The notes under the pieces were generated by a model, which saw only the letters and a list, made by a program, of their open reading frames with translations, was not told where the DNA came from and made no database searches. DNA of 64,000 nucleotides, taken from NCBI GenBank assembly GCA_024638265.1, contig JAHEKQ010000007.1, forward strand, positions 1-64,000, written 5' to 3'. Positions 1 through 64,000 of the stretch are shown piece after piece. The translations under genes were made by a program, and so were the position numbers. Within the stretch, counting starts at the first letter, position 1. The number at the start of each line of letters is the position of its first letter. The stretch is from Flammeovirgaceae bacterium. GTDB lineage: Bacteria; Bacteroidota; Bacteroidia; Cytophagales; Cyclobacteriaceae.

Positions 1-9
1 CCGAGGTGA

Positions 10-2208
10 TTACTGGTCAGATTTTGACTTTTCCTCCTCCTGTTCTTCCTCTTTGTCCGGATCGTTCTCTGCCCCATTGCTGGTTGCTTCGCTTGAATCC
101 TGGGGAGGGGCGATTTCATCCTTCACCCCTTTTAATTCAGGTACAATAGGGGGGTCGGTGGTTGGTGTATCCTCGTTCTCTATTTCTATCTCTTGTGCCT
201 TCTCCTTCTCTTCTGTCTTTTCTTCCACCTTGTCGCCTTTTCCATTTCCTGAAGTAAATGCTTCATAGGAGGTCTGCCTTTCAAAGGGCCGCTTACCAAT
301 CAATCGTTCCAGGTCGGTTTGGAAAATGATCTCCTTTTCAAGCAATTCCTTGGCGACTATTTCAAGTTCTTTTTGATGCTTGCTGAGAAGATCCTTAGTT
401 CGTTTGTAGGCCGAACCAATGATTTTCTTTACCTCTGCATCAATCTTTTCGGCCGTGGCTTCAGAGTATGGCTTACTGAATGAATAATCGGATTGCTTGG
501 GATCGTAATAGGAAATATGTCCCAACTCCTCGTTCATACCATAAATGGTCACTATGCTATATGCCATCTTGGTGATTCGCTCCAAGTCACTGAGTGCACC
601 GGTTGAGATCTTTCCAAACGTCAGCTCCTCAGCGGCTCTACCACCAAGAGCCATACACATTTCATCTATGAGTTGTTCAGTCTGATACAAGAACTGTTCT
701 TTTGGCAGGTATTGAGCATAACCCAGAGCGGCCACTCCCCGAGGAACAATACTTACCTTAACAAGTGGATCTGCATGTTCCAGGTACCATCCTGCGATAG
801 CATGCCCTGCTTCGTGATATGCTACAATTTTCTTTTCTTCCGGAGAGATGATCTTACTTTTCTTTTCCAAACCACCGATTACCCGGTCAATCGCGTCATG
901 GAAATCATCCATAGCTACTGCGCGTTTCCCTTTTCTCGCTCCGATCAAGGCAGCTTCATTACATACGTTTGCAATCTCGGCTCCCGCAAATCCGGGAGTT
1001 TGAGCTGCTAATTTCTTTGAATCCACATCGGTATCTAGCTTCAAAGGCTTGAGATGGACTTTGAAAATTGCCTCCCTGCCAACTATGTCGGGTTTGTCTA
1101 TACTTATTTGCCTGTCGAAGCGACCTGGACGCAACAGGGCAGTATCAAGTACGTCAGGCCTGTTGGTTGCTGCCAGGATGATTACCCCTGAGTCGGTGGA
1201 AAATCCATCCATTTCCACGAGCAGGCTATTCAAGGTATTCTCTCGCTCATCGTTGGAACCGGGCATCTGACCTTTTCCCCTGGACCTTCCGATGGCATCT
1301 ATTTCATCGATGAAAACTATACAAGGTGCTTTTTCCTTCGCCTGCTTAAATAGGTCTCTTACTCTTGCTGCACCTACTCCTACGAACATTTCTACAAAGT
1401 CGGAGCCGGAAAGAGTAAAGAAGGGAACCGCCGCTTCACCGGCAACAGCTTTCGCTAGCAGGGTTTTACCTGTACCGGGAGGGCCTACTAATAAAGCACC
1501 TTTTGGTATCTTACCGCCAAGTTTGGTGAATTTTGCCGGATTCTTCAGGAAGTCTACAATCTCTTTTACTTCTTCCTTGGCCTCATCGAGTCCTGCTGCA
1601 TCCTCAAAAGTGATCTTTACTTTGTTCTCAGCATCAAATAGTGCTGCCTTACTTTTACCAATATTGAATATCTGCCCACCGGGGCCTCCGCCACCGGTCA
1701 TCCTTCTCATTAGGAACCAGAATCCAAAAAGTAGTAGCAAGAGGAATCCCCAGTTAAATAACCAGGAAGTATAATCTGTCTTTTCTTGTGTATTAATAGG
1801 TACCCTGTATTCCTGAGGGATTTCCTCCATCATTTTACTGTACTTAGTATCCACCTCGGTTAAAAGGATGGGTATCATCGCATGAGGTCCAGCACTTCCG
1901 CCGAAGGGCGATTCCTTTCGGTATGACTGGTAATTTGTATTATTGAGGGCATCTGGAGTGAGGTATACATGCAGCTCCGCCCCGATCTTATCGTTATTGG
2001 AATAGACTACCACCAGCTTTTCCACGTAGCCCTGCTTAAGCATTTCTTCAAGCTTGGTCGATGTAATTGGCGGGAGTTCACCTCCGCGATTGAGGAAAGT
2101 GACAATAAATACAATACCAATAAGCATGGCAATGATCCAAATCTGGAAACCGCCTCTGCCCGGTCTTCCACCACCTATATTTCCACCCTTTTTCTGCTCG
2201 TCTGCCAT
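10..2208 (-). CDS. ftsH: ATP-dependent zinc metalloprotease FtsH
   Basis: Membrane-anchored AAA+ protease that degrades misfolded or regulatory membrane and cytosolic proteins. Seen: an N-terminal membrane segment at about residues 21-40, an extracytoplasmic region, a second membrane segment near 148-167, then the AAA+ domain with Walker A GPPGTGKT (about 241-248), Walker [11 protein letters not shown], an SRH ending in RPGRFDRQI, and the zinc motif HEAGH at about 465-469. At 732 residues it is longer than the usual 610-650 because of an acidic, Glu/Lys-rich tail of roughly 80 residues with no recognisable fold. It follows rsfS by 54 bp on the same strand, so the two are probably co-transcribed. 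Family assignment is certain; the role of the tail is unknown. Confidence 0.98.
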
Positions 2209-2240
2209 TTGATTCTTTTTAAAAAAAATTCTTCGTTGTT

Positions 2241-2257
2241 GCGTTAAAACATAACGC
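2241..2257. repeat. Short inverted repeat between rsfS and ftsH
   Basis: GCGTTA-AAACA-TAACGC is a perfect 6-bp inverted repeat lying between the rsfS stop and the ftsH start, and would form a hairpin in the rsfS-ftsH transcript. A T-run follows some 15 nt later on the minus strand, too far for a standard terminator. It could be a weak operator or processing hairpin; the role is not evident. Confidence 0.3.
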
Positions 2258-2262
2258 CAGTG

Positions 2263-2640
2263 TTATTCAATAGTTTCAATGCTTTCAATTTTAGCATCTC
2301 CCCAAAGGGACTCGAGATTATAGTATTCCCGGGTATCTTCTTTGAACACGTGCGCCACTACATCAATGTAGTCGATGAGCTTCCAGTTTTTATTGTTCTT
2401 TCCTTCAATATGCCATGGATTCTCATCCAACTCCTTAAAAACTTCCTTGTCGATGGAATCGGTGATTGCGTCTAGTTGAGTATCAGAATTTCCGGAACAA
2501 ACGACGAAGAATTGCGCAACTGCGTTAGGTATTTCCCTGAGATCCATCAATACAATATCTTGAGCCTTTTTCTCCAACATTCCCTTTACTACGATCCTGC
2601 TCAAACGCTCAGCTGATGAAATCCCATTGTTTTTTGTCAT
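2263..2640 (-). CDS. rsfS: Ribosomal silencing factor RsfS (RsfA/Iojap family)
   Basis: RsfS binds uL14 on the large ribosomal subunit and blocks subunit joining when nutrients are low. The 125-residue product fits the family's usual 105-130 residues and has the family features of a short helical N-terminus, a central region with VVCSGNSDTQLDAITDSI, and the later ENPWHIEG and DVVAHVF elements. It is the first gene of a two-gene unit with ftsH and is divergent from birA, with 39 bp between the two starts. The rsfS-ftsH order is common in Bacteroidota as I recall it. Confidence 0.96.
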   Translation of the reverse strand: MTKNNGISSAERLSRIVVKGMLEKKAQDIVLMDLREIPNAVAQFFVVCSGNSDTQLDAITDSIDKEVFKELDENPWHIEGKNNKNWKLIDYIDVVAHVFKEDTREYYNLESLWGDAKIESIETIE

Positions 2641-2679
2641 TCAGTAAAATTTGTTTTCTTGTAAAAATACAAAATTACT

Positions 2680-3438
2680 TTGTACAATATTCCCGCCAAC
2701 ACGGTTTTCATCGGTAAGAAGGTACATTATCTGCCATCTTGTCACTCAACAAATGATGTGGCCCACCGCCTCATACATGAAGGATATCCCAATGGGTGCG
2801 TGGTTATAACCGATGAACAGTATGCCGGGAAGGGGCAAAAAGGAAATAGTTGGGAAACTGAACCCGGGCAGAACCTTACATTTTCGATACTATTATACCC
2901 TGACAATATTACTCCTTCCGACCAGTTTGCCCTAACGCGAATTGTAAGTCTGGGTATTACAGATTTTTTAGAGAATTTCCTTCAGATAAGGGCGGAGATC
3001 AAATGGCCAAACGATATCATATATAAGGGCAAAAAACTAGCAGGTATCCTTATAAACACCTCCATTTCCGGCAATCGGCTGACCGATGCTATTCTGGGAA
3101 TTGGATTAAATGTCAATCAAACCACTTTTGCGCTACTTGGTGCGACATCGCTGACTTTAGTTACAGGAAAGATGTACAATCTCCAGGTGATACTTGATGG
3201 ACTTCTGGAATCCATTGAGAGGAGATATAGCCAGTACAAGTCCAGAAAGCAGGAAGTTGATTACATACAGCGACTGTATGGATTGAACCTGGAACTTCCA
3301 TATCGTGACGAAAAACTGGGGCTAGACTTTACCGGAATAATCCGTGGGGTGGATGAAACAGGCCGGATAAAAATTGAGACTGAAAATGAAATGTGCAGGT
3401 TCAGTTTTAAGGAGGTCCGATTCCTTTCGCTCGAATGA
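2680..3438 (+). CDS. birA: Biotin--[acetyl-CoA-carboxylase] ligase BirA (no HTH domain)
   Basis: Activates biotin with ATP and transfers it to the biotin carboxyl carrier protein of acetyl-CoA carboxylase. Visible motifs are LPSCHSTNDVA near the N-terminus, the biotinyl-AMP loop GKGQKGNSW, and KWPNDIIYKGKKLAGILI with the catalytic lysine. The 252-residue length and absence of an N-terminal winged helix make it a single-function ligase rather than a repressor. No ATG exists before the conserved region; the best start is TTG at 2680 (reading MYNIPANTVF), which matches where family members begin. A TTACTTTG stretch overlaps this start and resembles the -7 element, so the exact start is not certain. 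Confidence 0.95.
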   Translation: MYNIPANTVFIGKKVHYLPSCHSTNDVAHRLIHEGYPNGCVVITDEQYAGKGQKGNSWETEPGQNLTFSILLYPDNITPSDQFALTRIVSLGITDFLENFLQIRAEIKWPNDIIYKGKKLAGILINTSISGNRLTDAILGIGLNVNQTTFALLGATSLTLVTGKMYNLQVILDGLLESIERRYSQYKSRKQEVDYIQRLYGLNLELPYRDEKLGLDFTGIIRGVDETGRIKIETENEMCRFSFKEVRFLSLE

Positions 3439-3536
3439 TCTCTTTCCTCTCATATCATCACATCCTCCCCTGATGTAAATTCCGTTTTTTCCTAGCATAC
3501 TTTTCTCAAAACTGGGAGGAATAAACAAAAAAAGCA

Positions 3537-6500
3537 ATGAGAGCAATATTGACGGTAACTTTTCTGGTGGCCCTACTTGGGTTTGATATACAAGCGCAGA
3601 AAGTAGATATATCGAAATTAGAAGGAATAAAATCCAGGGCGATCGGTCCGGCAGGAATGAGCGGCAGGGTCACCTCAATTGATGTCGTCCTTCAAGATAC
3701 AGACATTATTTATGCCGGAACAGCTTCAGGGGGACTTTGGAAATCTACCAGCGGCGGCATCGATTGGAAGCCGATTTTTGATGATCAAAAAGTGGCATCC
3801 GTTGGAGCTATAACCATACAACAATCGAATCCGGATGTAATTTGGGTAGGCACCGGGGAAGGGAATCCGAGAAACAGTATCACCGGTGGTTACGGAGTAT
3901 ATAAGTCCCTGGATGCAGGGAAGACCTGGAAGCTGGTGGGTTTGGAGGGGACAAGGAATGTTCACAGGATCATAATCCACAAAGACGACCCCAATACCGT
4001 TTATGTGGCTGCCATTGGATCTCCCTGGGGTGAGCACCCTGAAAGGGGGGTTTTCCGGACAAAAGATGGTGGAAATACATGGGAGAAGATTTTATTCGTG
4101 GACAATAAAACGGGTGCAGCAGACCTCGTTGTTGACCCCGTTAACCCTAACAAAATGATTGCAGCCATGTGGCAGCACCGGCGGACACCCTACAATTTTA
4201 AGTCAGGAGGGCCCGGTTCCGGGATTTACATTACAGTTGATGGCGGAGATAACTGGAAGAAATTGGGTGAGGATGATGGATTGCCAAAAGGTGATTTGGG
4301 CCGCGTAGGGCTCGCTATTGCACCCAGCAAACCCTCAAGAGTTTATGCACTGGTTGAATCCAAAAAGAACGCCTTTTACCGCTCTGAAGACGGAGGTTAT
4401 TCCTGGAAAAAGATTAACGATAAAGGTGAGATAGGCAACCGGCCTTTCTACTATTCAGACATTTATGTCGATTCCAAAAATGAGAATAGGATATATTCAT
4501 TATTCTCAATTGTAAACATGTCAGAAGATGGTGGGGAATCATGGAGTACGCTCCTGCCGTATTCCCACGTTCACCCGGATCACCACGCCTGGTGGATTCA
4601 TCCGGAGGATCCGAATTTCATAATCGATGGCAATGACGGTGGGCTGAATATTACCCGCGATGGTGGGAAGACCTGGAGATTTATCGAGAACCTTCCCGTT
4701 GGACAATTCTATCATGTTGCGGTTGATATGGAGTTCCCCTACAATGTCTACGGTGGAATGCAGGATAATGGATCATGGGCCGGGCCGGCCTATGTACTCA
4801 AAACACAGGGCATCAGGAATTCCTACTGGCAGGAAGTACTTTTTGGAGATGGATTTGATGTTTCGCCCGACCCTGACGATAGCAGGTATGGATATGCCAT
4901 GTCACAGGGTGGGAATGTAGCACGGTATGACAGGGTCACTGGCAATTCTACAACGGTTCGTCCCACACATCCCGATCCTGACATGAGATTGAGATTTAAC
5001 TGGAATGCGCCACTTGCACAGGATCCGTTTGATAATGCCACCATTTACTACGGTAGTCAATTTGTCCATAAAAGTACCGATAAGGGGAGGACATGGGAAA
5101 TCATCTCCCCTGATCTCACCACCAACGACCCCAATAAGCAAAAGCAGCATATGAGTGGCGGTCTTACAATAGATGCTACCGGAGCCGAAAACTATACGAC
5201 CATAGTTTCCATTGAACCGAGTTCAGTGCAGAATGGAGTGATCTGGGCAGGAACGGACGATGGAAATGTTCAAATTTCCCGAAATGGAGGAGCTTCCTGG
5301 CAAAAAATTACAATTCCCGGGATGCCCACCAATGGCTGGGTACCTCAGATCAGGGCCTCAAAATTTGATGCAGGGGAAGCCTTTGTTGTAGTAAATAACT
5401 ACCGGAACTTCGACTTCAAGCCCTATTTGTTCTATACTTCAGATTACGGGGCGACTTGGAGATCTTTGGTCAACGAGCAAAAGGTATGGGGATATTGCCT
5501 TTCCCTTGTACAGGATCCCGTTGAAAGGAACCTTTTGTTTCTCGGTACGGAATATGGATTATACTTTTCTATCGACGGGGGAAGCAACTGGAATCACTGG
5601 ACGAACGATTACCCCACCGTTTCCACCATGGATCTGGTAATACATCCAAGGGAACACGACCTGGTGATTGGTACATTTGGACGGGCTTTCTATGTGATGG
5701 ATGATATACGCCCCTTACGTGAGCTCGCTTCAGAAGGCGTTGGACTCCTGGATAAAAAACTGCACTTGTTTCAACCACCCACAGGATACCAGACTGAAAC
5801 TCAACAACCTGCAGGAACAAGATTTGCTGCCGATGCTACTTTCCAGGGTGAGAATAGAATGCGTGGAGCAATGATCAGTTATTACATCAACAGGGAGGAA
5901 AAGGAAAGTGCACCAGTCCAGCAAAATACCAACAGGAGAAGGCGGGGAAGGAATTCGCCACCTGCACAAATGACCGATACTACAGTGAAGGCAAAAGTCG
6001 ATTACGATTCGATTACGCTTGAAGTTTACAAAAATGATGGAACCAGGATTCGGACCCGTAAATGGAAAACCCCTGAAAAGGATGGTTTGCACAGGACAGC
6101 CTGGTTTATGGATGAAAAAGGGGTAAGGAGGCCCTCACGTGGTGGCGGACGCGGAAGATTTGGAGGGCGTGGGGAACCTGGAGGTACCTTTGCATTGCCG
6201 GGTGAATATACCCTGGTTATGAGTTTTGGAGATCAAAAGGACACTACCGTATTGGAAGTTAAAATGGATCCAAGACTTGATATTAATATGAACGATGTTC
6301 GCGCGAAATATGACATGCTTAAGAGCCTTGAATCCGATGTGGAATTGGCGGCAAGCGCTGCTCGCAGGCTTTCAGAATCGCTTAAAATAGTCAACGATTA
6401 TGAAAGTGAGCTAAAAGGCAAAAAAGGTAATGAATTTAAGAGTGGTAGGGATTTAGTTAAATCAGTTAAGGATTCTATCACCTCACTTCAGGACGAGATG

Positions 6501-6773
6501 TTCGGCAGGCAATCCCGTGGACAAGCATCTCCCAGAGATCCAAATCCCAACCTCAGTAGATACCTGTCAAATGCCTACCGGTATATAAGGTCCGGATATC
6601 ATGCCCCGGGCGAAACCGAGGAACGAGTTTATGGGCACTTTGGTGGTGAATTGGAAACAATGATCGATAAAGTTAATGAGTTCTACTCAACAGTATGGCC
6701 GGAATTCAGATCAGAAATCGAGAAACTTGACCTTAGTCCTTTCAAGGACTATGAACCTTTACAGAAAAACTGA
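3537..6773 (+). CDS. Secreted BNR/VPS10 (sortilin-like) beta-propeller protein
   Basis: A 1078-residue exported protein with a signal peptide (MRAILTVTFLVALLGFDIQAQ). From about residue 30 to 720 it carries many BNR/Asp-box-like repeats (patterns such as DGGxxW, DAGKTW, DGGESW, NGGASW, DYGATW), as in VPS10/sortilin and photosystem-assembly-like propellers. A Gly/Arg-rich low-complexity stretch (near 790-880, with GGGRGRFGGRGEPGG) and a helical C-terminal region follow. There is no type IX sorting domain at the end. Proteins of this type in Bacteroidota are annotated as glycosyl hydrolases, but no catalytic residues can be assigned, so an enzymatic role is unproven. It stands alone, with a terminator directly after it. 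Confidence 0.85.
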   Translation: MRAILTVTFLVALLGFDIQAQKVDISKLEGIKSRAIGPAGMSGRVTSIDVVLQDTDIIYAGTASGGLWKSTSGGIDWKPIFDDQKVASVGAITIQQSNPDVIWVGTGEGNPRNSITGGYGVYKSLDAGKTWKLVGLEGTRNVHRIIIHKDDPNTVYVAAIGSPWGEHPERGVFRTKDGGNTWEKILFVDNKTGAADLVVDPVNPNKMIAAMWQHRRTPYNFKSGGPGSGIYITVDGGDNWKKLGEDDGLPKGDLGRVGLAIAPSKPSRVYALVESKKNAFYRSEDGGYSWKKINDKGEIGNRPFYYSDIYVDSKNENRIYSLFSIVNMSEDGGESWSTLLPYSHVHPDHHAWWIHPEDPNFIIDGNDGGLNITRDGGKTWRFIENLPVGQFYHVAVDMEFPYNVYGGMQDNGSWAGPAYVLKTQGIRNSYWQEVLFGDGFDVSPDPDDSRYGYAMSQGGNVARYDRVTGNSTTVRPTHPDPDMRLRFNWNAPLAQDPFDNATIYYGSQFVHKSTDKGRTWEIISPDLTTNDPNKQKQHMSGGLTIDATGAENYTTIVSIEPSSVQNGVIWAGTDDGNVQISRNGGASWQKITIPGMPTNGWVPQIRASKFDAGEAFVVVNNYRNFDFKPYLFYTSDYGATWRSLVNEQKVWGYCLSLVQDPVERNLLFLGTEYGLYFSIDGGSNWNHWTNDYPTVSTMDLVIHPREHDLVIGTFGRAFYVMDDIRPLRELASEGVGLLDKKLHLFQPPTGYQTETQQPAGTRFAADATFQGENRMRGAMISYYINREEKESAPVQQNTNRRRRGRNSPPAQMTDTTVKAKVDYDSITLEVYKNDGTRIRTRKWKTPEKDGLHRTAWFMDEKGVRRPSRGGGRGRFGGRGEPGGTFALPGEYTLVMSFGDQKDTTVLEVKMDPRLDINMNDVRAKYDMLKSLESDVELAASAARRLSESLKIVNDYESELKGKKGNEFKSGRDLVKSVKDSITSLQDEMFGRQSRGQASPRDPNPNLSRYLSNAYRYIRSGYHAPGETEERVYGHFGGELETMIDKVNEFYSTVWPEFRSEIEKLDLSPFKDYEPLQKN

Positions 6774-6787
6774 AAATCATGATGAAA

Positions 6788-6821
6788 ACTCTTCTGTCCT
6801 TTTGGGCAGGAGAGTTTTTTT
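6788..6821 (+). terminator. Rho-independent terminator after the BNR protein gene
   Basis: ACTCTTCTGTCC - TTTT - GGGCAGGAGAGT followed by seven T. The 12-bp stem has G-U pairs but no bulges. It begins 15 nt after the stop codon and isolates the BNR gene from glycogen synthase. Confidence 0.85.
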
Positions 6822-6877
6822 GTTCATATTTCACTGTATTGTCGTCCTCGGTTGCTTACTAATAATTGAATCATCGT

Positions 6878-8734
6878 ATGTCTGAAGACAAAAAATCCAA
6901 TCCTGCAAAAAAACCGGCAAAGAGGATACCTCTTCATGATACCCTGCTTATGGAGTCTGCCTGGGAGGTTTGTAACCAGGTGGGTGGAATTTATACTGTT
7001 GTCAGGTCGAAGATTAGGTCGGTAATTGATAAGTGGGGGGATAATTACTGCCTTATTGGTCCGCTGGTCAATAAGGATATCGATGCAGAATTTGAAGATA
7101 TCAAGCGGGCAGATAATGTTTACGGGAAGGCAGCGCGTGCTTTGCGGAAGAAGGGTTACAATGTGCGGTACGGCAGGTGGCTTGTTACAGGACGTCCACA
7201 GGTAATCCTCCTGGATCCCATGGATGGATATCCCAAGCTGGACGAGACCAAACAAAAGTTGGCCAAGGATCATGGCATCGAAATCAGGGAACGAGACGAC
7301 CTTTACAATCAGGTACTGGCCTTTAACTCGCTGGTTTCAGAGCTAATAACCCTGGTACACAGCCGAAACAAGGAGAAAATTCCTGTGACTATTCATTTTC
7401 ATGAGTGGATGAGTATAATACCTGCATTCGATTTGAAGAAACGAAGGTGGCCTGTCAAAACTGTTTTTACCACTCATGCCACATTGCTGGGGAGGTACCT
7501 TGCAATGAATGAACAGGATTTCTACAGCAAACTTCCAAAATACGATTGGGAAGCTGAGGCAAGAAAATATTATATCCTCCCTATGGTTCAGATCGAGAGG
7601 AAAGGGGCGGAGTTATCAGATGTGTTTACTACGGTCAGCGAGGTGACCGGGCGGGAATGCAAATACCTGCTCGGGAAGGAACCCGATGGATTTGTACCGA
7701 ATGGACTAAATATTGAGCGATTTATCGCATACCATGAAGTACAGAACCTTCATCAGAAGTATAAGGAAGAGATTCACGAGTTTGTGATGGGCCATTTCTT
7801 CCAGAGCTACTCGTTCGATCTCGACAACACGCTTTATTTCTTTACCAGTGGGAGATTTGAATTCCTCAACAAAGGATTTGATATCACACTTGAGGCCTTA
7901 AAACTTCTGAATCAGCGGATGATAAAAGAAAAACAGAAAACCAATGTGGTCATGTTTTTCATAACCAAACGTCCGGTTTGGTCCATCAATCCCGACGTAC
8001 TCCAAAGTAGGGGGGTCATGGAGGAGATACGGCATAATTGTGAGGAAATCACCAAGCAAATCGATTCCCGGCTTTTTAATATGGCTGCCGCCTCTGACAA
8101 GAAGGACTTGAGACTCCCCGATTTGAATGCCTTGGTGGATGACTATTGGAGGTTGCGCTATAGGAGGACACTTCAGTCATGGAAGGGTAACCGCTGGCCA
8201 ATCATCGTCACCCATAACCTCGTCGACGATATGAGTGATGAAATACTTAAGTACCTGAGGGAAAACAGTTTAATTAACAGCCCGGAAGATCGAGTAAAAG
8301 TAGTTTATCACCCGGATTTCATCAGTCCAACAAATCCCCTTTTCGGTATAGAATACCAGGATTTTGTTCGTGGATGTCACCTGGGAGTATTTCCCAGTTA
8401 TTATGAGCCGTGGGGATATACCCCATTGGAATCCATTGCCCTGGGTGTGCCCACCATTACCTCAGATCTTAGTGGTTTTGGGGATTATACCGTGAAGAAC
8501 CTGGAGAAGCATGATGAGAGCGGGGTTTACGTATTGGAGCGCTACAAGAAGTCCCGGGAAGAGTATGTTCGGGAACTTGCAGACATGATGTTCGAGTTTG
8601 TAAGCCGTTCAAGGAGGGAAAGGATTGTGATCCGGTCCAAAGCCGAAGATCTTTCGGAGCAATTTGATTGGAGCAAACTGCTCCGGTTTTATGAAACTGC
8701 TTACCAGGCTGCCCACGGCAAAGTAGTTCGATAG
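6878..8734 (+). CDS. Glycogen (starch) synthase, GT3 family
   Basis: Elongates glycogen from UDP-glucose. This is the eukaryote-type GT3 enzyme, not bacterial GlgA (GT5): it has the N-terminal signature MESAWEVCNQVGGIYTVV, and the E-x7-E catalytic element FPSYYEPWGYTPLES at about residue 504. GT3 enzymes are established in Bacteroidota. At 618 residues it lacks the phosphorylated tails of fungal and animal enzymes, as bacterial members usually do. An in-frame TTG at 6866 adds four residues; ATG 6878 is the better start. It follows a terminator, so it needs its own promoter, which I could not place firmly. Confidence 0.94.
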   Translation: MSEDKKSNPAKKPAKRIPLHDTLLMESAWEVCNQVGGIYTVVRSKIRSVIDKWGDNYCLIGPLVNKDIDAEFEDIKRADNVYGKAARALRKKGYNVRYGRWLVTGRPQVILLDPMDGYPKLDETKQKLAKDHGIEIRERDDLYNQVLAFNSLVSELITLVHSRNKEKIPVTIHFHEWMSIIPAFDLKKRRWPVKTVFTTHATLLGRYLAMNEQDFYSKLPKYDWEAEARKYYILPMVQIERKGAELSDVFTTVSEVTGRECKYLLGKEPDGFVPNGLNIERFIAYHEVQNLHQKYKEEIHEFVMGHFFQSYSFDLDNTLYFFTSGRFEFLNKGFDITLEALKLLNQRMIKEKQKTNVVMFFITKRPVWSINPDVLQSRGVMEEIRHNCEEITKQIDSRLFNMAAASDKKDLRLPDLNALVDDYWRLRYRRTLQSWKGNRWPIIVTHNLVDDMSDEILKYLRENSLINSPEDRVKVVYHPDFISPTNPLFGIEYQDFVRGCHLGVFPSYYEPWGYTPLESIALGVPTITSDLSGFGDYTVKNLEKHDESGVYVLERYKKSREEYVRELADMMFEFVSRSRRERIVIRSKAEDLSEQFDWSKLLRFYETAYQAAHGKVVR

Positions 8735-8759
8735 GGTTTTCCGTTAGGCTATTATTATC

Positions 8760-8767
8760 TATTTTTG
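8760..8767 (+). promoter_or_regulatory. Bacteroidota -7 promoter element for ilvE
   Basis: TATTTTTG matches the TAnnTTTG consensus exactly and lies 20 nt upstream of the ilvE ATG. A clear -33 TTG at the ideal spacing was not found. Confidence 0.55.
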
Positions 8768-8787
8768 TAGCCCTAATAAAGATTAAA

Positions 8788-9852
8788 ATGGTCGAAGCCC
8801 TCAATATAAAAGTTCATAAGACAGAAAATTCAAGGATCCACCAACTGGACCAGGATAATATTCAGTTTGCCCGCCTATACAGCGATCATATGTTCCAGGC
8901 GGAATTCAAGGGTGGTGAATGGAGAAACCCTGAGATTCTTCCATATAAGCATATGGAGTTCAGCCCGGCCTCTCAAGCGCTGCATTACGGTGTAAGCGTA
9001 TTCGAGGGTATGAAAGCTTACAAAAATCAGCAGGGAGACCCCGTTTTATTCAGGCCGTTGGATAATTTTCACCGACTCAATCGATCATCAAAGAGGCTTT
9101 GTATACCCGAAGTTCCGGAAGAAATATTCATGGAAGGGATGTCACGCCTACTTCAATTGGATAGTGATTGGATTCCTGATAGAAGTGGTACTTCGCTGTA
9201 TGTAAGACCTTTTACCTATTGTTCTGAGGAGTTCATCGGGATCAGGATTTCTGATGAATTCAAATTCATGATCATAACAACGCCGGTCGGCAAGTATTAC
9301 AGCCAACCTGTGAAAGTAAAAATCGAAACTGAATTTGTCAGGGCGGCAGAGGGCGGAACCGGATACGCAAAAGCAGCCGGTAATTATGCCGGCGCCCTGT
9401 ATCCAACAAAACTTGCCATGGATGAGGGCTATCAGCAGTTGATCTGGACCGATGCCAAGGAACATAAATACATTGAAGAAGCCGGGACGATGAACCTGAT
9501 GTTTGTCATTGATGGCAAGGTGATAACTCCGGAACTGACCGACACCCTTCTTGCAGGGATTACCAGGGACAGTATTCTCACATTGTCACGGGATATGGGT
9601 TATCCTACCGAGGAGCGGAAGATCACGGTAGATGAAGTAGTTTCAGCCTTAAAGGAAGGAAGGATGCAGGATGCATTCGGAGTAGGCACAGCGGCAACTG
9701 TAGCTCCAATTTCTGTGATTGGTCATGAGGGAACTGATTATACATTGCCGGATGTGTCTCAAAGAAATATCAGTGCCTCCCTGGCTAAGCGCCTTCAGGA
9801 TATAAAAGAGGGCAGGGTGGAAGATAAGTTCGGTTGGATTTATAGGGTTTAA
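8788..9852 (+). CDS. ilvE: Branched-chain amino-acid aminotransferase
   Basis: PLP-dependent fold-type IV transaminase that interconverts Leu, Ile and Val with their 2-oxo acids using 2-oxoglutarate/glutamate. Seen: SQALHYGVSVFEGMKAY near residue 70, RPFTYCSEEFIG, the region GGTGYAKAAGNYAGALYPTKLA, and the C-terminal TRDSILTLSRDMG and GTAATVAPI phosphate-binding loops. The 354-residue length is that of the BCAT group II enzymes. It is preceded by a TAnnTTTG promoter and overlaps the next gene by one base, so the pair is probably co-transcribed. Confidence 0.96.
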   Translation: MVEALNIKVHKTENSRIHQLDQDNIQFARLYSDHMFQAEFKGGEWRNPEILPYKHMEFSPASQALHYGVSVFEGMKAYKNQQGDPVLFRPLDNFHRLNRSSKRLCIPEVPEEIFMEGMSRLLQLDSDWIPDRSGTSLYVRPFTYCSEEFIGIRISDEFKFMIITTPVGKYYSQPVKVKIETEFVRAAEGGTGYAKAAGNYAGALYPTKLAMDEGYQQLIWTDAKEHKYIEEAGTMNLMFVIDGKVITPELTDTLLAGITRDSILTLSRDMGYPTEERKITVDEVVSALKEGRMQDAFGVGTAATVAPISVIGHEGTDYTLPDVSQRNISASLAKRLQDIKEGRVEDKFGWIYRV

Positions 9853-10361
9853 TGATCGGTAAGTACAGGGTTTCTACCATATTAGTGATCCTGCTGTTCT
9901 CGGCTGTTTCAGGTTATTCGCAGTCTCATATTCAACTCAGGACCTTCGGAAAGCAAAAGGTTTTCAATTTCTACATCGGGGAAGAAATGACCTTCCGTCT
10001 GGAAGGCCAGAAGAATGTAAGCCGTGGCTATATCGTCGACATCCCCAATGACAGTACCATTCGTTTTTATTCCGGATTCATTCCCGTCAGCAAGATTGTA
10101 GCTGTTGATGTCAGTGACAAGAAATCCCAGAATCATTGGACACTGGCGATTGGTGGAGTGGGATACGTGGCTCTGGAGGCCTTGAATTCCCGTATTGTTC
10201 AGAACAGAAAGTTTCAATCTGATGCCGGACTGTGGGTTCCGGCTGGAGGACTGGTCGCAAGTGCTTTCCTTATCAACTGGCTCAGGGGTAGATGGTTTAA
10301 AGTAGGGCTGAGGAAGAAGGTTGAAATAGTGGGTTTGCCGGAGGAGCTAACGGGAAACTAA
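9852..10361 (+). CDS. Exported or membrane protein of unknown function
   Basis: A 169-residue protein not recognised by family. It starts inside the ilvE stop codon (TAATG), which suggests translational coupling. It has a signal peptide (about residues 1-24, ending SGYSQS), a beta-rich middle (FYIGEEMTFRLEGQ, GYIVDIPNDSTIRFYSG), and a hydrophobic stretch around 130-150 (WVPAGGLVASAFLINWLRG) that may be a membrane helix, followed by a basic tail. The stop codon lies inside a heptad repeat shared with the convergent neighbour. Confidence 0.75.
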   Translation: MIGKYRVSTILVILLFSAVSGYSQSHIQLRTFGKQKVFNFYIGEEMTFRLEGQKNVSRGYIVDIPNDSTIRFYSGFIPVSKIVAVDVSDKKSQNHWTLAIGGVGYVALEALNSRIVQNRKFQSDAGLWVPAGGLVASAFLINWLRGRWFKVGLRKKVEIVGLPEELTGN

Positions 10362-10383
10362 CAGCTAACAACTAACAGTTTTA
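10356..10383. repeat. Heptad array (AACTAAC type) between convergent genes
   Basis: Four 7-bp units, AACTAAC, AGCTAAC, AACTAAC and a degenerate fourth. The first unit contains the TAA stop of the plus-strand gene, and the array ends 2 bp from the stop of the minus-strand gene. The reverse complement is closely related to the GTTAGTT array at 29432-29459. Confidence 0.75.
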
Positions 10384-10385
10384 AC

Positions 10386-10898
10386 TTAGTCCTTTTGACT
10401 GCTGTGTTGGAAGCTTAGGACATTGTCAAGCTTCCAATGGCCATCTTCTAAGAGCCACACATGAGTAAATAGTCCCTTACTCGTCCAAAGATCTTCTTTG
10501 CCTTCTTCTCTCAGATAAAAATCATGATAACCTGATTGAATTGCTCCGTACAGGACACCATTATTATATAGGGGATAAACTTCCAGGGTAGAAGTCCGGA
10601 CTTTTCTTATGGGTTTACGGATAAGGTCACCGCAAATATTTTTTGCTGTACTTTCTAAGAAACCTTGTTTGTTGGTAATTCCACTTTGATCGTGATAGAA
10701 TCTGAGATTATCTGTGATTGAGGACTTCAAATACTCAATATCACAACGGTTAAATGCCCTTTCAAAAAAAGTACTGTCCTGAATTTTGAGCGTCTTATAG
10801 AGTTCGTTGTCACTGGCTACTTGTGCCTCTGCTCCCGGAATGGAAAATCTAAAAATTAAAACAGTAAAAATTTGAAATAAGAATCGGGTGTTTTTCAT
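10386..10898 (-). CDS. Exported SnoaL/NTF2-like (DUF4440) protein
   Basis: A 170-residue protein with a signal peptide (about residues 1-25, ending PGAEAQ) and an NTF2-like alpha+beta fold: a helical start (DSTFFERAFNRCDIEYLKSSITDNLRFYHDQSG), then strands including YGAIQSGYHDFYL and the terminal FTHVWLLEDGHWKLDNVLSF typical of DUF4440. The family is a general scaffold with varied functions, so no substrate is assigned. It lies 5 bp from the next gene, a second NTF2-like protein, and the two probably form one transcript and arose as distant duplicates. Confidence 0.82.
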   Translation of the reverse strand: MKNTRFLFQIFTVLIFRFSIPGAEAQVASDNELYKTLKIQDSTFFERAFNRCDIEYLKSSITDNLRFYHDQSGITNKQGFLESTAKNICGDLIRKPIRKVRTSTLEVYPLYNNGVLYGAIQSGYHDFYLREEGKEDLWTSKGLFTHVWLLEDGHWKLDNVLSFQHSSQKD

Positions 10899-10903
10899 TC
10901 CCG

Positions 10904-11368
10904 TTACTCTTCAGGGGGGTTGTTGAATACAAATGTTTTAATCTTCCAATCCCCGTCATCGGTTTTAACCCAATGAGTCATACTTCTTCCCCGGAAGGTC
11001 CAGGTAGATTCATCCAGTCGTTCCCATTCGACAGTAAACTCACCGTATTCTACGGCCGAGTTGTTGCTAATTTCAAGGGATTTGATCTCATGCGTATAAT
11101 GTGAGCTCAGGTGGTCGTTGAAAAGCGAACTGTAGAATTCTTCCAATTCAGCTTTGCCATTCCAGGCGTCCATCCCGGGAGGCACATTAAGGGCATCTTC
11201 CATATAAATTTCAACTACTCCCGGTGCATCCATTTTATTCCAGCTGTCGATAAAATCTGACCAGGAAGCCCGGATTTTTTCTTCAGCATCAGCGGTATCT
11301 GTTGAATTTTCACATCCAAAGGCAGCCAATGCCAGGATGATAAGGGGAAGTGCGAATCTATATATCAT
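10904..11368 (-). CDS. SnoaL/NTF2-like (DUF4440) lipoprotein
   Basis: A 154-residue probable lipoprotein with a lipobox (LAAFGC, Cys 19) after a hydrophobic leader. The NTF2-like body contains RASWSDFIDSWNKMDAPGVVEIYMEDALNVPPG and the closing THWVKTDDGDWKIKTFVF. It is the upstream member of a tandem pair of NTF2-like exported proteins. The function is unknown; a periplasmic or outer-membrane binding role is an inference from the fold and lipid anchor only. Confidence 0.82.
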   Translation of the reverse strand: MIYRFALPLIILALAAFGCENSTDTADAEEKIRASWSDFIDSWNKMDAPGVVEIYMEDALNVPPGMDAWNGKAELEEFYSSLFNDHLSSHYTHEIKSLEISNNSAVEYGEFTVEWERLDESTWTFRGRSMTHWVKTDDGDWKIKTFVFNNPPEE

Positions 11369-11426
11369 AGTTAGAGAAATTATATCCTTAAATTAATAAT
11401 TTTAGCTATTCCTGCCCTTTTAAATC

Positions 11427-12491
11427 TTAATTACCAACTTCCATAGCCTGGATCAGGGCTTCCTTAAGGTTGTTGCTGTCCCCAAAGGAATCAGGGTTAA
11501 ATTGATCGTTATTGCTCAGAATAATCAAAGTTTTATTTGAATCCAGGAATCGGACCAGTACTGAATTGGAACCAAGTATACCACCCCGACGCTCCATTAT
11601 TCTTGGGCTTCCTTCGGCAAAGGGGTAGTTGTATGTCCATACGCTGTAACCTGAATAATTATATTCAGGATAGGAAGTATATAGGAGTTTTTTACTGGAT
11701 TCAGCAAGTAATTCGGTTCCATGTAGGGCCTGGTCAAGTATCAGAAGATCTGCTGCCGTGGAGAACATATTGCCGGCAGCCCAGTAATTTTCAATATGAA
11801 ATAGAGGGTCTTCCTTGAATCCTTGTTTATCCTCGTACCTGAACGTATAGGCAAAATTATCAGGGTAATCACCTTTGTTAAGAAAGCCGGTATTTCCCAT
11901 ACCGAATTTCTGAATGATCCTTTCTTCAATTGATTCCTCCCAGCTTTTTCCTGTGATTTCTGAGATGATCAATCCCAGAAGTATGTAGTCGATATTGGCG
12001 TAGTTGAAACTGCCGTACCGGTTTTTCTTATTCTTTAATGTCTGCCTTACGAAATCTCCAGGATTTTTAGGAGACAGGAAAATCATATCCGATTCATTAG
12101 GTAATCCTGAAATGTGCAGCATTAAATCGTGGATAGTTATCTTCCCCGCATTGGGGATATCATACTGGGGAAGCAGTTGCTTAAGGTTGGAATCGAGGCC
12201 AAGTTTATCTTCTTCAATGAGTTGAAGAATCAGGATAGCCGTAAACATTTTAGTGATGGAGGCAATCCCAAATTTCGTGTTGTCGGTTATTGCTTCAGTC
12301 CGGTCGATATTCCGGAATCCCACCAACGATTGATGCGTTATTTTGCCCTTTTCCGCAATGAGGACTGTCCCTTCAAAATGGTTACTATCAGCATGATATT
12401 GTATTAATTTCTTATAAGATAAGGTATCGGTGCCGGCAATTGAACTGAAACATAATACAGCTCCAAAAAAAGTGAATATTACTATCCTCAT
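11427..12491 (-). CDS. Exported serine beta-lactamase-like hydrolase (class C/DD-peptidase fold)
   Basis: A 354-residue serine hydrolase with a signal peptide (about 1-19). The catalytic motifs of the beta-lactamase/penicillin-binding fold are visible: SITK (S-x-x-K) in FGIASITKMF, YANIDY (Y-x-N), and a late RRGGILGSNS in the position of the third motif. Such proteins (Pfam Beta-lactamase) include esterases, DD-peptidases and D-aminopeptidases; real beta-lactamase activity cannot be assumed. It is part of a minus-strand series of small periplasmic proteins. Confidence 0.88.
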   Translation of the reverse strand: MRIVIFTFFGAVLCFSSIAGTDTLSYKKLIQYHADSNHFEGTVLIAEKGKITHQSLVGFRNIDRTEAITDNTKFGIASITKMFTAILILQLIEEDKLGLDSNLKQLLPQYDIPNAGKITIHDLMLHISGLPNESDMIFLSPKNPGDFVRQTLKNKKNRYGSFNYANIDYILLGLIISEITGKSWEESIEERIIQKFGMGNTGFLNKGDYPDNFAYTFRYEDKQGFKEDPLFHIENYWAAGNMFSTAADLLILDQALHGTELLAESSKKLLYTSYPEYNYSGYSVWTYNYPFAEGSPRIMERRGGILGSNSVLVRFLDSNKTLIILSNNDQFNPDSFGDSNNLKEALIQAMEVGN

Positions 12492-12520
12492 GATCTACAA
12501 GTAGTTCTTATTAAAAATCA

Positions 12521-13219
12521 TTAACTCCGATATAATTTCCGCGGATAATCAGACAATCTGAGATTCTCCCTTCCAAATTCTTTCATTGCATCCCGGCCTA
12601 TCCAGGAAGCCGTTTTATTGTTCGACTTGACAAGCTCTTCCACAATAATTTCAGCTTGCTTCTTGAGGTCTATGTTTCGTTTACCAATACTACGCAGGGC
12701 CCAGTTGACGGCCTTTTTTATATAGAGCCGCTCGTCTTCTGACTCCCTGATAATTATTTCAAAAAATTCCTGGAACAGTCCATTACCTGATTCCTTATCC
12801 GCTATGGAGTAAGCGGCCATGGTAGCAAATCCGGCCCTCTTTTCAAATTCTGGTTTTCTTGTTGTCCACTCCCGAATCTTAGGCAGAGCAAACTTACTCC
12901 TCGCAAATACCCCCATGCTAAAACTGTCACAAACTTCCCAGTTCTCAAAAGTTGAGACCCATTGTTCCATCAGGGGTTCTGTCAAGTCACTGGGCTTGAA
13001 TATCTTTGCACAAAGCAATCGACCTTCGTAAATCCCGCTGTTAAATAGTTCAATAGCGAGCTCACTGTTTTTACCGATTTCTTTTGCCAGGGCATTGAGC
13101 TCTTTGTGATAAATACCTAAGGTGTTTTCGGCCTTGATCCCAAATTTTTCTGCCTTTTTCCTAACGGTCTCCGGGCTTCCCGAGGCCTTCATGTTTTTTA
13201 TAACATCAGCATAGTTCAT
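12521..13219 (-). CDS. DNA alkylation repair protein (AlkD-like HEAT-repeat family)
   Basis: A 232-residue all-helical protein of the AlkD/AlkC-type HEAT-like superfamily, whose characterised members excise alkylated purines without base flipping. Seen: a start MNYADVIKNMKASGSPETVRKKAEKFGI, the central FENWEVCDSFSMGVFA, the repeats KFALPKIREWTTRKPEFEKRAGF and YIKKAVNWALRSIGKRN, and ASWIGRDAMKEF. The family is clear, but many members have unproven activity. It is followed by the serine hydrolase gene after 29 bp. Confidence 0.9.
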   Translation of the reverse strand: MNYADVIKNMKASGSPETVRKKAEKFGIKAENTLGIYHKELNALAKEIGKNSELAIELFNSGIYEGRLLCAKIFKPSDLTEPLMEQWVSTFENWEVCDSFSMGVFARSKFALPKIREWTTRKPEFEKRAGFATMAAYSIADKESGNGLFQEFFEIIIRESEDERLYIKKAVNWALRSIGKRNIDLKKQAEIIVEELVKSNNKTASWIGRDAMKEFGRENLRLSDYPRKLYRS

Positions 13220-13262
13220 GGCTTTTATGGCAGAAGGACCAATTTACTAGACATCAGAATCT

Positions 13263-15464
13263 CTACCTGAACTTAACCTGCCTCGAAGTCTGGAAGTATT
13301 GATTAGATATTTGAAGCAGGAATGTTCCTCTTGGGGGAGACGACAGGTTGATTCGCAACTCTCTTTGGGGAGCACTTACCTGGTTTTCCCAGATTACTTT
13401 TCCGTCAGATGAAATTAGAGTAAGGGAGACTTCAGTCCGGCTGAACTTGTCCCCAAAGTATAGGGATAGGTAATCGGTTGCGGGGTTGGGGAATATGGCG
13501 AGTTCCTCTTTCATATTATGAAATGCCGCTACAATCCGGGAATAAGAGAACTCACCTGAAAAATCGTACTGTTTCAAACGATAATAGTTAACGCCCTGCC
13601 CCGGATTTCCATCCAGAAATGAGTAGGTGGTAGTAACATCCGTGGTGCCCCTGCCATCCATGGCACCTATTTTTTGAAATTTCAGGCCATCACTGGAACG
13701 CTGAATTTCAAAATATTCGTTATTCAATTCAGAAGAGGTTACCCAATCAAGGCGAATACCTTCATCGTCATTGTTAGCCTCAAAGGATTCCAGCACGATG
13801 GGAAGTACTGAGAAATCACAGGAAGAGCCATTGGTTCCGTTTACCGCTGTGAGTGTCAGGGTATTATCCACGATTGTTGAAGCATCAAAAGTATATGAAT
13901 AGGTTTCAACGGTTCCGTTCTTTTCAGGAAATGTGATATCGATAGTATAGTCCGAAGTCATATCGGGGAGGTAAAAAATGGCAGAGGGAGGATTTTGCGC
14001 ACCATGACCCGCAGCGGTACTTCCACTTTGACCAATCGCTACAATATTTCCCATGTCATCCTTAATCACCATTTCAGCCCCTACTACCGGCCTGGTTCCC
14101 ATAGTTCCGTCTATGCAGTCTTCAATGAAAACTCTTAGAAAATCGCAGGTGCCCAGGTCACATAAATCATTCTCCCAAATCTGGTTATTAGCTCCATTGA
14201 CATTGATATAGATGTCATAATCCCCATCATCATCATAGTCCACAAGGTTAACTCCTTCACAGTTGGCGTTTACTGCGATGTCGGTACGTGTAAAACTGAG
14301 GTCAGCCACACTGTTGGGACTTGATGTCGTATTAATGTACAGGTAACTATTACCCGCGCCACTGCCAAGGAACATATCTATATCCCCATCCCCATCAACA
14401 TCAGCACAAGCACAACCATCAATGTCATTTGAGGGCAGAGTGGGCTTTGCAGTGGCAACAAAGTTCTCTGCGGAAGTTTGTAACCATATTTGGTTGGTTC
14501 CCCCGTCAGACCAATAAAGGTCGAGATCTCCATCACTGTCAAAATCACAAAAGATCACACCCCCTTTATTGGCATTGGCTGCATTGGTAGATGCATCGTC
14601 GGGAATTGATGTATTAGCTGAGAAGGTACCATCTCCATCATTTTTCCACAGGTCGCGAACGCTCGTTCCGGTGGGTTTTCGTGCGATTACATCCACATAC
14701 CCGTCACCATCATAGTCCCCAGTAGACATAAAATCCCCATTACCGGCAATCAACGGGAAACCTGTGGTAGTGCCGCTTATATGATGGAAAAATCCATTGG
14801 TAGTAGCTTCTGTGTCATTATTTGATGTGCCGTCATCGAAAGTGACATTAATGGTGGCTGTGGCATCCTGTTGCATATTTTCTATTACATCGATACCACA
14901 TTCCCCGTTCTCCAGTATCATATCCATCCATCCGTCATTGTTATAATCCAGAAAGGCCACCCCTTCTACATTCATCCCATCTCCGCGGGAGCATCCATTA
15001 CGAACCATATGGCGGAATGTGTAGTTGGGAGTCATTCCGGCCCCAACGCCAAACATGTAATTGGGTGTGCTGGTGGTACCACGATTAATATAGATCTCCA
15101 CCCTGTTGAATGTATTTCTTACGAAATCCAGGTTCCCGTCATTGTTGAGGTCTCCCCAGATTATTGAACGATCTGCAAGGACATCATTTATTCCGCTTGC
15201 CAGGGTATTCGTGACGTCAGTAAAACTGGGATTTGCCGCGCCATCACTCTGTAAAAGTCTTGTTCTGCCAGCAGTATTGTTTTGACTGGTATTAATGAGC
15301 AGATCAAGGTCACCATCGTTATCAAAGTCTCCCCAAACTGCTCCTCCATCCTTGTTCCCACCTATCTCAGCACCTGTTCCCGTGACATTTGTGAAAGTCT
15401 GGGAGTAAGAGATTGAGACGGCAACCAAAGCCAATGAGAGCGTCAAAAATCGGTACCAGTACAT
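13263..15464 (-). CDS. T9SS-secreted FG-GAP/VCBS repeat protein
   Basis: A 733-residue secreted surface or extracellular protein. Order: signal peptide (about 1-21), a long run of FG-GAP/VCBS calcium-binding repeats (GAVWGDFDNDGDLDLLINT, WGDLNNDGNLDFV, FCDFDSDGDLDLYWSD, CADVDGDGDIDMFLG, LVDYDDDGDYDIYI) up to about 440, a beta-sandwich region (about 440-560), a fibronectin-like stretch (LESFEANNDDEGIRLDWVTSSELNNEYFEIQRS), and a C-terminal type A sorting domain starting FPNPATDYLSLYF and ending in QVKFR. The last domain directs export through the type IX secretion system. The ligand is unknown. Confidence 0.92.
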   Translation of the reverse strand: MYWYRFLTLSLALVAVSISYSQTFTNVTGTGAEIGGNKDGGAVWGDFDNDGDLDLLINTSQNNTAGRTRLLQSDGAANPSFTDVTNTLASGINDVLADRSIIWGDLNNDGNLDFVRNTFNRVEIYINRGTTSTPNYMFGVGAGMTPNYTFRHMVRNGCSRGDGMNVEGVAFLDYNNDGWMDMILENGECGIDVIENMQQDATATINVTFDDGTSNNDTEATTNGFFHHISGTTTGFPLIAGNGDFMSTGDYDGDGYVDVIARKPTGTSVRDLWKNDGDGTFSANTSIPDDASTNAANANKGGVIFCDFDSDGDLDLYWSDGGTNQIWLQTSAENFVATAKPTLPSNDIDGCACADVDGDGDIDMFLGSGAGNSYLYINTTSSPNSVADLSFTRTDIAVNANCEGVNLVDYDDDGDYDIYINVNGANNQIWENDLCDLGTCDFLRVFIEDCIDGTMGTRPVVGAEMVIKDDMGNIVAIGQSGSTAAGHGAQNPPSAIFYLPDMTSDYTIDITFPEKNGTVETYSYTFDASTIVDNTLTLTAVNGTNGSSCDFSVLPIVLESFEANNDDEGIRLDWVTSSELNNEYFEIQRSSDGLKFQKIGAMDGRGTTDVTTTYSFLDGNPGQGVNYYRLKQYDFSGEFSYSRIVAAFHNMKEELAIFPNPATDYLSLYFGDKFSRTEVSLTLISSDGKVIWENQVSAPQRELRINLSSPPRGTFLLQISNQYFQTSRQVKFR

Positions 15465-15613
15465 GTTTCTTCTAAAAAAAAGTATCCAAATATACCAATA
15501 AGTGATGAATCTATATTACATAATTATCTTAGGATTAATTACATAATTATTCTTATGACCTACCCACTATTTAGCTCCTCCAAATATATTACCTTTACAG
15601 AAATTTTTTAATC

Positions 15614-16715
15614 ATGACCACAGACCAACTGAAAGATTTAAAGGCTCGCGTTAATGCCTTGAGGAGGTACCTTTGACTACGATAACAAAGTTGCCGAGAT
15701 AGAAGACCAGGAACTCGTCACTGCCCAGCCAGGGTTCTGGGATGACCCCAAAGAAGCGGAGAAAGTACTCCACCAGATACGATCTAAAAAAGTATGGACG
15801 GAGAGCTTCGATAAAGTTCAGACTCTTGTCGATGACGTAGATACTTTTTTTGAGTTTCTCCAGGAAGATGAGGTCCAGGAAAGTGAGGTGGATGCAGCTT
15901 ATGATAAGGCCGTTAAGGACCTTGAAGCATTGGAATTCAAAAAGATGCTCAGCAATGAAGAGGATCAGTTGAGCGCGATGATCGAGATTAATCCCGGTGC
16001 TGGTGGAACCGAAAGCCAGGACTGGGCTGATATGATCAACCGTATGTATATTATGTGGGCAGAGAAAAACGGATACCAGGTCCGCCAGGTTAACTACCAG
16101 GCCGGGGATACCGCCGGAATTAAGTCTGCCACGCTGGAAGTGGAAGGTGATTTTGCCTATGGATTCCTCAAATCTGAAATCGGGGTCCACAGGCTGGTAC
16201 GGATCAGCCCATTTGATTCGGGGGGGCGAAGGCATACTTCGTTCGCTTCTGTATATGTATACCCCGTGGTAGATGACACCATCGAGATAGAAGTTAATCC
16301 TGCCGATATACGATGGGATACCTATCGATCCGGCGGAAAAGGTGGGCAGAATGTCAACAAGGTGGAAACCGCAGTCCGGCTTCACCACGACCCCAGTGGA
16401 ATAATCATTGAATGTCAACAGGAGAGGTCACAGCTGCAGAATAAGGAAAAAGCCATTAAAATGCTGAAATCACAGCTTTACCAGCGTGAGATTGAAAAGC
16501 GCAATGCCGCCCGTGACGAGATTGAGAGTGGTAAAATGAAGATTGATTTCGGCTCCCAGATAAGGAACTATGTCCTACACCCTTACAAATTGGTAAAAGA
16601 CGCCCGAACCAACATCGAACGCTCTGATGTGCAGAATGTGTTGGATGGTGATTTGGAGGAGTTTCAGAAAGGCTTTCTTCTTGCTTCGCAAGAAGAAGTG
16701 AATAGTGGAAAGTAG
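15614..16715 (+). CDS. prfB: Peptide chain release factor 2, expressed by programmed +1 frameshift
   Basis: RF2 recognises UGA and UAA and triggers peptide release. The gene starts at ATG 15614 ([20 protein letters not shown]) and meets TGA at 15674 after 20 codons. A +1 shift at CTT-TGA-C continues as [13 protein letters not shown] from 15675. The full product is about 366 residues, the family's usual length; without the frameshift only a headless ORF from 15888 would be seen. The SPF stop-codon recognition motif is at about residues 198-200 and GGQ at 243-245. The last codons and the TAG stop (Ser-Gly-Lys-stop) come from the inverted arm of the adjoining cassette. Confidence 0.97.
15662..15677 (+). 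promoter_or_regulatory. RF2 autoregulatory +1 frameshift site
   Basis: AGGAGG-TAC-CTT-TGA-C: a perfect Shine-Dalgarno-like hexamer (15662-15667), a three-base spacer, the slippery CTT codon, the in-frame UGA and a following C. This is the classic arrangement by which low RF2 levels promote frameshifting and so RF2 synthesis. Confidence 0.95.
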
Positions 16716-16795
16716 AAAGTGTTGAGTGTTGAGTATTTAGTTATGAGTAAGTAGAAAAGAGGGATGAGGGATGAGGGATGAGGGATGAGTACTCA
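16705..16795. repeat. Phase-locked degenerate heptad array, left arm of cassette 1
   Basis: Thirteen consecutive 7-bp units, most starting with G and ending with A: GTGGAAA, GTAGAAA, GTGTTGA twice, three degenerate units, GAAAAGA, GGGATGA four times (16761-16788), then GTACTCA. The unit changes but the 7-bp phase is kept. It contains the prfB stop codon at its left end and touches the stop of the S23-type gene at its right end. Confidence 0.85.
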
Positions 16796-17161
16796 CCTTA
16801 TTTGCTTTGAATTCTTTTGAGCAGTTAGGATCGATTGGGTTGTCATTGCGATTAATTCCTTACATTCTTTTTGAGCACTTCCAATACGTTGAGATCTTTT
16901 AGATAGATTACTACCTGCAATAATTCTTAAGTTCATTGAGGTTTCATGTAATTCTTTCAAAGATAATTTCAATTTATGTATAAAGTCTCGCCTTGATTCA
17001 GCACCTTTTGCTTCTCCATAGTTTAAGGCGGAAGACAAAGCCGATCGTATTATTTGATTTTGTAGATAGATTCCAACTTCGGTTTTTTCAAATGTTTTTG
17101 CTACTTCAATAATTGAGATTGAAAATTCCACTATTCGGTCTTCAAGCTGATATTTTTTCAT
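16793..17161 (-). CDS. Four-helix bundle protein (S23/IVP family, Avd-like)
   Basis: A 122-residue, fully helical protein of the family found inside intervening sequences of 23S rRNA genes and related to Avd of diversity-generating retroelements. Characteristic sequences are YQLEDRIVEFS at the start, NQIIRSALSSALNYGEA, and KGAESRRDFIHKLKLSLKELHET. Characterised relatives form basic pentameric barrels that can bind nucleic acid; the role of stand-alone copies is not known. A close paralogue lies at 35568-35942 in the same kind of surroundings. No promoter is evident; the upstream 130 bp is AT-rich. Confidence 0.9.
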   Translation of the reverse strand: MKKYQLEDRIVEFSISIIEVAKTFEKTEVGIYLQNQIIRSALSSALNYGEAKGAESRRDFIHKLKLSLKELHETSMNLRIIAGSNLSKRSQRIGSAQKECKELIAMTTQSILTAQKNSKQIR

Positions 17162-17287
17162 ACCTCAATATCAATTATATCGCGGATATAAAACCATATG
17201 TTAATACTGAAAACAGCTCTGAAGACTTAAATTCGATGAAAGCGTTTGATTAAATTGAGTGATTTTACTCAACACACTTAAACTAAA

Positions 17288-18801
<1,514 letters not shown>

Positions 18802-18823
18802 ACCGTTTCAAGATAATGAAAAG

Positions 18824-19621
18824 CTAGTTCAAAATCTTTTCAATCTCTTCCCAAAAGCTTTCATAAGTACCCAGGTTGCTATGTCTACCTCCCTCAAAAG
18901 CATAAAGTGAGGCTTTTTCCGGTCCCAGGTGGTCGTATAGTTTTTTACCATGTCTGAAGGGTACTACGATATCTTCGGTCCCATGAAAGATATGAACCTT
19001 GCAAGACGCTGATTCGAGGTATTTTTTACTGTTGAACTTGAAGCGAAGGGCCGGACCTGCGGGGAATACGGGGAATTTGCTTTGAACCAGTGAAGTTAAG
19101 GTGTAGTAAGGTGTTTCAAGGATCACCGCTTTTGGTTTTCGTACAGATGCAACCCAGGAAGCCATTCCTGTACCCATAGACCTTCCATATGGCACCATTC
19201 GGCTTTCGCCGAATTCTTCAATAAAATGATCGTAGAAACTGACCGCATCTTGTAGTAAGGTCTTCTGAGTTCGTTTTCCGGTGCTCTTTCCATAACCCCT
19301 GTAATCCATTACTGCTACGTCATATCCGTACTTAAGAAAATCATCAGCTATGTGCCCCCATCTTTCAAGCGTTCCGGCATTGCCGTGGTAATAGATGATA
19401 ATCCCCCTTGGATTTTCGGTTTTAAAGTGCAATGCATTGATAGATCCGTCGTCGGGAGTAATCAGGTTAATCTCTTCAAATTCACTGACAAAGCGGTATT
19501 GAAATGCGGGATCGAGCACCTCGTCCAAAAAGATCAGTTTTTCCTGGAACAGGGAAAGTAGAATGGCGGCAATCAGGTAACCCCCTGCCAGGATGGAAAA
19601 GACTATGATCACTCGTCTCAC
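18824..19621 (-). CDS. Alpha/beta hydrolase (membrane-anchored, BEM46/YfhR-like)
   Basis: A 265-residue serine hydrolase with an N-terminal membrane helix (VIIVFSILAGGYLIAAILLSL). The nucleophile elbow is GRSMG in VPYGRSMGTGMASW, the oxyanion region is YYHGNAGTLERW, and the acid and His lie in HGTEDIVVPFRHG and GGRHSNL. Family members are poorly characterised esterases or thioesterases. It starts with GTG overlapping the TAG stop of its tandem paralogue, so the two are translationally coupled. The pair share VMDYRGYGKSTGxR-type and GRSMG motifs. Confidence 0.9.
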   Translation of the reverse strand: MRRVIIVFSILAGGYLIAAILLSLFQEKLIFLDEVLDPAFQYRFVSEFEEINLITPDDGSINALHFKTENPRGIIIYYHGNAGTLERWGHIADDFLKYGYDVAVMDYRGYGKSTGKRTQKTLLQDAVSFYDHFIEEFGESRMVPYGRSMGTGMASWVASVRKPKAVILETPYYTLTSLVQSKFPVFPAGPALRFKFNSKKYLESASCKVHIFHGTEDIVVPFRHGKKLYDHLGPEKASLYAFEGGRHSNLGTYESFWEEIEKILN

Positions 19622-20496
19622 TATTTATTGTCAGTCACAATTTTCGTTCCTTTTCTCTTGAAATTCAAACTGGTTTCTTCCGGATTTACCGCTCCGGGTA
19701 ATTTAGATTGTAATATCTCCTCCATCATCCTGTGATATTCCTCAAAGGTGTGAAGGTTATTGTGACCACCACCGATAACGGAATAAAGCCTGGTGAGGTC
19801 CGGTTGGATTTTTGAAAGTGTGATTGAAGTTTTGAATGGTATGAGTTTATCGCTGGTTCCGTGAATAATCTTGATGGGACAATTAACGTATTTCAGATAC
19901 GTGTAGGTACGGATTGGAAACCTCATAATCAGCGACATGGGCATGAATGGTACAAACCGGGTAGTCAGTTTGGTAAGACTGTAAAATGGCGATTCCAGGA
20001 TTAACATACGCGGGTTATTCAATGAAGCCAGTTTTGCTGCAAACCCGGAACCCATTGAACGACCATAGAGTATTATATATTTCTCTGCCACCTGTTCCTT
20101 GATCAGGTCATATACCGTTTGAAGGTCCTTCTTGATCCCTCCTTCGGTGCGCCGTCCCGTGCTTTTCCCAAACCCCCGATAATCCATCATCACCACATCA
20201 AAGCCCTGCCTCGTAAAGTCAATGGCAAATTTGCCCCAGCCCTTGATCGATCTTGAATTGCCCTTGAGATAAAAAACGACTCCTCGTGGCTTTTCAATTT
20301 TGAAGTGTATGGCATTGATATTGACCCCCTTGCCTGAGGCAATATTATATTCCTTAAAATCCTGGTCAGGATATTTGAAGTTGAAATCAGCGGGCAGTTT
20401 CTCAGGCTTGAACAGAAATTTCTCCTGCCAGAAATAGAGGATGACATTGGCAGCGAGGTAAAGGATCAGGACAACTATTATTATGGTGGTCCACAT
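19621..20496 (-). CDS. Alpha/beta hydrolase (membrane-anchored), tandem paralogue
   Basis: A 291-residue hydrolase with an N-terminal membrane helix (IIIVVLILYLAANVILYF), oxyanion region FYLKGNSRSIKGW, nucleophile elbow GRSMG in LYGRSMGSGFAAKL, and acid/His in HGTSDKLIPF and GGGHNNL. It is clearly a duplicate of the downstream gene, with which it overlaps by one base. KGN in the oxyanion loop replaces the HGN of its partner. Substrate unknown; a shared envelope lipid or ester target is only an inference. Confidence 0.9.
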   Translation of the reverse strand: MWTTIIIVVLILYLAANVILYFWQEKFLFKPEKLPADFNFKYPDQDFKEYNIASGKGVNINAIHFKIEKPRGVVFYLKGNSRSIKGWGKFAIDFTRQGFDVVMMDYRGFGKSTGRRTEGGIKKDLQTVYDLIKEQVAEKYIILYGRSMGSGFAAKLASLNNPRMLILESPFYSLTKLTTRFVPFMPMSLIMRFPIRTYTYLKYVNCPIKIIHGTSDKLIPFKTSITLSKIQPDLTRLYSVIGGGHNNLHTFEEYHRMMEEILQSKLPGAVNPEETSLNFKRKGTKIVTDNK

Positions 20497-20516
20497 TCAG
20501 GCAAGATAGGAAATTA

Positions 20517-20600
20517 GGTTCAACCGTTCAGCTGTTAAGAGGTTCAGTGGTTCAATGGTTCAGTAGTTTAGGCTTTGCGCCTTTGCGTGAAAATATCTTC
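20517..20600. repeat. Composite octad repeat: GGTTCAGT array plus CTTTGCG element
   Basis: Between the flavin reductase stop and the hydrolase start. First an array with an 8-bp period (GGTTCAGT, GGTTCAAT, GGTTCAGT, AGTTTAGG and degenerate units before them), then GGCTTTGC-GCCTTTGC and GTGAAAATATCTTC. The whole composite reappears in inverted order and orientation at 63118-63226. Confidence 0.8.
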
Positions 20601-20664
20601 TGTGAAGCCTTAGGAGGAAAGGAGTATGAAGAATGAAAAATGTTCTACCTGTTCCCGGGATTCC

Positions 20665-21291
20665 TTAAAATGGCAAATCACTCTTCCTCGCATAAGGAAA
20701 CTGGCCGATCTTTTTGAGCTCATAATAACTGTTGAGCCCTGAAATCCCCGCTGTTTGAGATTTTTCCAGGTCGAGGTGGCCTTCAGAGTCCATAATATCA
20801 TCATCGAAATGAAGGTGAAGGATCTCTCCAATTACCAGGATGGTTTCATTGGCTTTAATCGGGACACTTTCCAGATGGCGCATGCCAATCTTTAGGGGGC
20901 TTTCTCCGACATAGGGTGCTTCAAAGCCTTTTATGTATTCTTCAGTGAACCCGCATTTTTCAAATTCAGATTCATCCTTTTCGAATTTTGCGGAAGTATA
21001 ATGTGCCCTTTCAATCCTCGTTATGGGAATGTGATTGATCGTATAAAACCCAGAGTCTGTAATATTCTCATAAGTATGCCTGCGGACTTCCGTTTTTGGG
21101 CGGAGTACAAAGCCCAGCAGTGCAGGGTTACTACCCAAATGAACTACTGAGCTGAAAATGGCAAGATTACTGTCTCCTTCCATGGACCGACTACCTATGA
21201 GATTGGCCGGTTTTATACCGGTGATGGAGTTGATTATGTTCAACCTCTTTATTTTTGGGGTGGACAGGATGTCTTCTTTCGTTAGATGCAT
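20665..21291 (-). CDS. Flavin reductase family protein (FMN-binding split barrel)
   Basis: A 208-residue protein of the flavin reductase-like split-barrel family (DIM6/NTAB type), which bind FMN and reduce flavin or act as oxygenase partners. Seen: PANLIGSRSMEGDSNLAIFSSVVHLGSNPALLGFVLRP, the usual FMN contact region, followed by HTYENITDSGFYTIN and PLKIGMRHLESV. No partner monooxygenase is adjacent. It is divergent from the SDR gene with 57 bp between starts. Confidence 0.88.
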   Translation of the reverse strand: MHLTKEDILSTPKIKRLNIINSITGIKPANLIGSRSMEGDSNLAIFSSVVHLGSNPALLGFVLRPKTEVRRHTYENITDSGFYTINHIPITRIERAHYTSAKFEKDESEFEKCGFTEEYIKGFEAPYVGESPLKIGMRHLESVPIKANETILVIGEILHLHFDDDIMDSEGHLDLEKSQTAGISGLNSYYELKKIGQFPYARKSDLPF

Positions 21292-21348
21292 AAGAGGATT
21301 TTGTAAGCTTTAACACCATTTCAACGATTCTGTTTTTAATTTGCGACT

Positions 21349-22104
21349 ATGAATATTGATTTGACGGGAAAAGTGGTACTGGTGACAGGAGCCACAAGAG
21401 GGATAGGAAAGGCAATCGCCGAGGCACTGGATAAAGCGGGCGCGACAGTTGCTGCACATGGTAACACCGGAATTGAAGAAGCGGGATCATGGGTCGCTAA
21501 TGCCCGGAATACGAGGTTGTTCAAGGCTGATCTAACCGATAACGCAGCTATTGAGAAATTATATGAAAATGTAAAAGAATCTTTCGGCCAACTGGATGTC
21601 CTGATCAATAATGCGGGCATATCCATTGATTCACCCCTGGAAAAAAGTTCAGATGAATGGACTGCCGACTGGGATAGAACCCTGCAGGTAAATCTCAATG
21701 CCCCGGCACTTTTATGCAAACTGGCGATAAATGATTTTACGGAGAGGGAATCCGGAATAATTATCAATGTGGCTTCAAGAGCAGCTTTCCGGGGTGATAC
21801 CGTGGATTATATGGCATATGCGGCCTCAAAGGGAGGACTGGTGGCACTCACCAGGTCCATAGCGAGGGGAATGGGAAAGAAGGGCATCACAGCATTTACC
21901 CTGGCACCTGGTTTTACACATACGGATATGGCAGAGCAGTTCATAGATCAATATGGAGAGGAGTATGTGGCCAGCGACATCGCTCTGAGGGAATTAACCA
22001 GACCAGAGGATATTGCACCTTTTATAGTATTTCTGTGCAGCGGTATGGCAGCCCATGCCACCGGGGGTACCTTTGATTTCAATGCGGGGAGTTATGTACA
22101 TTGA
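21349..22104 (+). CDS. SDR family NAD(P)-dependent oxidoreductase
   Basis: A 251-residue classical short-chain dehydrogenase/reductase. Motifs: TGATRGIGKA (cofactor loop, near residue 13), NNAG near 85, catalytic Ser in INVASRAAF, and YMAYAASKGG (Y-x3-K). The sequence pattern is close to 3-oxoacyl-ACP reductases (FabG) but it is not placed with fatty acid genes, so the substrate is left open. TTAATTTG 8 nt before the ATG resembles a -7 element. The next gene starts within its last codons. Confidence 0.92.
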   Translation: MNIDLTGKVVLVTGATRGIGKAIAEALDKAGATVAAHGNTGIEEAGSWVANARNTRLFKADLTDNAAIEKLYENVKESFGQLDVLINNAGISIDSPLEKSSDEWTADWDRTLQVNLNAPALLCKLAINDFTERESGIIINVASRAAFRGDTVDYMAYAASKGGLVALTRSIARGMGKKGITAFTLAPGFTHTDMAEQFIDQYGEEYVASDIALRELTRPEDIAPFIVFLCSGMAAHATGGTFDFNAGSYVH

Positions 22105-24265
22105 TGTTCTGAGACCTGTGATCAAATACATTTTCTTGCTTCAATGTGTCATTGCCTTTGGACAGGTGAATGGCAATTCTCCTGAGTATTACGTCTTTAT
22201 TGAGAATGGTCGCCAGGGGGTCAAAACTGATGACGGAAATGTAGTTATTCCAGCTTTATACGATCAGGTAGGCTGGACTGATTCCGGGTTTAAAATGCAT
22301 TCAGGGGTTACCGGATACCGGATTAATGGGAAATGGGGTCTGGTGAATGCCACCGGGAAGATTATTGCCGATCCAGTTTATACCACGCTCGAAAAGGAGA
22401 AGTCAGGGACCTATATAATTGCGGGAGAAAGTGATATTTCCGGAAGGATATATAAGGGATTGATTAATGCGAGTGGGGAAAAGGTACTTGAATTCCGATA
22501 TGGGGCATTATCGGTGGTTAATGAAAGAGTGATCGCCAGGATGCCTTCAGGCAATAACCTGAGTAGGGCAGGTCTGCTGGCCATTGACGGAAAAGTATTG
22601 ATTCCCTTTGAATTCAGAAACATCAGCCCGCTGGGATCACTCAGGTATTCCGCTGAAACCCCTGAGGGAAAATACTTAATATTTGATGACGTGGGGAACC
22701 GAATCAGTAATCTCGTCCTGGACAGCCTAAGTAGTTTCATTGGAGATTTTTCAAAGATATGGGAAGGACACAAAGCCGGGTTGATCAACCGGAATGGTGA
22801 GGTGGTTGTAACCCCTTCATATAAACAGATAGAGTTTGGCGCGAACTCCATTGAAGGCAGACTGTTTGACCGTTGGCAGGAGATCGATGATGCAAACAAT
22901 GAAATTGCCAGCTACCGCTATGACCGGATTCGTAGGGTGGAAGACACCATTCTGCTGGTCGAGGCCAACAGCCGTTTTTGGTTGATTACAGAATCTGACC
23001 AACGGGTTGGTAATGTGGTCCTGGATTCAGTTGAGGAGTTCGAGGATGGTTTGGCTGTAGCACTATCAAGCGGGAAGTGGGGTGTATTGAAATCTTCCGG
23101 GGAGTGGCTTATCTCACCAAAGTTCAAATCAATTGACCGCAGAAATGGTTTTTTCAACACTTCGGATTTCCGGAACAGGTGGCGCGTCTATGACGAATTT
23201 GCAGTCGAAAAGACCCAGGGATTCTATGAGGAGATAGGGGAGTACCACAAACTTCATTTCCCTGTACGTAAAGGAGATTATTGGGGATTGATATCGAGGA
23301 CCGGGGAACAGGTGATCAATTGTGTATTCGATTCCTTATCACTTATACGCGAAAATCTGATATCTGTAAAGTTCAAAGGCTTATATGGGATAATTGATAT
23401 TAAGGGGAATTGGGTGATTCTGCCCAACCCGCATAAGAAAGAGGTGATTAATGATTTGCTTTATCTCGAATTAAAGGGGAGGCAATCAATTATCAAGCGG
23501 TATGACGGAGACATAGTTTACTTCACTGATAACCCCATTGAAATTTTTGACGACTATTTCCTGGAAAGATTAAGCAATGGTAAAGTTTGGAAAATCAATT
23601 ATTCCGGTGTGATACAGACGAAGGAACTGGTTGATATAATTCACCGGGAACCAATTAATTTCTCAGAGTTCGAGGATATTTTTTCTCCTTCTGAAGGCTT
23701 TGTGGGTATTAGAAAGGACGGAAAGTATGGATTTGTGGATGACCAGAACCGCCTAAGAATAGCTAATAGATATGACAGTATAAAAAGCTTTCACGAGGGT
23801 TTTGCTGGGATCAAACTCCTGGGTCGCTGGGGATTTGTGGATAAAAGTGAAAATCTAAGGATTCAGCCTGTTTATGATTGGGTGGATAAATTTGAAGGGG
23901 GAATCTGTGTAGTTCGCCAGGGTGAAAAATATTTCCTCATCAACCAGGGGGGAAAGGCCTTGTTCACCAAGGGCTTTGACGAATTATATCCAAGCACGCC
24001 CGAGCGATACCTTGTAAGGAGAAACAGTCTTTATGGGTTGGTGGCAAAATCAGGAGAGATGATGGTCAATTATATCTATGACGGACTTGAAGATCTTGGG
24101 GGAGACATGGTAATCGTGCACAAACTTGGAAAATTTGGTGTTGTGGGTATCGAAGGACTGGATGTAATTCCGAGGATCTATGATGATCTGGAATTCGATC
24201 CGGGAAAGGGTCATTTTTTCGGCCTTATCAAGGCTCCCGATGAAACACTTCTCAAACTGAATTAA
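22094..24265 (+). CDS. Exported WG-repeat protein
   Basis: A protein of about 723 residues made of WG (KWG) repeats: units such as YRINGKWGLVNATGKIIADPVYTTL, GKWGVLKSSGEWLISPKF, GRWGFVDKSENLRIQPVYDWVDKFEGG recur about every 40-50 residues to the end. In-frame ATGs exist at 22055, 22082 and 22094. I chose 22094 because it puts a signal peptide (MYIDVLRPVIKYIFLLQCVIAFGQ) at the N-terminus; this overlaps the SDR gene by 11 bp. WG repeats form beta-rich solenoid or propeller-like folds, probably for binding; no ligand is known. Confidence 0.88.
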   Translation: MYIDVLRPVIKYIFLLQCVIAFGQVNGNSPEYYVFIENGRQGVKTDDGNVVIPALYDQVGWTDSGFKMHSGVTGYRINGKWGLVNATGKIIADPVYTTLEKEKSGTYIIAGESDISGRIYKGLINASGEKVLEFRYGALSVVNERVIARMPSGNNLSRAGLLAIDGKVLIPFEFRNISPLGSLRYSAETPEGKYLIFDDVGNRISNLVLDSLSSFIGDFSKIWEGHKAGLINRNGEVVVTPSYKQIEFGANSIEGRLFDRWQEIDDANNEIASYRYDRIRRVEDTILLVEANSRFWLITESDQRVGNVVLDSVEEFEDGLAVALSSGKWGVLKSSGEWLISPKFKSIDRRNGFFNTSDFRNRWRVYDEFAVEKTQGFYEEIGEYHKLHFPVRKGDYWGLISRTGEQVINCVFDSLSLIRENLISVKFKGLYGIIDIKGNWVILPNPHKKEVINDLLYLELKGRQSIIKRYDGDIVYFTDNPIEIFDDYFLERLSNGKVWKINYSGVIQTKELVDIIHREPINFSEFEDIFSPSEGFVGIRKDGKYGFVDDQNRLRIANRYDSIKSFHEGFAGIKLLGRWGFVDKSENLRIQPVYDWVDKFEGGICVVRQGEKYFLINQGGKALFTKGFDELYPSTPERYLVRRNSLYGLVAKSGEMMVNYIYDGLEDLGGDMVIVHKLGKFGVVGIEGLDVIPRIYDDLEFDPGKGHFFGLIKAPDETLLKLN

Positions 24266-24295
24266 TCCGCTGGGAGGTTGGCGGAGAACTAATCA

Positions 24296-24303
24296 TAATT
24301 TTG
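24296..24303 (+). promoter_or_regulatory. -7 promoter element for nfeD-floA
   Basis: TAATTTTG, an exact TAnnTTTG match, 14 nt before the nfeD ATG. A TTG at 24278-24280 is 15 nt further upstream, closer than the usual 19. Confidence 0.5.
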
Positions 24304-24317
24304 TAGATTTGGTACCC

Positions 24318-24791
24318 ATGGTGGAATGGTTATCGGTTTTGGCGTTGATCGTGCTGGGAATTATCCTGATAGTGGCGGAGATTCTATTTGTTCCGGGTAC
24401 TACCGTCGTGGGAATTCTTGGCCTGGCTGCTATGGTAGTGGGCTTTTACCTCGGTTTTGAGTATTTCGGAAATATAACCGGGTGGTGGATCCTTATTCTT
24501 TCATCGACTATTTCAATTGTTGCCCTGGTGGTAGCTTTTCGTCAACGGTCTTGGGAGAGATTCAGTTTAAAGGATACAAACAAAAGTAAGTTTAATGAGG
24601 ATCTGGCTGTCGATTTAAAACCGGGCGATGAAGGAATCACCATTAGTGTCTTAAGACCCATTGGGAAGGCTGAATTTTCCGATAATGAATTTGAAGTAAA
24701 AACTCTGGGGGGCTATTTAAATGCCGGAACCAGGATAAAGATTATTAGAATAGAACAAAATAATATTTTCGTTGAACCTGTTAATACTTAA
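24318..24791 (+). CDS. NfeD-like membrane protein (partner of FloA)
   Basis: A 157-residue protein with two or three membrane helices at the N-terminus ([59 protein letters not shown]) and a C-terminal OB-fold domain ([21 protein letters not shown]...). This is the short NfeD type without the ClpP-like protease domain. NfeD proteins are normally encoded beside flotillin-like proteins, as here, and act with them in membrane microdomains. TTG 24309 is a possible earlier start; ATG 24318 is preferred. Confidence 0.9.
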
Positions 24792-24796
24792 ATAAA

Positions 24797-25783
24797 ATGC
24801 TTGAAGGTATTCCCTTATTAGTAACCATTTTCGGTGCGATAATACTGTTTTTCGTATTCCTGTATTTCGTACCGGTAAACCTCTGGATCACCGCGGTATT
24901 TACGCGTGTAAAAGTGGGTTTATTCGAACTGGTATTCATGCGGATCAGAAAAGTGCCACCCCGGATCGTGGTGGACTCCCTTATTACCGCTTCCAAAGCC
25001 GGTCTTGACATTACTACCAGTGAACTGGAAACTCACTACCTGGCAGGCGGTAACGTCCCTAATGTAATCAGGGCCCTGATATCGGCCGACAAGGCTAATA
25101 TTGAATTGCCGTTTAAGCAAGCAACTGCGATTGATCTGGCAGGCCGGGATGTTTTTGAAGCCGTGCAGATATCGGTTAATCCAAAAGTAATCACCACTCC
25201 CAAAGTTGCAGCGGTGGCAGCGGATGGTATTCAACTCATTGCAATTGCAAGGGTAACCGTCAGGGCCAATATCAAGCAATTGGTTGGGGGAGCAGGAGAA
25301 GATACGATCCTTGCCCGTGTAGGAGAGGGTATCGTTACTTCCATTGGTTCAGCCAAGACCCACAAGGAAGTGCTGGAAAATCCTGATAAAATTTCCCGAC
25401 TCGTACTTGAACGAGGACTGGATGCCGGTACAGCATTTGAAATCCTGTCTATTGATATCGCCGATGTGGACGTTGGAACTAATATCGGGGCGAAACTTCA
25501 AACCGACCAGGCAAGCGCTGACTTGAAAGTAGCAGAGGCCAAGGCTGAAGAGAGAAGGGCTATGGCGGTAGCCTTGGAGCAGGAGATGAAAGCAAAAGCC
25601 CAGGAGGCACGTGCCAAAGTAATCGAAGCAGAGGCAGAAGTACCCAGGGCAATGGCTGAGGCTTTCAGAACTGGAAACCTGGGCATCATGGATTATTACA
25701 AGATGCAGAACATCCAGTCCGACACGGATATGAGAGATTCCATCGCCGGCGGAGGCAAATCTTCCGGAAAAACTAAAAAATAG
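24797..25783 (+). CDS. floA: Flotillin-like protein FloA
   Basis: SPFH-domain protein that oligomerises on the membrane and organises lipid microdomains. Seen: an N-terminal hydrophobic hairpin ([28 protein letters not shown]), the SPFH domain ([16 protein letters not shown] ... [21 protein letters not shown]-type region), the long coiled Ala/Glu-rich segment ([23 protein letters not shown]), and the C-terminal [21 protein letters not shown] characteristic of FloA/YqfA. At 328 residues it is of the usual length. It follows nfeD after 5 bp. Confidence 0.95.
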
Positions 25784-25805
25784 AAAACAGTAAGAATCAA
25801 GTAAA

Positions 25806-25834
25806 TGTGCAGGGGCCCGGCTCCTGCACTTTTT
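25806..25834 (+). terminator. Hairpin terminator after floA, close to the next start
   Basis: GTGCAGG and CCTGCAC form a 7-bp stem, extendable through GC pairs, and are followed by TTTTTG. The T-run ends only about 5 nt before the ATG of the RluA gene, so it may act as a terminator for floA or as an attenuator for the following gene. Confidence 0.75.
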
Positions 25835-25838
25835 GTTT

Positions 25839-26543
25839 ATGAAGCTTAAGTTCAAGGATATTATCCTGAAAGAGACCGAAGACTATATCTTCGTCAATAA
25901 ACCACCGGGTATCTCCACCCTGGCAGACCGGTCTGATCCAAGTCATCTCCTGGATGAAGCCAGAAAGTATCTGCCCGATTTACAAGTCTGTCATCGGCTG
26001 GACAAGGAAACGAGCGGGGTCCTGCTTTTCTCCAAAAACAAAGAGGCATACAGGTATGCGGCGATCCAGTTTGAAGATCGAAGAGTCAAGAAGAAGTATC
26101 ATGCATTAGTCGATGGAAGGGTCAGCTGGAAAGGTATGGAGGTGGAAGAGGCCATCAAAGTGTCTAATAAAGGAGTGGGCCTCGATTCCCAGGGTAAAGA
26201 GGCTATTACCAATTTTAACACCTTGGAGGTATTTAATCACCATTCACTGGTGGAATGTCTTCCCATAACCGGAAGGATGCACCAGATCCGGCTTCACCTT
26301 ACACATTTGGGGCACCCCATTGTCGGGGACGCTAACTACGGTGGAAAGCCATTTTTCCTCAGCAGTATTAAGAGAAATTACAATCTTAAAAAATGGACGG
26401 AGGAACAACCCATTATGAAGAGAGTTGCACTGCATGCCGTGAAATTGGGATTAGTAGATGTTCATGGCAATTTCATCGATGCGGAAGCTCCCTATCCGAA
26501 GGATTTTGCCGTTTCGCTGAAACAACTCAGGAAGTATGTTTAA
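25839..26543 (+). CDS. RluA family pseudouridine synthase
   Basis: Converts uridine to pseudouridine in rRNA or tRNA. Seen: the catalytic HRLDKETSGVLLFSK with the nucleophilic Asp at about residue 54, and the C-terminal LPITGRMHQIRLHLTHLGHPIVGD. The 234-residue length without an S4 domain is like the short RluA/RluF-type group in Bacteroidota; the target base is not predictable. TTG 25833 is in frame but ATG 25839 fits better. A hairpin terminator directly precedes it. Confidence 0.93.
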   Translation: MKLKFKDIILKETEDYIFVNKPPGISTLADRSDPSHLLDEARKYLPDLQVCHRLDKETSGVLLFSKNKEAYRYAAIQFEDRRVKKKYHALVDGRVSWKGMEVEEAIKVSNKGVGLDSQGKEAITNFNTLEVFNHHSLVECLPITGRMHQIRLHLTHLGHPIVGDANYGGKPFFLSSIKRNYNLKKWTEEQPIMKRVALHAVKLGLVDVHGNFIDAEAPYPKDFAVSLKQLRKYV

Positions 26544-26591
26544 GGGCATAATCTGGCTGAATTGAGACTACATTCTATCTCCCAAAATTTT

Positions 26592-26622
26592 TTGTTTTAT
26601 AAAAATTAAGACTCTATCTTTG
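26592..26622 (+). promoter_or_regulatory. Promoter of the rplM-rpsI-rpsB operon
   Basis: TTG (26592-26594) followed after 20 nt by TATCTTTG (26615-26622), an almost exact Bacteroidota TTG-N19-TAnnTTTG promoter. The leader to the rplM start is about 45 nt. Confidence 0.8.
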
Positions 26623-26673
26623 CGTCCCGTTTGATAGAACCTTACTCCAAGAGTAGGAAAACGAAGAAAAATA

Positions 26674-27117
26674 GTGGATACATTGACCTATAAGACAAAA
26701 TTTGCCAACAGCGCTACTGTAGATAAGCAGTGGGTAGTTATTGATGCTGAAGGAAAGGTACTCGGAAGGCTGGCCAGTGAGGCAGCAAAGATCATCAGGG
26801 GCAAGAATAAGCCCGACTTTACTCCACACGTCGATTGCGGAGATAATGTTATTGTGATCAATGCGGAAAAAGTCAATCTGACCGGTAAAAAGTGGACCGA
26901 TAAAAAATATATCAGGCACACCGGTTATCCCGGGGGACAGCGGGAAAGGACTCCCAAGGAGGTACTTGCAAAGTTCCCTGAGCGACTGGTTGAAAACGCC
27001 ATAAGGGGCATGCTACCCAAAAACAGGTTGGGTAGGGCCATGTTCAAAAACCTGTATGTATACACAGGTCCTGAGCATCCACATGAAGCACAGAAACCAA
27101 AAGAGATTAAATTATAA
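26674..27117 (+). CDS. rplM: 50S ribosomal protein L13 (uL13)
   Basis: Primary rRNA-binding protein of the large subunit. Family motifs: [81 protein letters not shown]. Length 147, as usual. It starts with GTG at 26674; no Shine-Dalgarno sequence precedes it. First gene of rplM-rpsI-rpsB(-tsf). Confidence 0.98.
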
Positions 27118-27124
27118 TTATTAG

Positions 27125-27511
27125 ATGGAATCAATCAGCGCCATTGGTCGTAGAAAATCCTCCATAGCCAGGGTATACATGACACCTGGTAAGGGAGAGA
27201 TAACAATAAACGACCGGGAATTTGAAGACTACTTTCCGGTAGAGACCCTGAGGACAATCGTGAAACAGCCCATCATGCTGGTGGAGAAGGACGGCACATT
27301 CGACTTTCAGATTAACGTAATCGGTGGGGGATATAAAGGACAGGCGGAAGCTGTCAGGCTTGGAATCGCTCGAGCTCTTGTAGAAAGCGATGAGGAGCTC
27401 AAGCCCGCTCTTAAGAAAGAAGGATTTATGACAAGGGATCCCCGTAAGGTGGAAAGGAAGAAGTACGGAAGGAGAAAAGCGAGAAGAAGATTCCAATTCA
27501 GTAAACGATAA
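27125..27511 (+). CDS. rpsI: 30S ribosomal protein S9 (uS9)
   Basis: Small-subunit head protein whose C-terminal tail reaches the P-site tRNA. Family features: the start [20 protein letters not shown], the middle [22 protein letters not shown], and the basic end [21 protein letters not shown] ending in the invariant Lys-Arg. 128 residues, normal length. It follows rplM after 7 bp with no visible Shine-Dalgarno. Confidence 0.98.
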
Positions 27512-27523
27512 TTCATCGAAATA

Positions 27524-28300
27524 ATGAGTAAGAAACTCGAGTATAATGATCTTTTAGATGCGGGTGTTCACTTCGGGCACCTGACCAGGAAGTGGAACCC
27601 CAAAATGGCTCCTTACATTTTCATGGAGCGGAACGGGATTCACATTATTGATCTTAATAAAACACTTGAATCTCTTGACAAAGCGGCATTTGCCCTCAAG
27701 AACATAGTACGATCAGGAAGGAAAGTAATGTTTGTGGCGACTAAGAAACAGGCGAAAGAACTGATTTCAGAGGAAGCTGCCAGGCTGAAGATGCCCTACG
27801 TTACTGAGAGATGGCTCGGCGGAATGTTGACTAATTTCACTACCATCAGAAAGTCCCTGAAAAAGATGCAGTCCATTGATAAAATGGTAAAGGGTGAATC
27901 TTTTCAGAATATGGCGAAGCGTGAGAGATTGATGGTCTCCCGTGAAAGGCAAAAGCTTGAGAAGGTGTTAGGAGGTATTGCAGATCTAAACAGGTTGCCT
28001 GCAGCACTTTTCGTAGTAGATGTCAGGAGAGAGCATATTGCGGTTAAAGAGGCGCAAAAATTAAATATCCCGGTTTTCGGATTGGTCGATACCAATTCTG
28101 ATCCGGACGATATTGATTTTCCGATTCCCGCTAATGATGACGCATTTAAGTCAATTAACATTATCACCCAATTCATAAGGTCTGTTATTGACGAAGGTCT
28201 GGAAGAACGTAAGAAAGAAAGAGAAGAGACTGCCAGAAAACAGGCTGAAGAAGAGAAGAAAGCAATGGATGAAAAGCGCGAGGAAGTCGACGCTGATTAA
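27524..28300 (+). CDS. rpsB: 30S ribosomal protein S2 (uS2)
   Basis: Small-subunit protein. Family motifs: LLDAGVHFGHLTRKWNPKM, YIFMERNGIHIIDLNKT, VATKKQAKE, RWLGGMLTNFTTIRKSL, and DVRREHIAVKEAQKLNIPVFGLVDTNSDPD. 258 residues with an acidic, Glu-rich C-terminal tail of the kind common in this phylum. It lies 12 bp after rpsI and 96 bp before tsf, with a strong hairpin in the gap. Confidence 0.98.
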   Translation: MSKKLEYNDLLDAGVHFGHLTRKWNPKMAPYIFMERNGIHIIDLNKTLESLDKAAFALKNIVRSGRKVMFVATKKQAKELISEEAARLKMPYVTERWLGGMLTNFTTIRKSLKKMQSIDKMVKGESFQNMAKRERLMVSRERQKLEKVLGGIADLNRLPAALFVVDVRREHIAVKEAQKLNIPVFGLVDTNSDPDDIDFPIPANDDAFKSINIITQFIRSVIDEGLEERKKEREETARKQAEEEKKAMDEKREEVDAD

Positions 28301-28326
28301 TCCGGGATCAAATATGTAAGATATTG

Positions 28327-28361
28327 AAAATTGAACATCAGGATCCTGGTGTTCAATTTTT
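28327..28361 (+). terminator. Strong hairpin between rpsB and tsf
   Basis: AAAATTGAACATCAGG pairs with CCTGGTGTTCAATTTT over 16 bp (one G-U) with an almost absent loop centred on GGATCC, followed by a T-run. It is a likely terminator or attenuator that sets the rpsB:tsf ratio. The AAAATT...AATTTT flanks make it act in both orientations in form. Confidence 0.8.
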
Positions 28362-28396
28362 GTTAATAGAATTCAGAAATAAAATAAATAGCACAA

Positions 28397-29227
28397 ATGG
28401 CAATTACTGCACAAGATGTAAACAAGCTTCGTCAGATGACCGGCGCAGGAATGATGGACTGTAAAAAGGCCCTGGTTGAAGCAGATGGAGATTTTGAGAA
28501 AGCAATTGAGCTCCTCAGGAAAAAAGGTCAGAAAGTTTCAGCCTCAAGGGCTGACAGGGAGACCAGCGAGGGATCAGTTTTTGTTAGAACTTCAGATGAT
28601 AACAAAACCGCTGTACTGATCGCACTTGCATGCGAGACAGATTTTGTGGCTAAGAACGAAGGATTCCAGGACCTGGGAAATGAAATTCTTGACATAGCTT
28701 TTAATAATAAGCCCGCAGATAAAGATGCGTTGATGACCCTGCCTATGGGTGACCTGACTGTTGGGGAAAAGATTACCGAAAATATTGGAAAGATTGGTGA
28801 GAAGCTTGAGGTCACTGCATATGAAGTGCTTACCGGTGATGCTGTGGTTCCTTATATCCACGCTGGAAGTAAGTTAGGTGTCCTGGTAGCATTGAAGGGA
28901 AGCAACGGATCTGATGTTAAAGATGCCGGGAAAGATGTGGGTATGCAGATTGCCGCTATGAATCCCCTGGCAGTTGATGAAACCGGCGTTGACCAGAACC
29001 TGATTAACAAGGAACTGGAGATCGGTCGGGAGCAGGCAATTGCCGAGGGTAAGCCCGATAATATCGTGGATAAAATTGCCCAGGGAAAACTCCAGAAATT
29101 CCTGAAAGACAACACGCTACTGAAGCAACCTTTCGTAAAAGACAATTCTCAGACAGTTGAGGCCTATTTGAACAGTGTAACCAAGGGTCTGACGGTAGAG
29201 TCTTTTAAAAGAGTTTCGATCGGTTAG
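28397..29227 (+). CDS. tsf: Translation elongation factor Ts
   Basis: Nucleotide exchange factor of EF-Tu. Motifs: the N-terminal UBA-like domain with VNKLRQMTGAGMMDCKKALVEADGDFEKAIELLRKKG, the core TAVLIALACETDFVAKNEGF, and the later YIHAGSKLGVLVAL and MQIAAMNPLAV. 276 residues, the family norm. Its TAG stop falls in the first unit of an octad repeat (29221-29268), and a perfect terminator follows. Confidence 0.98.
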   Translation: MAITAQDVNKLRQMTGAGMMDCKKALVEADGDFEKAIELLRKKGQKVSASRADRETSEGSVFVRTSDDNKTAVLIALACETDFVAKNEGFQDLGNEILDIAFNNKPADKDALMTLPMGDLTVGEKITENIGKIGEKLEVTAYEVLTGDAVVPYIHAGSKLGVLVALKGSNGSDVKDAGKDVGMQIAAMNPLAVDETGVDQNLINKELEIGREQAIAEGKPDNIVDKIAQGKLQKFLKDNTLLKQPFVKDNSQTVEAYLNSVTKGLTVESFKRVSIG

Positions 29228-29268
29228 TCTGTAGTCGGTTGGTCAGTTGGACGGTTAGTGGGTTGATA
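29221..29268. repeat. Octad array starting at the tsf stop codon
   Basis: Six 8-bp units (CGGTTAGT, CTGTAGTC, GGTTGGTC, AGTTGGAC, GGTTAGTG, GGTTGATA). The first contains the tsf TAG (29225-29227). Unit type is related to the GGTTCAGT array at 20517. Confidence 0.65.
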
Positions 29269-29294
29269 GTACAGACCGGGAATAAAGAAATAGC

Positions 29295-29321
29295 AAAGGC
29301 AGCGAAAGCTGCCTTTTTTTT
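29295..29321 (+). terminator. Rho-independent terminator of tsf
   Basis: AAAGGCAGC-GAAA-GCTGCCTTT with a continuing T-run: a perfect stem closed by a GAAA tetraloop. It lies about 70 bp after the tsf stop codon, behind the octad array. Confidence 0.92.
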
Positions 29322-29333
29322 AGGATTAAAGGC

Positions 29334-29459
29334 TATCACCTATCACCTATCACCTATCACCTATCACCTATCACCTATCACCTATCACCTATCACCTATC
29401 ACCCACAGCCCATTACCTACCATCCCCAACTGTTAGTTGTTAGCTGTTAACTGTTAGTT
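29334..29459. repeat. TATCACC x10 array grading into GTTAGTT heptads
   Basis: Ten perfect TATCACC units (29334-29403), then CACAGCC, CATTACC, TACCATC, CCCAACT, and GTTAGTT, GTTAGCT, GTTAACT, GTTAGTT (29432-29459). Eighteen units in one unbroken 7-bp phase although the unit changes completely. It ends 4 bp before the stop of the convergent small gene. The GTTAGTT part is an inverted relative of 10356-10383. Confidence 0.9.
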
Positions 29460-29463
29460 AAAC

Positions 29464-29763
29464 CTAGCTTTCCCTGTTCTCTCCCTCTGAATCCTTTTTC
29501 TTAAATGCGGTTTTAAAAGCGTCCCGTATCTCGTTGGCGGCTTTTTCCATTTTTTCTTCCACTACATCCCAACGGTCTGAGTCCTTAAAATCACGGATCT
29601 CCTTTTCAAGAGTTTCACGATTTCTCTTTAGTTCGTCGATCTGGTCGCTGTATTCATCCTTGAATTTCTCTTTATAGTCTTTGAGCTCCTCGATAAGACG
29701 ATCGAGCTTCTTTCCCAGGTTTTTAAACGACTTTTCTGCTTTTCCTTCCGGTTTTCGTCCCAT
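29464..29763 (-). CDS. Small coiled-coil protein of unknown function
   Basis: A 99-residue, highly charged, entirely helical protein (EKSFKNLGKKLDRLIEELKDYKEKFKDEYSDQIDELKRNRETLEKEI...), with heptad-type leucine and isoleucine positions suggesting a coiled coil. ATG 29763 (MGRKPEG) is chosen; a TTG at 29784 would add seven residues. TAAAATTG just upstream is one mismatch from the -7 consensus. Not recognised beyond the coiled coil; it resembles small stress-type helical proteins in composition only. Confidence 0.7.
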   Translation of the reverse strand: MGRKPEGKAEKSFKNLGKKLDRLIEELKDYKEKFKDEYSDQIDELKRNRETLEKEIRDFKDSDRWDVVEEKMEKAANEIRDAFKTAFKKKDSEGENRES

Positions 29764-29945
29764 TTTCTCAACATTTTTATACAATTTTACGAATAATCCA
29801 TCGCGGTAGTTGAGAATGTTGAGACGAATATTTTTATGGGTGGTAATTATTTCACTGATGGGCTGTGCCTCAACCCAGCGTCATAAGCGACACAAAAAGC
29901 TCAATCCAAAAAAACCGATTCCCTGCCCTGTTAAAAAATGTTGAT

Positions 29946-30623
29946 ATGATCAATATTACTATTGACGGTCATTCGGGAAGTGGGAAGAGTAGTACCGCCA
30001 AGAAAGTTGCAGCCGCCCTTGACTATACATATATCGACACCGGGGCCATGTACCGGGCCATCACCCTATTAGTCGGAAGACATAAAATCAATCCTGAAAA
30101 TTTGGAGGCATTGAAGGCTTTACTCGATGAGACCGCGATCAAATTTCAAAAGATGCAGGACGGGAGTAAGCATTTATTTGTCAATGGTGAAGATGTGGAA
30201 ATGGATATAAGGACCCAGGAGGTAGCCGACCAGGTAAGTGAGATCAGCCGCATACCCCTGGTTAGGGAACATCTGGTGATGTGGCAGAGGGAAATGGCGA
30301 AGGGAAAAGGGGTGGTCATGGAAGGTAGGGACGCAGGTACCGTAATACTTCCGGAAGCCGATTTAAAGGTTTTTATGACGGCAGACCTCCAGGAGCGGGC
30401 AAGGCGGAGATATGAACAAATGAGTGAGAAAGGGATACCTGCTGATCTCGATGAAATTACTGCAAATTTGAGTCATCGGGACAAACTCGATTCAACCAGG
30501 GATATTGCTCCGTTGAAGAAAGCTGATGGTGCGGTTGAGGTCGATACGACCCACATGTCTTTTGAAGATCAGGTGGATGCAATCGTTACATTGGCGAAGC
30601 AAAAAATGGCATTGACCAGATAG
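29946..30623 (+). CDS. cmk: Cytidylate kinase
   Basis: Phosphorylates CMP and dCMP. P-loop GHSGSGKSST at residues 7-16, TGAMYRAITLLV (substrate site), GRDAGTVILPEADLKVFMTA, and the lid RARRRYEQM. ATG 29946 gives 225 residues, the usual size. An upstream in-frame GTG at 29865 would add 27 residues unlike any family N-terminus and is rejected. Confidence 0.96.
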   Translation: MINITIDGHSGSGKSSTAKKVAAALDYTYIDTGAMYRAITLLVGRHKINPENLEALKALLDETAIKFQKMQDGSKHLFVNGEDVEMDIRTQEVADQVSEISRIPLVREHLVMWQREMAKGKGVVMEGRDAGTVILPEADLKVFMTADLQERARRRYEQMSEKGIPADLDEITANLSHRDKLDSTRDIAPLKKADGAVEVDTTHMSFEDQVDAIVTLAKQKMALTR

Positions 30624-30678
30624 GCCCAAATTCCGCCCAGTTTTGTCTTTAAATAATTTTATGCACTGATTTTTTTGT

Positions 30679-30686
30679 TAATTTTG
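30679..30686 (+). promoter_or_regulatory. -7 promoter element for nqrABCDE
   Basis: TAATTTTG, an exact TAnnTTTG match, 41 nt before the nqrA ATG. The -33 box is not clear. Confidence 0.5.
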
Positions 30687-30727
30687 CCTCCGGTTTTAAC
30701 CAATTTCAGCTTCAATAACCTCGACGC

Positions 30728-32092
30728 ATGTCAAAACAGATAAAGTTAAAAAAGGGGTACAGTATCAAACTCGTCGGTGAGGCAGAACGAAAAATTGACG
30801 AGTCCCCTGGAATTGAATCCTATGCGATAAAACCTGACAGTTTTCATGGTATTGCACGCCCAAAACCCATTGTTGAAGAGGGCGATCGAGTAAAGGCCGG
30901 AACAGCGGTCATGATCGATAAGAAGGATGAAAGAATAAAGCATGTATCTCCCGTAAGCGGTACGGTAAAAGCTATCGTCAGGGGGGCAAAAAGAAAACTT
31001 CTTGAGATCGTAATAGAGTCAGAGGGGTCGATTGACTATGAAGACCTCGGAAAATACTCCCCATCAGATCTCAACAGCCTTTCAAGAGAAGATGCTATTG
31101 ACCACCTTCTCAAGGGTGGAATGTGGACATCCATAGTCCAACGACCTTATGGAGTGATTGCCAACCCGGACGATCAACCAAAGGCAATATTTATTTCGGG
31201 CTTTGATACCCATCCCCTTGCACCTGATTACAATTTACTGATCCAGGGTGAGGAGCAATATTTTGCGGCAGGAATTGATGTTGCCAGAAAGCTGACCTCA
31301 GGGCATGTCCATCTTACCATTGATGGAAAAGGTGAAGTGAGCCAGGTATATTCTCAACCATTGCAGGTTCATTTGCATAAAGTATCCGGGCCACACCCCG
31401 CGGGAAATGTCGGCGTACATATTCATCACTTCGACCCGATCAACAAAGGAGAGGTGGTCTGGACCATTGATCCCGTTGCCATTGTACAGATCGGTAAATT
31501 ATTCCTGGAGGGAAAACACGATGCTTCACAGCTAACTGCCGTTGCTGGGCCCGAGGTTTCCGAACCAAAATATATCAGGACATACCGGGGTGCCAACGCA
31601 GCTAAAATGCTGGAAAACAATCTTAAATCTGAACATGTTAGGGTTATTAGTGGAAACGTTCTAACGGGAGAAAAAATTGGAAAAGATGGTCACCTAAGGC
31701 ATTTTGACCGAATGGTTACGGTGATTGAAGAGGGTGACCGATATGAAGCTTTTGGTTGGGCATTGCCACAGGCCAACAAGCCGAGCTTCCACAAAGCATT
31801 CGGACTGCTTTCATTCCTTACTCCCAATAAGAGATTTAGTGTTAACACAAATACCAATGGTGAGCCAAGGGCTTTCGTACAAACCGGCGTCTTTGAAAAA
31901 GTTACTCCCATGGATATATTGCCGACTTACTTGTTGAAGGCAATCCTGGCAGAAGATTATGACGAGATCGAAGCCCTGGGAATATTTGAGGTGATAGAGG
32001 AAGATTTAGCTCTCTGTGAATTTGTTGATGTTTCGAAACACGACGTGCAGGAGATTTTGAGAGATGGATTAGAATTAATAAGACACAGTTAA
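30728..32092 (+). CDS. nqrA: Na+-translocating NADH:quinone reductase subunit A
   Basis: Peripheral, quinone-binding subunit of Na+-NQR, the sodium-pumping entry point of the respiratory chain. Seen: IKLKKGYSIKLVGEAE at the start, the RnfC-like region (GDRVKAGTAVMIDKKDERIKHVSPVSGTVKAIVRG), GLAVENPE-type central portion here as HVHLTIDGKGEV, and ISGNVLTGEKIG. At 454 residues it has the family length. First gene of nqrABCDE. Confidence 0.96.
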   Translation: MSKQIKLKKGYSIKLVGEAERKIDESPGIESYAIKPDSFHGIARPKPIVEEGDRVKAGTAVMIDKKDERIKHVSPVSGTVKAIVRGAKRKLLEIVIESEGSIDYEDLGKYSPSDLNSLSREDAIDHLLKGGMWTSIVQRPYGVIANPDDQPKAIFISGFDTHPLAPDYNLLIQGEEQYFAAGIDVARKLTSGHVHLTIDGKGEVSQVYSQPLQVHLHKVSGPHPAGNVGVHIHHFDPINKGEVVWTIDPVAIVQIGKLFLEGKHDASQLTAVAGPEVSEPKYIRTYRGANAAKMLENNLKSEHVRVISGNVLTGEKIGKDGHLRHFDRMVTVIEEGDRYEAFGWALPQANKPSFHKAFGLLSFLTPNKRFSVNTNTNGEPRAFVQTGVFEKVTPMDILPTYLLKAILAEDYDEIEALGIFEVIEEDLALCEFVDVSKHDVQEILRDGLELIRHS

Positions 32093-32105
32093 ACCGTGAT
32101 CAGGC

Positions 32106-33428
32106 ATGGAGCTTAAGTTTTTAAGAAAGAATATAGATAAAGTAAAACCTCACTTTGAAAAAGGAGGTAAATGGGAGAGGTGGTACTACGTTTTCGAAGC
32201 TTTGGAAACATTTGCCTTTACTCCCAATTTGACAACGCGATCGAACGGAGTACAAATCAGGGATGCCGTCGACTTGAAAAGAATGATGAACACCGTGATC
32301 ATTGCAATGATCCCTTGTTTACTTTTCGGGATGTATAATGTCGGGTACCAGCACTACCTCGCCATGGGCCAGGAATCTGCTTTCTGGTTCGATAAATTCC
32401 TGTTCGGATTGGTGAAGGTACTGCCTGTGGTAGTTGTGAGCTACGCGGCTGGACTGGGAACAGAATTTGTATTTGCTACCATCCGAAGGCACCCGATCAA
32501 TGAGGGATTCCTTGTAACTGGAATGTTGATTCCACTGATCATGCCGCCAACTATTCCCCTTTGGCAGGTAGCCCTTGCCACTGTATTTGCTGTAATCATT
32601 GGAAAGGAAGCTTTTGGAGGTACAGGGATGAATATCCTCAATGTGGCTCTCACTGCAAGGGCATTCCTTTATTTTGCCTATCCGGGTGAAATTTCGGGAG
32701 AAGTATGGACTTCACTTCCCAAGGATCAGACTGAGATCGTCGCAGGCTATTCCGGGGCGACTCCCCTTGGAATTGCTGCCCAGGCAAATAGTGAGTCCTC
32801 GCAGGCCAGGAGAGACGTGAAAGATTACCTGGCAAAAAAGAATGACGACCCCTCAGAGAAAAACGATATAATTTATGAAGAGGCACTTGATATCTCGAGT
32901 AACCTCAACACCAAAAGCCTGGTAACCGACCGGTTTGATTCACATTGGGGCTCTAGTATGTACAATGCACAGACTATGTTCATCGGGTTTATTCCGGGCT
33001 CTATCGGCGAAACATCGACCTTGATGTGCCTGGTAGGGGCATTCATCCTTGTTTTTACCGGGGTCGGTTCGTGGAAAATAATCGTTTCTGTTTTTGCAGG
33101 AGCATATGGTACAGCCTTGCTATTTAACCTGATAGCGGCGAATGAATTCATGCTGATGCCGGCTCACTACCACCTGGTATTGGGCGGATTGGCATTTGGT
33201 GCTGTTTACATGGCCACAGATCCAGTAACGGCTGCCCAAACAGAAGTGGGAAAGTGGTGGTACGGAATTCTCATAGGAGTATTAACCGTGATTATACGAG
33301 TGCTCAATCCTGCATATCCGGAAGGAATCATGCTGGCGATTTTGCTAATGAACGTATTCGCACCACTGATTGATTTTTATGTTGTAAAAGCTAATAAAAA
33401 AAGGAGGTTGAGCCGTGCAACAGTCTAA
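32106..33428 (+). CDS. nqrB: Na+-translocating NADH:quinone reductase subunit B
   Basis: Integral membrane subunit (about ten helices) that carries covalent FMN and riboflavin and forms part of the sodium channel. The flavinylation motif S-G-A-T is visible with Thr 219 as the probable FMN attachment site (GYSGATPLGIAAQ). Also FGGTGMNILNVAL and the periplasmic/C-terminal HYHLVLGGLAFGAVYMATDPVTA. 440 residues. nqrC starts 14 bp before its end. Confidence 0.96.
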   Translation: MELKFLRKNIDKVKPHFEKGGKWERWYYVFEALETFAFTPNLTTRSNGVQIRDAVDLKRMMNTVIIAMIPCLLFGMYNVGYQHYLAMGQESAFWFDKFLFGLVKVLPVVVVSYAAGLGTEFVFATIRRHPINEGFLVTGMLIPLIMPPTIPLWQVALATVFAVIIGKEAFGGTGMNILNVALTARAFLYFAYPGEISGEVWTSLPKDQTEIVAGYSGATPLGIAAQANSESSQARRDVKDYLAKKNDDPSEKNDIIYEEALDISSNLNTKSLVTDRFDSHWGSSMYNAQTMFIGFIPGSIGETSTLMCLVGAFILVFTGVGSWKIIVSVFAGAYGTALLFNLIAANEFMLMPAHYHLVLGGLAFGAVYMATDPVTAAQTEVGKWWYGILIGVLTVIIRVLNPAYPEGIMLAILLMNVFAPLIDFYVVKANKKRRLSRATV

Positions 33429-34173
33429 CCGATATATTATCATATTCACCCTCATCATGACAATCGTGGTGGGAGGTTCACTTGCGCTGGTAAGCCAATT
33501 ACTGGCCCCCGCGCAAAAGAAATCCATAGAATTCGATACCAAGAGCCAGATACTCAAAGCTGTAATGGATATCAGCGATGTGGATGATATACTGTCTACT
33601 TATGATTCCCGCATTGAGTCGCTCGTCGTGAATGTCAATGGCGAGGAAGTAACCTCTACGGATAAGGGACCTGTAGTTGCTGAAAACATTGATGTGGCAA
33701 GGGAATACAAAAAGGACTACAAGGACAGGTTATACCCTGTTTTTAAATTCATGAACAAGGAAAACCCAAACCAGGTTGAGGCATATATTATGCCCGTTTA
33801 CGGTGCAGGTCTTTGGGATAAGATCTGGGGATTCGTTGCCTTGAAGTCAGACCTGGAAACGGTCGCAGGGGTTTCATTTGCTCACAAAGCTGAAACTCCG
33901 GGATTGGGAGCCAGGATTTCCAGTGATGAAATCCAAAGCCGGTATCAGGGCAAGAAGATTTATAATGAGAGTGATCGCTTTGTGTCGGTCACAATGGTCA
34001 AAGGGGAATCAGGAGGAGGCGATGCAAGCATTTCCAATTTCGATGATAAACCCCACCAGGTGGATGGATTATCCGGGGCCACCATGACTGCCAATGGCGT
34101 CAATGAGATGTTGAAGAAATATCTCGACTATTATCAAAAATATTTTGAAAGAGTTAAATCACAGGGTGTTTAA
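33415..34173 (+). CDS. nqrC: Na+-translocating NADH:quinone reductase subunit C
   Basis: Periplasmic FMN-carrying subunit with one N-terminal membrane helix (YIIIFTLIMTIVVGGSLALVSQ). The flavinylation motif DGLSGATMT contains Thr 223 as the probable FMN site. GAGLWDKIWGFVAL and FAHKAETPGLGARI are family signatures. It begins with GTG inside nqrB (14-bp overlap), so translation is probably coupled. Flavinylation would need ApbE, which is not in the window. Confidence 0.96.
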   Translation: MQQSNRYIIIFTLIMTIVVGGSLALVSQLLAPAQKKSIEFDTKSQILKAVMDISDVDDILSTYDSRIESLVVNVNGEEVTSTDKGPVVAENIDVAREYKKDYKDRLYPVFKFMNKENPNQVEAYIMPVYGAGLWDKIWGFVALKSDLETVAGVSFAHKAETPGLGARISSDEIQSRYQGKKIYNESDRFVSVTMVKGESGGGDASISNFDDKPHQVDGLSGATMTANGVNEMLKKYLDYYQKYFERVKSQGV

Positions 34174-34205
34174 AGCCTGTTTCGTAAGAAAACAACCATG
34201 AGATT

Positions 34206-34883
34206 ATGAGCACAGAAACGCTTGAACAAACACAGGAAGTTGCGGTAAAGAAGAAGAGTGAAGATTTCCTGTCAAAGAGGAGAAAGAAGATTCTTTCGGA
34301 TCCGCTCAATGATGACAACCCTATTACCGTACAGGTTTTGGGAATATGTTCCGCCCTTGCTGTAACCGTAAAGATGGAGCCTACTTTAATCATGGCTATT
34401 GCCGTGGTTTTTGTAATAGTATTCTCAAACCTGATTATATCCCTGATTCGGAATCTTGTACCTAACAGGGTGCGGATCATAGTACAGCTGGCAGTTATTG
34501 CCACTCTGGTAACATTGGTGAGTGAGGTGCTTAAGGCCTACAATTACGAAATGTTCAAGGTGCTTGGAGCTTTTATTGGACTGATCATTACTAATTGCAT
34601 AATCATGGGAAGGCTTGAGGCCTTTGCCATGGGTAATAAACCTTATGATTCTATTCTCGACGGACTCGGAAGTGGAATAGGATATGCGTGGATTATACTT
34701 GCTGTAGCTTTCTTCCGGGAATTACTTGGATCCGGATCTGTTTTCGGGTTTGAAGTTTGGAACAGTATCGGATTATCCGGTATGCCCAACAATGGACTCA
34801 TGGTAGATTCCATTGGTGCGTTTGTCGTGCTGGGACTCATCATCTGGGTGCAGCGATCACTTTCAGGATATGTTGAAAATTAA
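34206..34883 (+). CDS. nqrD: Na+-translocating NADH:quinone reductase subunit D
   Basis: Integral membrane subunit with six helices, homologous to RnfE and paired with NqrE around an iron site in the membrane. Seen: [39 protein letters not shown] (with the conserved Cys), and [19 protein letters not shown]. An N-terminal basic extension of about 35 residues ([21 protein letters not shown]) precedes the conserved core. 225 residues. Confidence 0.96.
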
Positions 34884-34897
34884 GAGCTGGCAGTAAA

Positions 34898-35509
34898 ATG
34901 GAACTATTTAATCTCGGAATAAAATCAATCTTTGTCGAAAACATGATCTTCGCATACTTCCTTGGAATGTGTTCATTCCTGGCGGTATCCAAGAAGGTCT
35001 CCACGGCTATCGGCCTGGGTGCGGCGGTAATCTTTGTACTCACCATCACGGTTCCCCTTGACTGGATAATCCAGGAATACGTCCTGAAAGAAGGAGCATT
35101 GGCATGGATGGGACCCCAGTTCGCTGAAACCAACCTGGAGTTTCTCTCATTCATACTTTTCATCGCGGTAATTGCCTCTATGGTACAGCTCGTTGAAATG
35201 ATCATTGAAAAAATATCTCCGGCCCTCTATGGATCACTGGGTATTTTCCTTCCCCTTATTGCCGTAAACTGTGCAATCCTCGGATCTTCCCTCTTTATGG
35301 TTCAGCGAGATTACACGTTTGCAGAAGCTACCGTATTTGGGTTCTCTTCAGGAATTGGATGGTTGCTGGCAATTGTAGCGCTCGCCGCTATCAGGGAAAA
35401 ATTGAAATACTCCAACGTGCCCGACGGACTCAAGGGACTTGGCTTGACCATGCTGATCACAGGCTTGATGGGATTGGCGTTTAAGTCGTTTATCGGTTTG
35501 GCAGTTTAG
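34898..35509 (+). CDS. nqrE: Na+-translocating NADH:quinone reductase subunit E
   Basis: Integral membrane subunit with six helices, homologous to RnfA. Conserved parts: [25 protein letters not shown] (with the conserved Cys), [32 protein letters not shown], and the C-terminal [19 protein letters not shown]. 203 residues. The operon ends here: nqrF, which encodes the NADH-oxidising FAD/2Fe-2S subunit and normally follows, is missing, and the second four-helix-bundle cassette begins directly after the stop codon. Confidence 0.96.
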
Positions 35510-35518
35510 GAAGAAAAA

Positions 35519-35546
35519 GTGCAGAGTGTAGAGTGTAAAGTGTAAA
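35519..35546. repeat. GTGTAAA-type heptads, left arm of cassette 2
   Basis: Four 7-bp units, GTGCAGA, GTGTAGA, GTGTAAA, GTGTAAA, starting 9 bp after the nqrE stop. The inverted counterpart at 36163-36183 has three units. Confidence 0.85.
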
Positions 35547-35567
35547 TCTATCTTAGAACTTAAAAGT

Positions 35568-35942
35568 CTATTGAGTACCAAGAGCACGACTGTTTTTCTT
35601 AGCCGTTAGAATAGATTTTGAAACGATTGCAATGAGCTCCCTGCACTCATCAAGACTACTGTTTATTCCATTTTTATCTTTAGTAATTTCACAGCCTTCT
35701 ATAATCCTAAGCGTAACTGATGTCTCATGCAGTTCCTTAAGTGATATTTTTAGCTTATGAATGAAATCCCGCCTGGATTCGGCTCCCTTTGCCTCGCCGT
35801 AATTCAAAGATGAGGAAATTGCAGACCTGGCTATTTGATTCGCCAGATATTTCCCTACGTCCGATTGTTCAAAAGTTTTTATGCAGTTAATAATTTGAAC
35901 AGAAAATTTAATAAGTCGGTCTTCAAGTTTGTACTCTTTCAT
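35568..35942 (-). CDS. Four-helix bundle protein (S23/IVP family), paralogue of 16793-17161
   Basis: A 124-residue, all-helical protein clearly paralogous to the one in cassette 1; both share NYGEAKGAESRRDFIHKLK and SLKELHET, with drift mainly near the C-terminus. The family is known from 23S rRNA intervening sequences and, as Avd, from diversity-generating retroelements; no reverse transcriptase or variable repeat is present here. Function of free-standing copies is unknown. It may bind nucleic acid given the basic surface-type residues, but that is inference from relatives. Confidence 0.9.
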   Translation of the reverse strand: MKEYKLEDRLIKFSVQIINCIKTFEQSDVGKYLANQIARSAISSSLNYGEAKGAESRRDFIHKLKISLKELHETSVTLRIIEGCEITKDKNGINSSLDECRELIAIVSKSILTAKKNSRALGTQ

Positions 35943-36081
35943 AGTTAGTTTTTTTTCTTAAAACTAACTGCTCCCAAACTTCTGGTGATATTAGGAAAAA
36001 CTGAAAGTGTGCCTAGTTCCCAAATGGAAACATTTTGTATTAATAAATTGATTGAATCCCCTCAGATCTCTCCTCGCTCCT

Positions 36082-36188
36082 CACCCTCACCCTCACCCTT
36101 ACCTTCACCCTCATCCCCCTGATCCCAAATTCCTCATTCCTCATTTTCACTTCCCAGTTAGATTTACACTTTACACTCTGCACTTTTC
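36082..36188. repeat. CACCCT hexads and CATTCCT/TTTACAC heptads, right arm of cassette 2
   Basis: A 6-bp-period stretch (TCACCC type, about 36082-36117), then 7-bp units AATTCCT, CATTCCT, CATTTTC, two degenerate units, TTTACAC twice (36163-36176), TCTGCAC and TTTTCAC. The period changes from 6 to 7 within one array. Confidence 0.75.
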
Positions 36189-36199
36189 ACTCTTACTTC

Positions 36200-36745
36200 T
36201 CACAGCCCCGAAACTCCTCCACTCACAATAAACTTCATCGCATCCGGGCCTTTGAAGGGGAGTTCGCGAACATGGCTTTTTGGAACCAGGAAATGGTTCC
36301 CTGAGAAATTATAACTGTGGGGAAGGTATACGGATACCAAATCACCTAATCCAAAGGCATCGAGGCTTTCCCGGGTAATAAATCCCATTTTAAATACTTT
36401 GCCACTATCATCCAGTTGCACAAGAACGGGTTTGTCGAATTTCTTTTTTTCACCGACAAAGGCTCCCACCAGGTCTTTCATGCTGGTATAAAGCAGGTTA
36501 ACAAACGGGATGCTAACCAGGGCTTTTTCAAACCATTTGAATATGGGGCGGGTAAGAAAGAAAGAAGTGAGCGCTCCAATTAAGGTGACGCCTATGATCA
36601 AAACGGCAAAGCCGGCGCCGGGCCATGGAATTTGAAGTAAGCCATCGATCCACTGAATAGTCATGAATAGGACATATACAGTAATGGCCAGGGGAACGGT
36701 GATCAAAAGACCCCGGAAGAAGAAGGATGCGATCTTGGTTTTCAT
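36200..36745 (-). CDS. DUF502 family membrane protein
   Basis: A 181-residue inner-membrane protein with two N-terminal helices (FFFRGLLITVPLAITVYVLF, FAVLIIGVTLIGALTSFFL) and a conserved soluble part (SIPFVNLLYTSMKDLVGAF, KFDKPVLVQ, LVSVYLPHSYNFSGNHFLVP). The family is widespread and uncharacterised. It is divergent from the membrane protein at 36872 and convergent with nqrE across cassette 2. Confidence 0.88.
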   Translation of the reverse strand: MKTKIASFFFRGLLITVPLAITVYVLFMTIQWIDGLLQIPWPGAGFAVLIIGVTLIGALTSFFLTRPIFKWFEKALVSIPFVNLLYTSMKDLVGAFVGEKKKFDKPVLVQLDDSGKVFKMGFITRESLDAFGLGDLVSVYLPHSYNFSGNHFLVPKSHVRELPFKGPDAMKFIVSGGVSGL

Positions 36746-36871
36746 TTTTCAGTCATGTAGTTACTATCCCGTAAAAATAGAAAGGTCCTTAATAGGGCGC
36801 CCTGTGTTTTTTGATTTTATATCATTCAACAGAATGATTATTATTATCATCTGTAATCAAACCCTCAAGTA

Positions 36872-38236
36872 TTGAAAGATCAGAATGTCACACCGAAATG
36901 GCTCACTCAACTCCAGCAGAAGAGTTGGGAGCCTGAAATCCTTCTCTCTGGTATTGTTCTGTTTGGTCTTTTTAATATGCCGGAGCTACTTGACCGAAGC
37001 TTAATTTACTTCAAGACTAATATTTTCGGCCAAACTACAGACATTGACAATATGGTAACCGTCTTGAAGCTGGCGACCTATTGGTTGATCGGTGGATTGA
37101 TACTGCACCTTGTAAGCCGCGGAGTTTGGGTGGGCATGGTGGGTCTCAGTTATACCTTTCCGGGTGGAGTAGATACTTCAAAGCTTAGCTATAAGGGAAG
37201 ATTCAAGAATAAAGTAGAAAACATCCCGACATTCCAGAGAATTATAATGAACCTCGAAAAGATATGCAGTTCTCTCTTTTCAGTTTCCTTCATGATGTTT
37301 ATGGTTATGATTGGCGCCTATTTATACATTTTTATCGCTGCGCTAATCCCATTCTTTACGATCCTGTTTATTACAAATAGCTGGGATCACTGGCTAATGC
37401 AGGTATTTGGGTATTACACTGTAGGAATTGTAGTAGTTGGCCTTCTTGGTATAATTGATTTCCTGACACTCGGGTATTTCAGGCGCTTCAAAGGGATTGC
37501 AGTTATTTACTGGCCGTTTCACAAGTTTATCAGTGTCCTGACCCTTTCACGATATTACCGGGGAATTTACTACGGCCTGGTTAGCAACATTAATAAGTGG
37601 TATATATTTATTGGGCTTACTGCATTTACTCTTATAAATATTGTAGCCTTCGACAAGGTCATTAGTGGCAGATCACAGGGTATTAACTTTTCCAGGATCA
37701 GTTTGTGGCATTCAACCAATGGGTTTTCTGCATTCAGTGGCTATTACGATGATCAGAATGAGGACAATTATTCCATCAGGGCAAGTATACCCTCTGATAT
37801 AATTGATGAAAATACCGTTCGCCTTTTCATCGCAGCCAACATCGGCCTTGAGGATTCTATTCTCGCTTACCAAAATCGCGACGGGTTTGACGTCGAGATG
37901 GACAGCTTGAGTCGTCCGGCAAAATCACTGGAACTCGTCCGTGCTTTCTACCATATATACCTGGATGATTCACTGGTTTCAGGTTACCCGATGCGGTTTC
38001 ATTTCAAAACGCATACCCGACAGATGGGATATCTCGTATACCTGGACATCACCGACTTGGAGTCAGGCCTTCATGAGATAAGCATTGGAGGCCCCCCGTC
38101 TATGTTCAGAGACAGGAGATGGGCTCAAATTCCCTTCTACCGGGAACGGAGAGACATACCTTTTTCATCTAATGAACCAGACAAGGATGAGGACGAAAAG
38201 GGGCTTAGATCAGTAAAACCCCTGATCATTAATTAG
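36872..38236 (+). CDS. Polytopic membrane protein of unknown function
   Basis: A 454-residue protein that I do not recognise. Five or six membrane helices are predicted in the first 270 residues (LLSGIVLFGLFNMPELL, LATYWLIGGLILHLVS, SFMMFMVMIGAYLYIFIAALIPFFTILF, YTVGIVVVGLLGIIDFLTLGYF, WYIFIGLTAFTLINIVAF), followed by a soluble, probably extracytoplasmic domain of about 180 residues with a charged tail. It starts with TTG at 36872 (MKDQNVTPKWL); no ATG occurs before the first helix. It abuts the convergent DUF1501 gene with 2 bp between stops. Confidence 0.78.
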   Translation: MKDQNVTPKWLTQLQQKSWEPEILLSGIVLFGLFNMPELLDRSLIYFKTNIFGQTTDIDNMVTVLKLATYWLIGGLILHLVSRGVWVGMVGLSYTFPGGVDTSKLSYKGRFKNKVENIPTFQRIIMNLEKICSSLFSVSFMMFMVMIGAYLYIFIAALIPFFTILFITNSWDHWLMQVFGYYTVGIVVVGLLGIIDFLTLGYFRRFKGIAVIYWPFHKFISVLTLSRYYRGIYYGLVSNINKWYIFIGLTAFTLINIVAFDKVISGRSQGINFSRISLWHSTNGFSAFSGYYDDQNEDNYSIRASIPSDIIDENTVRLFIAANIGLEDSILAYQNRDGFDVEMDSLSRPAKSLELVRAFYHIYLDDSLVSGYPMRFHFKTHTRQMGYLVYLDITDLESGLHEISIGGPPSMFRDRRWAQIPFYRERRDIPFSSNEPDKDEDEKGLRSVKPLIIN

Positions 38237-38238
38237 GT

Positions 38239-39420
38239 TCATATAAATCCCAATGTATTGAATTTCCCGTTTAGTACCTGGGTATGATCAGTATTCATCC
38301 ATTTATTAAGGATCGTAGCATATATCTGGCGAAAGTCAATATTGAAATCCAGGTCGCCATCATCGAGGTTATTTAGATCGGGTGCTTTGCCCTGAAGGCC
38401 GGCCTCCTTTAGCGAACCCCCCATTACAAATACATTGTTCGCTTTTCCATGATCCGTACCACGACTTCCATTCTCTTTAACCCTTCTTCCAAATTCCGAA
38501 AAGGTAAGGATCAGGGTATCTTCAAATTCACCGGAATTCTTAAGGTCTTTTACAAAAGCTGACACTCCATCCGAGTAGAGTTTTAGCAAGTTACGTTGTT
38601 TATTTGGTTGTCCTGCGTGTGTGTCGAATCCGGTGAGGCTAACATAGAATACGCGGGTATCGATATGTCCGTTGATCATCCGGGCGATTGATTTGAGGTC
38701 ATTGCCAAATTGGTTCAACGGATAAGCTCCAATGGTTTTCCCAAGTTTGTAATGTTCCCTGATATAACTCGCTGAGTGTTTTACATTATTCAACACTTTA
38801 TATAAATATCCCAGGTCTGAATTATTACCTGAATACCCCTTGTCGGCTATTTGGGATATCTGCGGGTCTTTGATACTCTGGTAGAATCTTTCAGGATTCT
38901 CCACCGCCAATCCCTTCTCCCTGTGACCTTTGAGTGACATGCTCAGTTTACTTTCCAGTTCAATAGCCGGCGCTGGGTCGTCCCCTGAACAAGCATGGTC
39001 CAGGTACCTGCCGAGCCAACCTGTTTGCTCTTTGGATTCAGGCATACCGGATTGCCAGATATCCATTGCGCGGAAGTGAGAGCGGTTGGGATTGGGATAA
39101 CCCACATTGTTGTAAATGGATACATACCCCTCATCAAATAGCTTCCTGAAAGACGACATGCCCGGGTTTAAGCCCAGTTCATCGTCGAGCCTCAGTACTT
39201 CTGAATCAGAAATAGCAATCTGTGGACGGAAGTAGTAATAATCGTCGTTGCGATAAGGGACTACCGTATTCAGGCCATCATTTCCTCCTGATAACTGGAT
39301 TACTACCAATCTCTTGTGAGTAGATTTTTTCAGATTGTTTGCATGGAGAAATGAAGGAACAAATACAGTCCCTGCCGTTACTAATCCAATGCTTTTTAAG
39401 AAGTCTCTTCTGTTCTCCAT
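38239..39420 (-). CDS. DUF1501 family exported protein
   Basis: A 393-residue protein of the DUF1501 family (alkaline-phosphatase/sulfatase-like fold), with a signal of twin-arginine type (ENRRDFLKSIGLVTAGTVFVPSFLHA). Conserved parts are LVVIQLSGGNDGLNTVVPY, NRSHFRAMDIWQSG, SLTGFDTHAGQ, LILTFSEFGRRVKENGSRGTDHG. The metal ligand pattern suggests a phosphatase-like fold, but activity is unproven. It lies 2 bp after the stop of its DUF1800 partner; GTG 39429, overlapping that stop, is a possible alternative start. Confidence 0.9.
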   Translation of the reverse strand: MENRRDFLKSIGLVTAGTVFVPSFLHANNLKKSTHKRLVVIQLSGGNDGLNTVVPYRNDDYYYFRPQIAISDSEVLRLDDELGLNPGMSSFRKLFDEGYVSIYNNVGYPNPNRSHFRAMDIWQSGMPESKEQTGWLGRYLDHACSGDDPAPAIELESKLSMSLKGHREKGLAVENPERFYQSIKDPQISQIADKGYSGNNSDLGYLYKVLNNVKHSASYIREHYKLGKTIGAYPLNQFGNDLKSIARMINGHIDTRVFYVSLTGFDTHAGQPNKQRNLLKLYSDGVSAFVKDLKNSGEFEDTLILTFSEFGRRVKENGSRGTDHGKANNVFVMGGSLKEAGLQGKAPDLNNLDDGDLDFNIDFRQIYATILNKWMNTDHTQVLNGKFNTLGFI

Positions 39421-39422
39421 AA

Positions 39423-40778
39423 TCAACACATTTGATATTCGGGTAATTTTGTCAGATACATGATTGCCTTGAACATATCTGACTGGTTTAATTCTCCTAT
39501 TCCCCCGGTTATGCCGGATTGCAAATAGAATTTTGAGATCTCCTCAAGGCCACCCATTTCGAAAGCCATTTTCCAGTCGTTTCGGAGTTGATCCCTGTTA
39601 ATTGTGATTTCCAGGCTGTTGAGTTTCTTCCTTACTTTTTTTGGAATATCCTCGTTCTCCTGTTTTGACCCGGCAGCCATAAAAATCTTCGGGAGGTTCA
39701 TTCGCATAAGAAGGGTTCCTGAATCAATCCAGTTTAATCCACCTGGCCACCCTGCCACATTCGGAGGGAAAAATAATTGTTGTCCCAGTACGGATTGTAA
39801 GAATAAAAGGGGCCTTGTCCCTCCCAGGGTAATGTGGAATTGCTTCTGAGCTCCAACTATGTACTCTATGGGAGATTTCACCAGCGATCCAATATTTTCC
39901 TGGTCATAGAACCAATCGGCTTCGAATATTTCCCTGATCAGTAAACCAATATCGTATCCCGAATGATAGAACAAGTTGGATAGTTGTTCGATTTTTTCAT
40001 GATCAGGCTCATCATTGACGAGATAGCGAAATAACTTGCCCGTTATGTGGGTAGCTGTCTGCCTTTCTTCGAGGATAATATCCAGTATCTCTTCTCCGTC
40101 GAAAGAGCCTCGACGACCTAAAAAGCTTTTTTCCCCAAAGTCGTGTTGACGAATTCGCTTTACGAACTCACCATTCAGGTTTATCGTCCAGCCTGTGAAA
40201 GCCCTGGCAGCTTCCTTTATATCGTCTTCTGTATATATCTGATCTCTCCCAAGGGTAAATAACTCCATAACTTCCCTTGCAAAGTTTTCATTGGGAGATC
40301 CTTTCCTGTTCTGCCGGTTATTCAAATAATTGATCATGGCAGGCTCCTTCGACACGGCGTGAAGCAGCTCACCGAAATTACTCAACGAATGTTTCCTCAA
40401 TGTGTCGAGGTAGGTTTGAGCCTGTCTTGGCGTATTGGGCCTGCAGGCAAAATGGCCATGCCAGAATACAGCCATTTTTTCTCTCAATGCACCTCTTTCT
40501 GTTGCCATACGCCCAAGCCAGTCGACATTGAGCTGCCGGATAGAGTTATTCGATCCCTGTCGAATCTTTTCCTTTCGCTCCCTGCTTGCCATCTTGTATT
40601 CATTCGGTTCCGGCCGCACCCAATCGGTATGAATGGAACGGAACTGCCTGGCATCTTCAAATAACCAATTAACCAGGGATTTATGCTCAGGTCCCACCCA
40701 ATCCTGCAGGAATCCATAATCGGAACCAAATCCCGCTCTCCACATCAAGTGGTTTGCTGTTCTTAAGGAAAGTTTCAT
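39423..40778 (-). CDS. DUF1800 family protein
   Basis: A 451-residue protein of the DUF1800 family, always or nearly always encoded beside DUF1501 as here. Conserved sequences: HLMWRAGFG at the start, KMAVFWHGHFAC, NENFAREVMELFTLG, EAARAFTGW, FPPNVAGWPGG. No signal peptide is evident, so how it acts with the exported DUF1501 protein is unclear. The partnership is known; the biochemical role is not. Confidence 0.9.
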   Translation of the reverse strand: MKLSLRTANHLMWRAGFGSDYGFLQDWVGPEHKSLVNWLFEDARQFRSIHTDWVRPEPNEYKMASRERKEKIRQGSNNSIRQLNVDWLGRMATERGALREKMAVFWHGHFACRPNTPRQAQTYLDTLRKHSLSNFGELLHAVSKEPAMINYLNNRQNRKGSPNENFAREVMELFTLGRDQIYTEDDIKEAARAFTGWTINLNGEFVKRIRQHDFGEKSFLGRRGSFDGEEILDIILEERQTATHITGKLFRYLVNDEPDHEKIEQLSNLFYHSGYDIGLLIREIFEADWFYDQENIGSLVKSPIEYIVGAQKQFHITLGGTRPLLFLQSVLGQQLFFPPNVAGWPGGLNWIDSGTLLMRMNLPKIFMAAGSKQENEDIPKKVRKKLNSLEITINRDQLRNDWKMAFEMGGLEEISKFYLQSGITGGIGELNQSDMFKAIMYLTKLPEYQMC

Positions 40779-40837
40779 TGCAGCTTTTTTTGGTTAGATG
40801 CAATTTCCAGACCGAAGGTTTAAAGTTTGGAGGTGGA

Positions 40838-40967
40838 TGGGTTTATGGGTAGATGGGTTGAAGGGTTGAAGGGTTGAAGGGTTGAAGGGAAGTAAGGTTG
40901 TAAGGTAGCAGGGTAGTAGGGTTGTAACTTTTAACTTTTACCTTTTGCCTTCTGCCTTTTTACTTCC
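40838..40967. repeat. GGGTTGAA octads and AACTTTT heptads upstream of DUF1800 and at the mnmA end
   Basis: An 8-bp array (four GGGTTGAA units around 40855-40888 with degenerate flanks), then heptads AACTTTT twice, ACCTTTT, GCCTTCT, GCCTTTT, TACTTCC (40926-40967). The mnmA stop codon (40960-40962) lies inside. The heptad part is the inverted relative of 59142-59190. Confidence 0.85.
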
Positions 40968-42132
40968 AAATAACTCCACTCCCGAGCAACTCTTCCCCAT
41001 CGTACCATGCTACAAACTGTCCGGGTGTGATGGCCTTTTGTGGATTATCAAAAAGAACATAAAGTCCGTCTTCATGCATGATAAGGGTACAGGGTTCGAG
41101 GGCCTGGCGATAGCGAATGCGACCGAGGTACTGTCTTTCTTCTCCGGGTTGAAGTTTCAAGTCAGGACGAACCCAATGTACATCCTCATTTTTTACAAAT
41201 AGCCCATTCCTAAATAATCCAGGGTGATCACTGCCCATTCCGGTGTAAATCACATTGTCCTTTGTATTGGTACTTATTATAAACAGTGGTTCCGGGAATC
41301 CGCCGATATTCAATCCTTTACGTTGTCCAATCGTATAAAAATGGGCACCAATATGCTCACCGACCACTTCTCCGTCACCGGGATGGTATGTGAATGGAGC
41401 CGTAAGATGGTCAAGATCACCTTCCTTACCATTCTGATAGAGATCCGAATCCGCTTCAATCTTAACTACCCGACCTTTTTTTGATTTGAGTTGCTGTTGA
41501 AGAAAATCGGGGAGATGAACCTTGCCAATAAAGCATAAACCCTGGGAATCTTTCTTTTCGGCTGTTACAAGGTCGAGTTTCCTTGCGATATCGCGAACTT
41601 CACTTTTAAGAAGCTCTCCTATCGGAAATAAAGCCTTGGATAGTTGTTCCTGTGTTAATTGACAAAGGAAGTAACTCTGATCCTTGTTGGGGTCTTTTCC
41701 AGCCAGCAGGCGATAGGTGGTACCCTGAGGAGTTTGTATTTCACCCCTGCGACAGTAATGTCCCGTGGCCACAAAATCTGCACCGAGTTTCATGGCCGCA
41801 TTGAGGAACACATCGAATTTTATTTCCCGGTTGCAAAGTACGTCGGGATTTGGTGTACGGCCGGCCTCATACTCCGCAAACATATAGTCTACGATCCTTT
41901 CTTTGTATTGCTGGCTTAAATCGAGAGTTTGGAACGGTATGCCTAGTTTCTCCGCCACCAGCATAGCATCGTTGCTATCATCAATCCATGGGCATTCTTC
42001 ACTGATCAGTACGGATTCGTCATGCCAGTTTCGCATAAAGATACCAATGACCTCATAGCCCTGCTCTTTTAGCAGGTATGCTGCCACGCTACTATCAACT
42101 CCCCCGGAAAGGCCTACAACAACTCTTTTCAT
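40960..42132 (-). CDS. mnmA: tRNA-specific 2-thiouridylase MnmA
   Basis: Makes the 2-thiouridine at U34 of tRNA for Lys, Glu and Gln. PP-loop SGGVDSS at residues 8-14; the catalytic cysteines are Cys 100 (NPDVLCN) and Cys 199 (GLCFIG), matching the expected pair. 390 residues, slightly long. ATG 42132 is preferred over GTG 42138 because a TAnnTTTG element ends at 42138, which would make the message nearly leaderless. The last residues (WK-stop) are encoded in a heptad array. Confidence 0.96.
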
Positions 42133-42137
42133 GATCA

Positions 42138-42145
42138 CAAAAATA
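42138..42145 (-). promoter_or_regulatory. -7 promoter element of mnmA
   Basis: TATTTTTG on the minus strand, an exact TAnnTTTG match ending 5 nt before ATG 42132. If transcription starts at the usual distance, the mRNA would have little or no leader. Confidence 0.55.
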
Positions 42146-42211
42146 CAAAAACACCCTCAGAATTAATTGGTTCCACAAATTCCCGGATAATGGAACGAAA
42201 AGACCAGTAAA

Positions 42212-42256
42212 TGGTATAAAGTGGTAAAAAATGGGAGAAAGTGGTTGATTATGGAA
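42212..42256 (+). promoter_or_regulatory. Putative MraZ operator: five TGG boxes at 10-bp spacing
   Basis: TGG occurs at 42212, 42222, 42232, 42242 and 42252, exactly ten bases apart, the third as TGGGA. The known MraZ site is a set of TGGGN direct repeats separated by 5 bp, the same period. The boxes overlap the -33 element of the dcw promoter, so MraZ bound here should repress its own operon. Confidence 0.75.
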
Positions 42257-42274
42257 AATATTTATTTATGTTTG
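42245..42274 (+). promoter_or_regulatory. dcw cluster promoter
   Basis: TTG (42245-42247), 19 nt, then TATGTTTG (42267-42274): an exact TTG-N19-TAnnTTTG promoter, 30 nt upstream of the mraZ ATG and overlapping the TGG boxes. Confidence 0.8.
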
Positions 42275-42304
42275 TTAACAAGAAGAAGCGTACAAATAGC
42301 CATC

Positions 42305-42748
42305 ATGACCTTTTTTACCAGTGAATATGAGTGTAAACTGGATGCTAAGGGTAGATTGGTCTTACCAGCAAAAATTAAGAACAATCTGCCTGAGGTCTCA
42401 GGAGCAGAAATGGTATTGGGCCGAGGATTCGACCAATGCCTGACCCTGTATTCACAGGTGGAATTCAACAAGATCTATTCACAGATCGCAGGACTAAGCG
42501 GATTTAACGAAGAGAACAGAAGGCTGCAGCGTACCTTCTTCATGGGTATTTCCTCTATTGAATTGGATGCCAATGGTCGTTTCATGATTCCAAAACCCCT
42601 ATTGAAATATGCGGATTTGGATAAGGAAGTGACCGTGGTGGGTATGGGAAATCATATCGAGATATGGAATCCTGATATATATCATAGCTATCTGATCAAT
42701 GACCCCAAGGAGTTCAATGACCTGGCTAAAAACAAACTGGATGAGTGA
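42305..42748 (+). CDS. mraZ: Transcriptional regulator MraZ
   Basis: SpoVT/AbrB-type DNA-binding protein that represses the dcw cluster. Two tandem DxxGR modules are visible: YECKLDAKGRLVLPAKIK near the start and IELDANGRFMIPKPLLKYA in the middle, the family's arrangement. ATG 42305 (MTFFTSEYECK) gives 147 residues, the normal size; the longer frame from 42221 would include the promoter and operator. GTG of rsmH overlaps its stop by 4 bp. Confidence 0.95.
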   Translation: MTFFTSEYECKLDAKGRLVLPAKIKNNLPEVSGAEMVLGRGFDQCLTLYSQVEFNKIYSQIAGLSGFNEENRRLQRTFFMGISSIELDANGRFMIPKPLLKYADLDKEVTVVGMGNHIEIWNPDIYHSYLINDPKEFNDLAKNKLDE

Positions 42749-43659
42749 CCTACGATTATTCCTATCATCGACCGGTTCTTCTCAAAGCCAGTATAAACGG
42801 GCTCATTACAACTACTGACGGGATTTATGTGGATGCCACCTTCGGAGGAGGTGGTCATTCGCGGGAGATACTTGAGAGATTACGGAATGGCCGATTGATT
42901 GGTTTTGACCAGGATAAGGAAGCCGAGCTGGAATCAGCAAAGATTGATAAACGTTCTTTCACATTTTGTCGAGCGAATTTCAGGCGTATAAAGCGTTATC
43001 TGAAAACCCTTGGCATCAGGCAAGTAGATGGAATACTGGCTGACCTTGGGATCTCCTCACACCAGATTGATACACCCGAACGGGGGTTCTCGACACGTTT
43101 CGAGGGAGACCTGGATATGAGAATGAATAAGGACAGTGCTTTAACTGCCGGTGATTTGGTTAATGAGGCTTCAGAAGAGGATTTACATAAGATACTGGGG
43201 ATGTATGGGGAAGTCAGGAATGCCAAAACCCTGGCCGGTGCCATTATTTCGGGTAGGAGTACAAAGAGAATCAGTACAGTCGAGGAGTTGAAGGAAATAC
43301 TTAAGCCTTATGCCAGGAGGGGCCGGGAAAACAGGTACTATGCCCAGGTATTCCAGGCCTTCAGAATCCAGGTAAACGATGAAATGGGAGCCCTGGAAGA
43401 ATTCCTGGAACAATGTCCTGAGCTGCTGAAGAGTGGAGGGAGATTAGTGATCATCTCATACCACTCGTTGGAGGACCGGATGGTGAAGAATTTTATGAGA
43501 TCCGGAAATATAAGGGGAAGGGAAGAAAAAGATATGTACGGAAACATTTTAAGACCTCTTGAACCAGTTACCAGGAAGCCGATTGTCGCCGACAATGATG
43601 AAATAACTAAAAATAAGAGGGCCAGAAGTGCCCGATTGAGAATAGCCGAGAAAGTATAA
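42745..43659 (+). CDS. rsmH: 16S rRNA (cytosine(1402)-N4)-methyltransferase RsmH
   Basis: SAM-dependent methyltransferase (formerly MraW). Motifs: YHRPVLLKASINGLI, the SAM loop DATFGGGGHSREIL, FDQDKEAE, DGILADLGISSHQID, RMNKDS, and IISYHSLEDRMVKNF. 304 residues. It starts with GTG overlapping the mraZ stop and its TAA overlaps the next ATG. Confidence 0.97.
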   Translation: MTYDYSYHRPVLLKASINGLITTTDGIYVDATFGGGGHSREILERLRNGRLIGFDQDKEAELESAKIDKRSFTFCRANFRRIKRYLKTLGIRQVDGILADLGISSHQIDTPERGFSTRFEGDLDMRMNKDSALTAGDLVNEASEEDLHKILGMYGEVRNAKTLAGAIISGRSTKRISTVEELKEILKPYARRGRENRYYAQVFQAFRIQVNDEMGALEEFLEQCPELLKSGGRLVIISYHSLEDRMVKNFMRSGNIRGREEKDMYGNILRPLEPVTRKPIVADNDEITKNKRARSARLRIAEKV

Positions 43660-44024
43660 TGGCAGAGAACAAGTTCAGATTAGAAAAAGAGACCAGCCGT
43701 GGGAATATCCTGGCGAAAGTCCGGGAACGCCTGGGCCTGAATGGGTTGCTCGATGATGGTCTGCCGGTAAAATACCTGCCATACATCTTTTATGTGTTTG
43801 TGCTGCTCCTCCTTTACATAGGAAACAATCACCAGGCGGAAAAGTCGGTGAGGAAAATTGACCGGTTGGAAAAGGAAGTCGAAGACCTGAGGGCTGATTA
43901 TACAACCTTGAAAGCTGAATACATGCTTTCCGGGAAGCAGAGTGAAGTAGCTGAAACCGTTGAAGCGATGGGCTTGAAAGAAAGCCTTGTGCCCCCAAAT
44001 AAAATAGTGGTAAAAGAAGAGTGA
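43659..44024 (+). CDS. ftsL: FtsL-like cell division protein
   Basis: A 121-residue bitopic membrane protein: cytoplasmic basic N-terminus, one helix (LPYIFYVFVLLLLYIG at about 46-61), then an extracytoplasmic coiled coil (VRKIDRLEKEVEDLRADYTTLKAEY). FtsL is poorly conserved in sequence; the call rests on topology, size and position between rsmH and ftsI. The Bacteroidota version is annotated as an FtsL-like protein. Confidence 0.85.
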   Translation: MAENKFRLEKETSRGNILAKVRERLGLNGLLDDGLPVKYLPYIFYVFVLLLLYIGNNHQAEKSVRKIDRLEKEVEDLRADYTTLKAEYMLSGKQSEVAETVEAMGLKESLVPPNKIVVKEE

Positions 44025-46114
44025 ATATAAAAAAGTCCATATTACTGCGTATCAGAGTAGCCTTCCTGGTAATGATCCTCTTTTCTATTGCGATCGTTTC
44101 CAAGATATCCATGATCCAGTTTGTACAGGGCGAAAAGTGGAAGGAACGGGCCAACAGGATCACCTATCAATTCAGGCCTGTAAAAGCAACACGGGGGAAT
44201 ATTTATTCGGATAACGGAAGTCTTTTGGCGACCAGTCTGCCTTTTTATAAGGTAGCGATCGATCCAACGGTTCCTTCGGATAAAATTTTTAATGGGGAAA
44301 TAGATTCGCTGGCTCATAGTCTGAGTCAATTTTTTGGCGAAAAATCCCCCGCACAATACGCGAGAAAAATTCGTGATGCGCGCCTCGAAGGCAGGCAGTA
44401 CATGCTTATCAGCAGGAGGGAGATTAACTTTCATCAGAAAAAAGGAATGATGAACTGGCCACTTTTCCGCCATGGCAGGTACAAGGGTGGTGTGATTTTT
44501 GAAAAAGTCGACAAGCGATTCAATCCTTTTCATGACCTGAGTCGCAGGACAGTTGGGTTTATCAATGAAAATAAGAGGGGTGCAGGCCTGGAATACAGCT
44601 TTAATGAAGTCCTGGCCGGGGAAGATGGTGAGGCGATGTACCAAAAGATAGCAGGGGGGAATTGGAAACCGGTATTTGACGGTTCGGAAGTGAAGTCAAT
44701 GGATGGCTATAATATCACTACCACCATCGATGTGAACCTCCAGGATGTATCTGAAACGGCCCTGAGACGGTCGCTAAAGGATCACGGAGCTGATTATGGC
44801 CTGGTTGTGGTGATGGAAGTTGAAACCGGTGAGATCAAGGCGATCTCCAATCTTTCCAAAGTAGGGGGCGGATACTATGAATCTTACAATTATGCAGTAG
44901 GAGGACTCCACGAACCGGGCTCCACCTTCAAACTCCTTACCATGATCGCCCTTTTGGAGGAAACCAGCATCAGCCTGAATGACAGCATTGACACCGGCGA
45001 CGGTGTTTACCAGATCTACAATAACAGGGTGAGGGATCACCACGAAGGAGGCTGGGGTAAAATGACCATCAAGGAGTCTTTTGAGAAATCCTCCAATGTG
45101 GCAATGGCCAAATTGGTTGAAAAACATTTTGGTCTGGATCCCGAAAAGTATATTTCCTATATCGATCAGTTACATCTCTCCAAACCTCTGGATTTTCAGA
45201 TCATGGGAGGGGGGGATCCAAAGATCGTCAGGCCCGGTGAACCCGGATGGAGTGGCATTACACTTCCATGGATGTCACATGGTTATGGCCTTGAAATTAC
45301 CCCTCTTCAAACACTCACACTATACAATGCGGTGGCAAATGGAGGCAAAATGATCAAGCCGATCATTGTATCCTCCACCGGACAGGCTCAAAATACGGTA
45401 GACAATTACAAGACGGAAGTACTGAACCCGAGGATCTGCTCACCTGAAACCCTTACCAAACTGAAGTTGATGCTCGAGGGTGTCGTGGAGAATGGTACGG
45501 CCAACAATATCAAGGGAACGCATTATAAAATCGCCGGCAAGACGGGAACTGCACAAATCCTGGAGAACGGCCGATATTCAGCAAGGTATATTACTTCATT
45601 TGCCGGGTATTTTCCAGCCCACTCTCCAAAGTACAGTGCCATCGTACTCATTAAGAATCCAAAGGGCTGGAGGCAGTATGGCAGCAATGTGGCGGCACCC
45701 GTTTTCAAGGAGATCGCAGACAATATCTATTCCAGGGATATTGAGATGCATGATATCTATAATGACAATGAAGTGATTGCTGAAGACGGAATCTTCCCAT
45801 TGATCAGGGCAGGCAACAGGTTGGAATTAGAGCGTATTTGTAACGAGATCGGAATTGCCAACCACAGGGAAGACGAAGTGGAATGGGTGAGAACGGCAAC
45901 CCGCGGAAATGCCGTTTTGTGGAAATCAAATGAACCGGTTCCCGGCTTAGTTCCCAATGTGAAGGGAATGACTCTGCGTGATGCCCTGTTTTTGCTCGAA
46001 TCATCGGGGCTGAAAGTAGTGCACAATGGCATAGGTAGGGTTTCCGAACAAAGCATTATACCTGGAAGAAAGATTGTTAAAGGAGCCACCATAAAACTAG
46101 AACTGGACATATGA
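44021..46114 (+). CDS. ftsI: Septal peptidoglycan transpeptidase FtsI with PASTA domain
   Basis: Class B penicillin-binding protein that cross-links septal wall. Order: short cytoplasmic tail, membrane helix (about 8-28), PBP dimer domain (KATRGNIYSDNGSLLA), transpeptidase domain with STFK at about 300, SSN at 357 and KTGTAQ at 506, then a C-terminal PASTA domain (about 630-697, LVPNVKGMTLRDALFLLESSGLKV). 697 residues, long relative to E. coli because of the PASTA unit. It starts with GTG overlapping ftsL by 4 bp and overlaps murE by 4 bp. Confidence 0.95.
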   Translation: MNIKKSILLRIRVAFLVMILFSIAIVSKISMIQFVQGEKWKERANRITYQFRPVKATRGNIYSDNGSLLATSLPFYKVAIDPTVPSDKIFNGEIDSLAHSLSQFFGEKSPAQYARKIRDARLEGRQYMLISRREINFHQKKGMMNWPLFRHGRYKGGVIFEKVDKRFNPFHDLSRRTVGFINENKRGAGLEYSFNEVLAGEDGEAMYQKIAGGNWKPVFDGSEVKSMDGYNITTTIDVNLQDVSETALRRSLKDHGADYGLVVVMEVETGEIKAISNLSKVGGGYYESYNYAVGGLHEPGSTFKLLTMIALLEETSISLNDSIDTGDGVYQIYNNRVRDHHEGGWGKMTIKESFEKSSNVAMAKLVEKHFGLDPEKYISYIDQLHLSKPLDFQIMGGGDPKIVRPGEPGWSGITLPWMSHGYGLEITPLQTLTLYNAVANGGKMIKPIIVSSTGQAQNTVDNYKTEVLNPRICSPETLTKLKLMLEGVVENGTANNIKGTHYKIAGKTGTAQILENGRYSARYITSFAGYFPAHSPKYSAIVLIKNPKGWRQYGSNVAAPVFKEIADNIYSRDIEMHDIYNDNEVIAEDGIFPLIRAGNRLELERICNEIGIANHREDEVEWVRTATRGNAVLWKSNEPVPGLVPNVKGMTLRDALFLLESSGLKVVHNGIGRVSEQSIIPGRKIVKGATIKLELDI

Positions 46115-47571
46115 AATTGCAGGACCTGCTATATGGAACCGGTATTACCTCTACCTATGGAGATATGGAGGTTGTGGTACCTGCGATTGAATTCGATTCC
46201 AGGAAGATATCTAAAGGAGCACTTTTTGTAGCGGTTAAGGGTACCGCAACGGATGGTCACGACTATATAGTGAATGCGCTAGATGCAGGAGCATCAGTTA
46301 TTGTAAGTGAACGGCAGCAAACAGATTTTAAGGAAGGAGTTACATACGTCACTGTCAAGGACACCGCGAGGGCCCTGGGGATCATATCCTCAAATTTTTA
46401 TGGAGTACCCAGTAAAAAACTGAAACTGGTCGGGGTAACTGGGACCAATGGGAAAACTACTACCGTTACGCTCCTTTATAAACTGTTTCAGAACCTGGGG
46501 TACCATACGGGAATGCTTTCAACGGTCAGGAACATGATCCATGACCGTGAACTGGATGCAACACATACTACACCAGATGCGATTACCATTAATCGCCTCC
46601 TCGCCCAAATGGTGAAGGAAGGTATAACCCATTGTTTCATGGAGGTCAGTTCTCACTCCATTGATCAGCACAGGGTTACCGGGCTGCATTTTACCGGTGG
46701 AATTTTTACCAATATTTCACACGACCATCTCGACTATCACGGAACGTTTGAAAAATATATCGAGGTAAAGAAAAGACTGTTTGACGGGCTCGGACAGGAA
46801 GCTTTTGCCTTGACCAATGTCGATGATAGAAGGGGTAAAATCATGCTGCAGAACACGAAGGCGGCCAAATACTCCTTTGGCTTCAAAAATATTGCAGATT
46901 ACAAGGGAAAACTCATTTCGAACACCCTGCAGGGATTGGAACTCGATGTGAACGGAACGGTAGTCTGGTTCAGATTGATTGGTGGATTTAACAGTTATAA
47001 CCTTTTGGCGGTGTATTCCGCAGCCGTACTACTAGGAGAAGAGACTGCGGAAGTACTTACAGCATTATCTGAATTGGAAGGAGTGGACGGAAGGTTCGAA
47101 AGGGTACCCGCTGTAGCGGACATGATCGGAATAATTGATTATGCCCATACTCCCGACGCACTGGAAAACGTACTGGATACAATAGAAAACCTTCGCACCG
47201 GTAATGAACAAGTGATTACCGTCGTGGGATGTGGAGGAGACCGCGACCGGGAAAAGAGACCCGTCATGGCGTCAATAGCCTGCAGGTTCAGTGATAAGGT
47301 GATTATTACCAGTGATAATCCCAGGAGCGAGGATCCGGAGAAGATAATCCAGGAAATGACCGGGAAATTAGATCCATTGGAAATAAAAAAGGTTCTGAAG
47401 ATTTCAGACAGGGAAGAAGCAATTAAGACGGCTTGTATGCTTGCGGAGAACTCCGATATAATTTTGGTGGCAGGGAAAGGCCATGAGAAGTACCAGGAAA
47501 TCAAGGGAGTCAAACATCCTTTTGATGATAAGGAAGTATTAATGCGGATGTTAAAAATGAAATCAAACTGA
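46111..47571 (+). CDS. murE: UDP-N-acetylmuramoyl-tripeptide synthetase MurE (meso-DAP type)
   Basis: Adds the third residue of the stem peptide. ATP loop GTNGKTTTV near residue 110, [22 protein letters not shown], and the amino-acid selectivity motif DNPR at about 401-404, which in characterised enzymes goes with meso-diaminopimelate rather than lysine. 486 residues. Overlaps ftsI and mraY by one to four bases. murF is not part of this cluster. Confidence 0.97.
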
Positions 47572-48779
47572 TGCTGTACTACCTATTTGACTATCTGGAT
47601 AAAGAATTTGACCTGCTGGGTGCAGGCGTGTTCCAGTATATCTCCTTCCGTGCCGGCATGGCGGCAGTATTTTCATTACTGGTCACCATAATCTTCGGTA
47701 AGTATCTCATCAACCTGTTGCAGAAAAAACAGGTGGGAGAAGAGGTAAGGGACCTTGGACTGGAAGGGCAGGTGGAAAAGAAAGGCACACCCACCATGGG
47801 GGGCCTGATTATCATCCTGGCCATAACAGTTCCCACACTCTTATTCGCTCGATTGGATAATATTTATGTGATCCTTCTTCTCATCACTACGGTCGGACTT
47901 GGCCTGGTTGGATTCATAGATGACTATATCAAGGTGTTCCGCAAAAATAAGAAAGGCCTCGCCGGGAAATTTAAGGTAGCGGGACAGATAGTCATTGGTT
48001 TAATAGTCGGTCTTACTCTTTACTTCCACGAGGATGTAGTCATCAGGGAATATGAGAAGGCACCAAGAATCGAAAACCAGGAGGTGATCAGGGAGTACAA
48101 AGATGTAAAATCAACAAAAACTACTATACCGTTATTTAAGGATAATCAGCTGGAATATGAATCCATTGTCCCTTTCCTCCCGGCAAATTACACATGGATA
48201 TTCTATGTATTGCTGGTCATCCTGATCGTAACAGCCGTATCAAACGGGGCAAATATTACAGACGGCATCGATGGCCTTGCTGCGGGAACCTCGGCCATAA
48301 TAGGTTTGACCCTGGCAATTTTTGCCTATGTATCGGGCCGCTTTGACTTCAGTAACTACCTGAATATCCTACATATTCCGAACCTCAGTGAACTGGTGAT
48401 ATTTTGTACGGCCTTCGTGGGTGCTTGCCTGGGGTTCCTATGGTACAATGCCTATCCGGCACAGGTTTTCATGGGCGATACCGGGAGCCTCTCAATGGGT
48501 GGAATCATTGCGGTACTGGCACTGGCTGTAAGAAAGGAATTGATGATTCCGCTGTTGTGCGGGATATTCCTGATAGAGAACCTGTCTGTAATACTGCAGG
48601 TGAGCTATTTCAAATACACAAAGAGGAAATATGGCGAGGGTAGGAGGATATTTTTGATGTCTCCCCTTCACCATCATTATCAAAAAAAGAATTATCACGA
48701 ATCCAAGATCGTAAGCAGGTTTTGGATCGTGGGAATATTGTTGGCCATTTTCAGTTTAGCAACTCTTAAGCTTCAATGA
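47571..48779 (+). CDS. mraY: Phospho-N-acetylmuramoyl-pentapeptide-transferase MraY
   Basis: Makes lipid I at the inner face of the membrane. About ten helices; motifs KKGTPTMGG, the catalytic-type [32 protein letters not shown] and [10 protein letters not shown]. 402 residues, about 40 longer than E. coli because of an insert around residues 160-210 (a charged stretch between helices), which I believe is usual in Bacteroidota. Overlaps murD by 4 bp. Confidence 0.97.
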
Positions 48780-50113
48780 AAGAGCAGATAACCATATTGG
48801 GAGCTGGAATCAGTGGAAGGGGTGCTGCCTTGCTGGCAAGTTCCAAAGGATACGAGGTGTTTGTGTCTGAAAAGGGGACTATTGATGAGGGAGCAAGAAA
48901 ATTATTCGAGGAAAAAGGTATTTCCTTCGAAGAAGGAGGCCATAGCCAGGAGCGTATACTGGGGTCTTCAATCATTGTAAAAAGCCCGGGAATTCCACCT
49001 GATGTCGAAGTCATTGCTGAAGCTGTGAGTAAGGGAATACCTGTAATCGATGAACTGGAATTTGCGGGGAAATTCCTCGATAAGCCCTGTGTGCTAATTA
49101 CAGGCACCAATGGAAAAACTACGACGACCTTACTTACAGCGCATTTATTAAACAGCTGTGGAATCCAGGCAAGAGCAGTAGGTAATGTAGGGGAAAGTCT
49201 TGCGGAAGCATTAATTGCCGATACAGCTGAAATGTATGTAATCGAGGCTTCGAGTTATCAACTGGATGGAATGAACGAATTCCAAGCTGATGTGGCTGTT
49301 TTATTGAACATTACACCAGATCACCTGGATCGCTATGGCAGCATGGAAAATTACATCGCCAGTAAAACTCATATCAGGGATCTTCTGAAGGATGATGGTT
49401 GGGTTATCTATAATCTCGATGATCCCAATATTAATATGACGGGCAATCAAATTAAGCCATTCTCAATCAGGGAGACTACATGGGCTTTTATGCTGGATAA
49501 GAAATTCATCGTGGGAGAGCTGTTCAGGTTTGACTCTGCAAAGTTCTCCCTAAAAGGTGAACACAACCTGATGAATGCACTGGCTTCAATTACCACATGC
49601 CTGAAATTCACAGATGACCTCGAGGGTATTGAGAGAGGATTGCAAAATTTCAGGACTGCTCCACATAGACTGGAGTGGATTGAACAAATCAACGGAGTAG
49701 ACTTTGTCAACGATAGCAAGGCGACCAATGTGGAGGCCGTGAAGTTTGCCCTGGGCAGTTTTGAGAATCCCCTGGTGTGGATAGCAGGTGGAGTTGATAA
49801 AGGGAATGACTACCAGCAAATAAAATCACTCGTAGGCGACAAAGTACATTCATTGGTATGCATGGGGATAGATAATCAGAAGCTCATGGATTCTTTTCGG
49901 GAGGATGTATCGAATATCGCTGATACCAACAGCATGGAAGAGGCAGTAAAAAGTGCCTGGGGTTATGCCAATCCGGAAGACGTGGTGCTGCTATCCCCGG
50001 CATGTGCAAGTTTTGACTTGTTTGATAACTATATCGACCGTGGCGAGCAATTCAGGGAAGAAGTATTAAAACTCAAAGAAAACATTGAAAGGGGGGCATA
50101 TGAACAGGGTTAA
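48776..50113 (+). CDS. murD: UDP-N-acetylmuramoylalanine--D-glutamate ligase MurD
   Basis: Adds D-Glu to UDP-MurNAc-Ala. Seen: [15 protein letters not shown] at the start, ATP loop GTNGKTTTT near residue 110, [23 protein letters not shown], and [22 protein letters not shown] near the end. 445 residues. Overlaps mraY and the 5' end of ftsW. Confidence 0.97.
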
Positions 50114-51260
50114 GGAATGGACCGATAAGCACCTGCATGGAGATCCCGTGATCTGGATGGTGGTACTCGGACTATCAATCATCAGTATACTCGTTGTATA
50201 CAGTGCAACGGGCACCCTTGCATTTAAAAAAATGGCCAACCCGGAGAGCTACCTGTTCAAGCATACCATGCTCGTAATACTGGGTATTTCCGCGATGTGG
50301 GTAGCCCATAAAATAGATTACAGATATTATTCTCGGATCTCCCGACTAATGCTCTGGCTTAGTGTTCCACTTCTCATTTATACCTATGTAGACGGTGTGA
50401 GCCTAAACCAGGCAACCCGCTGGATACATCTCCCGATTATTAACCAGTCATTCCAGCCTTCGGACCTGGCCAGCCTTGCCCTGATCATGAACCTGGCAGC
50501 CATGCTGAGTAAAAGGCAACAGAATATTCAAAGTGTAAAAGAGGCACTCATTCCCATGCTACTCTGGTGCGGAGTTATCTGCGGACTGATTGCGATGACG
50601 AATTTCAGCTCAGCCGTCTTGCTGTTTTTCACTTGTCTCCTGGTTTTATTTATTGGCCGCGTTCCAGTGAGATACCTCGCTATGCTGGTGTTCATTGGAA
50701 TATTGGCTGGTGCCATGGCAATTGCAGTGGGACAACGGGGAGAAACCGTAATTAACCGGATTGATGCCTTTGTCACCGGTAAGGAGCTTCCCTTCCAGGC
50801 CGAACAGGCCAGGATTGCCGTAGCAACCGGTGGTGTTCTGGGCCGTGGCCCGGGTCAATCGGCACAACGAAATATTTTGCCCCATCCCTATTCGGATTTC
50901 GTGTACGCGATAATCATTGAGGAATATGGAATTCTGGGGGGACTCACGGTAATCGCATTTTACCTGGTGCTTCTCTATCGTGGTATGAAGGCCGTAATGG
51001 GTAGTGAACGGGCATTTGGAGGATTATTATCTGCGGGGTTGAGCTTCGCCATAGTGCTCCAGGCTTTCGTGAATATGGGGGTGGTTGTGGGTCTCGGTCC
51101 CGTAACCGGAATACCACTACCACTGATCAGTATGGGAGGGACCAGTATTCTCTTCACGGGAATATCCCTGGGAATTATTCTCAGTGTGAGCCGTGGAGAA
51201 ACCGACAGGGAATGGAATGTAAGCAGTGGAGGTAGTAGAAACATGCCTAAGGCAGCCTAA
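50100..51260 (+). CDS. ftsW: Septal peptidoglycan glycosyltransferase FtsW
   Basis: SEDS-family lipid II polymerase partner of FtsI. About ten helices; motifs ATRWIHLPIINQSFQPSDLASLALI, GRGPGQSAQRNILPHPYSDFVYAIIIEEYG, and TGIPLPLISMGGTSIL. ATG 50100 gives 386 residues and overlaps murD by 14 bp; the in-frame TTG 50085 would add five. An unusually G-rich AAAGGGGGG lies just before the ATG and could be a rare Shine-Dalgarno-like site in this genome. Confidence 0.95.
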   Translation: MNRVKEWTDKHLHGDPVIWMVVLGLSIISILVVYSATGTLAFKKMANPESYLFKHTMLVILGISAMWVAHKIDYRYYSRISRLMLWLSVPLLIYTYVDGVSLNQATRWIHLPIINQSFQPSDLASLALIMNLAAMLSKRQQNIQSVKEALIPMLLWCGVICGLIAMTNFSSAVLLFFTCLLVLFIGRVPVRYLAMLVFIGILAGAMAIAVGQRGETVINRIDAFVTGKELPFQAEQARIAVATGGVLGRGPGQSAQRNILPHPYSDFVYAIIIEEYGILGGLTVIAFYLVLLYRGMKAVMGSERAFGGLLSAGLSFAIVLQAFVNMGVVVGLGPVTGIPLPLISMGGTSILFTGISLGIILSVSRGETDREWNVSSGGSRNMPKAA

Positions 51261-52369
51261 TGAATGAAGAAAGGACATATCGACTGATAGTGAGTGGTGG
51301 TGGAACCGGGGGACATATATACCCGGCGGTAGCTATTGCCAATGAATTCAGGTCTCAATTTCCCAATGCCAAAATCCTTTTCGTGGGTGCCAATGGTCGT
51401 ATGGAAATGACTAAGGTGCCAGAGGCAGGCTATGAAATAATGGGTTTAAACATTGCAGGGCTTCAACGTCGATTGACATTCAAAAACCTCAGCTTTCCAT
51501 TCAAACTCATCGCGAGTATCATGAAAGCCAGGAAGATCATCAGGGATTTTAAACCCGATGCCATAATCGGAACGGGGGGCTATGCCTCAGGACCCACGGT
51601 TATTGCCGCCAACCGGAAAAATCTTCCAGTTCTCATCCAGGAGCAGAATTCATACCCAGGACTGACTAACCGCAGGCTGGGCAGGAAAGCCAGGAAAGTC
51701 TGTGTGGCATATCCAGGAATGGAAAAGTATTTTGATGCAGAGAAACTCGTTCTCACCGGTAACCCGGTTCGCTCTGATATCAATCTATTACAGAATAAAA
51801 GAGAAGAGGGATTCAGCTACTTCAAGTTATCGAATCGCATGCCAACCCTGCTGGTATTGGGGGGAAGCCTAGGTGCGAGGACTATCAATGAGAGCATGAT
51901 CAACGGTCTGGAGAAACTGAAGGGCGCCGGCATCCAGGTTATCTGGCAAACCGGAAAGTATTATTATCAGGAAATGATAGATCGTGCCGGTTTTGAGCAT
52001 GATCATAATATCCTTATTACCCAATTTATAGATCGTATGGATCTCGCCTATGCGGTCGCTGATCTTGCCATATCCAGGGCGGGGGCATTGAGTATTTCTG
52101 AACTTTGCATTGCAGGACTCCCCGTCATATTTGTCCCAAGCCCGAACGTGGCGGAAGATCACCAGACCAAAAACGCGATGAGCCTTGTAGGACAGGATGC
52201 GGCATGGCTGGTTTCTGATAAGGATGCACCTGAAAACCTGGTTTACAAAGCACTTGAACTGGCCATAGACAATGCTGCCAGGGAAAAACTGAGTGTGAAT
52301 ATCAGGGCGTTTGCTAAACCAAATGCTTCTAAAGAAATAGTTAATCAATTAAAGCTGATAATGAATTGA
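51260..52369 (+). CDS. murG: UDP-GlcNAc:lipid I GlcNAc transferase MurG
   Basis: GT28 enzyme that converts lipid I to lipid II. Motifs: SGGGTGGHIYPAVAIA near the N-terminus, GTGGYASGPTVIAA, QEQNSYPGLTNR, GGSLGARTINE, and the UDP-GlcNAc site SRAGALSISELCIAGLPVIFVPSP. 369 residues. Overlaps ftsW by one base and murC by four. Confidence 0.97.
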   Translation: MNEERTYRLIVSGGGTGGHIYPAVAIANEFRSQFPNAKILFVGANGRMEMTKVPEAGYEIMGLNIAGLQRRLTFKNLSFPFKLIASIMKARKIIRDFKPDAIIGTGGYASGPTVIAANRKNLPVLIQEQNSYPGLTNRRLGRKARKVCVAYPGMEKYFDAEKLVLTGNPVRSDINLLQNKREEGFSYFKLSNRMPTLLVLGGSLGARTINESMINGLEKLKGAGIQVIWQTGKYYYQEMIDRAGFEHDHNILITQFIDRMDLAYAVADLAISRAGALSISELCIAGLPVIFVPSPNVAEDHQTKNAMSLVGQDAAWLVSDKDAPENLVYKALELAIDNAAREKLSVNIRAFAKPNASKEIVNQLKLIMN

Positions 52370-53739
52370 AAGGCGAGAAATACGATATCGTCTATTTCAT
52401 TGGAATCGGGGGGATTGGTATGAGTGCCCTGGCCCGGTGGTTCAGCTCTCATGGCTTCAAAGTGGCGGGTTATGACAAGACCCCCTCAGCCCTCACAAAC
52501 CAGCTTGAAAAGGAGGGTATGGAAATCCACTTTGAGGACAATCCTGGTTTAATCCCCTCGGTAGTTATTACCGGAAAAGGCCTGGTAATCTACACACCTG
52601 CTATCCCGTCCGACCATAAGGAATTTACCTACCTGAAGGACCTGGGTCATCGGTTGTATAAGCGCAGTGAAGTCCTTGGATTGATCACGGAAGATACTTT
52701 TACGGTGGCTGTGGCTGGAACCCATGGAAAGACTACCACGAGTTCGATCATTGCACATATACTAAAAGAGAACAACTACAATATCAGGTCCCTGATCGGA
52801 GGACTTTCCACTAATTATGAATCCAATTTCATTATCAATGAATCTGACAGGGAACCGGTCTTCATAGTCGAAGCCGACGAGTACGATCGCTCGTTCCTTA
52901 CATTAAATCCGAATATCGCGGTGTTGACTTCAGCCGACGCTGACCACCTCGATATTTACGGGAGGGAGGATGACCTGAAACAGGGATTCAGGGAGTTTAT
53001 TAAAAAGATTAATGAAGAGGGTAAACTCTTCATCCATGAAAAAATTGACGAACTGGCTTCCGGAGCACCGGTGAAGGATGTCAGCACATACGGAATAAAC
53101 CGGGGACAATTTTTTGCCAGTAATATTTCCATTGAGGATGGCTTTTTCATTTTTGATTTGTACGCTGAAAAATTGATTCTGAGAAGTTTGAAGCTTGGCG
53201 TCCCCGGTTTTTATAATGTTGAAAATGCGGTAGCAGCCTCTGCAGTGGCTCTTCAGCTGAAGGTTACCGAGGAGGGATTGAGAAAGGCCCTTGAGACCTA
53301 TAACGGAGTAAAGAGGAGGTTTGAATATATCTTACGCAAACCCGGTTTAGTGTTTGTTGATGATTATGCTCACCATCCCGAAGAAATTCGCTCCTTCCTG
53401 GATTCCCTGCGAAAAATGTATCCCGGAAAGGAAATTACGGTGATATTCCAACCCCATCTCTACTCCAGGACCCGGGATTTCAGCCAGGGGTTTGCCGAAA
53501 GCCTCTCAATGGCTGACCGGGTGATCCTTTTGGACATCTATCCCGCCAGGGAGAAGCCCATTGAAGGAGTCAGTTCAAAGCTGATTTTCGACCAGATTTC
53601 CCATCGTCGAAAGATCCTTTGCACTAAGGATACACTGATGGATCATTTAAATGCGGGAGAACTGCAAGTACTGGCCACAGTAGGGGCTGGAGACATCGAC
53701 CGACTTGTCGAACCCATAAAAAATCAACTTGAGTCATGA
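52366..53739 (+). CDS. murC: UDP-N-acetylmuramate--L-alanine ligase MurC
   Basis: Adds L-Ala to UDP-MurNAc. Seen: FIGIGGIGMSALARW, ATP loop GTHGKTTTSS near 118, VEADEYDRSFLTL, TSADADHLDIYG, RRFEYIL, VDDYAHHPEEIRSFL, and FQPHLYSRTRDF. 457 residues. The start is TTG 52366 overlapping the murG stop by 4 bp. murB and ddl, which often lie nearby in other phyla, are absent. Confidence 0.97.
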   Translation: MKGEKYDIVYFIGIGGIGMSALARWFSSHGFKVAGYDKTPSALTNQLEKEGMEIHFEDNPGLIPSVVITGKGLVIYTPAIPSDHKEFTYLKDLGHRLYKRSEVLGLITEDTFTVAVAGTHGKTTTSSIIAHILKENNYNIRSLIGGLSTNYESNFIINESDREPVFIVEADEYDRSFLTLNPNIAVLTSADADHLDIYGREDDLKQGFREFIKKINEEGKLFIHEKIDELASGAPVKDVSTYGINRGQFFASNISIEDGFFIFDLYAEKLILRSLKLGVPGFYNVENAVAASAVALQLKVTEEGLRKALETYNGVKRRFEYILRKPGLVFVDDYAHHPEEIRSFLDSLRKMYPGKEITVIFQPHLYSRTRDFSQGFAESLSMADRVILLDIYPAREKPIEGVSSKLIFDQISHRRKILCTKDTLMDHLNAGELQVLATVGAGDIDRLVEPIKNQLES

Positions 53740-54500
53740 AAAAGTTGAACAAAATATTTACCACTAAAGTGAAACTGATTATCGGCACAGCAATACTGAT
53801 TACAACTATTGCATTTACTCAAGTATCGCAATCAGGAGTGGTATGCAATTCGGTCAGGGTGATCATAGAAAACAACCATGATAATCACTTCCTGACGGAT
53901 GCGGATGTGGTCAATATTGCCACCGAAAATGGCATACAAGTACTGGAAGGGGAGGAGATTGAAAAAATTAATCTTAAAGGTATTGAGGTTAGGTTGAATG
54001 AAAATCCCTACATCGATAATGGCCAGATTTTCAAGGACCTGCAGGGCAAACTGATTTTGAATGTACGCTTAAAAAGGCCTGTCGCCAGGATTATACGGTC
54101 AAACGGGCCGGACTCTTATATCACTGAAAACGGTGATCAGATGCCTGTTTCACGAAACTTTGTGTCAAGGGTTTTACTGGTGCGGGGAACAACCCTTGAC
54201 AGCTTAAACACCGCCAGGAATTTCAATGATGCGCTGCCCGAATATTTTGAAATGATCAATCATATCAGGAGGGATGAATTCTGGAAGATGCAGATCGCTG
54301 AGATGATGCTAAAAAACGACGGCCAACTCGTATTGATTCCGCAGGTGACAAAACAGTTGATCGAATTCGGAGATCCGGAATTCATTGAAGAAAAATTCAG
54401 AAAACTAAGGGTTTTTTACAAGGAGGTACTGCCCCGCGAAGGGTGGAATAAATACAAGAGGGTAAACCTTGAATATGAACAACAAATAATTGCAGAATAA
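53736..54500 (+). CDS. ftsQ: Cell division protein FtsQ
   Basis: A 254-residue bitopic protein: short basic cytoplasmic tail, one helix (VKLIIGTAILITTIAFTQV), a POTRA-like domain (VRVIIENNHDNHFLTDADVVNIA ... KGIEVRLNENPYID), and a beta-rich distal part. FtsQ is weakly conserved; position between murC and ftsA and topology support the call. It bridges FtsA/FtsZ-side and periplasmic divisome parts. Confidence 0.92.
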   Translation: MKKLNKIFTTKVKLIIGTAILITTIAFTQVSQSGVVCNSVRVIIENNHDNHFLTDADVVNIATENGIQVLEGEEIEKINLKGIEVRLNENPYIDNGQIFKDLQGKLILNVRLKRPVARIIRSNGPDSYITENGDQMPVSRNFVSRVLLVRGTTLDSLNTARNFNDALPEYFEMINHIRRDEFWKMQIAEMMLKNDGQLVLIPQVTKQLIEFGDPEFIEEKFRKLRVFYKEVLPREGWNKYKRVNLEYEQQIIAE

Positions 54501-54526
54501 CAACCACTATAATAAAACGAACAACC

Positions 54527-55816
54527 ATGGAAAATGAAAAGATTATCGTAGGGCTTGACATCGGGACCACCAAGATCTGCGCGATCGTCGGACGGAAAAA
54601 CGAGTTTGGAAAACTCGAGGTCCTGGGAATGGGTAAGGCTGAATCGGATGGGGTAATTCGTGGTATTGTCACAAATATCGACAAAACCGTTTACGCCATT
54701 GAAAAAGCTATTAAGGAGGCAGAGGAGACCAGTCAGATTAATATCGGGGTGGTCAATGTAGGGATAGCGGGACAGCACATTAAGAGCTCAATCCATCATG
54801 GAAGTATTACTCGTCAGGCTGTTAACGATGAAATCACCATCGAGGACGTAAACCGGCTCACCAGTGACATGTACCGGATAGTCATTCCTCCCGGAAGCCA
54901 GATCATCCATGTGATGCCACAAGATTACACCGTGGATTACGAGAGCGGGATAAAGGACCCTGTAGGGATGTCAGGGGTGAAACTCGAGGCAGATTTCCAT
55001 GTAATTACCGCTCAGACTAACGCAATCAATAATATTAATAAGTGTATAAAAAGAGCGGGGCTTGAGATTGAAAACCTGATCCTGGAACCCCTGGCTTCTA
55101 GTATGGCGGTCCTGAGCGATGAAGAAAAAGAAGCTGGAGTTTGCCTGATCGATATTGGAGGTGGTACCACGGATATTGCCATATTCCATGAGAATATAAT
55201 CAGGCACACTGCAGTGACCCCTTTTGGCGGCAATATCATTACCGCTGATATTAAGCAGGGATGCATGGTAATGCAGCACCAGGCCGAGCTCCTCAAGACA
55301 AAATTTGGAAAGGCCATAGGAGAAGAAGCGAGTCCCAATGAAATAGTGAGCATACCAGGTATCAGGAACCGGGCACCCAAGGAGATATCTATTAAAAACC
55401 TGGCCAATATTATCCAGGCGAGGATGGAAGAAATCCTGGAACTGGCGCATACTGAGATCATCACCTCGGGTTATATGGGACGTTTAGCCGGTGGGATCGT
55501 GATTACAGGTGGAGGTTCCCAATTAAGCAACCTCAAGCAATTGGTCGAGTATATGACCGGTATGGATGCCAGGATTGGATATCCCAATGAACACCTTGGT
55601 AAGAGTAAAATGGACATGGTGAAGAGTCCCATGTATGCCACCACCGTAGGACTTGTACTTTCCGGCTTCAGGGCCCTCGATGAGCGTGACGAAAGGTACC
55701 TAGTAAAGGCGAATACGGAAGGTCGGAAAAAGCCTGAAAAGGATATTTTTTCAAAGATTCTCAAGAAAACCAAAAGCCTCCTGACAGACGATCTTGAAGG
55801 GGCAAAAGATTATTGA
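54527..55816 (+). CDS. ftsA: Cell division protein FtsA
   Basis: Actin-like ATPase that tethers FtsZ to the membrane. Motifs: phosphate 1 GLDIGTTKICAIVG, the 1C subdomain, phosphate 2 LIDIGGGTTDIAIF, adenosine loop GGIVITGGGSQLSNLK. 429 residues with a C-terminal helix region (KDIFSKILKKTKSLLT) that can serve as membrane-targeting amphipathic helix. Follows ftsQ after 26 bp. Confidence 0.97.
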   Translation: MENEKIIVGLDIGTTKICAIVGRKNEFGKLEVLGMGKAESDGVIRGIVTNIDKTVYAIEKAIKEAEETSQINIGVVNVGIAGQHIKSSIHHGSITRQAVNDEITIEDVNRLTSDMYRIVIPPGSQIIHVMPQDYTVDYESGIKDPVGMSGVKLEADFHVITAQTNAINNINKCIKRAGLEIENLILEPLASSMAVLSDEEKEAGVCLIDIGGGTTDIAIFHENIIRHTAVTPFGGNIITADIKQGCMVMQHQAELLKTKFGKAIGEEASPNEIVSIPGIRNRAPKEISIKNLANIIQARMEEILELAHTEIITSGYMGRLAGGIVITGGGSQLSNLKQLVEYMTGMDARIGYPNEHLGKSKMDMVKSPMYATTVGLVLSGFRALDERDERYLVKANTEGRKKPEKDIFSKILKKTKSLLTDDLEGAKDY

Positions 55817-55835
55817 AACAACCAACTTTTTAGAT

Positions 55836-57482
55836 ATGGAAACTTACAAGTTTGACATTCCAAGACATCACAAATCGATCATCAAGGTCATAGGTGTTGG
55901 TGGCGGAGGAAGCAATGCCGTCAACCACATGTATGTCCAGGGTATCAAGGACGTGGAATTCGTCGTTTGTAACACGGATTCACAAGCCCTAAAGATGGGC
56001 TCGGTCCCCAACAGGATTCAGATTGGGGTCAACCTGACGGAAGGTCTGGGTGCCGGTGCAAATCCCGATGTGGGACGAAACGCCGCCCTGGAAAACAGGG
56101 AAGAGATCAGGGACCTTTTGGGTCACGAAACCAAAATGCTGTTTATCACCGCCGGAATGGGTGGTGGAACCGGTACTGGTGCTGCCCCGGTAATTGCCAA
56201 GATCGCCAGGGAAATGGATATCCTTACCGTGGGTATTGTCACGGCACCATTCTCCTTCGAGGGTAAAAAGAAGATGGGACAGGCACAGCACGGAATCCAG
56301 GAACTCAGAGATAATTGTGACACCGTTCTCGTGATACTCAATGATAAATTGAGAGAGATCTATGGTAATCTAACTATTAACAATGCCTTTGCTCAAGCCG
56401 ACAATGTATTAACGACTGCCGCCAAGGGTATTGCGGAGATCATTACGGTTGCGGGATACGTCAATGTTGACTTCCAGGATGTAAGGACTGTGATGATGGA
56501 CGCAGGTGCCGCTGTCATGGGAAGTTCTGAGACCAGTGGCGACAACCGGGCCAGGAGAGCAGCAGAGGAAGCACTTGCTTCGCCATTGCTGGATAGCAAG
56601 GATATTCTTGGCGCAAAAAATATTCTTCTCTCGATCATCTCCGGTGAAAAAGCCGAGTTGCAAATGGATGAATTAACAGAGATTACAGAATATATCCAGG
56701 AGCAGGCCGGTGACCAGGCAGAAGTAATATTCGGCCATGGAGTGGACTCTGAACTCGAAGACAGGATTCGAGTGACTGTAATAGCCACTGGCTTCGATAG
56801 CGAATATCAGCGAGCTGAAAAGGTTGCATTTGAAGGAACCAAAGCGGTGGAAGAGACAGAAGAAGCCGAGGAACCCAAAACATTTGACCTGGAAGAGGAC
56901 AACGATCCACAAATCGGAATGTTCGAACCCGACAATTCAGTTAATGAAAAGCAGGAGATGGAATCATTTACCCTTCCCGATTATTCCCAATTCGAATACA
57001 AGTCGGAAGAGGAAAATGTCGAAGATGAGGAAAATCCTGACGACAATATTTCAGAAACCCGGGAGTACACTTTTGAAGTGAACCGCGAAGAGAATGAGAT
57101 GGAGGCCAGCGAAAGTGCTGAAACTTCAGAAGGTGACAGCCTGTTTCAACGAAGGGATAACGATTTTGAGTTCATTGAGGAAGAAAATGAGGAGGCTACT
57201 GACCAGGTAATCGATGAGCAGGGACTCATGGATTACATGACAACCAAGGAGAGACTGCAACGACAGGCGACTGAGCGTATGGAGAAACTCATGAGTTCCG
57301 GTAAGTCGGAGATGAAAACAGAGGATTTCAAGCAGAAGCTTGATGTGCCTGCTTACTTGCGCAAGTCAGTCAAACTTGAAAATACGCCACACTCTTCGGA
57401 GCAGAATATTTCCAAGTATAAGTTAAACGATGAAAACCAGATTTTGGGAAACAACAAGTTCCTGCATGATAACGTAGACTAA
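55836..57482 (+). CDS. ftsZ: Cell division protein FtsZ with long acidic C-terminal linker
   Basis: Tubulin-like GTPase that forms the division ring. The tubulin signature GGGTGTGAAP is at about 109-118; the GTPase core (residues 15-330) has IKVIGVGGGGSNAVNHM and NIDFAD-type T7 loop as VNVDFQDV. A very acidic linker of about 170 residues (Glu-rich) follows, then the conserved peptide DVPAYLRK at about 502-509 and a tail of 38 residues. ATG 55836 is chosen; a TTG 55794 lies within ftsA. 548 residues, about 160 more than typical. A long-loop terminator follows. Confidence 0.97.
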   Translation: METYKFDIPRHHKSIIKVIGVGGGGSNAVNHMYVQGIKDVEFVVCNTDSQALKMGSVPNRIQIGVNLTEGLGAGANPDVGRNAALENREEIRDLLGHETKMLFITAGMGGGTGTGAAPVIAKIAREMDILTVGIVTAPFSFEGKKKMGQAQHGIQELRDNCDTVLVILNDKLREIYGNLTINNAFAQADNVLTTAAKGIAEIITVAGYVNVDFQDVRTVMMDAGAAVMGSSETSGDNRARRAAEEALASPLLDSKDILGAKNILLSIISGEKAELQMDELTEITEYIQEQAGDQAEVIFGHGVDSELEDRIRVTVIATGFDSEYQRAEKVAFEGTKAVEETEEAEEPKTFDLEEDNDPQIGMFEPDNSVNEKQEMESFTLPDYSQFEYKSEEENVEDEENPDDNISETREYTFEVNREENEMEASESAETSEGDSLFQRRDNDFEFIEEENEEATDQVIDEQGLMDYMTTKERLQRQATERMEKLMSSGKSEMKTEDFKQKLDVPAYLRKSVKLENTPHSSEQNISKYKLNDENQILGNNKFLHDNVD

Positions 57483-57501
57483 GACACATAATTCAGGACA
57501 T

Positions 57502-57587
57502 ACACCCTGTTCGCATTTTTTCCGGAGTACTCCTATAAGTAGTGGTTGTTGGTTGTAATTTTTCCGGGCGACAGGGTGTTTTTTTTG
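57502..57587 (+). terminator. Long-loop terminator at the end of the dcw cluster
   Basis: ACACCCTG (57502-57509) pairs with CAGGGTGT (57572-57579), followed by a run of T; a TTCGC/GCGA extension inside strengthens it. About 60 nt, including the palindrome GGAGTACTCC, lies in the loop. Confidence 0.65.
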
Positions 57588-57614
57588 CCTTTTTGTTATA
57601 CTCCTCACCCCAAA

Positions 57615-57638
57615 CCCCTCTCCTCGACAGGAGAGGGG
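57615..57638. repeat. REP-like hairpin CCCCTCTCCT/AGGAGAGGGG
   Basis: A perfect 10-bp stem with loop CGAC, preceded by CTCACCCCAAA. Sequences of this type are scattered in many bacterial genomes as intergenic palindromes. No T-run follows directly, so it is not a normal terminator. Confidence 0.7.
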
Positions 57639-57726
57639 CTTATCTGATTATATTCAATTTTTTAATAGTGAACGTTTATCCATCCCACATTTCACCACTC
57701 ACCTCCCATCATCAACGACTATGAAT

Positions 57727-57775
57727 ACAGACAACAGACAACAGACCACAGACCACCGAACAGCGACCTCCCACC
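57727..57775. repeat. ACAGACA heptad array upstream of the MFS gene
   Basis: Seven units in phase: ACAGACA twice, ACAGACC twice, ACCGAAC, AGCGACC, TCCCACC. It occupies the region where a promoter or leader for the transporter gene would be expected. The 335-bp gap between ftsZ and the MFS gene holds this array, the REP-like hairpin and the dcw terminator, and no further gene that I can support. Confidence 0.85.
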
Positions 57776-57817
57776 AACTATTCGTATATTAGTCACCTTA
57801 ACCAAACACAACAACCC

Positions 57818-59179
57818 ATCAACCCTCAGCAAGCCTCGCTTCGAACTACCTACTACGCCATAGTTGTTGGCCTGGCAGGTTTCCTTTTTGGATTTGATAC
57901 CGTAGTGATCTCCGGGGCGAATTTGCCCCTGAAGGCCCTCTGGAACACTTCCGATTGGTTTCACGGCACCTTTATCATGTCTATGGCCTTGTGGGGGACT
58001 GTTATCGGGGCACTGTTGGGTGGTATACCTACTGATAAGTTTGGCCGGAAGAAGACCCTCATATGGATAGGAATCCTGTATTTTATCTCAGCTGTAGGAT
58101 CAGCGCTCGCCAATGATCCTTATATCTTTTCCTTCTTCCGTTTCATCGGGGGCTTGGGTGTAGGGGCCTCCTCGGTTACAGCACCTACTTATACCTCTGA
58201 AATTGCCAGTGCCAAAAACCGGGGCAAGCTGGTAGCCCTTTACCAGTTTAATATTGTGTTCGGGATATTGATTGCCTTTATCTCCAATTATCTCATTGCG
58301 GGTATAGGAGGGGATAACGCCTGGAGATGGATGCTGGGAGTCGAAGCCATTCCAGCCGTCATGTATATTGTATTGATGTTTGGTGTTCCCGAAAGCCCTA
58401 GGTGGCTATTGCTAAAAAAGAACGATTCCGGTAAAGCACTTGCTGTCCTTCAGAAAACCCGGTCTGCCGAAGCAGCTCAGAAAACGCTCCTCCAAATCAG
58501 TGAGGATGCTAAAGAAGAATCAAAGGACAAGGGGAGTGTGTTTGCCAAGGCTTATCGCTGGCCCCTGATACTGGCCTTTCTGATTGCCATGTTCAATCAA
58601 CTGTCGGGTATTAATTTCATCTTGTACTACGCCCCTGAAATACTAGAAAAAGCCGGATTTGCTTCCAGCGAGTCCCTGTTAAGTTCCATTTCCATTGGAG
58701 GCGTGAACCTCATATTTACTCTTTTAGGGATGGTGCTAATCGACCGTGCCGGCAGGAAAAAACTGATGTATATCGGATCATTGGGATATATTTTGAGCTT
58801 ATTCGCCGTCGGGGCGGGTTTTTACCTGGAAGCCAGTGCCCTCTACAAGCTGATCTTCATCCTGATGTTTATTGCCTCTCATGCTATTGGGCAGGGAGCA
58901 GTCATTTGGGTATTCATCAGTGAGATATTCCCCAATAAGGTTCGGGCATTCGGCCAGAGCTGGGGAAGTGGTACGCACTGGGTGTTTGCCGCCATCATCA
59001 CAATGGTGGGGGCCGTCATTATCAATGCCCTTGAGCCATGGCTGGTATTCAGCATTTTTGGAGGATTTATGGTTTTGCAACTATTGTTTGTGGCATTCAT
59101 GATGCCGGAGACGAAGGGGCTGAGTTTGGAAGAGTTGTACAAAAAGTTGAAAAGTAAAAAGGCAGAAGTTAAAAGTTAA
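57818..59179 (+). CDS. MFS sugar transporter (sugar porter family)
   Basis: A 12-helix proton:sugar or facilitative transporter. Family signatures: GFLFGFDTVVISGANLPL (helix 1), GGIPTDKFGRKKTL, RFIGGLGVGASSVTAPTYTSEIA, PESPRWLL, QLSGINFILYYAPEI, and PETKGLSLEELYKK at the end. Helix 1 is encoded upstream of the first possible GTG (57905), with an open frame back to 57725 that contains no ATG, GTG or TTG. ATC 57818 (reading NPQQASLRTTYYAIVV) is my best start, ATT 57788 another. The last residues (KSKKAEVKS) are encoded in a heptad array. The sugar is unknown. Confidence 0.85.
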   Translation: MNPQQASLRTTYYAIVVGLAGFLFGFDTVVISGANLPLKALWNTSDWFHGTFIMSMALWGTVIGALLGGIPTDKFGRKKTLIWIGILYFISAVGSALANDPYIFSFFRFIGGLGVGASSVTAPTYTSEIASAKNRGKLVALYQFNIVFGILIAFISNYLIAGIGGDNAWRWMLGVEAIPAVMYIVLMFGVPESPRWLLLKKNDSGKALAVLQKTRSAEAAQKTLLQISEDAKEESKDKGSVFAKAYRWPLILAFLIAMFNQLSGINFILYYAPEILEKAGFASSESLLSSISIGGVNLIFTLLGMVLIDRAGRKKLMYIGSLGYILSLFAVGAGFYLEASALYKLIFILMFIASHAIGQGAVIWVFISEIFPNKVRAFGQSWGSGTHWVFAAIITMVGAVIINALEPWLVFSIFGGFMVLQLLFVAFMMPETKGLSLEELYKKLKSKKAEVKS

Positions 59180-59190
59180 AAGGCAGGAGG
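59142..59190. repeat. AAAAGTT/TAAAAGT heptads containing the MFS stop codon
   Basis: Seven units in phase (AAAAGTT, GAAAAGT, AAAAAGG, CAGAAGT, TAAAAGT, TAAAAGG, CAGGAGG). They encode the C-terminus and TAA of the transporter. AAGTAAAAAGGCAGAAG is also found, inverted, at the mnmA end (40926-40967). Confidence 0.85.
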
Positions 59191-59240
59191 CCCAGCCCCA
59201 TGCCTGAATTGATCTCATATGTAGCAGCAATATTGACAAA

Positions 59241-60101
59241 ATGAACAATCAGTTACCCCCGCTTTCTTCCATCTTTCTTCCTGCAATGTTCACCTTGCGG
59301 AAAAACAAAAACATTGCGGAAACGGGTATTCAATTTGCTGAAACGTTCAAGGAGGTATACATTGAAAAACAACACTTGGAAACCTTCAAAAGCTATTTCG
59401 GCTTTCGTAGTGTCGTCCCCCTGACCTACCTCTACACGATAGTCCAACGGGCGCAGGCCGCCTTAATGCTCGATAAAAGATTTACACTCCCGATTCCGGG
59501 GATGGTCCATATTGAAAACCTCCTCACCAAAGCGCGTGATATTGATCCCGACGCCGACTTTGATATTGTTTCATCCACTTCCATTCCATACAAAGCGAGT
59601 GGTTCATTTAAGGGTGATTTTATTGTTGAACTATCGCAAAATGGCCGTTTGGTGGCCAGGTGCGAGAGCGTTTACCTTATCAAGCGTAAATCAAAAAAAG
59701 CCGGGGGCAAAAAACGGAAAATTGAGCCATTACCGCAGGTCGACCACCAAACCGAGTGGGAGGTTTCTCCCAGGATAGGAAAGGAGTACGCCCAAATTTC
59801 CGGGGATAAAAACCCGATTCATGTCTCCCGGGTTTTTGCGAAGCTAATGGGCTTCAAAAAGCCCATCATGCATGGATGGTACTCAATTTGTAAAATCGAA
59901 CAATTCATGGAAGCCCAGTTTGGCGTAGCGATTTCAGAAATTTCGGTCAATTTTTCTTCCCCGGTTTTTCTCCCGAGCCAGACTACATTTGACCTAAGCA
60001 AAAGTAGTTCCCAGGAATTTGCCTATCAATTGGTCAATAGTTCAGACAATAAAATCCTGTTAAATGGCGTGATGAAATGCTTACCCGCAAATCGTATATA
60101 A
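59241..60101 (+). CDS. MaoC-like acyl dehydratase (double hot-dog)
   Basis: A 286-residue protein whose C-terminal half has the MaoC hydratase signature YAQISGDKNPIHVSRVFAKLMGFKKPIMHGWY, with the Asp and His of the catalytic pair. The N-terminal half looks like a degenerate second hot-dog domain, as in some (R)-specific enoyl-CoA hydratases. It may hydrate enoyl-CoA or enoyl-ACP; no fatty acid genes adjoin it. The operator array that begins 183 bp downstream may belong to the same regulon, which is inference. Confidence 0.85.
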   Translation: MNNQLPPLSSIFLPAMFTLRKNKNIAETGIQFAETFKEVYIEKQHLETFKSYFGFRSVVPLTYLYTIVQRAQAALMLDKRFTLPIPGMVHIENLLTKARDIDPDADFDIVSSTSIPYKASGSFKGDFIVELSQNGRLVARCESVYLIKRKSKKAGGKKRKIEPLPQVDHQTEWEVSPRIGKEYAQISGDKNPIHVSRVFAKLMGFKKPIMHGWYSICKIEQFMEAQFGVAISEISVNFSSPVFLPSQTTFDLSKSSSQEFAYQLVNSSDNKILLNGVMKCLPANRI

Positions 60102-60283
60102 AAATTCAAATTGGAATGGGCTAACTATTAATAAAATGAGAATGACCAGGATTAGAATTGTATCCCTAAATCTGAGAATTCGATCGATTGGATAACAGAA
60201 ACCTTTATTGGAGACAAATGGATCCCCCGTGGCAGTGGTGGAAACACAGTGGCCATCAAGGATTGGAATTTCTCAGCTCGTAA

Positions 60284-60382
60284 TTGAACGTTCGTTCAAT
60301 TACGATTCAATAATTGAACACTTGTTCAACTTTCTATGATAATAAATTGAACGTTTGTTCAATTCGTTGAACGATCGTTCAA
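60284..60382. promoter_or_regulatory. Array of four TTGAACR-NN-YGTTCAA palindromes (putative operators)
   Basis: Four 16-bp palindromes: TTGAACG-TT-CGTTCAA (60284-60299), TTGAACA-CT-TGTTCAA (60314-60329), TTGAACG-TT-TGTTCAA (60347-60362), TTGAACG-AT-CGTTCAA (60367-60382). Start-to-start distances are 30, 33 and 20 bp. The arms are fixed while the central two bases vary, as in TetR-type operators. They lie 48 bp upstream of the lipoprotein ATG. No regulator gene is near. The rest of the 328-bp gap (60102-60283) holds no gene I can support apart from the remnant noted separately. Confidence 0.75.
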
Positions 60383-60429
60383 TAATCAGACTCTCACAAC
60401 CATCTTTTGCAAATGTGTGTCCTTTGGCT

Positions 60430-60975
60430 ATGAAAGGAATTCTTTGCATTCTTTTAAATCTTCTATTCCTGTGTTCGTGCAAGGACGAGCTGAACAATAT
60501 TCATTCTGATGAGAATGAGTTTGAAGCTGGAAAAGTTATTCTCGGAATAAATAAAGATGTATCCATTGACCGGGTTTTCAAAATTATTAACCGGGAGGGC
60601 TTGTCGATAGATCAAATGTCGGGATTCTTCAATTATTCAACCCTTCCAAATGACAGCCTGGACTATGTTATCAATTATCTAAAGGATAAATCCTATTTAA
60701 CCAGGCGAGGGTTCACTGGTGGTTCGGCGTTTATTTCTAGAACAGAGAAAAGGATAACTGTAACTGAATTTCTGTTTAATATGGATCAGGATGCACAGGC
60801 GGACTGGCTGAAAAGCATAATAACTCTTAAGTTGGAAGACTTGGGGAATGACACGCAAAGTGTCGCTGTGATAGTAGAGGATGGAACTGAGAAATTCTGG
60901 GCCTCTGAATTTAACAATATACCTGAGGTAAAATGGGCGGAGCTTAACTGGTTTGCGAATATTGAATTGCATTAA
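60430..60975 (+). CDS. Lipoprotein of unknown function
   Basis: A 181-residue probable lipoprotein: ATG 60430 gives a hydrophobic leader MKGILCILLNLLFLCSC with the lipobox Cys at residue 17. A longer frame from 60355 would start within the operator array. The body (FEAGKVILGINKDVSIDRVFKIINREGLSIDQM ... FISRTEKRITVTEFLFNMDQDAQADWL ... EVKWAELNWFANIELH) is not one I recognise. It lies directly behind four palindromic operators, so it is probably the controlled gene. Confidence 0.75.
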   Translation: MKGILCILLNLLFLCSCKDELNNIHSDENEFEAGKVILGINKDVSIDRVFKIINREGLSIDQMSGFFNYSTLPNDSLDYVINYLKDKSYLTRRGFTGGSAFISRTEKRITVTEFLFNMDQDAQADWLKSIITLKLEDLGNDTQSVAVIVEDGTEKFWASEFNNIPEVKWAELNWFANIELH

Positions 60976-61032
60976 AGCTGTGGCTTTCCACTAATTCCCA
61001 ATCCCTGTCGGTTCAGCAATGGATAACCAATC

Positions 61033-61194
61033 CTATTTCTTATACACGTACTTTCTTACAAGATGAGGTACCCACAATAATGAAAACAGAATGCCCCCTG
61101 CCAGGATCAGTATGTCAGCATAGGAATAATGTAGAATTTTAAATCCTACACCAATTACAAAAAGAACAATAGAAAGATATCTCAGTGATTTCAT
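61033..61194 (-). CDS. Small two-helix membrane protein (53 residues)
   Basis: A short gene reading MKSLRYLSIVLFVIGVGF and ending VPHLVRKYVYKK. Two helices (YLSIVLFVIGVGFKILHY and DILILAGGILFSLLWV) are separated by a turn, with a basic end. The KILHYSYADILILAG part resembles the KIxHxxGAxxLLxxG pattern of the first helices of GldL-like and other small Bacteroidota membrane proteins. No function can be given. The remaining 185 bp up to the next gene show nothing I can support. Confidence 0.7.
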   Translation of the reverse strand: MKSLRYLSIVLFVIGVGFKILHYSYADILILAGGILFSLLWVPHLVRKYVYKK

Positions 61195-61391
61195 TTAACA
61201 AATGTTTTGAGTCATTGATATAAATTATCTAATCTGTTCAAGGTTATTGGACACAAAATTAGAATGATGTATACAAATTTTCAAGTCTGATAAACACTCC
61301 TCCTCTAGCGGTAAGTATTGTTAATGATCTGTCGGTTCCAACCAATTTATCATTGCCTGTGTTTTCAGTATAGATTATAATGGTACGGCAG

Positions 61392-61811
61392 ATGAAGTAT
61401 TTTCTCTACATATTAACTTTAGTGTTCACTGCATGCTTAACAGACAATATGGACCCTGAAAAATATCCACAAAAGTGGCAACTCGTAGAGATGTCTGGCA
61501 ACATTGTCAATGTTTCCCCATCAACAGGAAGTGATATGGCCTGGCAGGAATACTACATCTTGTACGATGACAACACTTTTGTAAAATCCAGGAACCGGCG
61601 AAATACCATCAATGAAGAAGCGGGTACTTTTAGCTTTATTGACCTCTCAGATGGTCAATATCTTGAATTAGCGTATGAATCGGATAATGATATAATCGGT
61701 AACTGCAGCTCGGAATTCAAGGAGCTTCTCAAATTAACTTCTGAATATGAACTGGTAGGGACCTGGTTAGCATGTGATGGACCGGGATTAGTTTATAAAA
61801 GGGTTGATTAA
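61392..61811 (+). CDS. Small lipoprotein of unknown function
   Basis: A 139-residue probable lipoprotein with leader MKYFLYILTLVFTAC and a lipobox Cys at residue 15. The body is beta-rich (KWQLVEMSGNIVNVSPSTG, YYILYDDNTFVKSRNRRN, EAGTFSFIDLSDGQYLELAY, YELVGTWLACDGPGLVYKRV), suggesting a lipocalin-like small barrel of the kind common in Bacteroidota. An in-frame ATG at 61380 adds four residues. Not recognised by family. Confidence 0.72.
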   Translation: MKYFLYILTLVFTACLTDNMDPEKYPQKWQLVEMSGNIVNVSPSTGSDMAWQEYYILYDDNTFVKSRNRRNTINEEAGTFSFIDLSDGQYLELAYESDNDIIGNCSSEFKELLKLTSEYELVGTWLACDGPGLVYKRVD

Positions 61812-61880
61812 AATCATGATATGATTCTGAAGCTTGATGTATCTTTATTCCTATAGAAAGATATTCTAGCAAATGAAAAT

Positions 61881-62210
61881 ATGAAGCATAATTTTAGCCC
61901 GGGAGAGGTTTTCAGATTAAAAGACAGCATAGATTATTCACGGGGAGCGACCGTGAGTAAAATTGTAGCCAAAAATAAGTATGGTTCCACCACCTTGTTT
62001 TCATTTGACGAAGGACAAAACCTGAGTGAACATACTGCTCCCTTTGATGCCATCGCCATTATTCTTGATGGAAAATGTGAAATTACCATTGCGGGAAAAC
62101 CCAATTCACTGGAAGAAGGACAGATGATCATAATGCCTGCCAACGTGCCTCATGCAGTAGAAGCACTTGAAGCATTTAAAATGATGCTTATTATGATTAA
62201 GAGTGGATAG
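61881..62210 (+). CDS. Cupin domain protein
   Basis: A 109-residue single-domain cupin: strands with TTLFSFDEGQNLSEHTAPFDAIAIILDGKCEITIAGK (motif 1, with the metal-ligand His and Glu partly replaced) and SLEEGQMIIMPANVPHAVEALEAFKMMLIMI (motif 2, with His). A small metal- or ligand-binding protein; no pathway is indicated. It ends 15 bp before the PfkB kinase gene and may be co-transcribed. Confidence 0.88.
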   Translation: MKHNFSPGEVFRLKDSIDYSRGATVSKIVAKNKYGSTTLFSFDEGQNLSEHTAPFDAIAIILDGKCEITIAGKPNSLEEGQMIIMPANVPHAVEALEAFKMMLIMIKSG

Positions 62211-62225
62211 CAGAAGTAGATATCA

Positions 62226-63116
62226 ATGAAAATCCTCGTTTACGGAGAAATACTTTGGGATATAATTGAAGGGGAAGAACACCTGGGCGGTGCCCCGTTG
62301 AACTTTGCGGCACATGTGAAGAAGAACGGATTTGAATCGGGGATAATCAGTGCCTTGGGTAAAGATGACAGGGGGGAAAGAGCCTTCGAGCAAATCAAAA
62401 TACTGGGTGTGGATATATCGATGGTCCAGCGCAATGACCATCCTACCGGGTATGTTCCGGTTACACTCAAAGATGGTCAACCTGACTATGAGATCATGTC
62501 GGGTGTAGCATATGATTTCATTCAATACAGGGACTTTCCCGAAAGTCACTTGAGAACTTACGATGCCTTTTATTTCGGCTCACTAGTCCAGCGAAATCAG
62601 GTTTCTGTCGAGGCACTGGAGTATTTGCTTGAACATTTCAATTTCAGGGAGATATTTTACGATGTCAACTTCCGCAAGGATTGCTACAACAAAGTTATTA
62701 TCAATAACTCGCTTTCCCATTGTACGATCTTGAAGGTCAATGATGAAGAAGTAGAGGAGATCGGCAGGATCAAATACTCCAAAGAACTAGATTTGACGAA
62801 TTTCTGTGAAGTCATCACACATGACTACCCTCAAATTCATACAATTATCATCACGGCGGGAAGCAAGGGGTGTTACATTTTTCACAAGGAGATAATAAAT
62901 CTCGTTCCTACCGAGCCTGTAAACGTGGTGGATGCCGTCGGGGCAGGGGATTCGTTCAGTGCTGCCTTCATTTGTGCATTATCCAGGACCGGTGACACTG
63001 TTCGCTCGGCCGAAATCGCCAATAAGGTAGGAGGGTATGTGGCGAGCCAGCCCGGCCCAATCCCGGAGTATTCGGCGGAGCTACTTGAAGAGCTCGAACG
63101 TTTAAACAGTTTTTAA
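62226..63116 (+). CDS. PfkB family carbohydrate kinase (fructokinase-like)
   Basis: A 296-residue sugar kinase of the ribokinase/PfkB family. Seen: GEILWDIIEGEEHLGGAPLNFAAHV (substrate loop), ISALGKDDRGERAFEQIKILGVD, and the catalytic-site signature DAVGAGDSFSAAF near residues 237-249. The GGAPLNFA loop is typical of fructokinase-like members, but the sugar is not certain. The composite repeat starts 2 bp after its stop codon. Confidence 0.93.
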   Translation: MKILVYGEILWDIIEGEEHLGGAPLNFAAHVKKNGFESGIISALGKDDRGERAFEQIKILGVDISMVQRNDHPTGYVPVTLKDGQPDYEIMSGVAYDFIQYRDFPESHLRTYDAFYFGSLVQRNQVSVEALEYLLEHFNFREIFYDVNFRKDCYNKVIINNSLSHCTILKVNDEEVEEIGRIKYSKELDLTNFCEVITHDYPQIHTIIITAGSKGCYIFHKEIINLVPTEPVNVVDAVGAGDSFSAAFICALSRTGDTVRSAEIANKVGGYVASQPGPIPEYSAELLEELERLNSF

Positions 63117-63117
63117 G

Positions 63118-63226
63118 GAAGATATTTTCACGCAAAGACACAAAGGTGCAAAGAACGCAAAGTTTTTTAGGACCTAACTTTATTCACTAGCCCACAATTT
63201 CCTACTGAACTACTCAACCGCTGAAC
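63118..63226. repeat. Composite repeat, inverted copy of 20517-20600
   Basis: GAAGATATTTTCACGCAAAG, then CGCAAAGA-type octads (to 63162), a 37-bp spacer, then an inverted GTTCAGT array (63201-63226). Element by element it is the reverse complement of the 20.5-kb composite. It fills the gap between the convergent pfkB and FMN reductase genes. Confidence 0.85.
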
Positions 63227-63232
63227 GTCTCC

Positions 63233-63766
63233 CTAAAACTCAATAAACTTATCCACCTGCATTTGCAACAGCGACCGGTACAGTGGATTTACGATCTCAC
63301 CATCTTTAAGTGCGTTTTCGATGCGGGCGAGTTTGGGCTTGGTGGCGAGTACATTGGTACCGCAGTAATGGAGTATGTCGGTTAAGTGGCTGAGGGCAAG
63401 TCCTGCACCCTGTACCCCGGATGAAAGTCCCACAAGGGCGGCCTTTTTGTCAGTAAAGGTCTCGGGAAATTTGAGTCCATCGATGAAAGTTTTCAACACT
63501 CCCGGAAATGAACCATTGTATTCGGGTACGATAAATACAAACTTTGACGCCTTTGTCATTTTCTCCCGGAAGGGGTTAAATGTATTGTTTTTACCGGCAT
63601 TATCGTACAATGCACTGAACGCAAAATCATCGGGAAGTTCTTCCAGGTTAATGATATCAGTAGCGATGTTTCTCTCGATTAGCAGGTCGCGATAAATACC
63701 GGCTATCTGCGATGATACTGAGTCCTGGCGGTTAGTACCGATAATTATGAGTATCTGATTTTGCAT
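63233..63766 (-). CDS. NAD(P)H-dependent FMN reductase
   Basis: A 177-residue flavodoxin-fold oxidoreductase. Phosphate-binding loop IIGTNRQDSVSSQIA near the N-terminus, FIVPEYNGSFPGVLKTFIDGL (the PEYNxS motif of the family), and LVGLSSGVQGAGLALSHL. Reduces FMN, quinones or similar acceptors. ATG 63766 is preferred over 63772. Convergent with the pfkB gene. Confidence 0.92.
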   Translation of the reverse strand: MQNQILIIIGTNRQDSVSSQIAGIYRDLLIERNIATDIINLEELPDDFAFSALYDNAGKNNTFNPFREKMTKASKFVFIVPEYNGSFPGVLKTFIDGLKFPETFTDKKAALVGLSSGVQGAGLALSHLTDILHYCGTNVLATKPKLARIENALKDGEIVNPLYRSLLQMQVDKFIEF

Positions 63767-63862
63767 AACCACTAAACCATAAAGGTATAATAAAGTTCAG
63801 CTTTTCCCGGTCAGAATGCGCATGCATTCGATGTGAGAAAGCGATATACCCCATAATTTGAG

Positions 63863-63870
63863 TAAATTTG
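63863..63870 (+). promoter_or_regulatory. -7-like element just before the last gene
   Basis: TAAATTTG, an exact TAnnTTTG match, only 3 nt before ATG 63874; ATAATTTG precedes it. If used, the message would be leaderless. Confidence 0.4.
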
Positions 63871-63873
63871 AAG

Positions 63874-64000
63874 ATGGGACGTTTTTTAGCTGCCATACGG
63901 ACCTGGGTTGTAAATACCTACGAGCGGATCCCTACCAAGTGGAAGATTGCCTATCTCTTCATCTGTTTGTGGTATTTCGTCAATTATGCGGTATCAGCAT
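63874..64000 (+). CDS. Partial gene, N-terminus of a membrane protein
   Basis: ATG 63874 reads MGRFLAAIRTWVVNTYERIPTKWKIAYLFICLWYFVNYAVSA to the edge of the window. The hydrophobic stretch at about 25-42 may be a first membrane helix or uncleaved anchor. It is cut off by the window, so the family cannot be told. Confidence 0.7.
   Translation, partial: MGRFLAAIRTWVVNTYERIPTKWKIAYLFICLWYFVNYAVSA

Follow-up and report, generated by a model that had tools for sequence, protein, structure and literature searches.

S23 genes between inverted heptad arms: cassettes resembling a little-known type of selfish hairpin element

In the DNA analysed here (the window, 64,000 nucleotides from a Flammeovirgaceae genome of 3.6 Mb in 173 contigs), the gap between nqrE, which ends at 35509, and a DUF502 protein gene, which ends at 36200, holds a small S23-type gene with arrays of 7-bp repeats on either side. 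This raises the question of whether the gene and its arrays form a defined element and, if so, of what kind. A preliminary description, made from the sequence alone, had proposed an S23-type gene between convergent neighbours with inverted 7-bp arrays on both sides, and this layout is confirmed (Table 1). The protein is a member of the family, as its PF05635 profile search score of 52.7 bits lies above the curated cut-off of 33.8. It exhibits only this domain in Pfam, and neither a nuclease nor a transposase domain was found there. The two arms are 56 bp long each, inverted, and identical at 46 of 56 positions in an ungapped alignment, and the match between them runs on into non-heptad sequence on the S23 side. 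Both comprise four AGTGnnn heptads, so the difference of one 7-bp unit (four against three) described earlier was wrong. In the RNA read in the S23 sense, the arms are predicted to form a closing stem around the ORF (-188.6 kcal/mol, z -5.6 with 20 shuffles); a single arm taken alone shows no significant fold (z 0.30).

Table 1. Features of the two S23 cassettes of the window and their neighbours
Feature	Position	Strand	Remarks
S23 cassette	35510-36199		fills the nqrE-DUF502 gap, stop codon to stop codon
S23 gene, 124 aa (PF05635, 23S_rRNA_IVP)	35568-35942	minus	PF05635 profile match 5.7e-14
Upstream arm (read on the S23 strand)	36144-36199	minus	four AGTGnnn heptads; distance 0 to DUF502 stop codon 36200-36202
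Downstream arm, inverted copy	35510-35565	plus	adjoins nqrE stop codon TAG 35507-35509
6-bp array (CCTCAC)	36079-36113		inside the cassette, between upstream arm and S23 start
nqrE (Rnf-Nqr subunit)	34898-35509	plus	PF02508; neighbour, outside the element
DUF502 protein gene	36200-36745	minus	PF04367; neighbour, upstream of S23, same direction as S23
Sister S23 gene, first cassette of the window	16793-17161	minus	64% identical to the S23 at 35568-35942
Sister downstream arm	16690-16734	plus	overlaps the 3' end of a convergent gene for a peptide chain release factor (PF00472; stop 16713-16715)
Sister inverted partner arm	17276-17320	minus	overlaps an ACTTTCT array at 17289-17361

The two neighbours are arranged differently in other genomes. 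In 11 relatives, nqrE and the DUF502 gene are close together on one contig, with DUF502 behind nqrE and codirectional; the gaps, read by hand, are about 20-300 bp in nine of them and about 1.2 kb in two. Relative to these genomes, DUF502 in the window is flipped to the convergent direction and the S23 cassette lies in between (34898-36745), and the heptad arms may have served this inversion. As a consequence of the flip, no comparable empty counterpart of the locus was found among the relatives.

With regard to the protein, the AlphaFold model of the window S23 has a mean pLDDT of 92.3 and shows four helices, the S23-type four-helix-bundle fold. Its best Foldseek matches are the S23 structures 2rld and 2gsc, with E-values down to 3.5e-5. 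The model also matches Avd, the accessory protein of diversity-generating retroelements, in 4dwl (TM 0.70-0.77) and in the ribonucleoprotein 8ub7 (TM 0.72-0.80), with E-values of just about 0.07-0.11. Avd is a pentamer. No reverse transcriptase was found in the two neighbours scanned beside the window S23, nqrE and DUF502.

The nearest known counterparts of the cassette are the intervening sequences (IVSs) of 23S rRNA. Such sequences have been known since about 1990; they carry an S23 gene in Leptospira and occur as short hairpins without an ORF in Salmonella, a pair of states which parallels the hairpin-only and S23-bearing states described below. In Coxiella, the S23 ORF of the IVS is enclosed by a 28-bp terminal stem, and two or three tandem heptamers (GACAGAT) plus a degenerate one lie 5' of the ORF, RNase III cutting at the first (PMC4990558). 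The same report suggests that the Coxiella S23 protein is not made in vivo and that its ORF is decaying, and describes it as unclear what 23S intervening sequences and S23 proteins do and where they come from (PMC4990558). The window cassette shares with these IVSs an S23 ORF within a terminal inverted-repeat stem and, with that of Coxiella, tandem heptamers, which are not known to be general among IVSs and are here placed at the 5' end and repeated in the opposite arm. In contrast, 23S IVSs reside in helix 45 of 23S rRNA, whereas the host here is mRNA or intergenic DNA: the window cassette is flanked by nqrE and DUF502, and a scan with one 23S motif found no 23S location in the window or in loci L001-L258. 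Also unlike the 23S IVSs, the arms described here vary with the S23 lineage, and copies lacking S23 are dispersed in the genome.

A first survey covered the source genome together with 38 related genomes from its family and order. PF05635 matches were present in 32 of these 39 genomes, and loci were taken from most of the longer matches, which gave 116 S23 ORFs, 113 of them with enough flanking DNA. To score the arms, each 400-bp flank was aligned locally with the opposite one in reverse complement, and the best alignment had to reach a score of at least 28. This value was reached by 62 of the 113 S23 ORFs; among control genes from these loci it was reached by 11 of 510 (Fisher p about 2e-42), and among 1125 permuted flank pairs by 2.0%. 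The remaining 51 S23 genes have no arms above the threshold, and repeats in direct orientation reach it in 21 of the 113. In the source genome itself, inverted arrays flank six of the eight scorable S23 genes, a ninth having been left out because a contig end cuts its flank. The check proposed in the preliminary description, a genome-wide count of S23 genes set against unrelated genes, thus came out in favour of its claim of a defined element rather than chance, which is strongly supported.

A second survey, of named genomes, gave inverted arms at 45 of the 78 scorable loci among 80, with 5.2% of 1533 permuted pairs as control; the patterns used to find its loci came from a single S23 subfamily, toward which the set is biased. 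In Flavobacterium, inverted arms were present at 37 of 50 S23 loci in 32 genomes, and in a further S23 set, which overlaps the first survey, at 22 of 30. The period of the arms is usually seven: it was the best period in 47 of the 62 arm-bearing loci of the first survey and in 39 of the 45 of the second, where the mean autocorrelation of the arms is 0.68 at lag 7 and 0.23-0.31 at other lags. Period-7 arrays are also 13 times denser near S23 than away from it at the same loci (74 in 123 kb against 47 in 1.02 Mb). A 368-kb sample of five genomes lacking a PF05635 match held none, compared with seven in 400 kb sampled from five S23-bearing genomes (one-sided p 0.01). Arrays of period 8 are enriched near S23 as well (19 near it against 16 farther away, where about eight times more DNA was covered, at loci L039-L138 of the relatives), and these octads are perhaps a length variant of the repeat unit.

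The arrays are short and degenerate, lie in AT-rich gaps and vary in repeat number, as would be expected if slippage in low-complexity intergenic DNA, or chance, had produced them with no link to S23. This origin is hardly tenable, however, and was rejected on the counts: few or no such arrays occur at control genes, in permuted flanks, at periods other than seven (eight excepted) or in the S23-negative sample. Moreover, the two arms of a cassette match and have a polarity, G exceeding C on the inward strand at 54 of 62 and 40 of 45 loci in the two surveys.

The placement of the cassettes is also regular. Neighbour orientation was scored at 102 loci, 11 of the 113 having been set aside for contig ends or distance. 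At 86 of these loci, the S23 gene follows a gene of the same orientation. Convergent neighbours, which had been taken as part of the design, are found at only 15, and a convergent cassette was rejected as the general layout. The upstream arm begins within 20 bp of the stop codon of the codirectional gene at 76 of 97 arm-bearing loci (median 2 bp), where uniform placement would give 47%. Both the sense orientation and the placement at stop codons could result from selection rather than from the mechanism of insertion.

At the window locus, which is convergent, the arms begin at both stop codons. This arrangement would be expected if each gene carried one heptad array at its 3' end, of a REP-like or terminator-like kind, so that two arrays face each other wherever genes converge, S23 merely lying in the gap. 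We consider this explanation unlikely. Only a minority of the arm-bearing S23 loci have convergent neighbours (36 ++, 7 -- and 11 +- among 54), and at the others the far arm therefore cannot belong to a convergent gene. The relation of the arms to the S23 protein, the variation at a single site and the dispersed arrays, described in turn below, also bear on it.

The arms of 107 loci were compared with the proteins that they enclose. Heptad 6-mers are common to the arms in 29 of 33 pairs of S23 proteins that are at least 70% identical, and in about 0.5% of 3976 pairs below 40% identity. Over all pairs, the rank correlation between arm and protein similarity is 0.11, a value above all 200 permutations and weak enough that the link holds only for close proteins. 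The correspondence between arms and S23 proteins to which the preliminary description had pointed therefore stands clearly among close relatives and is weak overall. Close pairs located at unrelated sites have common arms in nine of nine cases, across genera, eight of these pairs belonging to one S23 cluster, and such tracking of the protein at unrelated sites argues against a mere 3'-end feature. Just below 70% identity, the arms of L251 and L240 are not common. Between 60 and 70% identity, unrelated sites have common arms in 7 of 18 pairs, and among close pairs with homologous flanks, 4 of 24 have no common arms. Different S23 genes of one genome carry different arms, so the choice of arm is not a trait of the genome as a whole.

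The two cassettes of the window fall in the 60-70% zone. They had been presented as two independent loci within 64 kb, a claim that does not hold, as their S23 proteins are 64% identical. Their arm sets are both AGT-type by eye but have low 6-mer sharing (0.16). Outside its own genome, the nearest relatives of the window S23 are 43-49% identical and have other heptads, and arms are present at 6 of 11 S23 genes that are 37-49% identical to it.

A site at which different states can be compared is found in Flavobacterium, between a fadB-like gene, which encodes a 3-hydroxyacyl-CoA dehydrogenase, and a fadA-like thiolase gene; an acyl-CoA dehydrogenase gene adjoins them (Pfam assignments). BLAST with this fadB/fadA junction matched 197 of 199 Flavobacterium genomes; the best 70 of the 197 were read, and one was dropped because its spacer consists of N. 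Among the 69 junctions, 9 are empty, with 3-6 bp between stop and start codon and no array, 31 hold heptad hairpins without S23 (27 single, of 82-130 bp, and 4 double), 24, including the query, hold S23 and 5 hold other inserts. As the junctions were chosen by match strength, these counts of states are not frequencies, and the hairpin-only state was assigned visually on the basis of sequence and length, with alignments made for 13 of the 31. The other inserts (L308, L320, L337, L338 and L340) include a different small repeat and an ORF, which we take to resemble a DUF1016-type nuclease; in L308 and L320, the S23-type right arm is still present.

More than one S23 lineage occupies the fadB/fadA site, each with its own arm, which is AGTATTAAG or, in L183, L301, L304 and L316, TTGTATAATGTA. 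Arms that change with the S23 lineage at one site, and the nine empty sites devoid of any array, are both contrary to what a feature of the gene 3' end would give. A broken S23 copy, L232, is also found at this site.

The hairpins are related to S23 genes present elsewhere in the same genomes. One or more S23 genes were found in each of the 32 Flavobacterium genomes searched (24 hairpin-bearing and 8 empty at fadB/fadA), and in at least 18 of these, among the matches listed, one lies directly behind fadA, at the next junction. Heptads are present in the flanks of all 18, six of which are below the inverted-arm threshold. The fadB/fadA junction holds a hairpin in 17 of these 18 genomes, and in 16 of the 17 this hairpin is of the same heptad type as the S23 flanks at the next junction (11 AAGAAGC and 5 TAGAATA), the exception being G150, whose hairpin is unlike the flanks of its S23. 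These concordances are not independent, because the genomes were chosen by the analyst and are related, and shared ancestry can inflate the count. The AGA/UCU anchors show little or no variation across the 13 aligned hairpins. Of the 18 pairs, 5 have changed on both sides with pairing kept, few events lying behind these changes. Three single hairpins that were folded gave z values of -3.1, -2.9 and -7.5.

Hairpins with covarying pairs at an operon junction, the occupation of the same junction in many Flavobacterium species, an S23 gene with matching heptads in the same operon and the Avd-like fold could together point to a domesticated post-transcriptional regulator. S23 would then bind heptad hairpins both in its own mRNA and in others, and control the stability of these mRNAs or their processing by RNase III, for example in the fad operon, and the dispersed hairpins would be a regulon. 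We regard this as quite unlikely. Presence and absence vary between species at one site, different S23 lineages and a broken copy occur there, and PF05635 reaches 12-15 matches per genome; this site variation, decay and copy number make the turnover of a selfish element likelier than a regulon.

Arms are also dispersed without the gene. A search for AAGAAGC arrays, allowing two mismatches and counting overlapping matches, gave 11-64 matches in eight genomes with that S23 arm against 0-11 in eight others, and 0-7 for the pattern read backwards. In three Flavobacterium genomes (all matches in two and 62 of 64 in the third), the AAGAAGC matches form 62 clusters, of which 20 are inward pairs, 42 are single-stranded and none is purely outward. 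The window heptad, allowing three mismatches, has 61 matches in its own genome against 0-11 in 13 relatives. The same pattern read backwards gives the background level: it occurs 9 times in the source genome and 1-13 times in the relatives, in several of which it is as frequent as the forward one. Twenty-two dispersed loci of the source genome, the two window arms included, were read: 13 of them follow a stop codon at a distance of no more than 50 bp, and a strong inverted partner in the next 1.2 kb downstream is present only for the window pair, so the other copies read are solo arms.

These copies, mostly solo and often in the sense direction behind stop codons, resemble a 3'-end feature. 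Likewise, among 57 arrays away from S23, a same-strand stop codon precedes the array more often on its G-rich strand (22) than on its C-rich strand (12), with 4 on both. Both observations speak for that explanation, which we still regard as unlikely.

The reading that we favour, and hold to be fairly probable, is that of an IVS-type selfish element located in mRNA 3' regions, in which S23 is tied to its repeats much as RAYT is to REPINs. REP and REPIN sequences are short extragenic repeats, present as inverted pairs or singlets, with several types per genome and a different type beside each protein gene (PMC3116915). S23 appears to be similarly tied to dispersed repeats that occur as pairs or singlets, of several types per genome. 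In the three Flavobacterium genomes, the 20 inward pairs resemble REPIN doublets and the other 42 clusters are single, whereas the copies read in the source genome are solo. There are further differences: RAYT is a tyrosine (HUH) transposase and S23 a four-helix bundle, and the REPIN repeat is one palindromic 16-mer, whereas the S23 repeats are heptad arrays, many of them solo. Neither a target-site duplication nor movement was seen for the S23 elements. A search for relatives of the window S23 in viral contigs gave eight pattern matches, none of which was confirmed, and Rfam, applied to eight loci with E-values up to 0.1, returned just one tRNA and one leader below the gathering score.

For such an IVS-type element, the following scheme can be proposed. 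The cassette would be a discrete S23 element, a kind of 23S IVS that has been placed in mRNA 3' regions. In the S23-sense transcript, the heptad arms would pair into a long stem whose loop contains the S23 ORF. The S23 protein probably recognises the heptad sequence of its own lineage, which would most simply account for each S23 lineage having its own heptad. RNase III may release the arm stem, and copies may spread with the help of S23, by a route involving RNA or DNA. An RNA step is plausible given the bias toward the sense orientation and the Avd-like fold, although selection would give the same bias.

A wider generalisation is possible, but we put it forward with some doubt: S23/IVP proteins might be the specificity factors of widespread mobile RNA-hairpin elements, each reading a 7-nt stem code, perhaps as a pentamer like Avd, and the hairpins might travel with or without S23 to mRNA junctions directly behind stop codons, the 23S IVS being the special case in rRNA. 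If each S23 did bind and spread its own heptad hairpin, many "four helix bundle" genes and unexplained intergenic repeats of Bacteroidota would belong to one selfish or regulatory system acting on ordinary operon transcripts. A protein whose repeats change with it, together with sites in empty, hairpin and S23-bearing states, makes the binding and the spread by S23 of its own hairpin a directly testable question.

Heptamer arrays have been described before in this phylum. MacGregor (2015) reported intergenic TAACTGA arrays in Beggiatoaceae, Cyanobacteria and Bacteroidetes, those of some Bacteroidetes missing from the shorter gaps of relatives, and raised a possibly mobile repeat-binding protein whose identification was left for later (PMC4679880). 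These arrays differ from the S23 arms in being direct repeats of one sequence, located mostly just upstream of start codons in the main genome of that study, and S23 is absent from the main text of the paper (PMC4679880). S23 is a candidate for the heptamer-array binder raised there. In a literature search by title and opening of the abstract, with most subscription journals outside its scope, none of the papers listed showed a coupling of S23 to its heptad repeats.

Three further repeat arrays of the window deserve mention. At 29333-29457, ten CTATCAC units are followed by a TGTTAGC-type array; they lie behind a terminator-like stem, and the order of the arrays is opposite to that of the S23 arms. 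At 40832-40966, an octad array, GGGTTGAA, precedes a CTTTTAA-type heptad array, and the two are possibly a hairpin lacking S23. Finally, a tandem repeat of about 30 bp at 60281-60364, which contains TTGAACGNNCGTTCAA-like palindromes and is unlike the heptads, is perhaps an operator array.
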